Assembly: GCA_902622545.1 (NCBI GenBank) | Contig: CACNQD010000004.1 | Coordinates: 1-64,000 of the forward strand | Origin: an uncultured Pelagibacteraceae bacterium | GTDB lineage: Bacteria; Pseudomonadota; Alphaproteobacteria; Pelagibacterales; Pelagibacteraceae | Reading direction: 5' to 3' | DNA: 64,000 nucleotides | Shown: positions 1-64,000 of the stretch, piece by piece | Numbering within the stretch: the stretch's first letter is position 1 | Layout of the letters: every line of letters starts with the position of its first letter | Position numbers and translations under genes: made by a program | Notes under the pieces: generated by a model | Told to the model about the DNA's origin: nothing | Seen by the model: the letters and a program-made list of their open reading frames with translations, nothing else | Databases searched by the model: none

Positions 1-466
1 ATAATTGAAACAAGTGTATATAATCTGTATAAAGGACATTGCCAATAGAATGTGTATTTGTAATATTGGTAGTCGAAAGATTTATAAAGTCATTACTTAA
101 ATCAGGTTTTAATTTCCATCCACCAATCACAATTAATAATTCAAAGAAAATTATTAAACTCACAATCATTCCTACTGGAATATGTTTGCTTCCTGTGACA
201 GCACCAAACCATTGGTTTTTTTGCTGAGCAACGTTCAACATCATAACCACAAATAAAAACAATACAGCTACAGCGCCCACATATACAATCAACATTATCA
301 TTCCAAGAAATTCTGCACCTATTAAAATGAATAAGCAAGAAATACTAATAAAATCTAAGATTAAAAAAAAAACTGAGTGAACTGTGTTTTTTGAAGCTGT
401 TACCATTATTGCTGATACAATTGCTATTAATGAAAATATGTAAAAAAAAAATGCGTGAGCTGGCAT
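1..466 (-). CDS. nuoJ: NADH-quinone oxidoreductase subunit J (partial, runs off window start)
   Basis: Minus-strand frame starting at 466 reads MPAHAFFFYIFSLIAIVSAIMVTASKNTVHSVFFLILDFISISCLFILIGAEFLGMIMLIVYVGAVAVLFLFVVMML, typical NuoJ; adjacent to nuoI. Confidence 0.9.
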   Translation of the reverse strand, partial: MPAHAFFFYIFSLIAIVSAIMVTASKNTVHSVFFLILDFISISCLFILIGAEFLGMIMLIVYVGAVAVLFLFVVMMLNVAQQKNQWFGAVTGSKHIPVGMIVSLIIFFELLIVIGGWKLKPDLSNDFINLSTTNITNTHSIGNVLYTDYIHLFQL

Positions 467-474
467 GTAAATAA

Positions 475-960
475 TTATCTATGTGGATTATCTGCCTTAA
501 TATTTGCGGCTAAAACACTTTCCCATCTGTCTCCATTTTCAAGAAGTTTTTCTTTTGTATAATACAGCTCTTCTCTGGTTTCTGTTGCGAACTCAAAATT
601 TGGGCCTTGCACAATCGCATCTACAGGACAAGACTCTTCGCATAAACCACAATATATGCACTTTAGCATATCGATATCATATCTAGTAGTTTTTCTGCTA
701 CCATCTTCTCTTTCACTAGACTCTATTGTAATTGCTTGCGCTGGACAAACAGCTTCACATAACTTACATGCAATACATCTTTCTTCTCCATTAGGATATC
801 TTCTTAATGCGTGCTCTCCTCTAAACCTTGGACTTATTTTACCCTTTTCAAAAGGGTAGTTGATAGTTTTTTTTGGTTTAAACATTTCTTTTATCGCGAT
901 CATTAAACCTCTTAAAAAATCAAACATAAAAACAGTTTTTATAAATCTTGAAATTTTCAT
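475..960 (-). CDS. nuoI: NADH-quinone oxidoreductase subunit I
   Basis: Two 4Fe-4S motifs ([24 protein letters not shown]); nuo operon context. Confidence 0.97.
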
Positions 961-962
961 AA

Positions 963-1961
963 TTAGCTTTTTGGTAATAGATCAAAATACAATAAGTAGC
1001 CAGAAGTTAAAACAACCCAAATTAATGAAATTGGTAAAAATACTTTCCATCCTAGTCTCATCAATTGATCATATCTATATCTTGGTACAATAGCTTTAAC
1101 TAAAGCAAATAAAATAAATAAAAAAAGTATTTTTATAACTAGCCACAGTGGATCTGGTACCATTGTAAAGGGAAAAATATCTAAAGGTGAGAGCCAACCA
1201 CCTAAAAACAATATAGAACCTAATGCACACATTAATAGAATATTTGCATATTCGCCCAACCAAAACATTGCATACATCATTCCTGAATATTCTGTTTGGT
1301 ATCCAGATACTAACTCTGCCTCTGCTTCGGGCAAATCAAATGGTGGTCGATTTGTCTCTGCTAACGCAGAAATAAAAAAAATTACAAACATAGGAAAAAG
1401 TGGAACCACAAACCATATGTTTTCTTGAGCTAAAACAATGTCACCTAAATTTAAAGAACCTACACATAGTAAAACATTTATTATTATTACACCTATTGAA
1501 ACTTCATAAGAAACCATTTGTGCAGCAGATCTAATCGAGCCTAAAAAAGGATATTTTGAGTTTGAGGCCCAACCTCCCATTATAATTCCATACACACCTA
1601 ACGATGAAATTGCAAAAATATATAATATTCCAACATTAATGTCTGCTAGCACAAAATCTTCACTAAATGGAATTACTGCCCAAGCCACTAAAGCAAGTGT
1701 CATTGTAACTATGGGAGCAAGAATAAAAATAATTTTGTTTGAGCTTGCAGGAATTATTATTTCTTTAAATATGTATTTTAAAGCATCCGCTAAAGATTGG
1801 AGTAATCCAAATGGTCCAACAACGTTTGGTCCTTTTCTTTTCTGAACAAAAGCCCAAATACGTCTATCTAACCATACTATCATAGCGACTGAAACCAAAA
1901 CTGGTAGCAAAAGAAACAAAATTTTGTAAGTCTCTGAAAATAAAATATTTAAATACTCCAC
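963..1961 (-). CDS. nuoH: NADH-quinone oxidoreductase subunit H
   Basis: [47 protein letters not shown] motifs. Confidence 0.97.
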
Positions 1962-1962
1962 T

Positions 1963-3984
1963 TTATCCTTCTGTACCTGTTTTTTTTAATTTGGATCTAA
2001 TATTTCTACATTCATTCATAGTTTTTGATGATCTAGCGATAACATTTGAATGATAATAATCTATAGGCAAAGTTAAAATCTTTTCATTTATATATTCTTC
2101 TTTGAATAAATTTGAAAATTCGTTTTTTTTATTTGAGTTAATATGATTGTTCATTGCAGTCAAAAGTTCATTTTTATCTTTAAATAATCCATTTCCATCA
2201 ATTAATTTAGATATTTCATTAATTATAACCCAATCTTCCTTTGCTTCACCAGGAGGGTAAGAAGCTTTAAATGCCATCTGCAACTTTCCCTCTAAGTTTG
2301 TAAAATATCCATTTTGTTCTGTAAATGCTGCACCTGGCAGCACAAGATCAGCTATTTCAGCACCTTTGTCTCCATGACTTCCTATATAAACTATAAATTC
2401 ATTTTTTTTACTTATTGAGATATTATCTTGACCAATTAAAAATATTATTTCAAAAAAGTTTTTGTCTATTTTTTCCAATGTTTCGTTTGTTTTACAAACT
2501 ATATCTAGGTCATATGAACCAACAGCTGAGGCATTGGTATTAAGAATATTTAGTGAATTCCATTCCTCGGTAATTTTATTATTTTCATTTAGAAATTTTT
2601 TGAAACCTTCAAACATATATTTAGATGAATTCATTGTAAGAGCTGACTCACCAAATATTACTAAAGGGTATTTTGCATTTTTAATTTTACTTGAGATATC
2701 ACAATTATTTTCGATAATTTTTTTTACTTCCTCTGTCGTATTTGAAAGTACTTTATAATTGTACGTAAGGTCTCCTAAATCCTCTAAAGAAAAAATTTCT
2801 GTATTATTTTTTAAAAAAGACTTTCTAATTCTAGCATTCAGCATTGTAGCTTCATATCTTGGATTTGTGCCAATTAATAAAATCAAATCGCTTTTTTCAA
2901 TACCTTTGATTTCAGAATTAAAAAGGTAGTTTTTTCTATCATTTAAATTTATATAAATATTTTTTTCTCTAGACTCTAAATTTTTTGATTTTAGAACTTT
3001 ATGAAACAATTCTTTACACGCAAACAATGTTTCCATATTTGTAAGATCACCAGTTAAACCTGCTATTTTTTCAGGTTTTGTTACATTTATTTTATCTTTT
3101 AAAATTTGAAGTGCATCTTGCCAACTAATTTTTTTAAAATTATTTTTTTTTTTAATATAAGGAGCATCTAATCTCTGGTACTTCAAACCATCGCATGCAT
3201 ATCTAGTCTTATCCGAAATCCATTCTTCATTAATATCTTCATTTATTTTTGGCAAGATTCTTTTTACTTCCCATCCATAAGTATCAACACGTATATTGGA
3301 ACCTACTGCATCCATAACGTCTACAGTTTCAGTTTTTTTTAACTCCCAGGGTCTTGCTTCAAATACATATGGTTTAGAGGTAAGTGCTCCGACTGGACAT
3401 AAATCAATAACATTTGCTGATAGTTCAGATTCCATTGCCTTTTCTAGATAAGTTGTTATTTGCATATCTTCACCTCTGCCAATAGCACCAATTTCTGGTA
3501 CTCCAGCAACCTCAGTTGCAAATCTTACGCACCTTGTGCAATGTATACATCTAGTCATCTGAGTTTTTATTAGTGGCCCCATATATTTTTCTGGTACAAA
3601 TCTTTTATTTTCCTTAAATCTTGATTTATCAATTCCATAAAACATTGATTGATCTTGTAAGTCACATTCCCCACCTTGGTCGCAAACGGGGCAATCTAAA
3701 GGATGATTTGCTAAAAGAAATTCCATTACTCCTTTTCTAGCCTTTTCAACTAGTTCTGTATTTGTTTTGATGTTCATTCCATCTGCAACTGGCATTGCGC
3801 ATGACGCAACTGGTTTTTTTGATTTTTCAATTTCCACCAAGCACATTCTACAGTTACCAGCAATTGATAGTTTTTCGTGATAACAGAACCTAGGTATCTC
3901 CGCTCCTGCTATTTCACAAGCTTGTAAAACTGTTAGACCTTCCTCTACCTCAATATCAATGTCATTAACTTTAACTTTTAACAT
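1963..3984 (-). CDS. nuoG: NADH-quinone oxidoreductase subunit G (start likely MLKVKVND at 3984 rather than 4017)
   Basis: N-terminal 2Fe-2S ferredoxin and 4Fe-4S motifs ([23 protein letters not shown]). Confidence 0.95.
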
Positions 3985-5314
3985 TTTTAATATCTTCCTC
4001 CAATATATGTTGGTCAATTAAATATGGAATATTTTTATTATTTTTAACTAATGGATCAAAATTATTTCTCTCGATAATTTCTTTTTTGAAATGTCTTAGT
4101 AAACCTTGTACCGGCCAGGCTGATCCTTCTCCAAACGCACAAATAGTATGACCTTCAATTTGTTTGGTGACATCAGAAAGCATGTTAACCTCATCTTTTG
4201 AAGCTTCTCCCTTTGCCATCCTTTCCAAAATTCTCCACATCCAACCTGAACCTTCTCTGCATGGTGTGCATTGTCCACAACTTTCATGTTTATAAAATCT
4301 AGCTATCCTAGCCATACATTTAATAATGTCTTGATCTTTATTTATAACAATTATTCCTGCTGTTCCTAAACCACTGTTATTTTCCACTAGTGAATCAAAG
4401 TCCATAGTTATATTTTCACTTATTTCTTTGCTTAACATTGGCATAGATGAACCTCCTGGAATAACAGCTTGTAAATTATCCCATCCCCCAACAACTCCAC
4501 CAGCATGTTTTTCTATTAAATCTTTTAATTTAATACCCATCTCTTCCTCAACGTTACATGGGCTATTAACATTTCCTGAAATACAAAATATTTTAGTTCC
4601 AGTATTTTTTGGTTTACCCAAAGATGCAAACCATTTTGATCCTTTTCTTAATATTGTTGGTACTACCGCTATAGTCTCGACGTTATTTATGATTGTGGGA
4701 CATCCATATAATCCTACGATAGCTGGAAAAGGTGGTTTTAACCTTGGTTGTCCTTTATTACCCTCAATGCTCTCTAAAAGAGCAGTTTCTTCACCACAGA
4801 TATATGCGCCTGCACCATAGTGTATATAAATATCAAGTTCCCACCCAGTACCTGATGAATTTTTTCCAATTAGATTAGCTTTGTAAGCTTCATCAATTGC
4901 TTTTTGAAGTTTTAAACCTTCATTATAATATTCTCCTCTCAAATAAATGTAACATTTATGAGCGTTGACTGCGTATGATGCAATTAAACAACCCTCAATA
5001 AGTTTATGAGGTTCAAATCTTAAAATATCTCTATCTTTACATGTGCCAGGCTCAGACTCATCAGCATTTATCACTAGATAATGAGGTTTTGATCCAACTT
5101 TTTTTGGTGCGAAGGACCACTTTAAGCCAGTTGGAAAACCCGCTCCTCCTCTACCCCTTAACTCTGATTTTTTTACTTCTTCTATAATCCAATCTCGTCC
5201 TTTAGAGCAAATTTCTTTTGTATTAGACCAATCACCCCTATTTTTTGCTGAGTCTATGTCTGCACCCAAGTCATTATATAAATTTTTAAAAATTCTATCT
5301 TTATCTTCAAGCAT
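3971..5314 (-). CDS. nuoF: NADH-quinone oxidoreductase subunit F
   Basis: [27 protein letters not shown] motifs. Confidence 0.97.
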
Positions 5315-5915
5315 TCTTATTTTCCAGTAGAGTTTGTCTGTTTTTTTCAGGTTCTGAATTTACTCTTCCACGATATGAACCTGGTTTAGGTTTTATATCT
5401 TTTAAAATATCTTTAATTATACTTTCAAACTGTTTTACATTTAGATCCTCATAATAATCTTCATTAATTTGAGCCATTGGAGCACTTATGCATGCACCTA
5501 AACACTCAACCTCAGTCCAAGAGCAATTTTTTTTGTCGGGGGATTCATTTTCTTTTTCAGAAATATTTTTTTTACAAACATCAACAAGTTTATATGCTCC
5601 TCTTATCATGCATGGTGTTGTTGTACAAATTTGTATAAAATATTTTCCAACAGGACTCAAATTGTACATTGAGTAAAAGGTTGCAACCTCATAAACATTT
5701 ATGTAAGAAATATCTAAATATTTAGCTATATATTTCATAGCAGCTAAAGGTATCCAGTTATTATTTTGTTTTTGCGCTAAATAAAGCAGCGCCATAACTG
5801 CGCTCTTCTTTTTTCCAGTTGGATAATTTAAAACTATTTTTTTTGCTAAACTCAAATTCTCTTCACTAAATTCAAATTTATCTGGTTGCTCTTTAGAAAC
5901 TTTTTTTAAACTCAT
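5307..5915 (-). CDS. nuoE: NADH-quinone oxidoreductase subunit E
   Basis: [12 protein letters not shown]...[10 protein letters not shown] 2Fe-2S thioredoxin-like. Confidence 0.96.
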
Positions 5916-7087
5916 CGATCAATCTCTCCAAAAACTATATCTAAGGAACCTAGAACAGCTGGTACATCAGCTAACATGTGTCCTTTAATTAAGTAATCCA
6001 TTGCTTGCAGATGGGAAAAACCTGGTGCTCTAATTTTACATTTATAAGGTCTGTTAGTTCCATCTGAAATTAAATAAACCCCAAATTCACCTTTAGGTGC
6101 CTCAACAGCGGTATAAATTTCATCTTTTTTAACTCTATATCCCTCAGTAAACAATTTAAAATGGTGTATTAAAGCCTCCATTGATTGTTTAATCTCATTT
6201 TTTGGTGGAGGTGTAAGTTTGTTATCCATAGATTTAACTGGACCTTTGGGGAGAGTTTTTAAACATTGTTCAATAATTTTTACACTTTCTCTCATTTCTT
6301 CAATTCTACACAAATATCTATCGTAACAGTCTCCATTCTTTCCAATCGGAATTTTAAAATCTATTTGTTCATAACAATCATAAGGTTGTGATTTTCTTAA
6401 ATCCCATGGTATTCCTGAACCTCTGAGCATTACTCCTGAAAAAGAGTAATTTAATGCATCTTCTTTAGACACAATTCCAATATCAACGTTTCTTTGTTTA
6501 AATATTCTGTTATCTGTTAACAATGTTTCTAAATCATCAATTATTTTTGGAAAAGTTCTACAAAAGTCCAAAATATCTTTTTCTAGACCTCTTGGTAAAT
6601 CTTTATGTACACCACCTGGTCTAAAATAATTAGCATGTAGTCTCGAACCAGATACTCTTTCATAAAAACCCATCAATTTTTCTCTTTCTTCAAATCCCCA
6701 AAGAGAAGGTGTTAAAGCTCCAACATCTAATGCTTGTGTAGTAATATTTAAAATATGACTTAAAATTCTACCAATTTCGCAAAAAATTACTCTTATATAT
6801 TGTCCTCTAATTGGAACTTCAACATTCATAATTTTTTCAATTGCAAGAGCAAATGCATGTTCTTGATTCATAGGTGCAACGTAATCAAGTCGATCGAAAT
6901 AAGGTATAGCTTGTGAGTAAGTTTTGTTTTCAATTAATTTTTCAGTACCTCTGTGTAATAAACCTATGTGTGGATCTGCTTTTTCAACTATTTCACCATC
7001 CAATTCTAATATTAATCTTAAAACACCATGTGCGGCAGGGTGCTGGGGGCCAAAATTTAAATTAAGAGTTTTTTTTTCTTTAGTCAT
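5912..7087 (-). CDS. nuoD: NADH-quinone oxidoreductase subunit D
   Basis: [29 protein letters not shown] motifs. Confidence 0.98.
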
Positions 7088-7673
7088 TTTTTTTTTGTAT
7101 TTCTTTTATGTATTCTGTTCCTTCCCAAGGACTTGAATAGTCAAAATTTCTATAATTTTGTTCAAGTTTTACTGGCTCATAAATTACTTTTTTCTTTTCC
7201 TCGCTGTATCTAACTTCTGAATGACCAGTTATAGGAAAATCTTTCCTCAAAGGATGCCCAGAAAAACCATAGTCTGTAAGTATTCTTCTTAAATCTGGAT
7301 GATCATTAAATTTAATACCATACATATCAAAAACCTCTCTTTCCATCCAATTAGCAGATGGAAAAATTTTTGTAAGAGAATTAACTATTTCTTTTTCATT
7401 GATTTTAAATGATATATTAATTCTTAAATTATATTCATGGCTTAAAAATAAGTAAATCATTTTAAACCTGTTTTCATTTCCAATATAATCCACTGCGGTA
7501 ATATCTATTAATTGCCTAAATTTAGTTGAATTGTTTTTCTTTAAAAAAATTACAACATCAAGCAGTGAATCTTTATTTATCTGAATTTCAAGTTGATTAT
7601 GATTAATTCTAGATGAATTAATTTTTGTTGTTAATTCAGAATTAATTTTTTTTTCTAAGTTTGATAATGACAT
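7080..7673 (-). CDS. nuoC: NADH-quinone oxidoreductase subunit C (ORF open to 7694; start probably MSLSN)
   Basis: Operon context; [40 protein letters not shown]. Confidence 0.95.
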
Positions 7674-7674
7674 T

Positions 7675-8196
7675 TTATCTTTGTAAAGATCCACGATTCC
7701 TTATTTTTTTCTGAAGTTGTAATATTCCGTATAACAATGCTTCAGCCGAAGGTGGGCAACCAGGCACATACACATCGACCGGGACTATTCTGTCACAACC
7801 TCTAACAACCGAGTAAGAGTAATGATAGTAACCACCTCCGTTTGCACAGCTACCCATAGATATTACATATCTAGGTTCAGGCATTTGATCATAAACTTTT
7901 CTTAAAGCTGGTGCCATTTTATTTGTTAATGTTCCTGCAACAATCATTACATCTGATTGCCTGGGTGATGCTCTAGGTGCTGCTCCAAATCTCTCTAGAT
8001 CATATCTCGGCATAGATGTTTGCATCATTTCCACAGCACAACATGCAAGACCAAATGTCATCCAATGTAATGATCCTGAGCGAGCCCAATTAATCAAATT
8101 ATCCATTGATGTAGTGATAAAACCTTTATCTGCAAATTCTTTTGCAAGATCTTTAAATTCCTCAGGTATTTGTTTTTCTCTATCTGCTAAATTCAT
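7675..8196 (-). CDS. nuoB: NADH-quinone oxidoreductase subunit B
   Basis: [41 protein letters not shown] motifs. Confidence 0.98.
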
Positions 8197-8197
8197 A

Positions 8198-8566
8198 TTA
8201 TTCCCAATCTAATGCACCTTTCTTCCATTCATAAATAAAACCAATAGTTAAAATAAATAAAAATAACATCATGGAAAAGAAACCAAAATAACCTATGTTG
8301 CCTAAAGTTATTGCCCAAGGAAAAAGAAATGCTATTTCTAAATCAAAAATAATAAATAGAATTGCTACAAGATAAAATCTTATATCAAATTCCATTCTAG
8401 AGTCGTTAAATGGTTCAAAACCACACTCATAAGCAGATAGCTTTTCTGGATCAGGATTTTTCGGTGATAAAGCAAAATTAAGTATAACAAAACCCAAGCT
8501 TAGTAATATAGCAATGGTTAAAAAAATTATTATAGTTAAATAATTATTTAAAAATTCTAAAGACAT
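8198..8566 (-). CDS. nuoA: NADH-quinone oxidoreductase subunit A
   Basis: [44 protein letters not shown]. Confidence 0.96.
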
Positions 8567-8670
8567 ATCATTTATATATAATTTTTTATGCTAATTGAAA
8601 GTGCAGTTACGTCACGTTTTTATTGGCTTATTTGCTATAAGATTTCGTTAATTGATAATAGTTATCATTA

Positions 8671-8747
8671 TGGCGGGAGTGACGGGACTCGAACCCGCGA
8701 CCTATCGCGTGACAGGCGATCGCTCTAACCAACTGAGCTACACCCCC
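8671..8747 (-). tRNA. tRNA-Asp (anticodon GTC)
   Basis: Cloverleaf on reverse strand GGGGGTGTAGCTCAGTTGGTTAGAGCGATCGCCTGTCACGCGATAGGTCGCGGGTTCGAGTCCCGTCACTCCCGCCA; encoded CCA. Confidence 0.96.
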
Positions 8748-8757
8748 TAAATTTTTT

Positions 8758-8833
8758 TGGTGGGCAGTAAAGGACTCGAACCTTTGACCCCCTCGGTGTA
8801 AACGAGATGCTCTACCAACTGAGCTAACCGCCC
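8758..8833 (-). tRNA. tRNA-Val (anticodon TAC)
   Basis: Reverse strand GGGCGGTTAGCTCAGTTGGTAGAGCATCTCGTTTACACCGAGGGGGTCAAAGGTTCGAGTCCTTTACTGCCCACCA. Confidence 0.95.
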
Positions 8834-8883
8834 TCCAAAGTGTTTAACTAATACATCAGTAGAAAGATAATGTAAATTATTTA

Positions 8884-11271
8884 TTATTGAATACTTGCGG
8901 GTGTTTTTTCGCTTTTTTTACTGTCAGATATACTATCAACTTCAACCCATTCAACTGATTTTAAATTTTTTGTTAAAGCTATTTTTAATACTTCATCAGC
9001 TGTCTCAACAGTAATAATTTTAATATCATCTTTTACTTTTTTTGGTATATCAATTAAGTCTTTTTTATTTTCTTTTGGAATTAAGACTTCTTTAATACCA
9101 GCTCTATGTGCCGCAAGTAATTTTTCTTTTAAACCGCCTATCGGTAAAACTTGTCCTGTAACAGTTACCTCGCCTGTCATAGCAACATCTTTATTTACTG
9201 GGATTTTAGTTATAGAAGAAACTATTGAAGTGACCATAGCGATACCAGCGGATGGTCCATCTTTTGGAGTAGCCCCCTCTGGTACATGAATATGAAAATC
9301 TTTTTTTTCAAATGTAGGCGGTATGATGCCAAAATCTAAGCACTTAGACCTTACATAAGATTTAGCAGCTTTAACTGACTCCTGCATAACATCACCTAAT
9401 TTACCTGTGATTTGCATTCTACCTTTTCCTGGCATGTTAACAGTCTCAATTTTTAAAATTTCACCACCAAATTCAGTCCATGCCAAACCTGTTACTATTC
9501 CAATTTTATTAGTTTCTTCAATTTCCCCAAATTTAAATTTTCTTACACCTAAAAAGTTTGATAAATTTTTACTATCAACTTTAACTGTTTCGGATTCTTT
9601 ATTGACAACTTTTTTAACAACCTTTCTTGATATTTTAGATATTTCTCTTTCTAAATTTCTCACTCCAGACTCTTTTGTATAATATCTTATTACATCTTTG
9701 ATAGTATCATCATCAAAGTTCATCTCACCTTCTTTTACTCCGTTATCTTTAATTTGCTTAGGTAACAAATATTTATTCGCTATATTAATTTTTTCGTCCT
9801 CTGTGTAACCAGGAATTCTTATTACTTCCATCCTATCAAGAAGTGGTGGAAGAATATTTAATGTATTCGCAGTTGTCACAAACAAAACATCTGAAAGATC
9901 ATAATCTACCTCTAGATAATGATCATTAAATGTTGTGTTTTGCTCTGGATCTAAAGCCTCCAATAAGGCTGATGAAGGATCTCCTCTATAATCATTTCCG
10001 ACTTTGTCAATCTCATCGAGTAAAAATAAAGGATTTTTAGTTCCAGCTTTTTTCATCATTTGAATAATTTTTCCTGGTAGTGAGCCTATATAAGTTCTTC
10101 TGTGTCCTCTAATTTCAGCTTCATCTCTAACGCCACCGAGTGACATTCTTACAAATTGTCTGTTGGTTGCTTTTGCAATCGATTTTCCCAAAGAAGTTTT
10201 TCCAACTCCTGGTGGTCCTACCAAACATAATATTGGCCCTCTAATTTTGTTCATTCTTTTTTGAACTGCTAAAAATTCTATAATTCTTTCTTTCACTTTT
10301 TCTAATCCAAAGTGATCTTCATCTAAAATATTTAAAGCTTTATTAAGATCTATGTCTACTTTGTCTTTTTTAAACCACGGTATGTCAATCATCCAATCTA
10401 AATAATTTCTAACAACTGTTGCCTCTGCTGACATAGGGCTCATGTTTTTAAGTTTTTTTAATTCTGACATGCATTTTTTTTCAACTTCTTTTGGCATTTT
10501 CGATCTTAGGATAGCTTTATTCAAACTCGATGTTTCATCTTTACCGTCCTCTATTTCGCCTAATTCTTTTTGTATAGCCTTAAGTTGTTCATTTAAATAA
10601 TATTCTCTTTGTGTTTTTTCCATTTGAGTTTTAACTCTTCCGCGTATTCTTTTTTCAACTCCAATAATACTGGTCTCATTATCCATAATTTTATTTATTA
10701 GATTAAGTCTTTTTTTTAAGTCTAAAGTTTCGAAAACTTGTTGTTTTTCAGAAATGGTAGCATTTAAGTGTGATGCTATATTATCTGAGATTTTTGATGG
10801 ATCTTTTAAAACCTTAATATTATTTATTGTTTCATTAGAAATTTTCTTATTTATTGATGTAAGTTTCTCTAATTTTTTTATTGAATTAAGCGCTAGGGGC
10901 ATTAAATCTTCGTCTTTATTAATAATCTCATTCAGTTTTTCAAAAGAGCAAGACAGAAAGACATTATTATCTAAAAATTCATTTATTTTAACTCTAGATA
11001 TACCTTCTACTAAAACTTTTACTGTTCCATCAGGTAATTTAAGTAATTGTAAAATACTACTTTCGCATCCGTAATTAAAAATATCAATCTTTTTTGGGTC
11101 ATCTACTTCAGAATTTTTTTGTGTTACTAAGACAATTTTTTTATCCTTTTTCATTGCTTCATTTAAGGCGGTAATAGACTTGTCTCTTCCAACAAATAAA
11201 GGAATTACCATGTTAGGAAAAACTACTATGTCTCTTAAAGGCAGTAATGCTGAATTAAATTTTACTTCCAT
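8884..11271 (-). CDS. lon: ATP-dependent Lon protease
   Basis: GPPGVGKTSLGKSIA Walker A, catalytic PKDGPSAG motif. Confidence 0.98.
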   Translation of the reverse strand: MEVKFNSALLPLRDIVVFPNMVIPLFVGRDKSITALNEAMKKDKKIVLVTQKNSEVDDPKKIDIFNYGCESSILQLLKLPDGTVKVLVEGISRVKINEFLDNNVFLSCSFEKLNEIINKDEDLMPLALNSIKKLEKLTSINKKISNETINNIKVLKDPSKISDNIASHLNATISEKQQVFETLDLKKRLNLINKIMDNETSIIGVEKRIRGRVKTQMEKTQREYYLNEQLKAIQKELGEIEDGKDETSSLNKAILRSKMPKEVEKKCMSELKKLKNMSPMSAEATVVRNYLDWMIDIPWFKKDKVDIDLNKALNILDEDHFGLEKVKERIIEFLAVQKRMNKIRGPILCLVGPPGVGKTSLGKSIAKATNRQFVRMSLGGVRDEAEIRGHRRTYIGSLPGKIIQMMKKAGTKNPLFLLDEIDKVGNDYRGDPSSALLEALDPEQNTTFNDHYLEVDYDLSDVLFVTTANTLNILPPLLDRMEVIRIPGYTEDEKINIANKYLLPKQIKDNGVKEGEMNFDDDTIKDVIRYYTKESGVRNLEREISKISRKVVKKVVNKESETVKVDSKNLSNFLGVRKFKFGEIEETNKIGIVTGLAWTEFGGEILKIETVNMPGKGRMQITGKLGDVMQESVKAAKSYVRSKCLDFGIIPPTFEKKDFHIHVPEGATPKDGPSAGIAMVTSIVSSITKIPVNKDVAMTGEVTVTGQVLPIGGLKEKLLAAHRAGIKEVLIPKENKKDLIDIPKKVKDDIKIITVETADEVLKIALTKNLKSVEWVEVDSISDSKKSEKTPASIQ

Positions 11272-11336
11272 AATGTAATTATATGGATATTAAACTAAAT
11301 AATGCAATAGTTTTTTGTCTTTTATTAAGTGCAATA

Positions 11337-12602
11337 TCACGCAGCAGAGGTTTTGGACTTGTCTTTATCTTGCTTATTCTTTGAATGCACAACAATTGGC
11401 TGAGTTTCTCCCTTCACTGAGCTAACGTCCACAATAACCTCGCTCACATTTTCAAGGCTAGGTAGTTCAAACATTGTTTTTAATAAAACATTTTCTAATA
11501 TTGACCTCAATCCTCTTGCGCCTGTTTTCTTTCTTATAGCTTTTATAGCAACTTCTTTAATTGCGTTGTCTTTAAAGTTTAATTTAACTCCCTCAAGTTT
11601 AAACAATTCTTGGTATTGTTTGATTAAGGAATTTTTTGGCTCTTGTAAGATTTTTATTAGAGATTTTTCATCCAAGTCGTCCAAAGTAGCTGTTATAGGT
11701 AGTCTTCCAATAAATTCGGGTATTAGTCCGTATTTCAATAAATCTTCAGGTTCCAAACTTTTAATCCATTCTCCAGTTTTCTTATCCTCTAAAGATTTTA
11801 CTTTAGCACCAAAACCAATTGATGATCCTTTGTCTCTTAATGATATGATTTTATCCAATCCTGCAAAAGCTCCACCGCAAATAAATAATATATTTGTAGT
11901 ATCTACTTGTAAAAATTCTTGTTGAGGATGTTTTCTGCCTCCTTGAGGTGGAACACTTGCTATTGTGCCCTCCATTATTTTAAGCAATGCTTGTTGGACT
12001 CCTTCACCTGATACGTCTCTTGTTATTGAAGGATTTTCAGACTTTCTACTTATCTTGTCCACCTCATCAATATAAACTATCCCTCTTTGAGCTTTTTCAA
12101 CATTATAGTCCGCTGCTTGTAATAATTTTAAAATTATATTTTCCACATCTTCACCAACATACCCCGCTTCTGTTAGTGTTGTTGCATCAGCCATTGTAAA
12201 TGGTACATCTAAAATCCGGGCTAAAGTTTGAGCAAGTAAAGTTTTTCCACAGCCTGTTGGTCCAATTAAAAGAATATTTGATTTAGCAAGTTCTACATTT
12301 TTACTTGTTTTATTTTCATAATTTAATCTTTTGTAATGGTTGTGAACAGCAACTGATAATACTTTTTTTGCTAGGTCTTGACCTATTACATAATCATCTA
12401 ATACCGAGCAAATCTGTTTTGGTGAGGGAAGTCCATCTTGATGTTTTACAAAAGTGTCTTTGTTTTCTTCCTTAATTATGTCCATACATAATTCTACACA
12501 TTCATCACAAATGAATACTGTAGGACCAGCAATTAATTTTCTTACTTCATGTTGGCTCTTACCACAAAAAGAACAGTATAAAATATTTTTGTTATTACTC
12601 AT
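11337..12602 (-). CDS. clpX: ATP-dependent Clp protease ATP-binding subunit ClpX
   Basis: N-terminal zinc finger [11 protein letters not shown]...[20 protein letters not shown]. Confidence 0.98.
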
Positions 12603-12695
12603 AGAATTTGTAAACGAATCAATTATTTAACTTTAATATATTTTGTGGGTTATGATCAAGTTTCATATTAAAATTTATCTATATATGGTGGAAAA

Positions 12696-13307
12696 CTAAA
12701 TTCTTTTCTCAACTACTTGATCAATTAAACCAAAGTCTTTAGCATTTTCTGGAGTCATAAAATTATCTCTTTCTAGAGCATCTTTAATTTGATCAACATT
12801 TTTGCCAGTATGTTTAGAATATATTTCATTTAACCTTTTCTTTAATGACAATACTTCGTTAGCATGTATCTCTATGTCAGTTACTTGTCCTTGGAAACCC
12901 GCAGAGGGTTGATGAACCATTATTCTTGAATTAGGTAAAGAAAATCTTTTTCCTTTTTTTCCAGCCGCTAAAAGAAAAGAACCCATGGATGCGGCTTGCC
13001 CGATACAGAGAGTTGATACGTCTGGTTTTATGTATTGCATCGTATCATAAATACCTAGTCCTGCTGTCACCAAGCCACCAGGGCTGTTAATATATAAAAA
13101 AATTTCTTTTTTTGGATTTTCAGACTCTAAAAATAATAATTGTGCAGTGATTAATGAAGCTACGTTATCATTTATAGGTCCAACTAAAAAAACTATTCTT
13201 TCCTTTAACAGTCTTGAATAAATATCGTATGCTCTTTCACCTCTTGATGATTGTTCTACAACCATTGGGATAAGAGTGTTCATATACTCTGGTATTTTAG
13301 TGCTCAT
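12696..13307 (-). CDS. clpP: ATP-dependent Clp protease proteolytic subunit ClpP
   Basis: [14 protein letters not shown] catalytic Ser, [12 protein letters not shown] catalytic His. Confidence 0.98.
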
Positions 13308-13339
13308 AATTACGAATCAGTTACTTATACAACTTGTAA

Positions 13340-14755
13340 TTACTTTTTGCTAACTTTTTTTGCTTTTTTCTTTACTGAGGCTTTATTTTCTTTTTTTTTA
13401 GATTTTGTTTTAGTTTCATTTGGAGATAGGGTTTTGGTAGTTTTTTTTTGTTCTTCTAAATTTTTTTCATTCTCAGCCTTTATTATTTTCTCAGCTTCAT
13501 TTTTATCTAAAATTCGCTTATTTGATTTTGCTTTTGATTTTATAAAATTAATTATTTTTTCCTCATAAAGTGTGCCTCTTAGACTAGCTGAAGCTGATGG
13601 ATTTTTTTTATAATAATCCATAATTATTTTTTCTTGACCAGGCATCATACTTAACTGTTTTTGAATTTCTGCTTGAATTTCATTAGGGTCAACTTTAATT
13701 TTATTTTTTTCCCCGATTTCATTTAAAATCAGACCAAGTTTAATTCTTTTGGAGGCGTTTTTTTCTAAATTTTTTTTGTTTTTTTTTAATTCTTCCTCAG
13801 TTTGGCCTTGACCTAATACTTTTACCTCTTCATCTATTAAAGACTGAGGAAGATCTTCAACTTTAATTTGTTCTAATCCTTTTAATATTTGATTTTTTGA
13901 AATTATGTTTAAAGAGTTTTTAAACTCCTCGTTTATTTGTTTTGAAATAATCTTTTTTAAATCATTTAAATCCTTGGCACCAAGTGTTTTTGCAAATTCA
14001 TCCGTAACTTCAACCTCTTTTGATTTTTTGACTGAATTTATTTTACAATTAAAAATACCTTTTTTACCCACTAGTTCTTTTTTAGGAAAGTTTTCTGGTA
14101 ACTTAACTTCTACACTAATCTCATCACCTTTTTTTGATTTCAATAATTGTTTATCAAAACCTTTAATAAACAAATCTTTACCAATCTCTAATTGAGTGTT
14201 TTTTCCTTCATTACCTTCAAAACTATTGCCATCAACTTTAGCTGTGTAATCAAATGAAATAAGGTCACCCTCATTAGCTACTTTAGATGGATCAACTTCA
14301 ATAAAGTTTTTTTGATTTTTTGCAATATCTTTGATCCTTTTGTTCGCTTCATTATCATCAATTTTTATTTCATAATCATCGAACTTTATTTTTTCTAAAG
14401 AATCTAGTTTAACTTCTGGAAATTCTGTAACACTAATTGTGTATTCTAAATCTTTACCCTCGCCAAAGCTTTTAAGATCAATTTTTGGCTGTAAGGCAGG
14501 CCTAATTTTTTTTTCGTCAATAGCTTTTGCGGAACTTTCTTTTAGAATTTTGTCAATAACCTCTCCATAAACTGCTTTTCCAAATTGTTTTTTAATAATG
14601 TCTGTTGGAACTTTGCCTGGTCTAAATCCTTTAAGAACAACATCCTTTTTGATTTGTTCATATCTTAATTCTAGCTCTTTGTTGATTGTAGTTTTGTCAA
14701 CAAAGACTTTTAAATTCTTTTCTAAATTTTTTTTATTTTCTACTGTTACTTTCAT
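13340..14755 (-). CDS. tig: Trigger factor (long Lys-rich C-terminal tail)
   Basis: KGFRPGKVP motif and PPIase-like domain; upstream of clpP. Confidence 0.95.
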   Translation of the reverse strand: MKVTVENKKNLEKNLKVFVDKTTINKELELRYEQIKKDVVLKGFRPGKVPTDIIKKQFGKAVYGEVIDKILKESSAKAIDEKKIRPALQPKIDLKSFGEGKDLEYTISVTEFPEVKLDSLEKIKFDDYEIKIDDNEANKRIKDIAKNQKNFIEVDPSKVANEGDLISFDYTAKVDGNSFEGNEGKNTQLEIGKDLFIKGFDKQLLKSKKGDEISVEVKLPENFPKKELVGKKGIFNCKINSVKKSKEVEVTDEFAKTLGAKDLNDLKKIISKQINEEFKNSLNIISKNQILKGLEQIKVEDLPQSLIDEEVKVLGQGQTEEELKKNKKNLEKNASKRIKLGLILNEIGEKNKIKVDPNEIQAEIQKQLSMMPGQEKIIMDYYKKNPSASASLRGTLYEEKIINFIKSKAKSNKRILDKNEAEKIIKAENEKNLEEQKKTTKTLSPNETKTKSKKKENKASVKKKAKKVSKK

Positions 14756-14762
14756 AATTATA

Positions 14763-14847
14763 TGGTAGGCGAGAAAGGACTCGAACCTTCACATGTTGCC
14801 ATATTGGTTCCTAAGACCAACGCGTCTACCAATTCCGCCACTCGCCC
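14763..14847 (-). tRNA. tRNA-Leu (anticodon TAG)
   Basis: Reverse strand GGGCGAGTGGCGGAATTGGTAGACGCGTTGGTCTTAGGAACCAATATGGCAACATGTGAAGGTTCGAGTCCTTTCTCGCCTACCA; anticodon stem TTGGT/ACCAA, class II variable arm. Confidence 0.93.
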
Positions 14848-14926
14848 AAATATTTAAAAGACTTATATATGATAGATTAAATTTGTCCAATTAGAATATT
14901 TGTGCAATAAATAATCCATTAAATTT

Positions 14927-15184
14927 ATGATAGTTTCACCGTGTATTAGTATTTGCAAATCTGATCCAGTAACTGATTTTTGTTACGGTTGTGCGAGAAA
15001 TTCTGAGGAAAAACTTCGGTGGAAAGATAAAAATACTTCAGATAATTGGAAATTAAAAAATTTAACAGAGATAAAATCTAGGATGAAGGGCTGGCAGTTA
15101 GAAAGCTTTGAAAAATCATATAACTATAAATGCAAACACGGAATTTCTTTAGAAAAAAAAAGAAAAATGGAATTAAATGTTTAA
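14927..15184 (+). CDS. DUF1289-type small Cys protein
   Basis: SPCISICKSDPVTDFCYGCARNSEE..W pattern. Confidence 0.75.
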   Translation: MIVSPCISICKSDPVTDFCYGCARNSEEKLRWKDKNTSDNWKLKNLTEIKSRMKGWQLESFEKSYNYKCKHGISLEKKRKMELNV

Positions 15185-15353
15185 GATAAAACACGTTGTA
15201 ATTTTATATATTCTTGGAATTTTATTTGGTGCTGTGTTTCTAGACATATGGGGGGCTGAAACCAACATAAAAAAAGGTTTAATAGCAATGTTTTGGACTG
15301 CATTATTTTTAGTTGCTCTAATATTTGTAGAAAAAAATAAAGAAGAGAATTAA
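15177..15353 (+). CDS. Small membrane protein (58 aa), overlaps preceding stop
   Basis: Read directly: MFKIKHVVILYILGILFGAVFLDIWGAETNIKKGLIAMFWTALFLVALIFVEKNKEEN*; two hydrophobic segments; absent from supplied ORF list (below length cutoff). Confidence 0.7.
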   Translation: MFKIKHVVILYILGILFGAVFLDIWGAETNIKKGLIAMFWTALFLVALIFVEKNKEEN

Positions 15354-15378
15354 TCAACTCTTTTAAAAAAATTTAATG

Positions 15379-16056
15379 ATGGAAAAGATATCTTTAATAA
15401 TTCCTTGTAAAAATGAGGTGGAGTCATTAGGGGCTGTTCTTGAGGAGGTTAAAGATAATAAATTTGTTGATGAAATAATTGTAGTTGTTGATGGTGAGCA
15501 TGATAACTCAATACCTATTACTCGAAAATTTAATTGCAAATTGCTAATTCAAAAAAGTAAAGGATATGGCTCAGCTATTGTAGAGGGATTTAAAAACGCT
15601 AAAAATAACTTTGGATGTATATATAATGCAGATCACTCTTTTGATCCAAAATATTTTGATGAGCTAATTAAATTATCAAAAAATAACGATTTTATATTTG
15701 GTAGCAGATATAAAGGTTCTGGTGGTAGTGACGATGATGATATCGTTACTTTTATTGGTAATAAAATTTTTACTTTTATTACAAGATTTATATTAGGAAT
15801 AAAGTTATCAGATATTTTATATACTTATGTACTTTGTAATGTAGATAAATTTAACAATTTAAATTTGAAAAATAATGATTTTAAACTTTGTATTGAGCTA
15901 CCTGTAAAAGTAAAAAAAAATAATCACACATATGTGGATTTAGAAATGTTTGAAAGAAAAAGATTTGATGGTAAGAAAAAGGTAAATGTTATTAAAGATG
16001 GGCTTTTGATTTCTTATGAAATTATTAAAAGCTTTTTTTATATATATTTTAAATAG
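15379..16056 (+). CDS. Family 2 glycosyltransferase (dolichyl-phosphate-sugar-synthase-like)
   Basis: SLIIPCKNEVESLGAVLEEV..DEIIVVVDGEHDNS..YNADHSFDP..FGSRYKGSG. Confidence 0.8.
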   Translation: MEKISLIIPCKNEVESLGAVLEEVKDNKFVDEIIVVVDGEHDNSIPITRKFNCKLLIQKSKGYGSAIVEGFKNAKNNFGCIYNADHSFDPKYFDELIKLSKNNDFIFGSRYKGSGGSDDDDIVTFIGNKIFTFITRFILGIKLSDILYTYVLCNVDKFNNLNLKNNDFKLCIELPVKVKKNNHTYVDLEMFERKRFDGKKKVNVIKDGLLISYEIIKSFFYIYFK

Positions 16057-16608
16057 CTAATTTATCTCAATTCTATCTTTTATTTCATATTTTTTATTGG
16101 AAATTATAATTTCTCCTGATCCAGTTCCGGTTCCTAATATTTCTAATATTACAACGTAATGGGTTACTAAAACTAAATTTGAATTATTATCCCAACCATT
16201 TATAAATTTTTTTAGCCTCTTTACTTGCTTATTTTTATTTTTATAAAATTTTTCACTGTAAAAGGAGTTAAGTGCATCAAATGTTTTATAACTATTGAAT
16301 GCATGAAAAGCAGTATCTTTACATCTGCACCACTCACTCGAAAAAACATGTTCAACTTTAATTTTATTTTTTTTAAAAAAGTTGCCAATTTTTTTTGATT
16401 GTTTAATTCCTTCACTATTTAAATTTCTTTGTGTTTTGCAATCTTTTAAATTTATATTTTCTGGATCTCCAGAGCCTGGTGCAAGTGAATGCCTTATAAA
16501 AATTATATTGTTGTTTTTTTTTAAGATTTCCACAATTTTTTCATTAGCATAACTTTTGTGATTAAAAAGAAATAGAATAATTAAAATTATTATTTTAAAA
16601 TGTTTCAT
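16057..16608 (-). CDS. Histidine phosphatase family protein, secreted
   Basis: IFIRHSLAPGSGDPENINLKDCKTQRNLNSEGIKQSKKIG, VFSSEWCRCKDTA, LVTHYV; N-terminal signal sequence. Confidence 0.8.
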   Translation of the reverse strand: MKHFKIIILIILFLFNHKSYANEKIVEILKKNNNIIFIRHSLAPGSGDPENINLKDCKTQRNLNSEGIKQSKKIGNFFKKNKIKVEHVFSSEWCRCKDTAFHAFNSYKTFDALNSFYSEKFYKNKNKQVKRLKKFINGWDNNSNLVLVTHYVVILEILGTGTGSGEIIISNKKYEIKDRIEIN

Positions 16609-16609
16609 T

Positions 16610-17284
16610 ATGAACTTAGATTTTGTAAAACTAAATAAATCTATAATTAAATGTAGTAAATGTCCAAGATTGGTAAAATTTAGAAATAAGATATCAAATG
16701 AAAAAAGGAAGCAATATCAAAATGAAACCTATTGGGGCAAACCTATAACAGGATTTGGTGATGTTGACGGAAAATTACTTTTTGTGGGATTAGCACCAGC
16801 TGCACACGGCGGGACAAGAACTGGTAGAGTTTTTACTGGTGATAGATCATCAGATTTTTTATATAAATGTTTGTATGGTGTTAAAATTTCAAATCAATCG
16901 TATTCTGATAATATAAATGATGGATTAGAATTAAAAAATGCGTATATAACTACAGCCCTTAAGTGTGTACCTCCTGGAGATAAGCCCAACAGAGATGAAT
17001 TGAGCAATTGTTTCAGTTTTTTTCATAATGAAATAAAAAATCTAAAAAATCTTAAAACAATTGTTGCATTAGGAAAAATTGCTTTTGATAGTTGTGTATT
17101 GTTTTTTAAAGATAATTATGACTTTAACGACAAAGTATGTTTTTCTCACGGCAAAATTTATACTCTACCAAGAAATATTAATTTAGTTGCCTGTTATCAC
17201 CCAAGTCCAAGAAATGTTAATACCGGAAGAATTAACGAAAAAAAAATGAAATACCTTTTTAAAAAGGCGCTTGAATTAAATTAA
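16610..17284 (+). CDS. Uracil-DNA glycosylase, family 5-like (UDGb)
   Basis: CSKCPRLV, LLFVGLAPAAHGGTRTGRVFTGDRSSDFL, ACYHPSPRNVNTGR motifs. Confidence 0.85.
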   Translation: MNLDFVKLNKSIIKCSKCPRLVKFRNKISNEKRKQYQNETYWGKPITGFGDVDGKLLFVGLAPAAHGGTRTGRVFTGDRSSDFLYKCLYGVKISNQSYSDNINDGLELKNAYITTALKCVPPGDKPNRDELSNCFSFFHNEIKNLKNLKTIVALGKIAFDSCVLFFKDNYDFNDKVCFSHGKIYTLPRNINLVACYHPSPRNVNTGRINEKKMKYLFKKALELN

Positions 17285-17676
17285 TTCTCTAATTTTTTTT
17301 TTAGAATTTCAGGTATTTTTGATGGTTTTCCTTTTTTATCAACTATAACTAAGTGTATTTCACAGTCAGTTATTAATTCATTATCTCTGAAAGCCTTTTG
17401 TCTCATCTTAAAAGATGTATTAGATATTGAAATTATATTAGATTTTATTTCAATTTGGTCTTCAAGTTTAGCAGGTTTTTTGTATTCGATATTACAAGAT
17501 TTCACTATTATAAAAATTCCATTTTCCTCTAATAATTTTTTATTGCTTAAGCCAATTTCTGCTATTGCCTCAGTTCTTGCTCTCTCAAAAAACTTTAAAT
17601 AATTTGCGTAATAAACTACACCGCCTGAGTCGGTATCCTCATAAAAAACTTTTAATTTATAACTAAATTCATTCAT
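17281..17676 (-). CDS. ybgC: Acyl-CoA thioesterase, YbgC/hotdog family
   Basis: VFYEDTDSGGVVYYANYLKFFERARTEAI. Confidence 0.88.
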   Translation of the reverse strand: MNEFSYKLKVFYEDTDSGGVVYYANYLKFFERARTEAIAEIGLSNKKLLEENGIFIIVKSCNIEYKKPAKLEDQIEIKSNIISISNTSFKMRQKAFRDNELITDCEIHLVIVDKKGKPSKIPEILKKKLEN

Positions 17677-17687
17677 CTATAAATTTA

Positions 17688-18335
17688 TTAATTGGCTGAA
17701 AAATATATGCTTTGGAAGTAAGAAATTGATCGCTTTTTTGACTGATCAGTATCGGCCATTATCGCAACCCCATCTAATATATCGACATCTAAATTATGTA
17801 ATTTTTTATAATCCTCTTTAACATTAGTTTTCACTGTAACCCACTCATTCAAGCTATTTTTTGTAGACGATAACACATAGTCAATCGAACTTTTAGTATA
17901 AGGGCTAGTCCAATGATCTTCAATTTCTTCATTACTTGAAAAAACATAGTTTATCGCTTTGTTTGAAAGTGGTGTTAGCCCAGTTTTTTTAACTACGAAG
18001 AATCTCGCGGCAAAATCATGCCCTTTTTTTGTTTTCTCATTAATACCGCTTAAGTCTTTTTCAACTTTCCAGGTAATATTTAAAAATGGGGTTTTATTAA
18101 GATCCACTAAAACTTCTTTTCCTAAACCTGACCCCCCATCTTCAACTTCAGCCCTCAAATAATTACCTTTTTCATTATTACCCAGGCTGTAATTGGTAAG
18201 ATTTTTAGCGCCTCTAATTTTTCTTACTTTTAAAGTATCTAACTCCTCATTATTAAACTGAAATATTTCTAAATTATCACCATATACATTGTTAAAAAAG
18301 AAAATTGAGATAATTAATATTAAAATTTTTTTCAT
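17688..18335 (-). CDS. DUF3047-like secreted protein
   Basis: Signal peptide; LNITWKVEKDLSG..HDFAARFFVV..DTDQSKKRSISYFQSIYFS. Confidence 0.6.
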   Translation of the reverse strand: MKKILILIISIFFFNNVYGDNLEIFQFNNEELDTLKVRKIRGAKNLTNYSLGNNEKGNYLRAEVEDGGSGLGKEVLVDLNKTPFLNITWKVEKDLSGINEKTKKGHDFAARFFVVKKTGLTPLSNKAINYVFSSNEEIEDHWTSPYTKSSIDYVLSSTKNSLNEWVTVKTNVKEDYKKLHNLDVDILDGVAIMADTDQSKKRSISYFQSIYFSAN

Positions 18336-18442
18336 TTTTGGAAGCTATAGACTAAAAAAAAAAAAATTCAAATAATTTGAAAATCTTACTTTTGACATTT
18401 TTCAGACATTCGAAATTCATTATTTAAAGCTATCTATTTCTT

Positions 18443-18649
18443 ATGAAACTTTTAATACCCCTTATATTACTATTAGTTCTAACTGGATGCTCAACACATT
18501 CAGTTAAACTTGGCAAAAAATGTACTAAATTAGCCGAAGATAACACTTACGAAAAATCTTTCGTATGGATTATCAACAACAAAAATTTAGAAAATTTTGA
18601 TCAAAAAATAAATAAGCAAAATTGCTTAGTTAATGGAGAGAAGCTTTGA
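18443..18649 (+). CDS. Small lipoprotein
   Basis: Lipobox LVLTGC after hydrophobic signal. Confidence 0.65.
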   Translation: MKLLIPLILLLVLTGCSTHSVKLGKKCTKLAEDNTYEKSFVWIINNKNLENFDQKINKQNCLVNGEKL

Positions 18650-18780
18650 AATTAGCATCAATCTTTATACTTCTAATTTATTGGTCAGTAATTATTTTAG
18701 CACCTGTTATAGCTAACGAAGATAGTTTATATAGACTTGAAAAAACTATGTTGCCTCTAGAGAAACCTAAAATTAAATAA
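18646..18780 (+). CDS. Possible small secreted protein (44 aa, TTG start overlapping the lipoprotein stop)
   Basis: LKLASIFILLIYWSVIILAPVIANEDSLYRLEKTMLPLEKPKIK*; signal-like N-terminus. Confidence 0.4.
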   Translation: MKLASIFILLIYWSVIILAPVIANEDSLYRLEKTMLPLEKPKIK

Positions 18781-18781
18781 A

Positions 18782-19528
18782 TTAATAAGTAGATCTACCG
18801 CCGCTAATATCAAATACTGCGGCGGTAGAAAATGAATTTTCTTCAGATGAAAGCCAGCATATCATTGATGAGAGCTCATTTAATTTCAGAAATCTTGCTC
18901 TTGGAACTTTAGAAAGCATTCTTTTAACGTGTTCTTTAGACATTTGATTTAAGATCCTTGTTTTGGCACCCGCCGGTGTCACTGCATTAACCGCTATATT
19001 TTTATTTGCTAATTCCTTTCCGAGAGATTTTGTAAGAGCAATAACGCCTGCTTTTGATGAACTATATGCGCTAGCTTTTGCATTACCATCTTTTCCAGAA
19101 ACTGAAGCTATATTAACTATTCTTCCATAATTTTTTTTTATCATATGTGGAACTACAGCCTTACAGCAATTAAAAGTTCCATTTAAATTTATGTCAACAA
19201 TTGTTTTCCATTCCTCATAATCGTAATTCCACAGCTCAGTAGTTGACCCAGTAATACCAGCACTATTAACTAATATATCAATTTTTAAATTTTTAGTGAT
19301 TTTGCTGACAGCATCTTCAACGTTTTCAGGATCTGTTACATCGACAATTTGATTATATAAATTTTTATTTTTAATTTTCTTTACAATTTTTTTTAGTTCA
19401 TTTTCATCATTATCCCAAATAATTACTTTTGCCCCAGATTTAAGAAATCTTTTTGTTATATCCAAACCAAAACCCTGGGCTCCGCCTGTAACTATTGCAA
19501 CTTTTTTTTTTAAATCAAATTTATTCAT
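18782..19528 (-). CDS. SDR family oxidoreductase
   Basis: VTGGAQGFG, NSAG, YSSSKAGV motifs. Confidence 0.9.
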   Translation of the reverse strand: MNKFDLKKKVAIVTGGAQGFGLDITKRFLKSGAKVIIWDNDENELKKIVKKIKNKNLYNQIVDVTDPENVEDAVSKITKNLKIDILVNSAGITGSTTELWNYDYEEWKTIVDINLNGTFNCCKAVVPHMIKKNYGRIVNIASVSGKDGNAKASAYSSSKAGVIALTKSLGKELANKNIAVNAVTPAGAKTRILNQMSKEHVKRMLSKVPRARFLKLNELSSMICWLSSEENSFSTAAVFDISGGRSTY

Positions 19529-20985
19529 TTTTCACTTGCTAGCAGGTAATAGACAATACTTGAAACAGCAAAACCAATTATCCAAGAAAAAGATTGAAAT
19601 ATATTAAGATTAGTATTCCAAATAGTTGAAAATGCAAAGATAGTTCCTATTAAAATTGAATATAATGCTTTTAAATTCCATCCTTTAGAATACATATAGA
19701 CACTTTTTTCATCTGCAAAAAATATGTCTTTATTGATTAAAATTCTTTTTTTAATTACATAATAATCAACAATCATAATACCAAATATAGGTCCAAAAAA
19801 ACTCGCAACAGTATCTAAGATTGATAAGGACCCATTTTGGCTCAAAAGTGGTGTCCAAAGTGCTCCAACAAAAAATCCAAAAAACAATATAGTCAAACCC
19901 GATTTTTTTAAAGTCATATTTTTTGGCATAAAATTAATAATGATATTTTGAGTTGGGATATAGTTTGCAATTAAATTTGTTGAGGACGACGCAAATAAAA
20001 TAAATATTAATACAACCACTGTTAAAATTGTATTGTTTAATTTTCCTATAATATCTGTAGGGTTTGTAAGAACCGTTGAAATATTAATGTTATTACTTCT
20101 AAAATATGTATCAGAACCAACAATAATAACTAACACAAAAAAAGAAAACAGAATTAAAGAAAAAGCTAAAGATATATTGCCCTTAGTTAATTCTTTTGTA
20201 TCTTTTACATATCGTGAGTAGTCACCAAAGTTTAAAATTAAGATTGAATAATATGCAAATAATGTTCCTGTGATACCAATCATATTCGCTAATTTAAATT
20301 CTTCAAACCCACCATATAAGTTTAACCTATCCGACAACGTTTCTAAAACATACAAGTCACTTTCAGAAATAAAAATTAAAAAAAATAAAAACAGTCCAAA
20401 AAAAACAAACATTGCTGAAAAATTTACAAAATTCTTTATTCTTTTTTGTCCGTTGCTAAAAATTAAAAACTGTATCAATAAAGTGAATATAAAAGATAGC
20501 CAGTCAATCAAGTTCATTGACATGAAATATATTAAAAAAATATCGTTATCTAAAAAATTACTATCAATATTGAATAAAGTAATTCTTATTAAGTATCCAA
20601 TTGATTTAGAGATAAAAAAAGTTTGTACTCCAAAAAAAAATAAGCCAACAAATCCTCTTAAAAGACTAATATATTTTGCTCCCAAATAACCAGTTGATAT
20701 TCTTAAAAAAACTGGAAAAGGTATACCATGTCTTTGTGAAGGTGCTCCACCAAGGTTTGAAAAAAAACAAACTAAAATTGATGCTAATATTGAGCCAAAT
20801 AAAACTTCATAAAAATTTAAATTATAAAGCAAATATAAAGAACCTAATAAAGCGAAAGAAATGATGCTTTGTGTTCCAACAGTCCAAAAACAAAATATAT
20901 CTTTCCAATTCCAATTTTTATTTGTTGGATTTACTGAAACTATTTCCCAGTTTGTTAAATGAATATTTTCTTTATTAGGACTCAC
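19525..20985 (-). CDS. NCS1-family permease (nucleobase/cation symporter-like)
   Basis: Multi-TM protein with N..GGAPSQRHGIPFPVFLRISTGYLGA, NFGDYSRYVKD. Confidence 0.8.
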   Translation of the reverse strand: MSPNKENIHLTNWEIVSVNPTNKNWNWKDIFCFWTVGTQSIISFALLGSLYLLYNLNFYEVLFGSILASILVCFFSNLGGAPSQRHGIPFPVFLRISTGYLGAKYISLLRGFVGLFFFGVQTFFISKSIGYLIRITLFNIDSNFLDNDIFLIYFMSMNLIDWLSFIFTLLIQFLIFSNGQKRIKNFVNFSAMFVFFGLFLFFLIFISESDLYVLETLSDRLNLYGGFEEFKLANMIGITGTLFAYYSILILNFGDYSRYVKDTKELTKGNISLAFSLILFSFFVLVIIVGSDTYFRSNNINISTVLTNPTDIIGKLNNTILTVVVLIFILFASSSTNLIANYIPTQNIIINFMPKNMTLKKSGLTILFFGFFVGALWTPLLSQNGSLSILDTVASFFGPIFGIMIVDYYVIKKRILINKDIFFADEKSVYMYSKGWNLKALYSILIGTIFAFSTIWNTNLNIFQSFSWIIGFAVSSIVYYLLASEK

Positions 20986-21009
20986 TATTCCATAATAATC
21001 ATATATAAA

Positions 21010-22344
21010 TTACTGTCCATACAAGACAGATGGCAACCATAGGACTATTTTAGGAAATATGATAATAATAATAAGACCAATTATTTGGAGCACCATAAAT
21101 TGCATCATTCCTAGATAAATATCCTTTAAATCCCATTCTGGAACGACTCCTTTTAAAAAATAAGCTGATAGTGCTACAGGAGGTGATAGCCAGGCGGTTT
21201 GTAAATTTACGGCAACTAATATTGCAAACCAGGTTAAATTAAATCCTAAAGCTTCAACTAAAGGTAAAATTATTGGAATTATAATCATAACTATTGGCAC
21301 CCATTCAAGAGGCCAACCTAATAGAAAGATCATAACCATTATCATTCCAAGAATTAGATATTTGTTCATTTCTAATCCTAATAAAAATTCAGTTAATAAT
21401 GTTGGTGTACCTAATCTTGCAAATACTGCTCCAAAAAAGTTTGATGCCGCAACTAAAACCATTATAAGTGCAGTAATTTCTAATGTTTTTACTAATGCTT
21501 CTTGTAATTTTGGTAATGTCAATTTTTTATAAGCTAAAGACAATAATAATGCACCCATTGCACCGCATCCTGCAGCTTCAGTTGGAGTGGCAAATCCTAA
21601 CAGAATACTTCCAAGTGCTGCAAACACTAAAGCTGCTGGAGGTACTAAACCTAAAAAAAACTCAATCCAAACTTTTTTCATGCTTGTAGCCCTCATATCT
21701 TCTGGTAATGGTGGCCCTAGCTTTGGGTTCATCATGCATCTTATTGTTGTATAAGCCGCGTACAATGTTGCTAATAAAATTCCAGGAAAAATTGCAGCTG
21801 CAAATAAGTCAATAACAGGAATCTCCATAATAGGGCCCATCACAACTAACATTATACTTGGTGGGATTAATATTCCTAATGTTCCACCAGCTGTTATGGT
21901 TCCAGCCGCAAGTCTCACATCATAACTTGAACGGTTCATTGATTTTGCGGCCATAATTCCTAAAATTGTAACTGAAGCACCAACAATTCCTGTTGCAGCT
22001 GCGAATATAACTGAGACAAATAAAACAGCGTAATATAAAGAGCCTCGAACTTTAGCTAGCATTAATTGAAAAGCAGAAAATAATCTTTCCATTAAACCAG
22101 CTTGTTCCATCATTATCCCCATAAATACAAATAGTGGAACTGCTGCTAGTGTTTGCTCGGTCATTACCATGGAAAATTGTAGCGTCATTAAATAAAAAAC
22201 TAATTTTCCAAATCCTAAATATCCGAAAACAAATCCTAAAAAAATTAATGTAAATGAAATAGGAAAACCAACAAATATTGCAAATAACATTACACCAACT
22301 AAAATAAAACCTAATATTGCTGGATCAATTAACTCTGCAATCAT
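21010..22344 (-). CDS. dctM: TRAP transporter large permease (DctM family)
   Basis: VPLFVFMGIMMEQAGL, ATGIVGASVTILGIMAAKSM, PTEAAGCGAMGALLL. Confidence 0.93.
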   Translation of the reverse strand: MIAELIDPAILGFILVGVMLFAIFVGFPISFTLIFLGFVFGYLGFGKLVFYLMTLQFSMVMTEQTLAAVPLFVFMGIMMEQAGLMERLFSAFQLMLAKVRGSLYYAVLFVSVIFAAATGIVGASVTILGIMAAKSMNRSSYDVRLAAGTITAGGTLGILIPPSIMLVVMGPIMEIPVIDLFAAAIFPGILLATLYAAYTTIRCMMNPKLGPPLPEDMRATSMKKVWIEFFLGLVPPAALVFAALGSILLGFATPTEAAGCGAMGALLLSLAYKKLTLPKLQEALVKTLEITALIMVLVAASNFFGAVFARLGTPTLLTEFLLGLEMNKYLILGMIMVMIFLLGWPLEWVPIVMIIIPIILPLVEALGFNLTWFAILVAVNLQTAWLSPPVALSAYFLKGVVPEWDLKDIYLGMMQFMVLQIIGLIIIIIFPKIVLWLPSVLYGQ

Positions 22345-22955
22345 TTATTTTCCCCTGGCCATTCACCTTTTTTACTTGCCCAATAACTTTTTAATAATTC
22401 TGATACACCTTGAATTAACAAAAAGATTATTCCAACCAATAAGCATGTTTTAATTGGCCACATAAAAGGCATCCAAGTAGTATCCATGCCTCTTTCACCT
22501 CTTCTAATAGACTCTTCTACAAAACCGATTGTCATATATAAAAAAACAATCAATCCTGGAAAATAAAATAAAATATATAACCAAAAATCTATTAAACCCT
22601 GTGTCTTAGTTTTAAAATTTCTATATAAAAAATCTGCTCTAATATGAACTCCTTTTGATAGAGCGTAAGCTGCACCCAGCATAAATAATGCTCCATAAAG
22701 AAATCTACTTATATCGTATGCCCAAATTGTAGGAGCTAAAAATAATTTTCGAGCAATGACTTCATAAGTCATTGCAAAAATTAATGGGATTAAAATCCAA
22801 CAAACTATATTTCCAACGATTTTACTAAATTTATCTATTCTTAATATGGTATTTGCCATCCATGATGGCATATCTTCAGGCATCTTATTAGAGGTCTCTC
22901 GCCTCTCAGCAATCATTTCATCTGATATATCAAAGTTTGATTGTTTGTCTGACAT
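22341..22955 (-). CDS. dctQ: TRAP transporter small permease (DctQ family)
   Basis: Four TM segments; YALSKGVHIRADFLYRN; operon with dctM/dctP. Confidence 0.9.
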   Translation of the reverse strand: MSDKQSNFDISDEMIAERRETSNKMPEDMPSWMANTILRIDKFSKIVGNIVCWILIPLIFAMTYEVIARKLFLAPTIWAYDISRFLYGALFMLGAAYALSKGVHIRADFLYRNFKTKTQGLIDFWLYILFYFPGLIVFLYMTIGFVEESIRRGERGMDTTWMPFMWPIKTCLLVGIIFLLIQGVSELLKSYWASKKGEWPGENK

Positions 22956-22973
22956 AAAGGAATTTTAAACAAA

Positions 22974-22999
22974 AAGAGCGGACTGTAAAGTCCGCTCTT
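22974..22999. terminator. Perfect 11-bp stem-loop between dctP and dctQ (attenuator/partial terminator or mRNA stabiliser)
   Basis: aagagcggact-gtaa-agtccgctctt; on minus strand followed by TTTGTTT. Confidence 0.75.
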
Positions 23000-23024
23000 A
23001 TTAAATTTAAAAGTTATTATTTTT

Positions 23025-24116
23025 TTACTTCAATGTCGCTGCGTGAGCCATTCCAAGCTTAGCATTAGACATTTGGGCACCGCTCCAGAAAGGAACAGCA
23101 ACATCAGCAAACTCTTTCATAGAGTCATATACTTTTTTGAAAAATGCGTTTTTCTCAGCATTTTTATTTAAAGTAGCTTTTGCTGCAGCCATATATTCTA
23201 CGAAATAATCAGATGGAGTGTCTTCTAATTTAACCCCATGCTTAGTAGTAAGCTCTTGTAAAGCTTTACCGTTTTCGTAAATTCTGTAGCTTAAAGATTT
23301 TGCTAGTGATGCATTAGCAGCAACTTCAAGAGATTTTTTCTCGTGAGCTGTCATTGCATTATAAGTTTTTCCAGTTATGTAAAAGTCAGCATTAACTACA
23401 ACTTGGTGTAATCCTTGTAAGTAGTAATGTTTTAAGACTTTTTGAAAACCAAACGTTAAATCTGGTTTTGGACAACACCACTCAGCTGCATCAATAGTGC
23501 CTGCTTCAAGTGCTGGTAAAATATCACCACCACCCATTGCAACAGATGCTATACCAATGTCTTTGTAAGTTTGTCCTGGGATTCCTGGAGGAGTTCTGAA
23601 TTTATATTTTCTAAAGTCAGCCATATCTTTAATTGGTTTTGGAAACCAACCTAAAGCTTCTGGTCCAACTGGTTGAAGCATAAATCCTTTTATATCTCTT
23701 CCCATTTCTTTCCATAATTGGTCGTAAAGTTCTTTTCCACCACCATATTGGAACCATGATAGAAATGCTAAGTTATCTATACCTACTCCACCTCCTGCTA
23801 CAGGTGAACCAAATAACATAGCTGCTGGGTGATCGCCTGACCAATAGTGTGTCCAAGCAAATCCACAGTCAATTAAACCTTTGTCAACCGCATCTAAAGT
23901 TTCTTTAACTCCAACAACTGCTCCTGCTGGTAAAATTTCAAATTTTAAAGATCCATCAGTTAAAGCTGTTACAGTATCAGTGAAGTCTTTAAGCATTTTT
24001 ACCTCATCTGCTTTAGTATTAAGAACGGTCTGACATTTCAATGTTTTAGCGCTAGCGTTTGATACAAAACCAAATACTAAAAAAGCGGTAAACAAGATTG
24101 AAATAATTTTTTTCAT
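23025..24116 (-). CDS. dctP: TRAP transporter substrate-binding protein (DctP family)
   Basis: Signal peptide; LPAGAVVGVKETLDAVDKGLIDCGFAWTHYW; DAAEWCCPKPDLTFGFQKV. Confidence 0.93.
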   Translation of the reverse strand: MKKIISILFTAFLVFGFVSNASAKTLKCQTVLNTKADEVKMLKDFTDTVTALTDGSLKFEILPAGAVVGVKETLDAVDKGLIDCGFAWTHYWSGDHPAAMLFGSPVAGGGVGIDNLAFLSWFQYGGGKELYDQLWKEMGRDIKGFMLQPVGPEALGWFPKPIKDMADFRKYKFRTPPGIPGQTYKDIGIASVAMGGGDILPALEAGTIDAAEWCCPKPDLTFGFQKVLKHYYLQGLHQVVVNADFYITGKTYNAMTAHEKKSLEVAANASLAKSLSYRIYENGKALQELTTKHGVKLEDTPSDYFVEYMAAAKATLNKNAEKNAFFKKVYDSMKEFADVAVPFWSGAQMSNAKLGMAHAATLK

Positions 24117-24246
24117 AATTTCCCTCTCTTAAGTTATTTTTAAAAAACTAATTCTGACAAAAATCTTATAACGATACAAGAACCAAATATCTCAATAAAC
24201 CTAGTAAAAATGAGAGATTCAGTATAAAAATAAACCCAAAGTGATT

Positions 24247-25866
24247 ATGGAAAATTTTGATTATATTATTATTGGAGCAGGCTCAGCTGGTTGTGTTTTA
24301 GCTAATCGATTATCAGAAAATCCTAAAAATAAAGTTTTACTGTTAGAGGCTGGTGGAAAAGATAATTATCCATGGATACACATACCCGTTGGTTATTATA
24401 AGACTATGCATAATCCAAAAGTAGATTGGTGTTTTCGTACAGAAAAAGATGAGACGATGAATAATAGGTCAATAAGATATCCTAGAGGCAAAACACTAGG
24501 AGGCAGTTCATCAATAAATGGTTTGTTGTGGATAAGGGGTCAAAGTAATGATTACGATAATTGGCGTCAGCAAGGTAACAAAGGTTGGGGATGGGATGAT
24601 GTATTACCGTACTTTATAAAATCAGAAAACAACGAGCTAGGCAAAGGCAAATTTCATAGTGATGAAGGTCCAATCATGGTTGCAAATAAAAAAATTAAAT
24701 TAAAAATGCTTGATGAATTTATAAATGCTGCAGAGGAAAAAGGTATTCCTAAGGTAAATGATTTTAATACAGGTGATAATTTTGGTGTTGGTTTTTTTCA
24801 ATTTACTACAACTTTTAATAAATTAGGTTTGAAATTAAGATATAGTGCAGCAAAAGGTTACTTAAATCCTGCAAAAAAAAGATCGAATTTAAAGATATTA
24901 ACTAATGCTCATGTTCAAAAAATTAATTTTGAAGGTAAAAAAGCTTCAGGTATTGAATACTTTCTTGGAGAAAATTTGACTAAAATTTATGCCAATAAAG
25001 AGGTTATATTATGTGCGGGCTCAATTGGATCGCCTCATATCTTACAAGTCTCAGGAATTGGTGATGGTGATAAATTAAGTAAAATTGGGATAGATTTAAT
25101 AAAAAATCTTAAAGGAGTTGGTAAAAATTTACAAGACCACTTAATGTTTAGACCAGTATATAAAGTTAAAAATTTAAAATCGTTGAATAAGAAAATTAAT
25201 AGTCTTTTTGGAAAATTTTTAATTGGATTAGAATATATTTTTAATCAAAGTGGACCAATGACTATGGGAGCAAGTCAGGTGTGTGGTTTTGCTAAAAGTG
25301 ACAGTTCTAGAGAAACTCCAAATCTACAATTCCATGTACAGCCTATTAGTACAGATATTTTAGGAGCAACTAAACTCCATGATTTTGACGGAATTACACC
25401 AACAGTTGCTAATATTAGACCATCAAGTAGAGGAGAAATTAATATTGTAAGTAAAAATATTAAAGATAATCCAAAGATTAAGATGAATTATTTATCAACT
25501 GATGATGATAGGTATGTTGCTGCACAAGGATTAAAATTTGTAAGAAAAATAATGTTAGATACTGAAACATTTAAAAAATATGAACCAGAGGAATACCGTC
25601 CTGGTGCTCACATTAAAGATGACGAGGAACTAGTTAAAGCTGGTAGTGACTATGCACAAACAATTTTTCATCCTGTTGGCACTTGCAAAATGGGTCAAGA
25701 TGAGAATTCAGTTGTAAACGATAGACTTAAAGTTCATGGAGTTGAAAATTTAAGAGTAGTTGATGCATCAATTATGCCTAATATTACATCAGGAAATACA
25801 AACGCACCAACTATTATGATTGCAGAAAAAGCATCTGACATGATATTAGAAGACAATCTGCAATGA
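24247..25866 (+). CDS. GMC-family FAD oxidoreductase (choline-dehydrogenase-like)
   Basis: [68 protein letters not shown]. Confidence 0.93.
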
Positions 25867-26444
25867 ATGAAGAAATAATAATTTTTACACAAATAGTTTT
25901 TATCGATTTAGTTTTAGCGGGTGATAATGCAATAATAATTGGTATGGTTGCATCTCAATTTCCAGCCGCGGAGAGAAAAAAAATTATTTTTTGGGGAATT
26001 GGTGGAGCTGTTGTTTTAAGAATAATACTAACTCTTTTAACTGCATACTTGTTACAAATAACTGGTCTAAGATTGATTGGTGGGTTAGCGTTATTATATA
26101 TTTGCTATAAACTTTATAAAGATATTCTAAAAGATTCTAATAGTGAACCAAATAGTAAGATAAAAATAGATAAGTCTAGTTTTATAAAAGCTATATCAAC
26201 TGTATTAATTGCAGATTTTACAATGAGTTTAGATAACGTGCTTGGTGTAGCTGGAGCAGCAAAAGATCACTACGGACTTTTGGTTTTTGGTTTAGTCTTA
26301 TCAATAGTTTTAATGGCAACTGCTGCTACTTTAATATCTGGATGGATAAAAAAGTATAAATGGATTGGTTGGGTTGGTTTATTAGCAATACTGGTAGTTG
26401 CAATAGATTTGATTTATACTGACCTAAAAATTTTAATTATTTGA
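25863..26444 (+). CDS. TerC-family integral membrane protein
   Basis: [33 protein letters not shown]. Confidence 0.9.
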
Positions 26445-27211
26445 TGTACCTAAAAAAATATAACTTAAAAAACAAAACAGCTCTTGTTACAGGTGCCGGT
26501 AAAGGTTTAGGGCGAGCCTGCGCAATTGCTTTAGCTGAAGCCGGAACAAATCTAATAATAATTAGCAGGACTGAAAAAGATTTAAAAGAAGTCTCAAAAA
26601 TTATTAAAAAATTTAGAGTAAATTGTAAATATTTTGTATGTGATGTTACAAAATATGAACAAATTAAAAAAGTTATTAATTCTCAAAAAAGAATAGATGT
26701 TGTTGTCAATAATGCGGGAACAAATATTCCAGAACATTTTACTAAAGTTAAAAAAAGTAACATGGAGTATTTGGTAAAAGTTAACACTATAGCTTCATTT
26801 AATATAGCTCAGCTAAGCGCATTAAAGATGATTGAATTAAAAACAAGAAAAAAAACTGGGGGAGTTATAATTAATATGTCTTCACAAATGGGGCATGTGG
26901 GTGGACCAATTAGAAGTGTTTATAATATGAATAAATTTGGTTTAGAAGGATTAACCAAAGGAATGTCAATAGATTTAGCTAAATACAATATAAGAGTAAA
27001 TACTATATGCCCAACTTTTGTTGTAACCCCAATGACTAAAAAATTTTTAAAAGACAAAAAATTTATGAAAGAAGTTCTTGGTAATATTCCACTAGGAAAG
27101 TTTGCAGAACTGTCAGATATTGCAAGTGCTGTTGTTTTTTTAGCTTCAGATCAAGCATCGATGATTACTGGAACATCTTTATTGGTAGATGGTGGATGGA
27201 CAGCAAAATAA
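26441..27211 (+). CDS. SDR family oxidoreductase
   Basis: VTGAGKGLGRACA, NNAGTN, YNMNKFGLEGL, LVDGGWTAK. Confidence 0.9.
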   Translation: MMYLKKYNLKNKTALVTGAGKGLGRACAIALAEAGTNLIIISRTEKDLKEVSKIIKKFRVNCKYFVCDVTKYEQIKKVINSQKRIDVVVNNAGTNIPEHFTKVKKSNMEYLVKVNTIASFNIAQLSALKMIELKTRKKTGGVIINMSSQMGHVGGPIRSVYNMNKFGLEGLTKGMSIDLAKYNIRVNTICPTFVVTPMTKKFLKDKKFMKEVLGNIPLGKFAELSDIASAVVFLASDQASMITGTSLLVDGGWTAK

Positions 27212-28008
27212 TAAAATATATTTTATTATTTGTTTTCATTTTTTCATTTGAAGCAAAATCAATTGAATTCAATGGTAAATTTATTCAAGGTCATTTTATT
27301 TTAGGAAAAACAGATCCTGGAGCCAAAATTAAAATTGATGATAAAGAAATAAAAGTTACTGAAGATGGTGATTTTGTTTTTGGACTTGAAAGAGATAGAA
27401 AAAATGATGTGGTGATCGTCAAAACATTGAATGGTAATAAGACTAAAATAGTTAAAAAGGTAATTAAAAGAGAATACAAAATTCAAAGAATTGATGGTCT
27501 TGAGCCTAAGAAAGTCACACCTCCTAAAGAATTTTATGCAAGGATTAAAAAAGAAAATAAATTAATTGTTAGAGCTAGAGAAATAAATTCAAATTTAAAA
27601 TTTTTTAAAAATAAATTTATAGCTCCTTTAGATGATGCAATAATAACAGGAATTTATGGTAGTCAAAGGATTCTTAACGGTAAACCTAAGTCTCCCCACT
27701 ATGGAATAGATTTTGCAGGTAAACTTGGAACTCCAATAAAAGCGATGGCTAATGGAGTAGTCACGCTTGCTGAGAATGATTTATATTACACTGGAGCAAC
27801 GCTTATTTTTGATCACGGACATGGAATTTCTACATTATATATGCACATGGATAAAATATTTGTAGAAGAAGGTGATATTGTAAAACAAGGTGATATAATC
27901 GGTACTGTAGGTTCTAGCGGAAGATCAACTGGACCTCATTTAGACATTAGGTTAAATTGGTTTGGGATTAAGTTAGATCCCTCAACAGTTATAGATATAA
28001 AATTATGA
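27196..28008 (+). CDS. M23-family metallopeptidase (LytM domain)
   Basis: HYGIDFAGKLGTPIKAMANGVV...HGHGISTLYMHM...GDIIGTVGSSGRSTGPHLDIRL. Confidence 0.92.
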   Translation: MDSKIIKYILLFVFIFSFEAKSIEFNGKFIQGHFILGKTDPGAKIKIDDKEIKVTEDGDFVFGLERDRKNDVVIVKTLNGNKTKIVKKVIKREYKIQRIDGLEPKKVTPPKEFYARIKKENKLIVRAREINSNLKFFKNKFIAPLDDAIITGIYGSQRILNGKPKSPHYGIDFAGKLGTPIKAMANGVVTLAENDLYYTGATLIFDHGHGISTLYMHMDKIFVEEGDIVKQGDIIGTVGSSGRSTGPHLDIRLNWFGIKLDPSTVIDIKL

Positions 28009-28781
28009 AACAAAATAATTTAGAAAAAATCTCAAATAAACTTGTAACTGCGTTTTTGAAAAATAGACTAATAAAAGCAATCCCTAATAAATATACAAAA
28101 AAAATAAAAGAAGCACAAAAATTGAGAAAACTTTGTGAAAGTAAAATTAAATTGCCTGCAATTGGTTTTAAAGCAGCTGGCACAGGTATTCCTTTAATCA
28201 AAAAGTTAAAAGAAAAGGAACCTTTTTATGCAACAGTTTATAAAAGAAATTGTTTAAGTAGTGGTAAAAGTGTTAAAATAAATAAAGCAACTTTAGGTAT
28301 AGAGCTCGAAGTTTGTTATAAAGTTAAAAAATCCTTTTTTTTATCTAAAGGTTTAATTACTATGAAAAATATATCGAAATATATTTCTCACATGGCGCCA
28401 TGTATTGAGGTGGTTGGTTACAGACAAAGAAAAAAAGGAATTACTTCTTTTGGTGACTTATGCAGTGATTTCGGTGCAAATGTAAAATTTTTAATAGGTG
28501 CCAAAAAGAAATATAAAAGAATAAATATTGGGAATTTGAAAACTAATATTTCAAATAAAAAAATTAATCAAAGCGTAAGTGGTAATACTAATACAGTCTA
28601 CATAAACCCATTAAACTCTTTGAGATTTGTTTTGAATAAAGTTAGAAAAGATAAAATAAATTTAAATAAAGATTTTTGGGTTTTTACTGGTTCTTCGGTT
28701 GGTGTAGTTCCAATTAAAGGTAAGGGTCTTTATACTGGTAAAGTTGATAAACTAGGTTCAGTTAAAGCAGTTATAAGATAA
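28005..28781 (+). CDS. 2-keto-4-pentenoate hydratase/MhpD-like (FAH superfamily) protein
   Basis: LGIELEVCY, APCIEVVGYR, TGSSVGVVPIKGKGLYTGKVDKLGSVK. Confidence 0.7.
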   Translation: MKQNNLEKISNKLVTAFLKNRLIKAIPNKYTKKIKEAQKLRKLCESKIKLPAIGFKAAGTGIPLIKKLKEKEPFYATVYKRNCLSSGKSVKINKATLGIELEVCYKVKKSFFLSKGLITMKNISKYISHMAPCIEVVGYRQRKKGITSFGDLCSDFGANVKFLIGAKKKYKRINIGNLKTNISNKKINQSVSGNTNTVYINPLNSLRFVLNKVRKDKINLNKDFWVFTGSSVGVVPIKGKGLYTGKVDKLGSVKAVIR

Positions 28782-28794
28782 AAAATTGTTTAAA

Positions 28795-30591
28795 TTAAGA
28801 AATTAAAGAAGGTTGTTTCTTCATATCCTCTTTTTTAATACCTGCAACTTTAACAGGTTTTTTCATAGCATCTCGTCTAAAAGGTTCACCAAGCTCTTGA
28901 TTTAAAATTATTTCAATAAAAGTTGTAATACCTTTTTTTTGATCTTCGCAAGATTGTTTAATTGCTTTGGTTGTCTCTTCCATTGTTTTACAAGTTACTC
29001 CTTTTAATCCACAAGCATTAGCAACTTTTGCATAACTTAATTCAGGGTCAAGTTCTGTTCCAACAAAATTATCATCAAACCAAAGTATTGAATTTCTTTT
29101 TTCGGCGCCCCATTGATAATTTCTAAAAATTACCATTGTGATAGCTGGCCATTCTTCTCTTGCACATGAGCTCATTTCATTCATGCTAATTCCAAAAGCT
29201 CCATCACCTGCAAATCCTACCACCGGAGTATCAGGACAGCCAATTTTTGCGCCTAGAATGGCTGGAAAACCATATCCACAAGGACCGAATAAACCAGGTG
29301 CTAAATATTTTCTTGGTTTTTCAAAAGTTGGGTAAGCATTTCCTATTGCACAATTGTTACCTATATCGCTAGAGATAATTGCATCTTGAGGTAAAGCGTC
29401 TTGAATTGCTCTCCATGCTTGTCTTGGGGACATTCTATCTTTATCTCTTTCCCTTGCTTCTTTGTTCCAAACTGTACCAGGATCGTCCTCTTCATGATCT
29501 AAACCAGATAAAGTTTGTAACCACGCAGATTTAGTTTTATGTATTAAATTTTTCCTCTCTTCTCTGCTAGTATTTCCTGCGTCTGAAGAAAGTTTATCTA
29601 AAATCTGTTGAGCTACTTGTTTGGCATCTCCACAAATTCCAACTGAAACCTTTTTAGTAAGACCAATTCTGTCAGGATTCATATCCACTTGAATTATTGT
29701 TGCCTTCTTTGGCCAATAATCAATTCCATATCCTGGTAATGTTGAAAAAGGATTAAGTCTTGTACCAAGTGCTAGTACTACATCTGCTTTAGATATTAAT
29801 TCCATAGCAGCTTTAGATCCATTGTATCCTAAGGGTCCTACAGCTAAAGGGTGGCTTCCAGGAAAACTATCATTATGTTGATAACCATTACAAACCGGTG
29901 CGTCCAATTTTTCAGCTAATTTTTTACATTCATCAATTGCTCCACCTAAAACAACTCCAGCTCCAGATAAAATTACTGGAAATTTAGCTTTTGATAAAAG
30001 TTTTGCAGCGTTCTCGATTGCTTCTTTGCCCCCACCCTGTCTTTCAAATCTAACAATAGGTGGCAATTCAATATCTATAACTTGCGTCCAATAATCTCTT
30101 GGAACATTAATTTGCGCAGGTGCAGAGCCTCTAAATGCTTTTTCAATAACTCTATTAAGAACCTCTGCCATTCTAGATGGATCTCTTACTTCTTCTTGAT
30201 AGCAAACCATATCTTTAAATAAATTCATTTGTTCGACTTCTTGAAAACCTCCTTGGCCCATAGTCTTGTTTGCAGCTTGTGGTGTAACCACTAATAAGGG
30301 TGTGTGATTCCAGTAAGCAGTTTTAATCGGAGTTACTAATCCGGTTATACCCGGACCATTTTGGGCTATCACCATCGACATTTTTCCAGTAGCTCTTGTG
30401 TAACCATCGGCAATTAATCCGCCGTTTGTCTCATGAGCTACATCCCAAAATGTTATACCAGCTTTTGGAAATAAATCTGAAATAGGCATAAAAGCAGAAC
30501 CTATAATTCCGAAAGCGTGTTCAATTCCATGCATTTGAAGAACTTTAATAAAAGCTTCTTCTGTTGTCATTTTAGTCATAATAAATCTCAA
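28795..30591 (-). CDS. xsc: Sulfoacetaldehyde acetyltransferase, ThDP-dependent
   Basis: MTTEEAFIKVLQMHGIEHAFGIIGSAFMPISDLFPKAGI..FWDVAHETNGGLIADGYTRATGKMSMVIAQNGPGITG matches Xsc family. Confidence 0.92.
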   Translation of the reverse strand: MRFIMTKMTTEEAFIKVLQMHGIEHAFGIIGSAFMPISDLFPKAGITFWDVAHETNGGLIADGYTRATGKMSMVIAQNGPGITGLVTPIKTAYWNHTPLLVVTPQAANKTMGQGGFQEVEQMNLFKDMVCYQEEVRDPSRMAEVLNRVIEKAFRGSAPAQINVPRDYWTQVIDIELPPIVRFERQGGGKEAIENAAKLLSKAKFPVILSGAGVVLGGAIDECKKLAEKLDAPVCNGYQHNDSFPGSHPLAVGPLGYNGSKAAMELISKADVVLALGTRLNPFSTLPGYGIDYWPKKATIIQVDMNPDRIGLTKKVSVGICGDAKQVAQQILDKLSSDAGNTSREERKNLIHKTKSAWLQTLSGLDHEEDDPGTVWNKEARERDKDRMSPRQAWRAIQDALPQDAIISSDIGNNCAIGNAYPTFEKPRKYLAPGLFGPCGYGFPAILGAKIGCPDTPVVGFAGDGAFGISMNEMSSCAREEWPAITMVIFRNYQWGAEKRNSILWFDDNFVGTELDPELSYAKVANACGLKGVTCKTMEETTKAIKQSCEDQKKGITTFIEIILNQELGEPFRRDAMKKPVKVAGIKKEDMKKQPSLIS

Positions 30592-30660
30592 TAAATTTTG
30601 TTTGCAATCGAACGATTAATATATAAATTATTTCGAAGTTTCTACTAAGAAATCGTCACA

Positions 30661-30948
30661 ATGGCTAAAACAGACATAATAATTCACGATAAAAAAGACA
30701 ATGTTGGGGTAATAGTAGTTGAAAAAGTAAATAAAGGCCAAGATTGTGGTTGTTGGATCATGGAAAATGACGCCTCAAATAACATTAAATCCGAAGCAGA
30801 AATTCCCCTTGGACATAAAATTGCTTTGCAAGATTTTAAAGAAGGTGACACAATTATAAAATATGGACATGATATTGGTAAAGTAATTAAGTCAATAAAA
30901 AAAGGTGACCATGTTCATGTACATAATGTAAAAACAAAAAAGTGGTAA
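30661..30948 (+). CDS. suyA: (2R)-sulfolactate sulfo-lyase subunit alpha (SAF domain)
   Basis: SAF domain [27 protein letters not shown]; next to suyB. Confidence 0.85.
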
Positions 30949-32117
30949 AAATGGATATTCCAAAAAGTTTTTTAGGTTACAAAAGAGAAAATGGAAGAGC
31001 GGGTACAAGAAATCATGTAATTATTCTTCCGGTTGATGATATTTCAAATGCATGTGCAGAAGCTGTATCTAACAATATTAAAGGGACTATTGCTTTACCT
31101 CATTCTTACGGAAGGTTGCAATTTGGTGCTGATCTTGAATTACATTTTAGAACAATGATAGGAACAGGTAAAAATCCTAACGTTGCAGCTGTCATAGTTA
31201 TAGGTATAGAGCCTAAATGGACTAAAAGAATTGTAGATGCTATTGCAAAAACTGGAAAGCCTGTAGAAGGATTTAGTATCGAGGGTGTTGGAGATATTGA
31301 TACAATCGCAAAAGTTTCTAAAAAAGCTCAAGAACTCTCAATGTGGGCATCCGAAAAACAGAGAGAAGAATGTCCAATAAGCGATTTGTGGATTTCTGTA
31401 AAGTGTGGAGAATCTGATACAACATCAGGGCTAGCGTCAAATCCTACAGTAGGAAATTTAATGGATAAACTTGAGCCTTTAGGTGTTCATCTTTGTTTTG
31501 GAGAAACATCTGAGTTAACAGGTGCTGAAAATGTTTGTGCTAAAAGAGGTAAAACTAAAGAGGCGCAAGACAAATTTATGAAAACTTGGAGTTCATATAA
31601 CGATTTTATTTTAAAAGAAGCAACTAACGACCTATCTGAGAGCCAACCAACTGCAGGAAATATTGCAGGAGGATTGACTACAATTGAAGAAAAAGCTTTT
31701 GGAAATTTTCAAAAAATTGGATCAAGAGAATTTATTGATGTTCTTGAACCTGCCGAAGAACCGAGTAAGGGAAAAGGATTGTATTTTATGGATACATCCT
31801 CAGCAGCTGCTGAGTGTGTCACTCTTCAAGCAGCAGGCGGATTTAATATTCATTTATTTCCAACTGGACAAGGAAATATAATTGGAAATCCAATAGAACC
31901 GGTTATTAAATTAACTGCAAATCCATTAACTGCTAAAACTATGAGTGAACACATTGATCTTGATGTATCTAAAATACTTTCTAGAGAAATGAATCTTGAT
32001 CAAGCAGGTGATGAATTAATAAAAGCAACTCTTAAAGTTGCTAATGGTAGATTAACTTGTGCAGAGGCACTAGGTCATAAAGAGTTCGTAATGACCAAAC
32101 TTTATAGAAGCGCTTAA
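30942..32117 (+). CDS. suyB: (2R)-sulfolactate sulfo-lyase subunit beta (UxaA family)
   Basis: [53 protein letters not shown]. Confidence 0.87.
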
Positions 32118-32119
32118 AA

Positions 32120-33214
32120 TTACTTAGATGATATAGTTGGTTTTGGAATATACTTATCTTTTAATTTAGACAAAACTTTTCTTAAAACTGCTGCTCCAAC
32201 TCCTAATCCTAAAGCTAAAACTAAAGATGCCATACCGTAAAGAAAAGGAACATTTTTAGATAGATCTCTTACAAATTCTGAAACAGGTCCTAGTGAGGGT
32301 TTAGAATTTTTATATATTTCTGATACATTTTCTGCTGCAAAAAAAGTATCGTAGGCAATTGCAACACCAACTAACAATAATAAAACTGCTAAAATAGTTT
32401 TGAATTGTGAGCTATCAACTCTTTCTCCAAGTTTTTGTCCAATTTGTACACCTAAAATCGAACCTAAAATTAAAACTGTAACTAGTATAAGATCAATTGT
32501 TCCGTAATTAAATGCATGCAATACAGTAACTATTGCACTTACAAAAATAGTTACAAATAAAGATGTCCCAGGAATTAATTTTGTAGGCATTCCAATTATA
32601 TAAATCATTGCAGGAACTAAAATAAAAGCTCCGCCAACACCTAATATTGCTGCAATAAAACCTACCAAAAAACCAATTACTATTGGAGTAAATGCGCTCT
32701 CATATAGTTTTGATTTCTTAAATCTCATTCTAAATGGTAAGCCGTGAAACCAATAATGATCGTGTAATTTTTTCTTAACTACAATTTTTTTTCGTGCTCT
32801 ATCTATTTCAGTGACTCCTTGGACAAGCATCATTGTGCCAATGATTGCAAGTATATACATATATGCAAGAGATATTACGATGTTAATTTTACCGATATCT
32901 TGAAAATAACTAAAAGTATAAATGCCTAAGGCAGTACCAACTACTCCTCCAACTACTATCATCAAACCCATTTTATAATCTAATGTTCCTTTAAGATAAT
33001 GTGTGGTTGATCCTGATATAGAAGTTCCTAAAATATTGTTGGCCTCGTTTGGTACCGCATAAGCTGGTGGAATTCCCAGAAAAATTAAAAAAGGCGTCAT
33101 TAAAAATCCACCACCAACACCAAAAAGACCTGATAAAATCCCAACTGCTAAGCTTAATATAAATATGAATGGCAGGCTTACGTAAACTTCTGCTATTGGA
33201 AGAAAGAATTCCAT
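32120..33214 (-). CDS. TauE/SafE-family membrane transporter (putative sulfite exporter)
   Basis: GILSGLFGVGGGFLMTPFLIFLGIPPAYAV; GFIAAILGVGGAFILVPAMIYIIGMP repeats. Confidence 0.9.
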   Translation of the reverse strand: MEFFLPIAEVYVSLPFIFILSLAVGILSGLFGVGGGFLMTPFLIFLGIPPAYAVPNEANNILGTSISGSTTHYLKGTLDYKMGLMIVVGGVVGTALGIYTFSYFQDIGKINIVISLAYMYILAIIGTMMLVQGVTEIDRARKKIVVKKKLHDHYWFHGLPFRMRFKKSKLYESAFTPIVIGFLVGFIAAILGVGGAFILVPAMIYIIGMPTKLIPGTSLFVTIFVSAIVTVLHAFNYGTIDLILVTVLILGSILGVQIGQKLGERVDSSQFKTILAVLLLLVGVAIAYDTFFAAENVSEIYKNSKPSLGPVSEFVRDLSKNVPFLYGMASLVLALGLGVGAAVLRKVLSKLKDKYIPKPTISSK

Positions 33215-33259
33215 GACTGTTAATTATCCTGAAAATATTTGAAGTCAACTATTTGATTA

Positions 33260-33409
33260 TTAAATTCCAAAAAATGTGCTCGAAAGAATTACTACCCAAT
33301 ATGCTGCTAAACCCATGTAGAGCACAAACTTAGCATTTATATATGAAAATATTTTTGAGTTTTTTATAAACTTGAAAATGTTTAGGTTTTTATTTAAATT
33401 TTCAAGCAT
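33260..33409 (-). CDS. Small single-TM protein (49 aa) between TauE-like gene and aprA
   Basis: Read directly: MLENLNKNLNIFKFIKNSKIFSYINAKFVLYMGLAAYWVVILSSTFFGI*. Confidence 0.5.
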   Translation of the reverse strand: MLENLNKNLNIFKFIKNSKIFSYINAKFVLYMGLAAYWVVILSSTFFGI

Positions 33410-33451
33410 ACTTATCAAGTACACCCAGAAAGAATATTTATCAAGTCTTAT

Positions 33452-33802
33452 TTAAAAAATCGTTGCACCAAAAACTTTGACTGAGTCGCCTTCTTCTCCA
33501 AGAACAAGTCTTCCAAGAAACTCCCCTTCTTCAGTGGTGCTCTTTTGTTTAAAAAGAACTGTCACGTGTAATCCTCTTCTAAGGCAGCCAAAAGCCTTAT
33601 AATCATCAGACAAACTACATATTAATTTGTTGCTGGCCCATTGCTTCCCAAGCTCCACTTCATTTGCTCCATAAAGCATTTGAGATGAAAAATCTTTGGT
33701 AAAACCGCCATAATCCTTCATATTTGATGATTTAATCAAATTTTGCCAAATTGGATTAGCAATTTCTATTATCTGTTCATCTGATTTTGATGTGAAACTC
33801 AT
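33452..33802 (-). CDS. Uncharacterised protein (116 aa) downstream of aprA
   Basis: Intact ORF, 18 nt from aprA stop, same strand; no family recognised. Confidence 0.75.
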   Translation of the reverse strand: MSFTSKSDEQIIEIANPIWQNLIKSSNMKDYGGFTKDFSSQMLYGANEVELGKQWASNKLICSLSDDYKAFGCLRRGLHVTVLFKQKSTTEEGEFLGRLVLGEEGDSVKVFGATIF

Positions 33803-33820
33803 ATTTATAATTGTTAGGAC

Positions 33821-35680
33821 TTAAGATGCTTTTTTCTTCTCTTTATCGTCGACTATGTGATAGACAGGTTTTTTTTCCATAGTGAACTTGCCAGACTCTG
33901 GATCACGTCTTGAAACAGTTAAACAATGCCAATTTTCATCATCAAGTTTCATATGATCGCCTCTATAATAGTACCCTGGCCAACGAGTTTCCTCTCTATA
34001 TAAAGTATGTTCTGTAACACACTGAGATGTCAAAGTTCTGTGTTTTAACTCCCATGCTCTCATTAACTGATGGTAATCCTCAGCTCCTACGTTTTCTAAG
34101 TCTTCCTGAAGCCAATCTAGTAATTCTAAAGCTTTTTTAAGAAGATTGTCGTTTGTCATATAGTTATTAGTGATACCACCACAATATTCATCCATGATTT
34201 TTTGAAGCCTTTGTAAGCCTTGTATTGGTGAGATATAACTTGGTGAAACTGTGCCTCCAGTTATCTCATTTCTACCAACTGTATAATTCTCTAGAGGTTT
34301 ATAAATTACTTCTTTTAAATCATTATATTGTTTTTCGGTTACTTTAATATTGTTTGCTTTCTTATCTTCAATATATTTAACCGCAGCTTTTGCAGCTAAT
34401 CTTCCCTCAGTGAAAGATCCTGACGAAAATTTATGAGCGCTGCCACCTACAGTGTCGCCTGCACCAAATAAACCCTCAACAGACATCATTCTGTTATATC
34501 CCCAAAAATAATCGTCTGGTGCAATGTCTTCTGGACCGCTTACCCATGCTCCTGAGCATGTTGCATGTGAGCCCATAACATAAGGCTCTGAAGTTGTTAA
34601 TTCTGGATTAGTATACTTTGGATCAATGTTTTGAGATGCCCAAACTACAGCTTGTCCTACTGTCATACCTAAAAAATTTTCCCAACCTACCGTTTCTAGG
34701 TGTGGATCCTGAAATGCTTCTTTTGTAACCATGTGAATTGGGCCACCACCTGCTGCTACTTCTTGAATAAAAGCATGGTTTCTTAGACATGTTGGAGTTG
34801 GATGATGATCAATGTATTCGCCAACAAGTTTTTTTGTAGCATCATACCATTTCTTTTCATAGTTCTCGCCATTTGCATTTTGAGTATAAGTTTTTAAATG
34901 TAAAAAATATGCGCCAACTGGACCATAACCGTCTTTAAATCTACATAACACAATTCTATTTTCCATTTGTGTCATTTTCGCGCCTGCAGCAATTGGTAAT
35001 GCGTATGCAGAGCCATTACTCCAAGGTGCGTACCATGTTCTTCCCATTCCCTCACCAACTGCTCTTGGTTTAAAAATATGAGAAGCTCCGCCAGCTGCAA
35101 TAATAACAGCTTTAGCTTTAAATACGTGATAATCACCTGTTCTCATATTAAAACCTACTGCACCTGCAATTCTATTTTCATTATTTTCATCTTTTAAAAG
35201 ATGAGTAATCATTATTCTGTTATAAATTTTATCAGCTGATTTCTTTGCTGCTTCAGCAACAATTGGTTTGTAACTTTCGCCATGAATCATAATTTGCCAT
35301 TTACCTTCTCTTTGATATCTGCCAGTTTCTTTATTTTTCATCATTGGTAAACCCCATTCATCAAACATGTGAACAGTTGAGTCAACGTGTCTTGCCATAT
35401 CGTACCCAAGGTCTTCTCTTACTAATCCCATCAAATCATTTCTTGCATATCTCACATGATCTTCTGGTTGATTTTCTCCCCACTGCATTCCCATGTAACA
35501 ATTAATAGCGTAAAGACCTTGCGCTACAGCACCACTTCTATCAATGTTTGCTTTTTCTACACAGATTATTTTTAGATCTCTTCCCCAATGTCTAGCTTCA
35601 AAAGTGGCTCCGGTACCTGCCATTCCACCACCAACAACTAAAACATCGCAATCTTCAAATACAGTTTTGTGTTTTGGCAT
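33821..35680 (-). CDS. aprA: Adenylylsulfate (APS) reductase subunit alpha
   Basis: DVLVVGGGMAGTGATFEARHWG, GAVAQGLYAINCYMG, FGAGDTVGGSAHKFSSGSFTEGRLAAKAA. Confidence 0.96.
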   Translation of the reverse strand: MPKHKTVFEDCDVLVVGGGMAGTGATFEARHWGRDLKIICVEKANIDRSGAVAQGLYAINCYMGMQWGENQPEDHVRYARNDLMGLVREDLGYDMARHVDSTVHMFDEWGLPMMKNKETGRYQREGKWQIMIHGESYKPIVAEAAKKSADKIYNRIMITHLLKDENNENRIAGAVGFNMRTGDYHVFKAKAVIIAAGGASHIFKPRAVGEGMGRTWYAPWSNGSAYALPIAAGAKMTQMENRIVLCRFKDGYGPVGAYFLHLKTYTQNANGENYEKKWYDATKKLVGEYIDHHPTPTCLRNHAFIQEVAAGGGPIHMVTKEAFQDPHLETVGWENFLGMTVGQAVVWASQNIDPKYTNPELTTSEPYVMGSHATCSGAWVSGPEDIAPDDYFWGYNRMMSVEGLFGAGDTVGGSAHKFSSGSFTEGRLAAKAAVKYIEDKKANNIKVTEKQYNDLKEVIYKPLENYTVGRNEITGGTVSPSYISPIQGLQRLQKIMDEYCGGITNNYMTNDNLLKKALELLDWLQEDLENVGAEDYHQLMRAWELKHRTLTSQCVTEHTLYREETRWPGYYYRGDHMKLDDENWHCLTVSRRDPESGKFTMEKKPVYHIVDDKEKKKAS

Positions 35681-36150
35681 TAATAATAAACTCCTTTTTT
35701 AAAAGAGCTTTTATCAAGTGTTGGTAAATCTTTATCCGTATTTAAACCATGAGGTTCATTGTATAAAATTTGAGAGTTTATTTCCCCTTGATTAGGTTTG
35801 TCACCTTCTGCAAGTTTAGGGATATATTTTCCCCAAGGCTTAGTAGTTATTGGGGAAACAAAATCTTTTTCTGTTCCATTTCTAAATTTTATTTTCCAAG
35901 ATATCGTTCCTTTTTCTTCTTCTCTTCTTACTCTAACGCTGTGCCCCATAGGAGCAAAGTCGGCATAACCTCTGACATCTATTGCGTGATTAGGGCATGC
36001 TTTCACACAAGAATAACATTCCCAACAAAAATTCGGTTCTATATTTTTTGCTCTTCTAATATTTTTATCAATATGCATTATGTCTGAAGGACATATATCT
36101 ACGCAGTGTCCGCATCCATCGCATCTTGTCATATATACAAATGTTGACAT
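35680..36150 (-). CDS. aprB: APS reductase subunit beta
   Basis: TRCDGCGHCVDICPSDIMHID, CWECYSCVKACPNHAIDVRGYADFAP. Confidence 0.96.
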   Translation of the reverse strand: MSTFVYMTRCDGCGHCVDICPSDIMHIDKNIRRAKNIEPNFCWECYSCVKACPNHAIDVRGYADFAPMGHSVRVRREEEKGTISWKIKFRNGTEKDFVSPITTKPWGKYIPKLAEGDKPNQGEINSQILYNEPHGLNTDKDLPTLDKSSFKKGVYY

Positions 36151-36181
36151 TTATTTTATCTCCTTTTTAAATCTTACCATA

Positions 36182-36970
36182 TTAATAGTGTTTTGGCTCT
36201 TCTCTTTTTATACCAAGACCAAATTGTTCTGGAGCATCTGCTGGAGGTGGTAAATTATCTCTAGAACCATCGGCTTCAGCTAAATTTTTCTGTATCGCAG
36301 CACCAGGTTTGTAAAACATATGTGCAAATTTAGACCAATATACTCCACCAAATAAAACTATATTTGATACTGCAAAGAGAACTAGAAATAAATTGTCCCA
36401 TCCAGAAATATTATTAAACTGCAAGTAGGACCATATTAATCCAAATGTGGAAGATGCAAGTAAAGCTAGCACAAAAAGATCTGCTGTAATGACTCTAAAT
36501 ACTGAATTAGCTTCTGCAGCTACATCTACTCTTAAAAATAACCAGAACCAATATCCACCTAAGCATGTCATTATTGCTCCTACATGCCAAAGAATTGGCC
36601 AGATTGCAGGTGTATCAGATGTTGTATAAAAGAAAATCATTGCACCTGAGCCAACCCAGAATAAAATTGTACCATACATTCCTAGAACGTGAGCTATTCT
36701 TCTTTTGCCTAAACCTAATTCTGAAGTAGTTCCAATGTCATGAACAATTGTTTTTGCTATTACTGCAATCCTTTCACCACTACCCAATTCTCTTTTAGCA
36801 TTTTTCTTTGCTTTCCTAGCGTTATTAAAAAAATATTTTACATTTTTTTTATGTATCATATCCAATAAAGTTCCTAATATTACAAGTACAACCATAACAA
36901 CAACAAAAGATTGTATCCCTATTAACGGGACAGTTTCAGATAAAATAGAAAATGGATTAGTTGAAAACAT
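36182..36970 (-). CDS. aprM: Putative AprM membrane anchor of APS reductase
   Basis: Multi-TM protein directly upstream of aprBA on the same strand. Confidence 0.75.
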   Translation of the reverse strand: MFSTNPFSILSETVPLIGIQSFVVVMVVLVILGTLLDMIHKKNVKYFFNNARKAKKNAKRELGSGERIAVIAKTIVHDIGTTSELGLGKRRIAHVLGMYGTILFWVGSGAMIFFYTTSDTPAIWPILWHVGAIMTCLGGYWFWLFLRVDVAAEANSVFRVITADLFVLALLASSTFGLIWSYLQFNNISGWDNLFLVLFAVSNIVLFGGVYWSKFAHMFYKPGAAIQKNLAEADGSRDNLPPPADAPEQFGLGIKREEPKHY

Positions 36971-37064
36971 AAAATTTATAAAATCGTTATATTAGTAGTA
37001 TACTTAAAAAAATAGTTCAACTGCGATATAGAGCCATTATGAGGGTTTTGAATAATCAAAAGTG

Positions 37065-37463
37065 TTATTTTTTTCTTATATAATGCTGTTTAGAAGGTAT
37101 AACACTTCGAACACCGCCTTGAGGATTTTCTACATCGCCTTCTCTTCTAGGAATCACATGTATATGACAGTGAAAAATAGATTGACCCGCAACTTTTCCT
37201 GAGTTTGTGCCAATATTAAAACCTTTTACAGTGAAATCTTCTGAGCTGATTTTTTGTTGTAATTTTTTAACTAAATCGTCACAAGCTAAAATTTCTTTAT
37301 CATTTAATTCAAAATAATTTTTAATACACCTTTTAGGTACTACTAATGAATGAAATTTAGTTACTGGGTAACTATCTCTTGATGCATAAGCAAGACTATT
37401 TTCAAATATCAATTCATTTTTTCGTATTGAGCAAAATATACAAGGATTATTTGGATCTTTCAT
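37065..37463 (-). CDS. HIT-family protein
   Basis: QSIFHCHIHVIPRREGD histidine triad. Confidence 0.93.
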   Translation of the reverse strand: MKDPNNPCIFCSIRKNELIFENSLAYASRDSYPVTKFHSLVVPKRCIKNYFELNDKEILACDDLVKKLQQKISSEDFTVKGFNIGTNSGKVAGQSIFHCHIHVIPRREGDVENPQGGVRSVIPSKQHYIRKK

Positions 37464-37467
37464 TTTA

Positions 37468-38214
37468 TTAAATTAATAATTTAAAGTTTTTTTTTATTCT
37501 TTTAAAACCAGTCATACTCCTATTTTTCCATTTATACTGTTTAATAAATTTAACAGGAGTAACACCTTTCCCTGACCCAATCAGCAAGATTTCATCATAT
37601 TTATGTATATCTTTCAAATTTATATCTTTAAAATTTATTTTTACTTTTTTACTTAAATAATTAATTGTGTTTCCGATATAGCAGTTATTCTTTGGTGAAT
37701 AATATTTATTATTTCTAATAAGTAATAAATTAGAGGTACAGGTCTCAAGAATTTTCTTTTTGTAAACTAATAATATATCCACCTTCGTAGCATCATAGAA
37801 ATTTAATTTTTTTAGAATGTATTTATATTTTAGATTTTTATATTTAGGATCAGTTCTTTTATAATTTAAAACCTTTAATTCAAAATTATTTGAAAGTTTG
37901 AGCCTTTTACGAATAGAAATAGATATTAATTTTTTTGATAGAGCAATTCTAAACAAATGGTTATATTTAAAATTATTTCTTATATTTGCTCTTATTAGAG
38001 CTTTAATATTCTCTTCGATATTTTTAGAATAAATCTTATATTTTTTTAAAGACTTAATTAAGTTTATAAAATGATTATTAAATAAAACTAATTTACCTGG
38101 TTTACCAACAAGTCTTATTGTCGTGAACACACCATGTGATCCCCATAAATCCTTAAATTGTGAAATTTTAAGATTATTAATATGATAAGATTTTTTTAAT
38201 AAAAAATTTGCCAT
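37468..38214 (-). CDS. pabC: Class IV aminotransferase-fold protein (aminodeoxychorismate lyase-like)
   Basis: HGVFTTIRLV, ETCTSNLLLIRNN; overlaps amidotransferase gene. Confidence 0.65.
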   Translation of the reverse strand: MANFLLKKSYHINNLKISQFKDLWGSHGVFTTIRLVGKPGKLVLFNNHFINLIKSLKKYKIYSKNIEENIKALIRANIRNNFKYNHLFRIALSKKLISISIRKRLKLSNNFELKVLNYKRTDPKYKNLKYKYILKKLNFYDATKVDILLVYKKKILETCTSNLLLIRNNKYYSPKNNCYIGNTINYLSKKVKINFKDINLKDIHKYDEILLIGSGKGVTPVKFIKQYKWKNRSMTGFKRIKKNFKLLI

Positions 38215-38734
38215 TTTCGGTTAAGAATGAATCTGGGTGAAATTGAAATCCATAAACTTTATTAAAGTTATCTTCAAAAGCCATTGGAGTATTTGATTTT
38301 GTACAACGCATAGTTATATCAATATTATTAGATTTAAAGGGCTCATGTAATTTTAATGAATGATATCTTCCAATCTTAAATATTTTATTTTTTTGAAATA
38401 TTTTACTTTTATTATTTACTTTTACTTTTGATTGATAGCCATGATAAATATTGTTCTGTTGTTTGATTATTCCTCCTTCATTAAATAAAATTAGTTGAAA
38501 TCCTAAACATATACCTATTATTTTTTTTTTACCTTTAAATAATTTATATATTTTCGAAGTCTCTGGATAATCTTTGGGCGAGCCAGGACCAGGAGAGAAA
38601 ACTATTACATCTGATTTTTTTAGTAATTTTAAATTCAAATTAAAATAATCTGAGCAGTATACTTTTTCAAATTCTGCAAATTGATGAACAACATTCCATG
38701 TAAATGAGTCTTGGTGATCAATAATATAAATCAT
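38177..38734 (-). CDS. pabA: Glutamine amidotransferase (PabA/TrpG-like)
   Basis: IIDHQDSFTWN, VFSPGPGSPKD, GICLGFQ, FQFHPDSF. Confidence 0.82.
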   Translation of the reverse strand: MIYIIDHQDSFTWNVVHQFAEFEKVYCSDYFNLNLKLLKKSDVIVFSPGPGSPKDYPETSKIYKLFKGKKKIIGICLGFQLILFNEGGIIKQQNNIYHGYQSKVKVNNKSKIFQKNKIFKIGRYHSLKLHEPFKSNNIDITMRCTKSNTPMAFEDNFNKVYGFQFHPDSFLTENGKFFIKKILSY

Positions 38735-39945
38735 TTAAATAATTCCAACAAAGATTTTGCTTTTATAAAATTTTCATTAAATTCTTTTTTAGGAGAACTT
38801 TCTAACACAACTCCAGATGCCGCTGATATTTCAGATTTGTTTTGAAAATTTAAAATTGATCTAATTATTATATTAAAACGCAAATCTTCGTTAAACTTAA
38901 TAAATCCAAAACTTCCAGTAAATATATTTCTATCTTCTTTTTCTTGGCTATTAAGCAATTCTAATGTTCTAATTTTAGGGCAACCTATTACAGATCCACC
39001 TGGCATCATTGATTTAATAATATTTATTAATTTAATTTTTTTTCTTAAATTACCTTCTATCGTGGTTACATAGTGAAAAAGATGTTTATATTCCTCAACA
39101 TATTTTTTTCTTGTTATCCTTACAGTTCCTGGTTTGCAAATTCTTGATAAATCATTTCTTTCCATATCAACTATCATATTATGTTCTTTTGTTTCTTTAT
39201 TATTATTCTTAAAAAAACTAAGTGCTTTTGATTTATTGAGCTTTGAGTTTTTTTTTAAAGTCCCGGCTATTGGTTTTGTTTTTAATTTTAAGCCTTTTTT
39301 TTCAATCAATGTTTCAGGGGAACAGCTGACAATTGAATAATCTTTATCTCTTATCATAAAAGATTCGGGCGATGAATTTACTTTCATTAACTTCCAGAAA
39401 AAATTAATTGGGTTGATTACTGAATTATTTTTATATTTTGTACAAATTTTAATTTGATAAGTTTCACCTTGTTTAATTTTTTTTGAAAATAAATTAAAAA
39501 TTCTTTTATATTTATTGAAATCAGTATTTATCTTGAAAGGACTTAAAATTTTAGTTGGATTGAACTTAATATTAAATTTATTTTGTTTAATATTTGATGA
39601 GATTTTTACTTTATCAGATATTGTAATTACAGTCTCTGGTTTATAAAAAACCCCTTTATAAAAATTATTTTTTTTCTGGTTTTTTAATCTTATATTTAAA
39701 AGATTACACAATATTTCATATCCAAAAAAACCTATAAACAAATCCTGCTCTTTTTTATATTTTTTATTTGAAAAACTATTTAAAAAACCATTTATATTTG
39801 AATTATTAAGTATTATTTTTTTTGAGAAATCGGTAAATACCTTATACTTATTTCCGAATTTATAAATAATCATTGGCTTATCGGATTGATATAATTTTTC
39901 CAGATAAGGACTAAATTTTAGTTTATGCTTTTTGTAATCTCTCAA
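38731..39945 (-). CDS. pabB: Chorismate-binding synthase component I (PabB/TrpE-like)
   Basis: KPIAGTLKK, EHNMIVDMERNDLSRI, MMPGGSVIGCPKIRTLELL, GSFGFI. Confidence 0.82.
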   Translation of the reverse strand: MRDYKKHKLKFSPYLEKLYQSDKPMIIYKFGNKYKVFTDFSKKIILNNSNINGFLNSFSNKKYKKEQDLFIGFFGYEILCNLLNIRLKNQKKNNFYKGVFYKPETVITISDKVKISSNIKQNKFNIKFNPTKILSPFKINTDFNKYKRIFNLFSKKIKQGETYQIKICTKYKNNSVINPINFFWKLMKVNSSPESFMIRDKDYSIVSCSPETLIEKKGLKLKTKPIAGTLKKNSKLNKSKALSFFKNNNKETKEHNMIVDMERNDLSRICKPGTVRITRKKYVEEYKHLFHYVTTIEGNLRKKIKLINIIKSMMPGGSVIGCPKIRTLELLNSQEKEDRNIFTGSFGFIKFNEDLRFNIIIRSILNFQNKSEISAASGVVLESSPKKEFNENFIKAKSLLELFK

Positions 39946-41140
39946 TAGCTTGCTCTTTAATTGGTAAGTGTATTAAACCTGCAAAAATTGATAATGCAAT
40001 TGCCAAATACCACGCATAGTCATAAGAGCCATACAAATCATAAAATAATCCTCCTAGATAAGCTCCAAAGAATGATCCAATTTGATGGCTTAAAAAAACT
40101 AACCCATACAATAATCCCAAATACTTTGTTCCAAAAATATGTGCAACTATCCCACTTGTTGCAGGAACAGTTGATAGCCACAAAATACCAAAGCTTGCTC
40201 CAAAAAAAATAGAGCCTAATGTGCTAGGGGGTAAGAAAATAAACAAACATATTGAAACACCTCTTAAGAAATAAATTATACTTAAAATTGTTTTCTTTTT
40301 TCTTTTTGTGCAAAGATAGCCACTCATAAGTGATCCAAAGATATTAAATAACCCTATCAAAGATAATATCATTGCAGCAGTCCAATCCTCTAGGCCTCTA
40401 TCAATTACATATTTTGGAACGTGAGTTCCAACTAATGTTATATGAAAACCACAAACAAAAAATCCAGACAAAAGTAATAAATAACTTTTATATCTAAAAG
40501 CTTCACTTAAAGCTTCAATCGTTGACTGACTTCCTCCATCTTTTGTTTCATTTATTTGAGGCGAACGAACAAAAAATGATATCAGAAAACCTAACGACAA
40601 AAATAACATGAAATAAAATAATGTTTGTACCCATCCATAATTTCCAAGTGAATAATTTGTGAATAGTGGTGATAAAAAATATCCAAATGACCCTACTGCC
40701 GTTACAATACTCATCGCGATAGTTCTATTTGATAATGGAAAATGCTTACCAACAATCGACATTGGTATGCTTATGGCTGTTCCACCACATCCAATTCCAA
40801 CGAGAACACCTAACCAAATTTGAAAGTAAATTCCTGTATTAGGACCATTATACAAAAAGTAGATACCAATAATGTAAAACACAAAAGCTAAAGATATAGC
40901 TTTATGCCCACCGTATTTATCAGCAATTGCTCCAAAAACTGGGCCAGATAAACCCCAGCCTAACATTTGTATACCAATAGCTAAACCAAATTCAGTGTTA
41001 GTAATTCCTAAATCTGCATTAAAGTCCATGAAGAACATGCCAAACACTTGTCTTACACTTAAAGAAATAAAAACTACAAGTGATGCTGCAATTAAAGTAA
41101 CTAATGCCAAATTACTTTTTATGAACTTTTCTGAGCTCAT
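39923..41140 (-). CDS. MFS transporter
   Basis: 12-TM pattern; GPVFGAIADKYGGHKAI. Confidence 0.85.
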   Translation of the reverse strand: MSSEKFIKSNLALVTLIAASLVVFISLSVRQVFGMFFMDFNADLGITNTEFGLAIGIQMLGWGLSGPVFGAIADKYGGHKAISLAFVFYIIGIYFLYNGPNTGIYFQIWLGVLVGIGCGGTAISIPMSIVGKHFPLSNRTIAMSIVTAVGSFGYFLSPLFTNYSLGNYGWVQTLFYFMLFLSLGFLISFFVRSPQINETKDGGSQSTIEALSEAFRYKSYLLLLSGFFVCGFHITLVGTHVPKYVIDRGLEDWTAAMILSLIGLFNIFGSLMSGYLCTKRKKKTILSIIYFLRGVSICLFIFLPPSTLGSIFFGASFGILWLSTVPATSGIVAHIFGTKYLGLLYGLVFLSHQIGSFFGAYLGGLFYDLYGSYDYAWYLAIALSIFAGLIHLPIKEQAIERLQKA

Positions 41141-42312
41141 TTAATAAACCTTAATGATCTTTTTAAGTCGTTTATTAAATCTTTAGGGTCTTCCAAACCA
41201 ATATGTAACCTAACGATGTGTTCATCTTTTGATAAGTTCAAGTATTTTCTTTTTCCTTGTTCTTTTATTTTTTGGTGCAACGCTAAACTTTCAAAACCTC
41301 CCCAACTATAACCATAACCAAACAATCTTAAAGAGTTAACAAATCTATCTATGGAGCTTATATTTCTAGATTTTATTTTGAGGCCCATTAGACCTGAGGA
41401 GCCTTTATAATATTTTTTCCACATCTTGTAATCTTTAGTTCCTTTTTTATGAGGATATAAAACTGTAATCTTTTTATGTTTACTTAAAAAGGAAGCAATT
41501 TTTTTTGTATTTATCTCATGTCTATCTAATCTTGTATCCAAAGTTCTGAGACCTCTAATTATTAAATAAGCATCATCAGGTCCCATTCTTAAACCAGAAA
41601 TTTTTTCTGCTTTTTGAACAAATTTAAATACCCTTTTATTGACTGCTAAACTTCCCCCCATCACATCTGAATGTCCAGAATAATACTTGGTTGCTGATAC
41701 AATAGCCATATCAAATCCCAACTTAATAGGTTTTAGAAAATATGGAGTTCCCCATGTATTATCCATAGCTGTAAAAATTTTATTTTTTTTTGCAATAGAA
41801 ATTATTTTTGAGAGATCTTGAAATTCAAACGTGTTACTGCCCGGATTTTCAACAAATATTAATTTTGTTTTTTTTGTTATATTATTTTTTAGTGTGGATA
41901 AATCTCTCGGATTATAAAATATGGCTTTAATATTAAAATCTTTAAAAAAATCCTGAGTTAATATTCTTGTAGGACTGTATACTGGGTCAGAAACAAGAAT
42001 TTCATCACCAGGTCTTACTACACTTAACATTGCAAGAAAAACAGAACCAAAACCAGTTGGTGTTAGGAAAACATGATATGATTCCTCTAATTTTGTTAAA
42101 ATTTTCGATAATGCATGTGTTGTTGAAGTTCCTTGCCTTCCATAATCAAAATGGCCTGCTGTAGGATCTTTTAAGTGTTTTTTTTGAGTTTTTCGAATGT
42201 CATTAAGAGATTTAAACAAAATTGTAGATGCTCTAACAACCGGAGGATTTACAGACTGATTGTAGAAATCTTTAGCTGTATGTTTTAAAAAAGTTTTGAA
42301 TGAATAATCCAT
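41137..42312 (-). CDS. metC: Cystathionine beta-lyase-like PLP enzyme (ORF open to 42408; start likely MDYSFK)
   Basis: NPPVVRASTILF, YGRQGTSTTHAL, VSATKYYSGHSDVMGGS. Confidence 0.87.
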   Translation of the reverse strand: MDYSFKTFLKHTAKDFYNQSVNPPVVRASTILFKSLNDIRKTQKKHLKDPTAGHFDYGRQGTSTTHALSKILTKLEESYHVFLTPTGFGSVFLAMLSVVRPGDEILVSDPVYSPTRILTQDFFKDFNIKAIFYNPRDLSTLKNNITKKTKLIFVENPGSNTFEFQDLSKIISIAKKNKIFTAMDNTWGTPYFLKPIKLGFDMAIVSATKYYSGHSDVMGGSLAVNKRVFKFVQKAEKISGLRMGPDDAYLIIRGLRTLDTRLDRHEINTKKIASFLSKHKKITVLYPHKKGTKDYKMWKKYYKGSSGLMGLKIKSRNISSIDRFVNSLRLFGYGYSWGGFESLALHQKIKEQGKRKYLNLSKDEHIVRLHIGLEDPKDLINDLKRSLRFIK

Positions 42313-42387
42313 AAAAAATTTGATAACTAAATATGACAATGCTATATCCCACATATAAGTCAATAAAATAATAAAAGGAGAAAACTT

Positions 42388-42471
42388 ATGGGATACCCAA
42401 AAAAACATCGTGGTAGAAGAAAGATGGGATCAAAAAAAAGAAGGGCTAGAAAAAAAAATAAGAAAAAATAA
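42388..42471 (+). CDS. 27-aa extremely basic protein (candidate small ribosomal/RNA-binding protein)
   Basis: Read directly: MGYPKKHRGRRKMGSKKRRARKKNKKK*, preceded by strong SD aaggag at 7-nt spacing; absent from ORF list. Confidence 0.75.
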   Translation: MGYPKKHRGRRKMGSKKRRARKKNKKK

Positions 42472-42482
42472 ATCTAATCAAA

Positions 42483-43172
42483 ATGGATACCATAAATAAA
42501 GTTAAATCCATAAGTATATGGATTTTTATAGTTCCCTTCTTTGCTATTAATACTTGCTTAGTATTAATTACGTCCTTTCATGATCTTTTTCCAAATAAAG
42601 AACATATCATTCATTTTACAATTCCTTATATTGATGGAGGAGCCTCAATAAGTAGAACAGCTAGAGTTTTTCCTACATACTTAATTTTTAAACCTGCCAT
42701 GTTTTTGACAGCGTACTTATTGATAAGATATTGGCTATATATTAAAAAAATAATTTTAAAAATCCATGGAGAGCATAAAAATTTAAGAAAAATTTTAATA
42801 TTTGGTATTGGTTCAGCTATTTGTTTAATCATTCATTCAATATTTTTAGGTATAAAATTTGATTATGATCTCTATAAATTATTCAGAAGAGTAATCATGC
42901 TAGTTTTTATTATTTTTGAAGTGGTAGCCCAGGCTTATTTAGTTATTACCTTGTACTCAATCAAAAATAAATTATTAAGTTTTATAAATTTAAAATTCTT
43001 AAAATTAAAAGCTATTTTAGTATCAATTTTAGTTTTTGTTATGATTGTTAGTATCCCAATAGTAAGTTTGCCAGGTAATAAACATATTAAACATGCATTA
43101 GAGTGGGACTTTTTTCTAGGTGTTATATTATTTTATGTTCTAACTTTCCTAATGTGGAAAAAACAAAGCTAA
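42483..43172 (+). CDS. Multi-TM protein, Frag1/DRAM/Sfk1-like
   Basis: About 6 TM segments; IPYIDGGASISRTARVFPTYLIFK motif. Confidence 0.55.
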   Translation: MDTINKVKSISIWIFIVPFFAINTCLVLITSFHDLFPNKEHIIHFTIPYIDGGASISRTARVFPTYLIFKPAMFLTAYLLIRYWLYIKKIILKIHGEHKNLRKILIFGIGSAICLIIHSIFLGIKFDYDLYKLFRRVIMLVFIIFEVVAQAYLVITLYSIKNKLLSFINLKFLKLKAILVSILVFVMIVSIPIVSLPGNKHIKHALEWDFFLGVILFYVLTFLMWKKQS

Positions 43173-44288
43173 TTATCGAGTAATCCAGCCTCCGCCTAAA
43201 ACTCTATCACCATCTATATCTTTTTTATAAAAAACACATGCTTGACCTGGTGAAATACCATATTCATCTTCTAATAGTGTTAAAGAAGTTTTGCCATTAT
43301 TTAAATTTAATTTAGATTTTAATAGTTTGCCAGTAGATCTTACTTTTACAAAAATTTTTTCATCAAAAAATTTCTTATCAGCTAAGAGATTTAAGTTTTT
43401 TAAATTAATATTTTTTTTTATTAATTCTTTTTTTTCACCAACTATTATCTCATTTTTATCAGAGTTAATATCAATCACGTATAAAGGCTCTTTTGCTGCG
43501 ATTTTAATTCCTCTTCTTTGACCTATAGTAAAGTTGACAATTCCATCATGTACTCCTAAAACTTTACCTAAAGAATCTTTTATATTTCCTTTTTTAAATG
43601 CATCAGGTCTGAATTTTTGGATAACTGACACATAATCACCATTTGGAACAAAGCAAATATCTTGACTGTCAGGTTTGTCTGCAACATTTAATTGAAGTTT
43701 TTGTGCTATTTCTCTGGTTTCTTTTTTTAATAATTTTCCTAATGGAAATCTTAAAAAGTTTAATTGGTCTCTAGTAGTGTTGAATAAAAAGTAGCTCTGG
43801 TCTCTGTTTGTGTCAACGGCTCTATACATTTCCGTTTGATTATTTTTTGTTATACTTTTAACATAATGACCAGTAACTAAAGCATCTGCTTTAATATTTA
43901 ATGACTCTTGAAATAAATCATTAAATTTTACAGTCTTATTACATTGAACACATGGAATAGGTGTTTCTCCTTTAAGATAGCTATCTACAAAGTTGTCTAT
44001 TACGCCTTCCTTAAACTTATTTTGATAATACAAAATTTTGTGTTCAATATTTAATTTGTTAGCTACTCTTTTCGCATCAAATATATCTTGACCTGAGCAA
44101 CAAGTTTTTGAGGCAGCTACCTCTTTATTGTCATCATATAATTTCAGTGTAATTCCAATTACTCTATAGCCCTCTTTTTTCATCATGCCTGCAACAGTAG
44201 AAGAGTCTACCCCTCCAGACATTGCAACAACTATAGTTGTATCTTTTGGGCTCTTTTCAAATCCAAGAGAATTTAAAATATTTTTCAT
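43173..44288 (-). CDS. mnmA: tRNA-specific 2-thiouridylase MnmA
   Basis: [38 protein letters not shown]. Confidence 0.96.
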
Positions 44289-44330
44289 AAGTTTGGAAAT
44301 TATACTTTTTTCTATTATAAGTTAAACTAT

Positions 44331-44510
44331 ATGATTTTAGATTTTGAGCCAGGTGACAAAGTAGTAAATCCCAAACAAAAAGACTGGGGAATCGGACAAG
44401 TACAATCTATTATCAAAGGGAAAGTTACAGTTAATTTTGAAAATGTAGGTAAAAAAGTAATAAATTCAAATATAGTTGAGTTAACTAGATTAAAATCAGA
44501 TGGAAGATAA
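44331..44510 (+). CDS. DUF3553-like small protein (59 aa)
   Basis: MILDFEPGDKVVNPKQKDWGIGQVQSIIKGKVTVNFENVGKKVINSNIVELTRLKSDGR*; overlaps start of next gene. Confidence 0.75.
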   Translation: MILDFEPGDKVVNPKQKDWGIGQVQSIIKGKVTVNFENVGKKVINSNIVELTRLKSDGR

Positions 44511-45282
44511 GTTAAAAAAAAAAATTATTTATGAATTGATCAAAACTTTTATTAATGCTGGAGATATTGCTCTTGATTTAAGAGATAAGGGTTTAAAGAA
44601 AATTATAAAGGATGACAATACTCCTGTTACTAATGGGGATTTAGAGGTCAATAAAATAATAACTAATAAACTAAAAGAAATAACTCCTGAAATTCCTATT
44701 GTTTCAGAGGAGGTAACCGACAATAAGGACTCTGAAAATCTATCAACTTTTTGGTTGATAGATCCAATAGATGGAACATATGACTATTTAAATAATAAAG
44801 AAGAATTTACTTTAAACGCTGGTTTAATTATTAATAAAAAACCTGAGATAGCGATTATCAATGCACCAGCAAAAAAAAGATTATTTTATACGTTTGGTAT
44901 GAATAAAAGTTTTGAGTTAAAAGATAATGTAGAAATGCAATTAGATTCTGGAATTGATTCTAAAAATAAAGAACTAAGTGCTCTAGTTTACTCTGATAAT
45001 ATTAAAGAAGAAATAAAAGACATTCATAATAAATATGACATAAAAAAAATAACAAAAATGAAAAGTTCTTATAAGTTTTGCGTTATTGCCTCTGGTGAGT
45101 TTGACTTATATGTTGCAGATCCTAGAGCTTCTGAATGGGATATAGCAGCAGGTGATGCAATATTAAGGAATGCCGGAGGTTCATTAAAAGACATGTATGG
45201 AAATGAAATATTGTATGGAAAAAAAGATTTTAAAAATCCAAGTTTAGTAGTAAAAAGTGCAAGATTGCTTCTTAATGAGTGA
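44500..45282 (+). CDS. cysQ: 3'(2'),5'-bisphosphate nucleotidase / inositol monophosphatase family
   Basis: WLIDPIDGTYDYLNNKEEFTLNAGLI; ASEWDIAAGDAILRNAGG. Confidence 0.88.
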   Translation: MEDKLKKKIIYELIKTFINAGDIALDLRDKGLKKIIKDDNTPVTNGDLEVNKIITNKLKEITPEIPIVSEEVTDNKDSENLSTFWLIDPIDGTYDYLNNKEEFTLNAGLIINKKPEIAIINAPAKKRLFYTFGMNKSFELKDNVEMQLDSGIDSKNKELSALVYSDNIKEEIKDIHNKYDIKKITKMKSSYKFCVIASGEFDLYVADPRASEWDIAAGDAILRNAGGSLKDMYGNEILYGKKDFKNPSLVVKSARLLLNE

Positions 45283-45424
45283 ACAGCTTAGAATTATTTT
45301 AATTATAATTGTTAGTGTATCTATTTTTGGCTTAATTGTTTTTGTAATAGTTAAAAATTTTATCAAATCAAAAATTGATTATTATTTAATTGAGAAAAAT
45401 AAGAAAACTAAAAAAGACGAGTGA
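45275..45424 (+). CDS. Small single-TM protein (49 aa)
   Basis: MSEQLRIILIIIVSVSIFGLIVFVIVKNFIKSKIDYYLIEKNKKTKKDE*; overlaps cysQ stop. Confidence 0.55.
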   Translation: MSEQLRIILIIIVSVSIFGLIVFVIVKNFIKSKIDYYLIEKNKKTKKDE

Positions 45425-45971
45425 TTTTCTCATACTCTTCTTTAGAAAGATCCATAACTCGTTTTGATGTATCAAAATCGAAACCATTTCTTGCTAAAAC
45501 TGCAATATCTTTTTTATAAAATAACGGTCTATTGTCTTCTACTCTACATGGGCCTATTCGTCTTTTTTTACACACTTTTAACGCAGAAAAAAAATCTTGA
45601 TCTTCATTTTCATCTTTTATTTTGTCTAAAGTTTCCTTAACAAATTTTTGATTGATACCTTTTGACATTAAATAATTTCTTATCTTGTTAATTGAGCTAC
45701 CCCTTTGAATAAGATTTTTTGCTTTACTATTAGAATAAAATTTGTCATTTAAATATTTAGAGTTTTCAAGATCGCTCAGGACTACATCAATTAAATCTTT
45801 AATTTCATTTTTTTTTATCCCTACGGCTCCAAATTTCAAATATTTTTTAAGTAAATAAGTCCTTAATTGCTGTTTTGATGGAGCATACTTTTCAATATAC
45901 TTCATTGAAAAATCTCTCATCTCTTGAACTGTATCTTCAAAACTCTTTTTTTTATTTTTTATAGGAATCAT
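45408..45971 (-). CDS. recX: RecX-like regulatory protein (ORF open to 46028)
   Basis: Repeated short helical domains: SKQQLRTYLLKK..., GSSINKIRNYLMSKGINQKFVKETL, KRIGP. Confidence 0.75.
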   Translation of the reverse strand: MIPIKNKKKSFEDTVQEMRDFSMKYIEKYAPSKQQLRTYLLKKYLKFGAVGIKKNEIKDLIDVVLSDLENSKYLNDKFYSNSKAKNLIQRGSSINKIRNYLMSKGINQKFVKETLDKIKDENEDQDFFSALKVCKKRRIGPCRVEDNRPLFYKKDIAVLARNGFDFDTSKRVMDLSKEEYEKITRLF

Positions 45972-45999
45972 TTTAATTTTTAATATATTATAAACTTTA

Positions 46000-46473
46000 A
46001 TGATTGAACAAATTAATAACTTCTTCACAGTTCCAATGATTTACTTATGGTTGAATTTAGGTGTTCTGCCCTTTTGGTTAGTACTATTATTTTTTCCAAG
46101 CTCAGGTGTAAGTAAATATATGGTTAGATCAATATTTCCATTTATGATTTTTTCATTTATTTATGCTTATTTATTATATTACTTTTTTCTTACAGAATTT
46201 GATTTTAAGAATAATTTTAATCTTTACCTAGGTTTGGAACAACTGTCTGAATTATTTTCTGAAAAAGGGTTTTTAATTATGTTTTGGTGCCATTTTTTAG
46301 CAATAAATTTATTTTGTGGTGCTTGGATTGTAAGTGATAGTTTAAAATTTTCTATGTCAAAATTTTTAGTTTTTTTTCCACTATTGATTACATATTTTAT
46401 AGGTCCAATTGGATTATTTATATACTGGTTGATAAGAATCTTTTTTGCAAAAAAATTATCATTGTATGATTAA
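46000..46473 (+). CDS. ABA4-like (DUF4281) membrane protein
   Basis: WLNLGVLPFWLVLLFFPSS...WCHFLAINLFCGAWIVSDS...GPIGLFIYWLIR. Confidence 0.75.
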   Translation: MIEQINNFFTVPMIYLWLNLGVLPFWLVLLFFPSSGVSKYMVRSIFPFMIFSFIYAYLLYYFFLTEFDFKNNFNLYLGLEQLSELFSEKGFLIMFWCHFLAINLFCGAWIVSDSLKFSMSKFLVFFPLLITYFIGPIGLFIYWLIRIFFAKKLSLYD

Positions 46474-47050
46474 AGAAATTCAGTTTTATTACGATTTTTC
46501 AAGTCCGTATACATACATTGCCCATAAGAAAATTAAGAAATTAAAGAATGATAAAAATATTAATTTTTTATACAAACCGATGCTTTTAGGTGGTTTGCAC
46601 AAATTAGCTGGGATAACCGCGAATGCATTTATTGGTCATAAAAACGAATTTATGATTCAAGATTGTGAAATGATTTCAAAGAAACTTGGTATCAATTTTC
46701 ATTTTAATGAAAAATTTCCTATTAATTCTTTATATTTAATGAGGGGAACATTGGTTTTAAAGGATAATTTACTTGAAAAATATATAGATACTTTTTTTGA
46801 ATCCTACTGGCAGTTAAATTTAGATTTATCAGATAGAAGTATTTTTGAAAAAAAATTAAAAGAAATAAATATTGATGTTGATAAATTTCTTCTAGATATT
46901 GAGAAAAAGGAGACTAAAGAAAAACTAAAGCTGCTCACCAATGAAGCTTTCTCAAAAAAAATTTTTGGTGCTCCGACTTTTTTTTATGATAATAAAATTT
47001 ATTGGGGGCAAGATAGATTGGATTATGTAATTGATGAGGCAATTAAATAA
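46445..47050 (+). CDS. 2-hydroxychromene-2-carboxylate isomerase (DsbA-fold)
   Basis: IQFYYDFSSPYTYIAHKKI; FGAPTFFYDNKIYWGQDRLDYV. Confidence 0.87.
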   Translation: MQKNYHCMIKEIQFYYDFSSPYTYIAHKKIKKLKNDKNINFLYKPMLLGGLHKLAGITANAFIGHKNEFMIQDCEMISKKLGINFHFNEKFPINSLYLMRGTLVLKDNLLEKYIDTFFESYWQLNLDLSDRSIFEKKLKEINIDVDKFLLDIEKKETKEKLKLLTNEAFSKKIFGAPTFFYDNKIYWGQDRLDYVIDEAIK

Positions 47051-47450
47051 TTTCAAAATCGCTTGCTTTAATACTACTAAAACCACCATCAACATGAGAC
47101 ACATTTTTAAAACCCATGTCTTGTAAAGTTTTAGTGGCAAGAGCAGATCTTAAACCAGCAGCACAAAACAATATTGTTTCTTTTGACGGATCGATTTTTC
47201 CTTGTTTGTAATATGGACTAGATGGATCCATCCAAAATTCTAACATACCTCTGGGAATATGAAGGGAATTTTTTACTCTTCCATCTCTTTCAAGTTCTCT
47301 AATGTCTCTAATATCAATTAAATTACATTTATTTTCCTTAAATAATTTTGCAGCATCATTGCTTGTAATAGTCTTAATTTCTTTTAATGCATTATTAACT
47401 AGATCTTGTGATGATTTAATAGTCATATGTGTGTAATCTGTTAATATCAA
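47043..47450 (-). CDS. Rhodanese-like domain protein
   Basis: LIDIRDIREL, ILFCAAGLRSALATKTL. Confidence 0.9.
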   Translation of the reverse strand: MILTDYTHMTIKSSQDLVNNALKEIKTITSNDAAKLFKENKCNLIDIRDIRELERDGRVKNSLHIPRGMLEFWMDPSSPYYKQGKIDPSKETILFCAAGLRSALATKTLQDMGFKNVSHVDGGFSSIKASDFEII

Positions 47451-47455
47451 AAAAA

Positions 47456-48448
47456 ATGAAAAAAAACATCTTTAAAAAATTATTTATAAAAATATCTAAG
47501 TTAGTAGGTTACGAATTAATAGATCAAAACGAATTTTACTCACCAACTCTTGAAAAAAATCTTGACGAAAAATTATCTAATAAAAATAAGTCAATAATTC
47601 TTCCTTTGGGCGAGGTAAAATTGACGAAAAAAATTAAAAATTTGTCAGTTATATTTAGAACTAATTCTAATATAGACATTTGGGACCAAAACAAAAAGAG
47701 AGTTTTTGAAGAACCGAAAATCGAATATGTATTAAGATGTTTGTTTTCATTAATAAGATCTATTAACCGACTTAAAAAAGAGAATTCATCAATTAACGTT
47801 AATTTACTGATTATTGATGACGATTCTAAATCAGATAATTTAAATAAAATTAAGGATGTTTTAAATAAAAACCACTCAAAATATTTAATTATAAATCACG
47901 AAAAAGGGGAGCATAAGGAAAAAATATTTGAGAATACAAATGATCAAACATTTTCAAATCTATCTAGCTTGTTAAAATGTTTCGAAACTGCAAAAAAGGA
48001 AAATAGCGATTTAATTTATTTTGTAGAAGATGATTATTTGCATTTTGAAAATTCTTTAACTGATATGATCAATACTTATGAAAGGGTAAGTTCACAAATT
48101 GAAAAAGATATTATAATTTGTCCTTGCGACTATCCTTTTAATTATATGTCTAATGAAAAAACAAATATTTTAATAGGTAGTAATCAACACTGGAGAACAA
48201 TTCAAAAAATTTTATGTACATTTATGATTTCTAAAGAAATGCTAGAAAAATATTGGGATAATTTAATAAAAACTTGTGAAAAAAGACACGACCCTTTTGA
48301 AAAATATATTAATGAAATTTTGTTAAATGAGATTGGTATATCACCAATAAATACACTCTCTATTCATTTAACAAATGTAAATTCAAGTTATGGCTTATCA
48401 CCCTTTGTTGATATCAAAAAGCTTTGGGATGAAAACAATACTAGTTGA
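47456..48448 (+). CDS. Putative GT-A fold glycosyltransferase-like protein
   Basis: VNLLIIDDDSKSDN; DLIYFVEDDYLHFENSL. Confidence 0.55.
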   Translation: MKKNIFKKLFIKISKLVGYELIDQNEFYSPTLEKNLDEKLSNKNKSIILPLGEVKLTKKIKNLSVIFRTNSNIDIWDQNKKRVFEEPKIEYVLRCLFSLIRSINRLKKENSSINVNLLIIDDDSKSDNLNKIKDVLNKNHSKYLIINHEKGEHKEKIFENTNDQTFSNLSSLLKCFETAKKENSDLIYFVEDDYLHFENSLTDMINTYERVSSQIEKDIIICPCDYPFNYMSNEKTNILIGSNQHWRTIQKILCTFMISKEMLEKYWDNLIKTCEKRHDPFEKYINEILLNEIGISPINTLSIHLTNVNSSYGLSPFVDIKKLWDENNTS

Positions 48449-48759
48449 TGCAAATGTTTTTTTACATAACTTGCGCCAATACTAAAGAGGCTAAAAAAAT
48501 TTCATCAGTTTTGGTAAGAAAAAAATTGATAGCCTGTGCAAATATTTTTAATAATATTCAATCTGTTTTTTCGTGGAAAAACAAAGTTAACTTCTCAAAA
48601 GAGGTTATAATAATGGGAAAGACAACAAGAAAACTACAAACAAAAATAATTTCAGAGGTAAAAAAAATACACTCTTATGATGTGCCTTGTGTTGTATTTT
48701 CTAAACTTTCATCAGGAAATAAAGAATTTTTAAAATGGATTAGCAATTCTACAAGATGA
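48445..48759 (+). CDS. cutA: CutA-family divalent-cation tolerance protein
   Basis: FFYITCANTKEAKKISSVLVRKKLIACANIFNNIQSVFSWKNKV. Confidence 0.92.
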   Translation: MMQMFFYITCANTKEAKKISSVLVRKKLIACANIFNNIQSVFSWKNKVNFSKEVIIMGKTTRKLQTKIISEVKKIHSYDVPCVVFSKLSSGNKEFLKWISNSTR

Positions 48760-49208
48760 AAAAAGCAAAAAATTTTAAGCTATTAGGAACATCAAATAAG
48801 CTAGTTGAATTAAATAAAATAAAATCAAAATTTATTGTTTTGTACTTTTATCCAAAGGATGACACTCCAGGGTGTACTCTCGAAACAAAAGATTTTAGTT
48901 TGTTTTATAATAAATTTAAAAAACTTAACTGTGAAATATATGGAATTTCTAAAGATACAATCGAAAGTCATTTAAAATTTAAAAAGAAATACAAAGTAAA
49001 ATTTGAGCTGTTATCCGATGAGAATAAAATCGCTATTAAAGAATTTAAAGTTTGGGGTAAAAAAAAGTTCATGGGAAAAGAATTTATGGGTTTAATTAGA
49101 AGTACTTTTTTATTAAAGAAAAATGTTATTATAAAAGAATGGCGAAATGTGAGAGTCAAAGGGCACGCAGAAGAAATTTATAATTTTCTTAAAGATAATA
49201 AACTTTAA
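48756..49208 (+). CDS. bcp: Thiol peroxidase Bcp (peroxiredoxin)
   Basis: VLYFYPKDDTPGCTLETKDF. Confidence 0.94.
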   Translation: MKKAKNFKLLGTSNKLVELNKIKSKFIVLYFYPKDDTPGCTLETKDFSLFYNKFKKLNCEIYGISKDTIESHLKFKKKYKVKFELLSDENKIAIKEFKVWGKKKFMGKEFMGLIRSTFLLKKNVIIKEWRNVRVKGHAEEIYNFLKDNKL

Positions 49209-49219
49209 AATAAATAAAA

Positions 49220-49245
49220 AAGGCCTCCTAGAAATAGGAGGCCTT
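49220..49245. terminator. Bidirectional terminator between convergent bcp and amtB
   Basis: aaggcctccta-gaaa-taggaggcctt, perfect 11-bp stem flanked by A/T-rich tracts. Confidence 0.9.
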
Positions 49246-49277
49246 AATTAAACGTCAAACCAAAGAGGGAGAGATGT

Positions 49278-50591
49278 TTAATCTCGTATAGCATAACCTA
49301 TTACGCCAGTTTCTACGACGTCTGTACCTTTTAGTTCTGCTTCTTTACTTAATCTGATACCAATTGTGTTTTTCATGATCGCCCAAACAATGTAAGCAAC
49401 TACAAAAACAAAAACGTTTATTGATACTATTCCAAGTAATTGAGCTCCAAAACTTGTGTCAGGATTAGTTAGTGGAACTGCTAATGTACCCCAAATACCC
49501 GCAAACATGTGAGCTGGTATTGCACCTACCACGTCGTCAATTTTCATGGCAAAAAGAAATTTTGTTCCATATACAACTATGATACCACCGACTGCACCAA
49601 TTAATATTGCTGCAAATGGTGATGGCATTAAAGGTTCTGCTGTAATTGCAACTAAACCACCAATGCATCCATTTAACATTTGTATTACGTCTGTTTTACC
49701 AAAGTGTAATCTAGTAATAGTTGCTGCTGCCATAACACCACCAGCTCCTGCTAAAAATGTATTCATGAAAATTGTTGATACTGCAATTGCATCATCAGCT
49801 GTACCCATTGCTAACTGTGATCCACCATTAAATCCAAACCAACCTAGCCATAATATAAAAACTCCAACTGTTATTAATGGTATTGAAGAAGCTGCAAATG
49901 GTTTCATTGGAGCTGGATCTCCTTTTTTAGTAAATCTTCCAAGTCTTGGTCCAAGTAATAACGCACCTGCTAATGCTGCTGCACCACCAGTTGAGTGTAC
50001 TAAAGTTGAACCGGCAAAATCTGAAAAACCAGCAGAAGCTAACCAGCCTCCACCCCATTGCCAACCCATTACTATTGGATATATAATTCCTGCTAATATT
50101 GCAGCAAATAATAAGAACGGCCACAATTTAATTCTTTCTGCTAATGCACCAGAACAAATTGATACTGTTGTTGCACAAAATACCATTTGGAAATACCAAT
50201 CAGAACCATCTGAATAACCTGTATCTACAGCGCTAGCATCTGACCATGGTAAAAACTTACCAATGTACCCACCTTCTGGAATTCCATAAGCTAAATTGTA
50301 TCCAAATAGCCAAAACATCATTCCGGCAATTGAAAATAAACCTATATTTTTTGCACATATAACTGATACACTTTTTGAAGTTACACTTCCTGCTTCAAGC
50401 ATTGCGAAACCAGCAGCCATAAACATGACCAAAAATCCACAAACTAAAAATAAGAAAGTATTAAATATAAATCCGACTTCAGCGGATACTGTAGTTTCAG
50501 CATAACCAACACTGGTCATATTAAGTAAGAATATAATGCTTACTGCTGAACCTATCAGTTTGTTAAAAAGTTTTTTCATTAATCCTCCCAT
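49278..50591 (-). CDS. amtB: Ammonium transporter
   Basis: FVMFMAAGFAMLEAG; GFSDFAGSTLVHSTGGAAALAGA; VGAIPAHMFAGIWG. Confidence 0.97.
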   Translation of the reverse strand: MGGLMKKLFNKLIGSAVSIIFLLNMTSVGYAETTVSAEVGFIFNTFLFLVCGFLVMFMAAGFAMLEAGSVTSKSVSVICAKNIGLFSIAGMMFWLFGYNLAYGIPEGGYIGKFLPWSDASAVDTGYSDGSDWYFQMVFCATTVSICSGALAERIKLWPFLLFAAILAGIIYPIVMGWQWGGGWLASAGFSDFAGSTLVHSTGGAAALAGALLLGPRLGRFTKKGDPAPMKPFAASSIPLITVGVFILWLGWFGFNGGSQLAMGTADDAIAVSTIFMNTFLAGAGGVMAAATITRLHFGKTDVIQMLNGCIGGLVAITAEPLMPSPFAAILIGAVGGIIVVYGTKFLFAMKIDDVVGAIPAHMFAGIWGTLAVPLTNPDTSFGAQLLGIVSINVFVFVVAYIVWAIMKNTIGIRLSKEAELKGTDVVETGVIGYAIRD

Positions 50592-50651
50592 TTAAGAAGT
50601 TTGTTATAAATTTTTATGTGTTAATAACTATTGCTATGTGGATTTAATAGG

Positions 50652-50668
50652 TATGCAAAAATTGCATA
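50652..50668. promoter_or_regulatory. Inverted repeat in amtB upstream region
   Basis: TATGCAA-AAA-TTGCATA. Confidence 0.4.
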
Positions 50669-50673
50669 TAGAA

Positions 50674-50708
50674 ACAGCCTTTATTAACTCTCAATTAATA
50701 AAGGCTGT
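50674..50708 (-). terminator. Stem-loop downstream of hupB
   Basis: acagcctttattaa-ctctcaa-ttaataaaggctgt, 14-bp perfect stem. Confidence 0.8.
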
Positions 50709-50721
50709 CTAGAGGAAATAT

Positions 50722-50997
50722 TTATTTATTGAATATTTCTTTAAGCGCTTTTGCAGGTAAAAATTTTACCTTTTGAGAAGCTGCGATTTGGATCTGCTCT
50801 CCAGTTCTTGGATTTCGGCCAATTCTAGCTTTTCTCTTAGCAACTTTGTAAGTACCAAAACCAGCTATTTTGACAGAATCATCGTTTTTCAATGCGTCCA
50901 AAATAGTATTTGTAATGGTATCAAATGTTCGCTCAGCATCAGCTTTACTTTGATTTAAAGATCCAGCTAATTTTGCGACTAGTTGTTTTTTGTTCAT
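50722..50997 (-). CDS. hupB: HU-family DNA-binding protein
   Basis: MNKKQLVAKLAGSLNQSKADAERTFD...GFGTYKVAKRKARIGRNPRTGEQIQI. Confidence 0.97.
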   Translation of the reverse strand: MNKKQLVAKLAGSLNQSKADAERTFDTITNTILDALKNDDSVKIAGFGTYKVAKRKARIGRNPRTGEQIQIAASQKVKFLPAKALKEIFNK

Positions 50998-51143
50998 TTT
51001 AGCTCCGGTATTAGGTTAATTCTATACTTGTCAAAATCCTTTATAAATCAAGCTTTTTTTTAGTGTTAAATTTGGTTTTAAACACAAGATATGGTGTTAA
51101 AAAAACCCTGATTTTACTTGTTTTTTTGGTATTAAAAAACCCC

Positions 51144-52253
51144 TTAAAATAGGCCTAAATCTTTTAGATCGTTGTAAGTTGCAAAAAACATTAGGGATAA
51201 CAATAAAAACATTCCGATTCGAAAAAAACCTTCTTGAGTTTTTTGGGTTAGTGGTCTTCCAAGAATTTTTTCAATTCCATAAAACATTAAATGACCGCCA
51301 TCTAAGAGAGGTATTGGAAATAGATTAATTAAACCCAAGCTTATTGAAATATATGCCATCATGCTTAAAAATGGAACAATTCCAAATTCTGCGACTTGTC
51401 CTGATATTTTAGCTATTCTTATTGGGCCCCCTAATTGGGAGCTATCACCTTTTCCAGTTATTATAGTTCCAAGATATTTTAAAGTTGAAGTAGTTACAAA
51501 GTAAACTTCAGTAATTGAATAATACATTGCTTTGAGTGGACCAAGTTTTTTGTGGTTAATGTTATTATTGTAAGGTAGTAGAGTGATTCCTATCATTCTC
51601 TTTTTTATCTTATTGCCTAAACTGTCCTCAGACTCAACAAAATCTGGTTTAACTTTGAATGATATCTCTTGATCATATCTTAAAACCTTAAACTCAATAA
51701 ATTCAGAAGTTGAAAGTGTAATAAATTTTGATACATCAAGAATACTTTTTACCTCATTTTTATCTATAGAGACTATAACGTCGTTTTTTTTAAGTCCGGC
51801 AATATAAGCAGGACTATCTTTATTAACTTCATCAATCATGGCAGGGGTAAAATCTTTACCAACAAAGATATTAATCATTAAAAATATAATTACAGCTAAT
51901 ATAAAATTAGCTAGTGGCCCGCCAAAGACAATCAGTGATCTTTGGTATAAAGGTTTTAAAGTAAAAAGTTTTTCCCTATCTTTTTTATCGTATTTTTTTA
52001 AAATTTCATCACGGTCAGCTTGAGAAAATACATCTCTATCACCAAAAAATTTTACATAACCTCCTAAAGGAATCCAACAAACTTTCCAACGAGTACCTGA
52101 TTTGTCGTTCCATCCAAATAATTCTTTGCCAAAACCAATTGAAAAATCTGTTACACCTACGCCGTACCTTCGTGCAAAATAATAATGTCCATATTCATGA
52201 ACAAAAACCACAACGATGATTAATATTATAAAAGGTAAAACGAATTCAAACAT
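51144..52253 (-). CDS. rseP: Site-2 protease RseP/MmpA-like
   Basis: VFVHEYGHYYFARRYGV; PDZ segment; FPIPLLDGGHL. Confidence 0.93.
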   Translation of the reverse strand: MFEFVLPFIILIIVVVFVHEYGHYYFARRYGVGVTDFSIGFGKELFGWNDKSGTRWKVCWIPLGGYVKFFGDRDVFSQADRDEILKKYDKKDREKLFTLKPLYQRSLIVFGGPLANFILAVIIFLMINIFVGKDFTPAMIDEVNKDSPAYIAGLKKNDVIVSIDKNEVKSILDVSKFITLSTSEFIEFKVLRYDQEISFKVKPDFVESEDSLGNKIKKRMIGITLLPYNNNINHKKLGPLKAMYYSITEVYFVTTSTLKYLGTIITGKGDSSQLGGPIRIAKISGQVAEFGIVPFLSMMAYISISLGLINLFPIPLLDGGHLMFYGIEKILGRPLTQKTQEGFFRIGMFLLLSLMFFATYNDLKDLGLF

Positions 52254-52271
52254 TCTTATATAATAATATAT

Positions 52272-53702
52272 TTACTTTACTTTCCAAGTTAAAACTGGAA
52301 GTAATGTTGCCGCTATAAACGACAAAAATAAAAGAGATTGTGTTATAAATTCTGGGAAATAGCTAGCAGGAAATAGAATACCAACTAAGATACTTTTTGA
52401 AAAATCAGGACTTGGAAATAACAATATACCACCAAACAACCCAACTACAATTGAGATATAAGCGGTTTTTTCACTAAACGATTTTGAGAAAAAACTATAA
52501 AATATAGTTAAAACTGCTGCACAACAAAACAAGTCAGCTAGCAAAAATAGATATAAAATACTAAAACCTTTTGAAGCAACATATAAAGCGATAAAAGAAA
52601 GCCCTATAATTATGTTTCTAGATAATTTTAAATAATCTTTATTAGAACTTAAAATTTTTTTTCCATCAACTATTATAAGGCTTGATATAGCATTTATAAG
52701 TGTATCTATACTGCTTATAGTCAAAGATATACCCAGCACAATAACTATAATAGACAACGTAGGTATCTCTTTATTTAATAATAAAGAAAAAAAAGCAAGA
52801 TCGGGTATTACATTCAAATTTTTAGATACAGATACTAATCCTGTAAAACCCATCATATATACAATAGGGATTATAACTAAAAAGGAAAATAACAAACTCT
52901 TTTTTAAAACGTGATTATTTTTTGCAGCATAAACTCTTTGCCAATTTCCTTGATGAAAAAGATTAGTGGCTGCAACAGCAATAAAGAATGTTAAGCCTGC
53001 GGTAAAGTTAGGAATATAATTTTTGCTTAATAAATTTGGCTTATTTTTATTTATGAATTCAAAACTGAATTCGTTTGTATTAAATGAAAATAAATAAGAA
53101 AAAGCTATAAACAACAATAATGTAAAAACTATAAATTGAATATTGTCAGTGAATATTGAAGCTCTCAAACCACCATATAAAGTATATATAAGAGAACTAG
53201 AAATAACTATTAAAGCAGTAATCCATAATTCCGTTCCTGAAATATAATTTATCAAAATAGATACAGCCGTAACCTCTGCAATCAAAAAAATAGTCATGTA
53301 AAATATAGATAAAATTAAGATCAGCTTAAATATATGTTTTCCAAATCTTAATCTAATAACCTCAATTAAAGTTTTTGCTTTTGGATAAGTATTTCTAAAT
53401 ATTTTTCCAATAAAAATAATTGCAAATAAGGGAAACGCAGTTCCTAATGAGTAACCAATAACCGCACCTATCCCGCCCCAAGTTGCGGCCGATGCAGGAC
53501 CGAACAAAATCCAAGTACCCAAAGCAGAGGCTACTAAACTACATGTTAATGAGAATGTTCCAACTGATCTATTCGCTACTAAGTAATTATTTAAGCCTTT
53601 GAATTTTTTTGAGTAAAAAAAACCAACTAGGACAAAAGAAAAGCTAATTAATAAAATTAGTGTTATAGCAGATGTTGGATTTAAAATGTTTTGTTGTTCC
53701 AT
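52272..53702 (-). CDS. thiV: Sodium:solute symporter family, TPP-riboswitch controlled; ThiV-like putative thiamin-precursor (HMP) transporter
   Basis: SSS family topology (NNYLVANRSVGTFSLTCSLVASALGTWILFGPASAATWGG); preceded by TPP riboswitch. Confidence 0.8.
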   Translation of the reverse strand: MEQQNILNPTSAITLILLISFSFVLVGFFYSKKFKGLNNYLVANRSVGTFSLTCSLVASALGTWILFGPASAATWGGIGAVIGYSLGTAFPLFAIIFIGKIFRNTYPKAKTLIEVIRLRFGKHIFKLILILSIFYMTIFLIAEVTAVSILINYISGTELWITALIVISSSLIYTLYGGLRASIFTDNIQFIVFTLLLFIAFSYLFSFNTNEFSFEFINKNKPNLLSKNYIPNFTAGLTFFIAVAATNLFHQGNWQRVYAAKNNHVLKKSLLFSFLVIIPIVYMMGFTGLVSVSKNLNVIPDLAFFSLLLNKEIPTLSIIVIVLGISLTISSIDTLINAISSLIIVDGKKILSSNKDYLKLSRNIIIGLSFIALYVASKGFSILYLFLLADLFCCAAVLTIFYSFFSKSFSEKTAYISIVVGLFGGILLFPSPDFSKSILVGILFPASYFPEFITQSLLFLSFIAATLLPVLTWKVK

Positions 53703-53703
53703 T

Positions 53704-53766
53704 TATCCCTTTCTGAATTACCGGACAGGTTCAATGGGTATTTCTCAGCCTTAACGGCACCCCATG
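53704..53766 (-). promoter_or_regulatory. TPP (THI element) riboswitch
   Basis: Reverse strand GGGGTGCCGTTAAGGCTGAGAAATACCCATTGAACCTGTCCGGTAATTCAGAAAGGGAT carries conserved GGGGTGCC, GGCTGAGA, ACCC, GAACCTG, GGTAAT, AAGGGA blocks. Confidence 0.92.
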
Positions 53767-53808
53767 GAATAAATTTATATAAATATTTTTTGATTGTAAA
53801 TAATTAAT

Positions 53809-55086
53809 TTAAAATTGCTCTTTTTCTGTAGAGCCTTCCATAGCGGTTGTAGAACTTTTTCCACCACTAATCGTATTTGACACAGCATCAAAATATGATG
53901 TTCCAACTTCTCTTTGATGTTTGACACTAGTGTATCCGTCTTTTTCTCTAGCAAATTCCTGCTGTTGAATTCTTGAATATGCAGTCATACCTTCTTTTTT
54001 ATACTTCTCTGCTAATTCAAAAATTGCAATATTTTGTGTATGAAAGCCCGCTAGTGTAATGAATTGGAATTTATATCCCATCGCACTAATTTTTTGTTGA
54101 AAAGTTGCAATTTCAGAGTCTGACAAATGTTTTTTCCAATTAAAAGATGGTGAACAATTATAAGCTAGTAATTTACCTGGAAATTTATTGTGTATAGCGT
54201 CAGCAAATTTTTTAGCTTCATCTAAATTTGGAGTTGCTGTCTCACACCAAATTAGGTCAGAGTATGGTGCATATGCAAGTCCTCTAGATATTGCTTGATC
54301 AATTCCGTGTTTAACATAATAAAATCCTTCTGTTGATCTTTCACCAGTTAAAAAGGGTTTGTCGTTTTCATCATGATCATTTGTAATCAATTTTGCAGCA
54401 TTTGCATCTGTTCTTGCTAAAATTATCAAAGGAACATCGGCAATATCAGCAGCTAACCTAGCGGCTTTTAAGTTTTTTATCATTGTACTTGTTGGAACCA
54501 ATACTTTTCCACCCATATGTCCACATTTTTTCTCACTTGCTAACTGGTCCTCAAAATGAACTCCAGCAGCACCAGCTTTTATAAATTTTTTAGCTAACTC
54601 AAAAACATTGAGTGGTCCGCCAAATCCAGCTTCGCCGTCGGCAATTATCGGTAACATATAATCAACTCTGTCTTTAGATTTCATTTGACCATCTTTAATT
54701 TCCATGTGTTGAATTTGATCAGCTCTCATTAAAGCATTATTCATTGACTCAACTAATTTTGGTGCGCTATCGTATGGATATAATGATTGATCTGGATACA
54801 TTTCACCTGCGCTGTTAGCATCAGCAGCGACTTGCCATCCACTTAGGTAAATTGCTTTAAGGCCAGCTTTTGCATGCTGGACTGCATGATTTCCAGATAA
54901 TGATCCTAATGTATTAACGTAAGGCTCGGAGTTTAACAATCTCCACAATTTTTGAGATTGATGTTTGCACATCGAATACTCTATTTTTATAGATCCTCTT
55001 AATCTTTCTACATCTTCCGGGGTATAATCCCTTTTTACTCCTGCAAATCTTTTTAGGTCATATGATATTTTAGATTCGGAGCTCAT
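53809..55086 (-). CDS. aceA: Isocitrate lyase
   Basis: [52 protein letters not shown]. Confidence 0.97.
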
Positions 55087-55124
55087 TTTTTCCTTTGAAA
55101 AAGTTAATAATTAAGACTTAAAAA

Positions 55125-55289
55125 TTAGTTACTGTTATACTCGTTAGTAAACTCATTCATTCCACTTGAGCCCCAATCACAATGATCATCTCTTAAATAA
55201 ATGCCAGAGTTGTCAGTGTGATTTTGATTCTCATGGTCAGAACTTAAAGCCTTATTTACTTGATTTTTTATCTTGTTTTTGCTGTTCAT
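55125..55289 (-). CDS. Small ORF (54 aa) in aceA leader
   Basis: MNSKNKIKNQVNKALSSDHENQNHTDNSGIYLRDDHCDWGSSGMNEFTNEYNSN*; no strong SD seen. Confidence 0.4.
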   Translation of the reverse strand: MNSKNKIKNQVNKALSSDHENQNHTDNSGIYLRDDHCDWGSSGMNEFTNEYNSN

Positions 55290-55301
55290 GTAAACTTTAT
55301 A

Positions 55302-55319
55302 ATTTACAAAATTTACAAA
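55302..55319. promoter_or_regulatory. Tandem TTTACAAA operator-like repeat, aceA side
   Basis: ATTTACAAA ATTTACAAA (9-nt period). Confidence 0.65.
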
Positions 55320-55374
55320 ATCTATAAATAAGTTAATAATGCTTGTAAAATCAATAAATTTATTGTAAATTATT

Positions 55375-55392
55375 ATTTACAAAATTTACAAA
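55375..55392. promoter_or_regulatory. Tandem TTTACAAA operator-like repeat, regulator side
   Basis: ATTTACAAA ATTTACAAA (9-nt period), ends 9 nt before regulator ATG. Confidence 0.65.
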
Positions 55393-55401
55393 TGGAAAAT
55401 T

Positions 55402-56829
55402 ATGAGTCAATTAGATGTAAAAATAGGCCCAAAAATCAAGTCTTTTAGGAGACAATTGGGACTTCAAGCTAACAAACTAGCTGAGCAACTAGGAATATCC
55501 CCAAGTTATTTAAATTTAATTGAAAGTGGCAAGAGAAAAATTGATGGTGATCTTCTTTTAAAGGTTTGTGAAGAACTTAAAATAGAGCTTTCAGACTTAA
55601 CAAATAAGTCAGATCTGAACTTAGTAAATGATATATCGGAATTATTGGATGATCAATTATTTGAGGATTTAGATATTCTTGGACCTGAAGTTAAAGATTT
55701 AGTGAATACAAATCCTAAGATAGCAAGAGCATTAATTAAATTAGGTGATAACTACAAACAAAAAGATAATGAAATTATCAATAAAGTTGAAACTCTATCT
55801 GGCAAAATAATAGACAGTCGTAAAACATCATTTCCAGGAGAAGTAATATCAGATTTTCTACAAGATAAACAAAATTATTTTCCAAAACTTGAAGAATTTG
55901 CAAATAAAATTTTTGAAAAAGTTCAAGTAAATAATAGAACTAGATATATTGCACTTTGTGATTTTTTAAATTCAGAATACTCAATTAATGTTAAAGATGT
56001 GATTCCAGAAGAAGATAAACCTTTCTCAAAAATATATAATAAAAGTAAAAAAGAACTTCTCTTAAGTGACTATAATTCTTTGGAGACTAAAAAATTACAC
56101 GCTGCAGCTCAAATAGCTCAAGAAGGTGCGGAAGAAGAAATTAACAGTTACTTATCTGAATTTAAATTTCCTTCCGATGAAGCAAAGAGATTAACAAAAA
56201 TAGCACTACTAAATTATTGTGGTGCCGCAATATTAATGCCTTATAAATTATTTCACTCTGAATGTAAAAAATTAAAATATGATTTAGAATTACTGCAAAA
56301 CACATTCGCAACCTCTTTCGAACAAGTTGCGCACAGAGTTACTTGCTTACAAGATCCAAAATTACCAGGAATACCTTTTCATATGTTACGAGTAGATATA
56401 GCAGGAAATATATCAAAAAGATTTTCTTTGTCTGGTATTGAAATACCTAGATATGGTGGAGCATGTCCAAGATGGAACGTCTATTCAGCTTTTACAAGAC
56501 CAGGAGTAATTCAAGCTGCTGTGAGCAAGATGACTAATGGTAAGAAATATGTTTGTATTGCTCGTACAGTTGAAAAAGGTGTTGGTAGATATGGTCAAAA
56601 GAAAAGTATGTTATCTATTGGCCTAGGTTGTGAGGCAAAATATGCAAAGGACTTTGTATATACGGAAAATTTAAATTTAAACGATAAAAAAACTGAAATA
56701 CCTATTGGCGTATCTTGTAGAACTTGTGATAGACTAGATTGTTCTCAAAGAGCATTTCCTCCTCTTCATAAAAAATTTGATGTAGATATCAACTCAAGGG
56801 GAGTTTCTGTTTACGTTACAGATAAATAA
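55402..56829 (+). CDS. XRE-family regulator with IrrE/DUF2083-type C-terminus (RamB/ScfR/PrpR-like)
   Basis: HTH RRQLGLQANKLAEQLGISPSYLNLIESGKR; C-terminal CRTCDRLDCSQRAFPPL motif typical of this family. Confidence 0.87.
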   Translation: MSQLDVKIGPKIKSFRRQLGLQANKLAEQLGISPSYLNLIESGKRKIDGDLLLKVCEELKIELSDLTNKSDLNLVNDISELLDDQLFEDLDILGPEVKDLVNTNPKIARALIKLGDNYKQKDNEIINKVETLSGKIIDSRKTSFPGEVISDFLQDKQNYFPKLEEFANKIFEKVQVNNRTRYIALCDFLNSEYSINVKDVIPEEDKPFSKIYNKSKKELLLSDYNSLETKKLHAAAQIAQEGAEEEINSYLSEFKFPSDEAKRLTKIALLNYCGAAILMPYKLFHSECKKLKYDLELLQNTFATSFEQVAHRVTCLQDPKLPGIPFHMLRVDIAGNISKRFSLSGIEIPRYGGACPRWNVYSAFTRPGVIQAAVSKMTNGKKYVCIARTVEKGVGRYGQKKSMLSIGLGCEAKYAKDFVYTENLNLNDKKTEIPIGVSCRTCDRLDCSQRAFPPLHKKFDVDINSRGVSVYVTDK

Positions 56830-56830
56830 T

Positions 56831-57886
56831 TTAAAAACAAACCAAATGATCAATATAAACTGGTTTTTTTATACCAAATTTTTCATCTATATCGTGTTGA
56901 TGAATATGGTGAGAGTGAACGAAAACAGGTAATAAATTCCCTTTTTCTGTTCTAAGAGTATAAATAAAATTAGTTCCTCTAAATTTTCTGTCTACCACAT
57001 CAAATTTTAAGTTACTTTTGTCGTCATGAATAAGATCTTCGGGTTGTAATAATAATTTAACATTAGAACCAATTTCAGCAGGTTTAACAAATTTACCTTC
57101 AATAGTACCTAAATCATCATTTTCTAATGTGTTTTTTCCAGTTACTTTGGCTGGTATTAAAATTCCCCTGTTTAGAAAGTTAACCACACTTACAGAATTT
57201 GGGTAATGATAGACTTTATAGGGATCATCAAATTGTTTTAATTTTTCATCTAAAATTACTCCACATTTATTACCTAAATAAAAAGCTTCATAGGAATCGT
57301 GAGTTACTACAATTGTAGGTATCTTTAAATTTTTTAAGATTTTTTTTAGCTGTATTTGTATTTCTTCCTTTAAGCTTTGATCAACGTTTGAAAGTGGTTC
57401 ATCTAAAAGTAATAAGTCTGGTTCAAATACTAGTGATCTTGCAAGAGAAACACGTTGAGCTTCACCAGCACTTATTTGATGAGGAAATTTTTTTAAGACA
57501 TTATTTAAATTTAACAATTTAATTATAAAATCTGGGATGATTTTTTTTGTTTTATTTCGATTTCTATTTACAGCTATTTTGATGTTTTTTTCTACAGTGT
57601 AGTGAGGGAATAAACAATTATCCTGAAAAGCTAATGATATATTTCTTTTTTCTGGTTCGACATGATTGTCTTTTGAAGATATTAACTGTCCTTTTAAAAA
57701 AATTTCACCTTTATTAATTTTTTCAAGCCCTGCTATAGATCTTAAAATTGTAGTTTTACCTATACCAGAAGGTCCTAACAAACAAATTATATCTCCCTCA
57801 TTTTCGATGGAAAAAGAGACGTTTTTTACTTTTTCAATTCCATCTACTGAAAAATTTACGTTTTTTATTTCGAGAATATTTCTCAT
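56831..57886 (-). CDS. fbpC: Ferric iron ABC transporter ATP-binding protein
   Basis: LLGPSGIGKTTILRSIAGLE; ISAGEAQRVSLARSLVFEPDLLLLDEPLSNVD; operon with fbpB/fbpA. Confidence 0.88.
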   Translation of the reverse strand: MRNILEIKNVNFSVDGIEKVKNVSFSIENEGDIICLLGPSGIGKTTILRSIAGLEKINKGEIFLKGQLISSKDNHVEPEKRNISLAFQDNCLFPHYTVEKNIKIAVNRNRNKTKKIIPDFIIKLLNLNNVLKKFPHQISAGEAQRVSLARSLVFEPDLLLLDEPLSNVDQSLKEEIQIQLKKILKNLKIPTIVVTHDSYEAFYLGNKCGVILDEKLKQFDDPYKVYHYPNSVSVVNFLNRGILIPAKVTGKNTLENDDLGTIEGKFVKPAEIGSNVKLLLQPEDLIHDDKSNLKFDVVDRKFRGTNFIYTLRTEKGNLLPVFVHSHHIHQHDIDEKFGIKKPVYIDHLVCF

Positions 57887-59500
57887 TTAATCTCGCAATA
57901 TAAACTTAGATGTTAATAAAATAAATACACTAGCAATTAAGATTAAAATTAAGGATGGTGCTGCAGCTGCCTCTAATAAATCCTCAGATGCGTATATATA
58001 CGCAGTAGTTGCGAATGTCTCAAAATTAAATGGCCTCAAAATTAAAGTAATTGGAAGTTCTCTAATTATTTCCAAAGATATTAAAATTGCCACAAATAAA
58101 ACTGAATTCCTTAAATAAGGTATATGTATATTAACAAATGTTTTAATTTTTGAATAACCTAGTAAATATGCACTTTCATCAACAGAAAGATTTATTTTTT
58201 CGTACCCTGACTTTATACCGTTACACGCTAATGAGTAAAATCTAATAAAATAAACTATAACAAGTCCTAGTATTGAACCAAAGAATACTTTTTTGATAGA
58301 TTCAAATCCAAATAATTTTACAAAATTATTATCAAACCATGCAATAAAAGTAATAAATGCAATTGCTAAGATTACACCAGGTATTGCATATCCAGATATT
58401 GATAGAGTATTCATCATATTTAATGGTTTACTTTTTGAAACTCTCATTCCGTAATTAGATATAAATGAAAAAATAATAAGTGCTAAACTTGATAAAAAGA
58501 CTAAATATAAAGTATTGTAAATTAGACTTAATACTTTTAAATCAAAAAGATTATCAGAATAAATAATTGTCCAATACAACATTTGGCTAGATGGAAATAT
58601 GAAACTTAAAAAGAATATTACAAAGCAAAATAGAAATGCCAAAAAACTTTTTCCTCTATCTAATTTATATTTCTCTCTTTGTTTAAATCTACTCGATGAG
58701 TTTGAATGATATTTTGCTTGTTTTCTTGATAAATTTTCTAAGATGAATAAAGCAAAAATAAATAACAACAAAAAGAATGAAAGTCTATTTGCAAATGCAA
58801 GGTCATCAAATGTTATCCATGAATTATATATTCCAGTTGTTAGAGTATTTATTGAAAAGAAGTCTACAGCACCGAATTCTGCTAAAGTTTCCATTGCTAC
58901 CAATGACAATCCAGCAATTATTGCGGGTCTAGCGGATGGTAAAATAACCTTTAAAAAAGTCTTTATTTTAGAAAATCCCAAATTTTTACTAAGGTCTATT
59001 AAATTTTGAGATTGATATAAAAAGGAAGCTCTAGCTAAAATATAGACATAGGCAAACAAAGAAAAAGATAATGATAGTATCGCTCCAAACATTCCACTAA
59101 ATTTCGGTATATATTTATTGTATTCTCCCTCACCAAATAGATTTTTAAGAATTGTAAAAGCGGTACCGTAATTATCAAAAAAAGCAAAAATAGAGTATGC
59201 ATAAATATATGGAGGGACAGCAAAAGATAATATTAATGCCCATTTAAAAAAATTACTTCCTGGAAAATCATAAAAAGAAACGAGATAAGCTGTGCCTGTT
59301 CCAAAGATAAATGTTAAAATCAAAACTCCAAATAATAAAATTGCAGAATTATATATGTATTCTAGTAAAAAAGTTTCCTTTAAAATTTTGTAATATTCTG
59401 TTGTCTCCTCAAAAAAACTAAAAGAAACAGTTGCTATAGGAATTAAAACTACAAAAGAGATGAAGAAAGAGCTTAAATACCAAATATTTATTTTTTTCAT
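57887..59500 (-). CDS. fbpB: Ferric iron ABC transporter permease (two fused permease units)
   Basis: Long multi-TM protein with two EAA-like loops (LSKNLGFSKIKTFLKVILPSARPAI; YLLGYSKIKTFVNIHIPYLRNSV). Confidence 0.88.
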   Translation of the reverse strand: MKKINIWYLSSFFISFVVLIPIATVSFSFFEETTEYYKILKETFLLEYIYNSAILLFGVLILTFIFGTGTAYLVSFYDFPGSNFFKWALILSFAVPPYIYAYSIFAFFDNYGTAFTILKNLFGEGEYNKYIPKFSGMFGAILSLSFSLFAYVYILARASFLYQSQNLIDLSKNLGFSKIKTFLKVILPSARPAIIAGLSLVAMETLAEFGAVDFFSINTLTTGIYNSWITFDDLAFANRLSFFLLLFIFALFILENLSRKQAKYHSNSSSRFKQREKYKLDRGKSFLAFLFCFVIFFLSFIFPSSQMLYWTIIYSDNLFDLKVLSLIYNTLYLVFLSSLALIIFSFISNYGMRVSKSKPLNMMNTLSISGYAIPGVILAIAFITFIAWFDNNFVKLFGFESIKKVFFGSILGLVIVYFIRFYSLACNGIKSGYEKINLSVDESAYLLGYSKIKTFVNIHIPYLRNSVLFVAILISLEIIRELPITLILRPFNFETFATTAYIYASEDLLEAAAAPSLILILIASVFILLTSKFILRD

Positions 59501-59532
59501 ATTATAATCCGCCTTATAATCATGAAATTAAA

Positions 59533-59564
59533 TATGCCCATGGAGGAGATCGTCCACGGGCATA
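59533..59564 (-). terminator. Stem-loop between fbpA/small ORF and fbpB
   Basis: tatgcccatgga-ggagatcg-tccacgggcata; the sole non-Watson-Crick position is G.U on the minus-strand RNA. Confidence 0.7.
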
Positions 59565-59579
59565 TAATCAAGAAATTAT

Positions 59580-59750
59580 CTAAAAATCAAAAACCTTTAG
59601 GATTTGCGGAACCTCCTTATCTTTAATATCAGATAAATTTCTTTTATTTATTCTGTCATTGATTTTTTTACACTCTGAAAGACACGGTGAGCATCCTTTA
59701 GAAGATTTATTATAATCTATTTCAGAAATAAATTCTTTTTTATCTTTCAT
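59580..59750 (-). CDS. Small Cys-containing protein (56 aa) between fbpA and fbpB
   Basis: MKDKKEFISEIDYNKSSKGCSPCLSECKKINDRINKRNLSDIKDKEVPQILKVFDF*; ATG lies at the fbpA stop. Confidence 0.6.
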   Translation of the reverse strand: MKDKKEFISEIDYNKSSKGCSPCLSECKKINDRINKRNLSDIKDKEVPQILKVFDF

Positions 59751-59751
59751 G

Positions 59752-60777
59752 TTATTTCCAACCAGCTGCTGTCATTACTTCTAATGCATCAGCTTGTTTA
59801 GCACCGTAGCTTGAAACTTTAGTTTTTAGATCTTGTTTAAAATCTAATCCTATATTGTTTACAACTAGTGGACTTGGAGAAACACCATCGATCATTGGAA
59901 ACTCAAAAGTATTATTTGTAAAATGCTCTTGAGCTTCTGGAGTTAATAAAAACTCTACAAGTTTAATCGCATTTGCTTTATTAGGTGCGCCTTTTACTAA
60001 AGCAGCACAACTAATATTCATATGTGTTCCTCTATCATTTTGGTTAGGAAAGAAAGCTTTTACTTTTTTTGCAGCAGCTTGTTGCTCTGCTCCTTTGTTT
60101 CCTGATAACATTAATGCTAAATAATATGTATTAGCAACAGCAATATCTGCTTCCCCAGCAGCAACTGCCATAATTTGAGCTCGGTCATTTCCTGTTGGTG
60201 TCCTAGCCATGTTTGCAACAACACCTTTTGCCCAATCAGCTGTAGCTTTTTTACCATTATTTTTTACTAATGATGCTACAAGTGATTTATTATAAATGTT
60301 ACTTGATGCTCTAATTACTAATCTACCCTTCCATTTTGGATCAGCTAAACTTTCGTAAGTTAAACCTGACAACTCCGCACCTGATACCCTATCTGGGGCG
60401 TAGTAAACAATTCTTGCTCTTTTAGCAATTCCTGTCCAATGGTTCGTTCTAAAGTTTGACGGAACAGCTGCTTTTATCGCAGGTGAAATTAAACCACCTT
60501 GCGTCATTCCTTTTGCTTTGAATGCTCCACATCTACCAGCGTCAGCTGTGATGTAAAGATCAGCGGAAGAATCTGCTCCCTCTTTGATCATTCTTTTTTC
60601 AAGAGCTCCTGCTTTTCCATTTATTAAATTAACTTTAATTCCAGTTTTATTTGTGAACTTGCTATAAAGTTCTGCATCTGCTTTGTAATGTCTCGCATTA
60701 AAGATATTAACTTCAGCAGCTATCGTTAAACTAGAAATGAAAGTTAAAAGTATTGTATATATACTAAGTTTCTTCAT
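59752..60777 (-). CDS. fbpA: Ferric iron ABC transporter substrate-binding protein (ORF open to 60852; start likely MKKLSIY)
   Basis: Signal peptide; VNIFNARHYKADAELYSKFTNKTGIKVNLINGKAGALEKRM; Fur-like sites upstream. Confidence 0.92.
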   Translation of the reverse strand: MKKLSIYTILLTFISSLTIAAEVNIFNARHYKADAELYSKFTNKTGIKVNLINGKAGALEKRMIKEGADSSADLYITADAGRCGAFKAKGMTQGGLISPAIKAAVPSNFRTNHWTGIAKRARIVYYAPDRVSGAELSGLTYESLADPKWKGRLVIRASSNIYNKSLVASLVKNNGKKATADWAKGVVANMARTPTGNDRAQIMAVAAGEADIAVANTYYLALMLSGNKGAEQQAAAKKVKAFFPNQNDRGTHMNISCAALVKGAPNKANAIKLVEFLLTPEAQEHFTNNTFEFPMIDGVSPSPLVVNNIGLDFKQDLKTKVSSYGAKQADALEVMTAAGWK

Positions 60778-60808
60778 TATTTTATTAATTAACCTCACTC
60801 CGCACTGT

Positions 60809-60872
60809 TGATAATGAGAATTAATCTCATTGAAAATGATAATTAATCTCACTGATAATGATTATCAATCGC
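60809..60872. promoter_or_regulatory. Three tandem Fur-like boxes upstream of fbpA
   Basis: gataatgagaattaatctc / gaaaatgataattaatctc / gataatgattatcaatc at exact 22-bp period (starts 60810, 60832, 60854). Confidence 0.75.
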
Positions 60873-60900
60873 ATATATTGACGCAGGGGTCAAGAGATAT

Positions 60901-61791
60901 TTAAAATTCCCACTCTGAAATTTTGCTGTATAAAAAGTTCCTGAAAGCTTGAACTCTGGCCACATTTTTCATTGATTGAGGGTAAACAAAATGGGCTTCT
61001 GTTATTGGGCCTTCAATATTTGGTAATACTTTAACAATATTTGGCTGATTTACAGTAATATAATCAGGTAAAGCAGCTAATCCAACTCCACTTTGAACAG
61101 CTAACAATAAGCCATAAACACTATTAACTTTCATTACAGTTTTCCTTTTTTTGTTATCTTTAGTGCCTAATTTTAAAGCCCAATCAGGATTGTAAACTGG
61201 TGAAGGAGCGCCTCTTCCAAATGATATAAAATAGTGTTTATTTAAGTCACTTGTGCTTTTGGGAAAACCATGTTTTTCCAAATATTTTGGAGAACCATAA
61301 ATATGGTAATTTATATCTATCAACTTTTTTTGAATGTAATTCAATTGTTTAGGTCTTCTCATAAAAATACCAATATCAGCTTGTCTTGTGCTTAAATCTA
61401 GCTCTTTATCATCAAAAATAAGCTCTACTTCTATATCTGGATTTAGTTGCATGAATTCTTGAATTCTTGGGGTTAACCATGTTGTTCCAAAACTTACAAC
61501 GGTGGTGACAGTTAATTTACCGCTTGGTTTATTTTTTTGATCTCCAAGTGAAGTTTCGACCTCTTTAAGCTTACTAATTACCTCATGGGCAGTCTTAAAT
61601 ACGTATTCTCCATTTTCAGTTAAAGTAAGGCCTCTTGCGTGTCTTTCGAAAAGTTTAACTTTAAGATCTTCTTCTAAAGCTTGAATTTGTCTACTTATTG
61701 CTGATTGACTAAGATTTAGATTAACTGTTGCGCTTGTAAAACTACCAGCTTCTGCAACTGCGTGAAATATTTTTAGCTTGTCCCAATCCAT
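60901..61791 (-). CDS. LysR-family transcriptional regulator
   Basis: N-terminal HTH MDWDKLKIFHAVAEAGSFTSATVNLNLSQSAISRQIQALEEDLKVKLFERHARGL. Confidence 0.94.
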   Translation of the reverse strand: MDWDKLKIFHAVAEAGSFTSATVNLNLSQSAISRQIQALEEDLKVKLFERHARGLTLTENGEYVFKTAHEVISKLKEVETSLGDQKNKPSGKLTVTTVVSFGTTWLTPRIQEFMQLNPDIEVELIFDDKELDLSTRQADIGIFMRRPKQLNYIQKKLIDINYHIYGSPKYLEKHGFPKSTSDLNKHYFISFGRGAPSPVYNPDWALKLGTKDNKKRKTVMKVNSVYGLLLAVQSGVGLAALPDYITVNQPNIVKVLPNIEGPITEAHFVYPQSMKNVARVQAFRNFLYSKISEWEF

Positions 61792-62792
61792 TATTTATTA
61801 ACATTAATAATGTATCTTCCAGAAGTTTTGCCTTCAAGCATTTTTGAATATTCAACTAAAAGTTGTTCGAGACTTATTTCTTTAATGGACTTGTCAAGTA
61901 AATCAAAATCTACAAGTTTTGAAACTTCATCCCAAAGGAATTCTCTTCTCTTTATAGATACACTTACAGAGTCGATACCCCAAAGTTTTACACCTCTTAT
62001 GATAAAAGGCATTACAGTAGTATTTAATTTTATACTTGATGCATTTCCACACGCAGCAACTATTCCATTTGGCTTAACATGGGATAGAATGTTAGCTAAA
62101 ATATTTCCACCAACTGTATCAACTGCACCATCGTACAATCCTTTATCCAATGGTCTTGCCTCTTTGTCTAAGTCACCTGATTTTATTACATTTTTTGCAC
62201 CTAGTGATTTAAGATATTCTTCATTTGGTTTAGTTGTTGCGGCTGTTACATTGCAACCCATTTTACTAAGTATCATGACAGCAATACTACCAACTCCACC
62301 AGAGGCTCCTGTAACAATTAAATCGTTAACTTTTTCCCCAAGTAGCAAAACTTCTCTAGTTTGTTTAGTCGTAAAAGCGCATTGGATTGCTGTCATGCCG
62401 GCAGTACCTAACATCATCGCTTGTCTCGATGTAATCCCTTTAGGTTTTTTTACCAAAAAATTTGAATTTACTTTTGCAAATTGAGAATATCCACCAAAAT
62501 AGATTTCACCAACTCTCCAACCAGTTTGGATTATTTCGTCACCTTCTTTAAACTTCTCACTTTTACTTTCAACTACCGTGCCTGAAAAATCTATACCTGG
62601 AATATGTGGAAATTCTTTAACTAATCTTGCACCATTTTTTAAAATTAAAGCATCCTTAAAATTTAAAGTGGAATAGTCAACTTTAACTAAAACATCACCG
62701 TGTTTTAAAAATGACTTTTGTATAGTCTTAATCTCTCTTGAAAAATTTTCACCTTCTTGATTTACAATTAACGCTTTAAAATTATCAGACAT
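61791..62792 (-). CDS. acuI: Acrylyl-CoA reductase AcuI/YhdH-family oxidoreductase
   Basis: DYSTLNFKDALILKNGARLVKEFPHIPGIDFSGTVVES; VTGASGGVGSIAVMILSKMG; SSIKLNTTVMPFIIRGVKLWGIDSV. Confidence 0.88.
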   Translation of the reverse strand: MSDNFKALIVNQEGENFSREIKTIQKSFLKHGDVLVKVDYSTLNFKDALILKNGARLVKEFPHIPGIDFSGTVVESKSEKFKEGDEIIQTGWRVGEIYFGGYSQFAKVNSNFLVKKPKGITSRQAMMLGTAGMTAIQCAFTTKQTREVLLLGEKVNDLIVTGASGGVGSIAVMILSKMGCNVTAATTKPNEEYLKSLGAKNVIKSGDLDKEARPLDKGLYDGAVDTVGGNILANILSHVKPNGIVAACGNASSIKLNTTVMPFIIRGVKLWGIDSVSVSIKRREFLWDEVSKLVDFDLLDKSIKEISLEQLLVEYSKMLEGKTSGRYIINVNK

Positions 62793-62809
62793 TACTTTTT
62801 TTTAATTTA

Positions 62810-63424
62810 TTAGATTTTGCTACTAATAAATCTTAGATATCTATTTTGACAAGCTAGGTCGTCTTTAAATTTACCTAAATAATAATTAGTTATAGTTGTG
62901 GCTTGTTCTTTTTTAATTCCTCTAGTTGTCATACATTGATGTGTTGCATTTATTGTAACTGCTACTCCTTTAGCTTGTAAAGAGTCCATCAAAGTTGTTG
63001 CTATTTGTTTTGTTAATCTTTCCTGAGTTTGCATTCTTCTTGAAAAAACTTCTACAACCCTTGCAAGTTTACTTAAACCTACAACTCTTTCATTTGGCAT
63101 GTAAGCTACATGTGCAATTCCTAAAATCGGTGCCATGTGATGTTCGCAATGACTCTGAACTGATATATTTTTTTGTATTACCATATCATTATATCCCTCT
63201 ACATCACCAAAAGTTTTGCTTAGTATTTTATTAGGGTCTTCCTGGTAGCCTTTAAAATATTCTCTATATGCTTTTAAAACTCTCTTAGGAGTTTCTAATA
63301 ATCCTTCTCTGCTTGGATCTTCACCTATCCATTTTAATATTTTTATATAAGCCTCTTCAGCTTCTTTATCTGATACTTCGCTATTATTGGTTGGCTTATT
63401 TTGCTCTTTAACTAATTTCATCAC
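62810..63424 (-). CDS. folE: GTP cyclohydrolase I
   Basis: SVQSHCEHHMAPILGIAHVAYMPNERVVGLSKLARVVEVFSRRMQTQERLT. Confidence 0.97.
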   Translation of the reverse strand: MMKLVKEQNKPTNNSEVSDKEAEEAYIKILKWIGEDPSREGLLETPKRVLKAYREYFKGYQEDPNKILSKTFGDVEGYNDMVIQKNISVQSHCEHHMAPILGIAHVAYMPNERVVGLSKLARVVEVFSRRMQTQERLTKQIATTLMDSLQAKGVAVTINATHQCMTTRGIKKEQATTITNYYLGKFKDDLACQNRYLRFISSKI

Positions 63425-63477
63425 AATAGTTATATATATAATTTAACCTTTTTAAAATATTTATTATAATCTTTTAT

Positions 63478-63966
63478 GTGTTAAATACTTCTAAAAATAT
63501 GTTTAAAAAAAGAGAAAATGTCACAGATATTGAGGAAGGAAATTTATTATCCCCTAAATTTGATAATGATGGATTAATACCAGTTATCACTACGTGTTCA
63601 AAGACAAAAGAAATATTAATGCATGGTTATATGAATGTAGAAGCTTTAAAAAAAACAATTGAATCTAAAGAAGCTCATTACTGGAGTAGATCAAGAAATC
63701 AAATATGGCGTAAGGGAAACACAAGTGGTTTTGTGCAAAAAGTTATTGAAATAAGAATTGACGATGATCAAGATGCTGTATGGTTAACTGTAGATATTGG
63801 TTCAGGTTCAAGTTGCCATGTTGGATATAAATCTTGTTTTTATAGATCCATTCCTCTAGGAAAAATTGACAATGCTAGAGAGATTAAAATGAAATTTGAA
63901 GAAAAAGAAAAGAAATTTGATCCTGAAGTTGTTTATAAAGATCAACCAAATCCAACTAAAATATAA
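63478..63966 (+). CDS. hisI: Phosphoribosyl-AMP cyclohydrolase
   Basis: MHGYMNVEALKKTIESKEAHYWSRSRNQIWRKGNTSGFVQKV. Confidence 0.94.
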   Translation: MLNTSKNMFKKRENVTDIEEGNLLSPKFDNDGLIPVITTCSKTKEILMHGYMNVEALKKTIESKEAHYWSRSRNQIWRKGNTSGFVQKVIEIRIDDDQDAVWLTVDIGSGSSCHVGYKSCFYRSIPLGKIDNAREIKMKFEEKEKKFDPEVVYKDQPNPTKI

Positions 63967-64000
63967 TGTCTAAAAAAATTAATATAATAAGTCCTTTTGG
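63966..64000 (+). CDS. Start of downstream gene, truncated by window edge
   Basis: ATG overlapping hisI stop, MSKKINIISPFG... Confidence 0.5.
   Translation, partial: MSKKINIISPF

Follow-up and report, generated by a model that had tools for sequence, protein, structure and literature searches.

A strongly constrained 27-amino acid basic protein of SAR11 bacteria as a candidate ribosomal protein

The SAR11 bacteria, which rank among the most abundant in the ocean, carry a gene that is missed by gene finders and encodes a 27-amino acid protein that is almost letter-for-letter constant across the group. The product of this gene, MGYPKKHRGRRKMGSKKRRARKKNKKK, is unannotated and patchily distributed among bacterial lineages, and on balance we favor the interpretation that it is an rRNA-binding protein that functions in the ribosome or in ribosome assembly. 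The gene was examined in a window of 64,000 nucleotides (the whole stretch of DNA analyzed) from an uncultured member of the Pelagibacteraceae (Table 1). Whatever its role, it represents a strongly constrained protein family absent from Pfam, NCBIfam and PDB, and indicates that streamlined, 'minimal' genomes harbor constrained genes that are not listed in their annotation.

Table 1. Features of the small-gene locus (positions are those of the window)
Feature	Position	Strand	Basis
27-aa hyperbasic protein MGYPKKHRGRRKMGSKKRRARKKNKKK	42388–42471 (ATG to TAA, stop included)	+	Sequence; conservation within the genus and across phyla
Shine-Dalgarno sequence AAGGAG	42375–42380	+	Sequence; 7 nt before the ATG of the small ORF
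Probable promoter: TTGATA (42320–42325), 17 nt, TATATC (42343–42348) with TGC before it	42320–42348	+	Conservation in 60 aligned loci
metC-like Cys/Met metabolism PLP enzyme, divergent neighbor	41137–42312	-	PF01053, E 6.7e-92; start 42312 conserved
Predicted membrane protein, 229 aa	42483–43172	+	ORF 11 nt after the stop of the small ORF
mnmA (tRNA 2-thiouridine synthase), convergent	43173–44288	-	NF001138, E 2.7e-123

The small gene and its start signals

The ORF lies exactly where the preliminary description of this DNA had placed it. The encoded protein, with a predicted pI of ~12 and a mass of 3,340 Da including the Met, contains 10 K and 6 R, that is, 16 basic residues among 27 (59%), and the count of 19 given in that description has to be lowered accordingly. 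No other ATG-started ORF of 20–60 amino acids in the window reaches a K/R content of 45%. The window is AAA-rich and has 30% G+C, a composition that could by itself give rise to spurious basic ORFs.

The spurious-ORF reading is ruled out by the comparative data, and the probability that we would still assign to it is vanishingly small. In a genome search, 32 of the 37 same-genus genomes matched MGYPKKHRGRRKMGSKKRRARKKNKKK, with 100% identity in 23, and one copy was found in the source genome. The 60 loci collected from the same genus comprise 59 distinct coding sequences, in which 21 of the 27 codons show no changes other than synonymous ones and amino acid replacements occur at 5; the mean pS is 0.58 and the mean pN 0.030, for a pN/pS ratio of ~0.05. 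Upstream of the ORF, Shine-Dalgarno-like motifs are present in 58 of these 60 loci, and a Shine-Dalgarno sequence of at least 5 bases occurs in 72% of them compared with 6% after shuffling of the same 20 bases. Because variation is synonymous only at most codons, pS far exceeds pN and the Shine-Dalgarno signal stands well above the shuffled background, the ORF is not a product of chance and, by these comparative measures, is a real gene under strong purifying selection. The retention of the Shine-Dalgarno sequence and the promoter, and the presence of the same protein in GC-rich Gemmatimonadota, likewise speak against a spurious ORF. The original proposal of an overlooked, functional basic protein is thus strongly supported by selection, start signals and phyletic spread; the conservation and dN/dS check across SAR11 genomes that had been suggested along with it came out in its favor.

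The strongest conserved block upstream of the gene in the 60 aligned loci is ACAATGCTATATCC (42336–42349), and it is because of this conservation that the overlapping element is assigned as a promoter, given that it was not among the hits of a generic promoter scan. The small gene probably has its own promoter, located in the gap between the ORF and the divergent metC-like gene. The preliminary description had also argued for 42312, rather than 42408, as the start of the metC-like gene, and this assignment gains support from the alignments: an in-frame metC-like ATG is located 73–77 nt before the small ORF in all 15 loci displayed, out of 48 scored, whereas only 3 of the 48 have such a codon within the small ORF, at the site of the 42408 start. 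The metC-like protein itself shows full cystathionine beta-lyase-type similarity but, among the NCBIfam equivalogs listed for it, falls below the cut-offs.

Genomic neighborhood and phyletic spread

In several SAR11 genera, the small gene lies beside the gene for the 229-amino acid hydrophobic protein, for which no Pfam or NCBIfam family was matched, and in the source clade the two genes are probably co-transcribed. Given that the stop of the small ORF in this clade almost abuts the next ATG (Table 1), the ORF could be construed as a leader peptide (uORF) regulating the downstream membrane gene. However, the membrane gene is absent from beside the small gene in three SAR11 genera (g5–g7), where mnmA, in convergent orientation, comes next, and in other families and phyla the neighbors are unrelated whereas the protein is unchanged. 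Because the protein persists in the absence of a fixed downstream gene, and a fixed linkage to a regulated gene does not hold across genera and phyla, the leader-peptide role is rejected as largely refuted and very improbable.

The linkage to mnmA extends over all sampled genera of the SAR11 family, and the metC-like neighbor is not kept across all lineages. In three other alphaproteobacterial families, the 27-amino acid copies have as neighbors a gene for a sigma factor like rpoH, a pair of MFS and msrB genes, or a LysR-like gene, names that were assigned by reading of the translations. The contexts of the small gene are unlike one another between lineages, it stands alone in many settings, and no linkage to ribosomal operons was observed. 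In one of the Gemmatimonadota (L146), the gene is preceded by a frame whose translation resembles a tRNA-modification protein of the Sua5/YwlC type; the adjoining mnmA of SAR11 is also involved in tRNA modification, a coincidence that is possibly due to chance. In a gammaproteobacterial MAG with 57% G+C (L165), the same protein is encoded downstream of an ilvC-like gene, near a contig end, which could reflect either transfer or a binning error.

Within the order, a profile search yielded matches in 223 of the 298 genomes, ~220 of which are real, the three weak matches in the sister family (f2; E ~0.07–0.14) having proved upon inspection to be chance hits in other frames. The small gene is present in every sampled genus of the main SAR11 family (f1). 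Six genomes of this family that lack a match were examined for mnmA, and these absences are best explained by assembly gaps because five of the six lack mnmA as well, and in the sixth mnmA is cut at the contig end; the gene hence appears to be near-universal in the family. In the sister family, the profile search did not find the small gene, nor did inspection of the surroundings of mnmA reveal small basic ORFs. This family (L114–L117) thus has no recognizable copy although more distant Alphaproteobacteria carry one, a pattern that could result from loss, replacement or transfer.

The spread of the gene outside SAR11 is wider than envisaged in the preliminary description, encompassing, on the strength of the profile and pattern searches, other Alphaproteobacteria, one gammaproteobacterial MAG and several Gemmatimonadota. 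The class-wide profile search produced strong matches (E 1e-10 to 1e-13), all exactly 27 amino acids long, in the three alphaproteobacterial families mentioned above. A scan of GTDB genomes with a back-translated pattern, which excluded SAR11 itself and was restricted at position 16, so that the actual range may be wider, detected 53 loci, among them HIMB59-type Alphaproteobacteria, MarineAlpha6, the gammaproteobacterial MAG and five Gemmatimonadota with 64–69% G+C; each of these has its start codon, ATG or GTG, two codons ahead of the YP dipeptide. A search of 399 Gemmatimonadota genomes returned ~7 convincing matches, including 33-amino acid forms, for example MGYPKKHRGRRKIGSKRRRMRRKRRKGLRLRKK, and the diverged MSYPRKHRGRRKMGSKKRHMRNKIRGHH, in GC-rich carriers (60–72%), along with two weaker matches that look like chance. 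Among 399 genomes drawn from the whole of Pseudomonadota, the two belonging to SAR11 were the only ones to match, and a tblastn search of 50,697 phage records gave no match to the small protein. The family is patchy and, in these samples, rare across Pseudomonadota and Gemmatimonadota as a whole; the patchiness may reflect either transfer or repeated loss.

The family members, 27–33 amino acids in size, share the core M[GAS]YP[KR]KHRGRRKxGSxxR, in which Y3, P4, K6, H7, R8, G9, R10, R11, K12, G14, S15 and R18 are invariant and K5 is nearly so; the residues found at position 2 are G, A and S, and those at position 13 are M, I, V, R and Q. This core is constant, across phyla, in genomes that range from ~25% to 72% G+C, and therefore the basicity of the protein cannot be attributed to drift in AT-rich DNA.

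Relationship to tiny ribosomal proteins and possible function

Searches of Pfam, NCBIfam and PDB with MGYPKKHRGRRKMGSKKRRARKKNKKK, diverse members of the family or profiles yielded no match. For a 30-amino acid member, taken to stand in for MGYPKKHRGRRKMGSKKRRARKKNKKK, AlphaFold predicts a single helix (residues 6–29; mean pLDDT 85) with a low pTM, as expected for a single helix, and a Foldseek search with this predicted helix returned no matches. The kinship initially suggested for the protein, with bS22/mS38 or with bTHX, is not borne out by sequence comparison. Neither PF08213 (COX24_C) nor PF17070 (Thx) matched MGYPKKHRGRRKMGSKKRRARKKNKKK in hmmscan or any protein of the source genome, even at E 10; a profile search detected no COX24_C proteins in eight other carrier genomes, and no Thx protein scored over the cut-off in 290 Alphaproteobacteria, in a search of limited sensitivity in which only the Thermus control matched.

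Because K/R-rich sequences align by virtue of composition, relatedness was assessed with permuted alignment columns and with hhalign; the bS22 sequences were taken from solved structures, and the comparison also covered eL41 and several other ribosomal proteins. The similarities of bS22, mS38, bTHX and eL41 to the small-protein family all fall within the composition-matched null, with the bTHX alignment scoring below the permuted mean and eL41 giving p values of 0.24–0.53 in the permutations and 0.29 with hhalign. None of bS22/mS38, bTHX, eL41, bL32, bL34, bL35, bL36 and bS21 emerged as a relative beyond composition. The N-termini of bL32 and bL35 look alike to that of the small protein by eye, but their best p values, 0.03 and 0.07, which came from consensus strings under just one of the two gap settings, fail correction for multiple testing.

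The bS22 proteins of Actinomycetota, Bacteroidota and Borrelia, along with mitochondrial mS38, are 28–33 amino acids long, ~60% K/R, helical, extremely conserved, patchily distributed among phyla and readily overlooked in annotation. The positively charged fraction of bS22 and eL41 is 55–65% (PMC10085706), or 61% K/R by another count (PMC10618245); Borrelia bS22 remained unannotated until cryo-EM (PMC10618245); and of 929 Streptomyces genomes, 99.89% carry an identical bS22, a share that no other protein reaches (PMC13118837). The small protein has a similar size and charge and a predicted helix, but only the family described here has the fixed core YP[KR]KHRGRRKxGS. Similarly, eL41/aL41 of eukaryotes and archaea is a hyperbasic single helix of ~25 amino acids that has no glycine-containing N-terminal core, and bTHX, which is basic, 26–27 amino acids long, begins with MG and ends with KKK, has instead the core GKGDxxTxxGKxxxG (in the Thermus protein).

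The most specific version of a ribosomal role is that the small protein is a divergent counterpart of bS22/mS38/eL41, a helix inserted between h27, h44 and h45 of 16S rRNA and bridging to H67/H68 of 23S rRNA. The size, charge and predicted helix agree with this possibility, the residue at position 13, which comes after the basic run and is usually M, I or V, is reminiscent of position 12 of bS22 (M, V or I), and no COX24_C protein was detected in the source genome and the eight other carriers. Conversely, permutation and hhalign detect nothing beyond composition, YPKKHRG, the most invariant part of the protein, has no bS22 equivalent, and position 13 can also be R or Q, so that we consider such a counterpart doubtful. 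The sequence comparisons themselves neither support nor exclude a bS22-like site because accepted bS22 proteins of different phyla are equally undetectable: in the same tests, the bS22 of Bacteroidota and spirochetes could not be linked to actinobacterial bS22 either, although they share one site, and the Bacteroidota and actinobacterial proteins superpose in one 30S pocket (PMC10085706, PMC10618245).

Peptides of bS22 and eL41 are inhibitory in vitro, acting on bacteria or on translation (PMC10085706), which brings up the possibility of a secreted or antimicrobial basic peptide. This appears highly improbable: the small protein has no signal sequence, its gene has no constant neighbor for immunity or export, and such peptides tend to evolve fast, which the small protein does not. 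The K/R content and the pI would also befit a DNA-binding nucleoid protein or an RNA-chaperone peptide that neutralizes nucleic acid charge, but a non-specific binder need not hold ~12 exact positions across phyla, and protamine-like tails vary freely, whereas here only the C-terminal half does; this role seems rather unlikely.

The retention of the N-terminal core over the entire range of G+C content implies a specific, conserved partner, and the loose K/R helix that follows implies that this partner is a polyanion. The most conserved polyanion common to the carrier bacteria is rRNA, and the known proteins of such size, charge and conservation, namely bS22, eL41 and bTHX, are ribosomal, which is why we lean toward an rRNA-binding protein of the ribosome or its assembly; the rRNA target, the residence in the ribosome and the site there are what we infer from this reasoning. 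In such a scheme, the conserved promoter would drive transcription of the small gene alone or with its neighbor, the Shine-Dalgarno sequence would serve its translation, and the N-terminal Met would probably be cleaved off, given that residue 2 is G, A or S throughout, which would leave a protein of ~3,209 Da. Trypsin would cut so basic a protein into very small pieces, and this could account for any absence from proteomes. The YP[KR]KHRGRRKxGSxxR segment, which hardly varies, would contact a conserved pocket of the rRNA in a specific manner, and the remainder would run as a basic helix along rRNA phosphates, stabilizing the fold or a subunit bridge, as do bS22, eL41 and bTHX. It is conceivable, though less likely than not, that this is a new ribosomal protein family with an rRNA site of its own, unlike those of bS22 and bTHX, universal in the main SAR11 family, shared with some Gemmatimonadota and absent from the family databases searched.

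If the protein is ribosomal, the SAR11 ribosome contains a component that is absent from the family databases on which annotation relies. The persistence of the core in phyla with such different base compositions would then point to a conserved rRNA pocket that is filled only in some lineages, as is the case for bS22 and bTHX, and the family bears on the gain and loss of tiny ribosomal proteins.

No paper containing the string YPKKHRGRRK was found in the literature searched. An intergenic-region survey of the SAR11 strain HIMB5 reports short ORFs, three or more in number, whose function is undefined (PMC6429828), and the small ORF could possibly be one of these, in which case that survey would be an earlier sighting. 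The main text of the survey describes its new HIMB5 motifs as confined to SAR11 or metagenomes, whereas the family described here reaches further.
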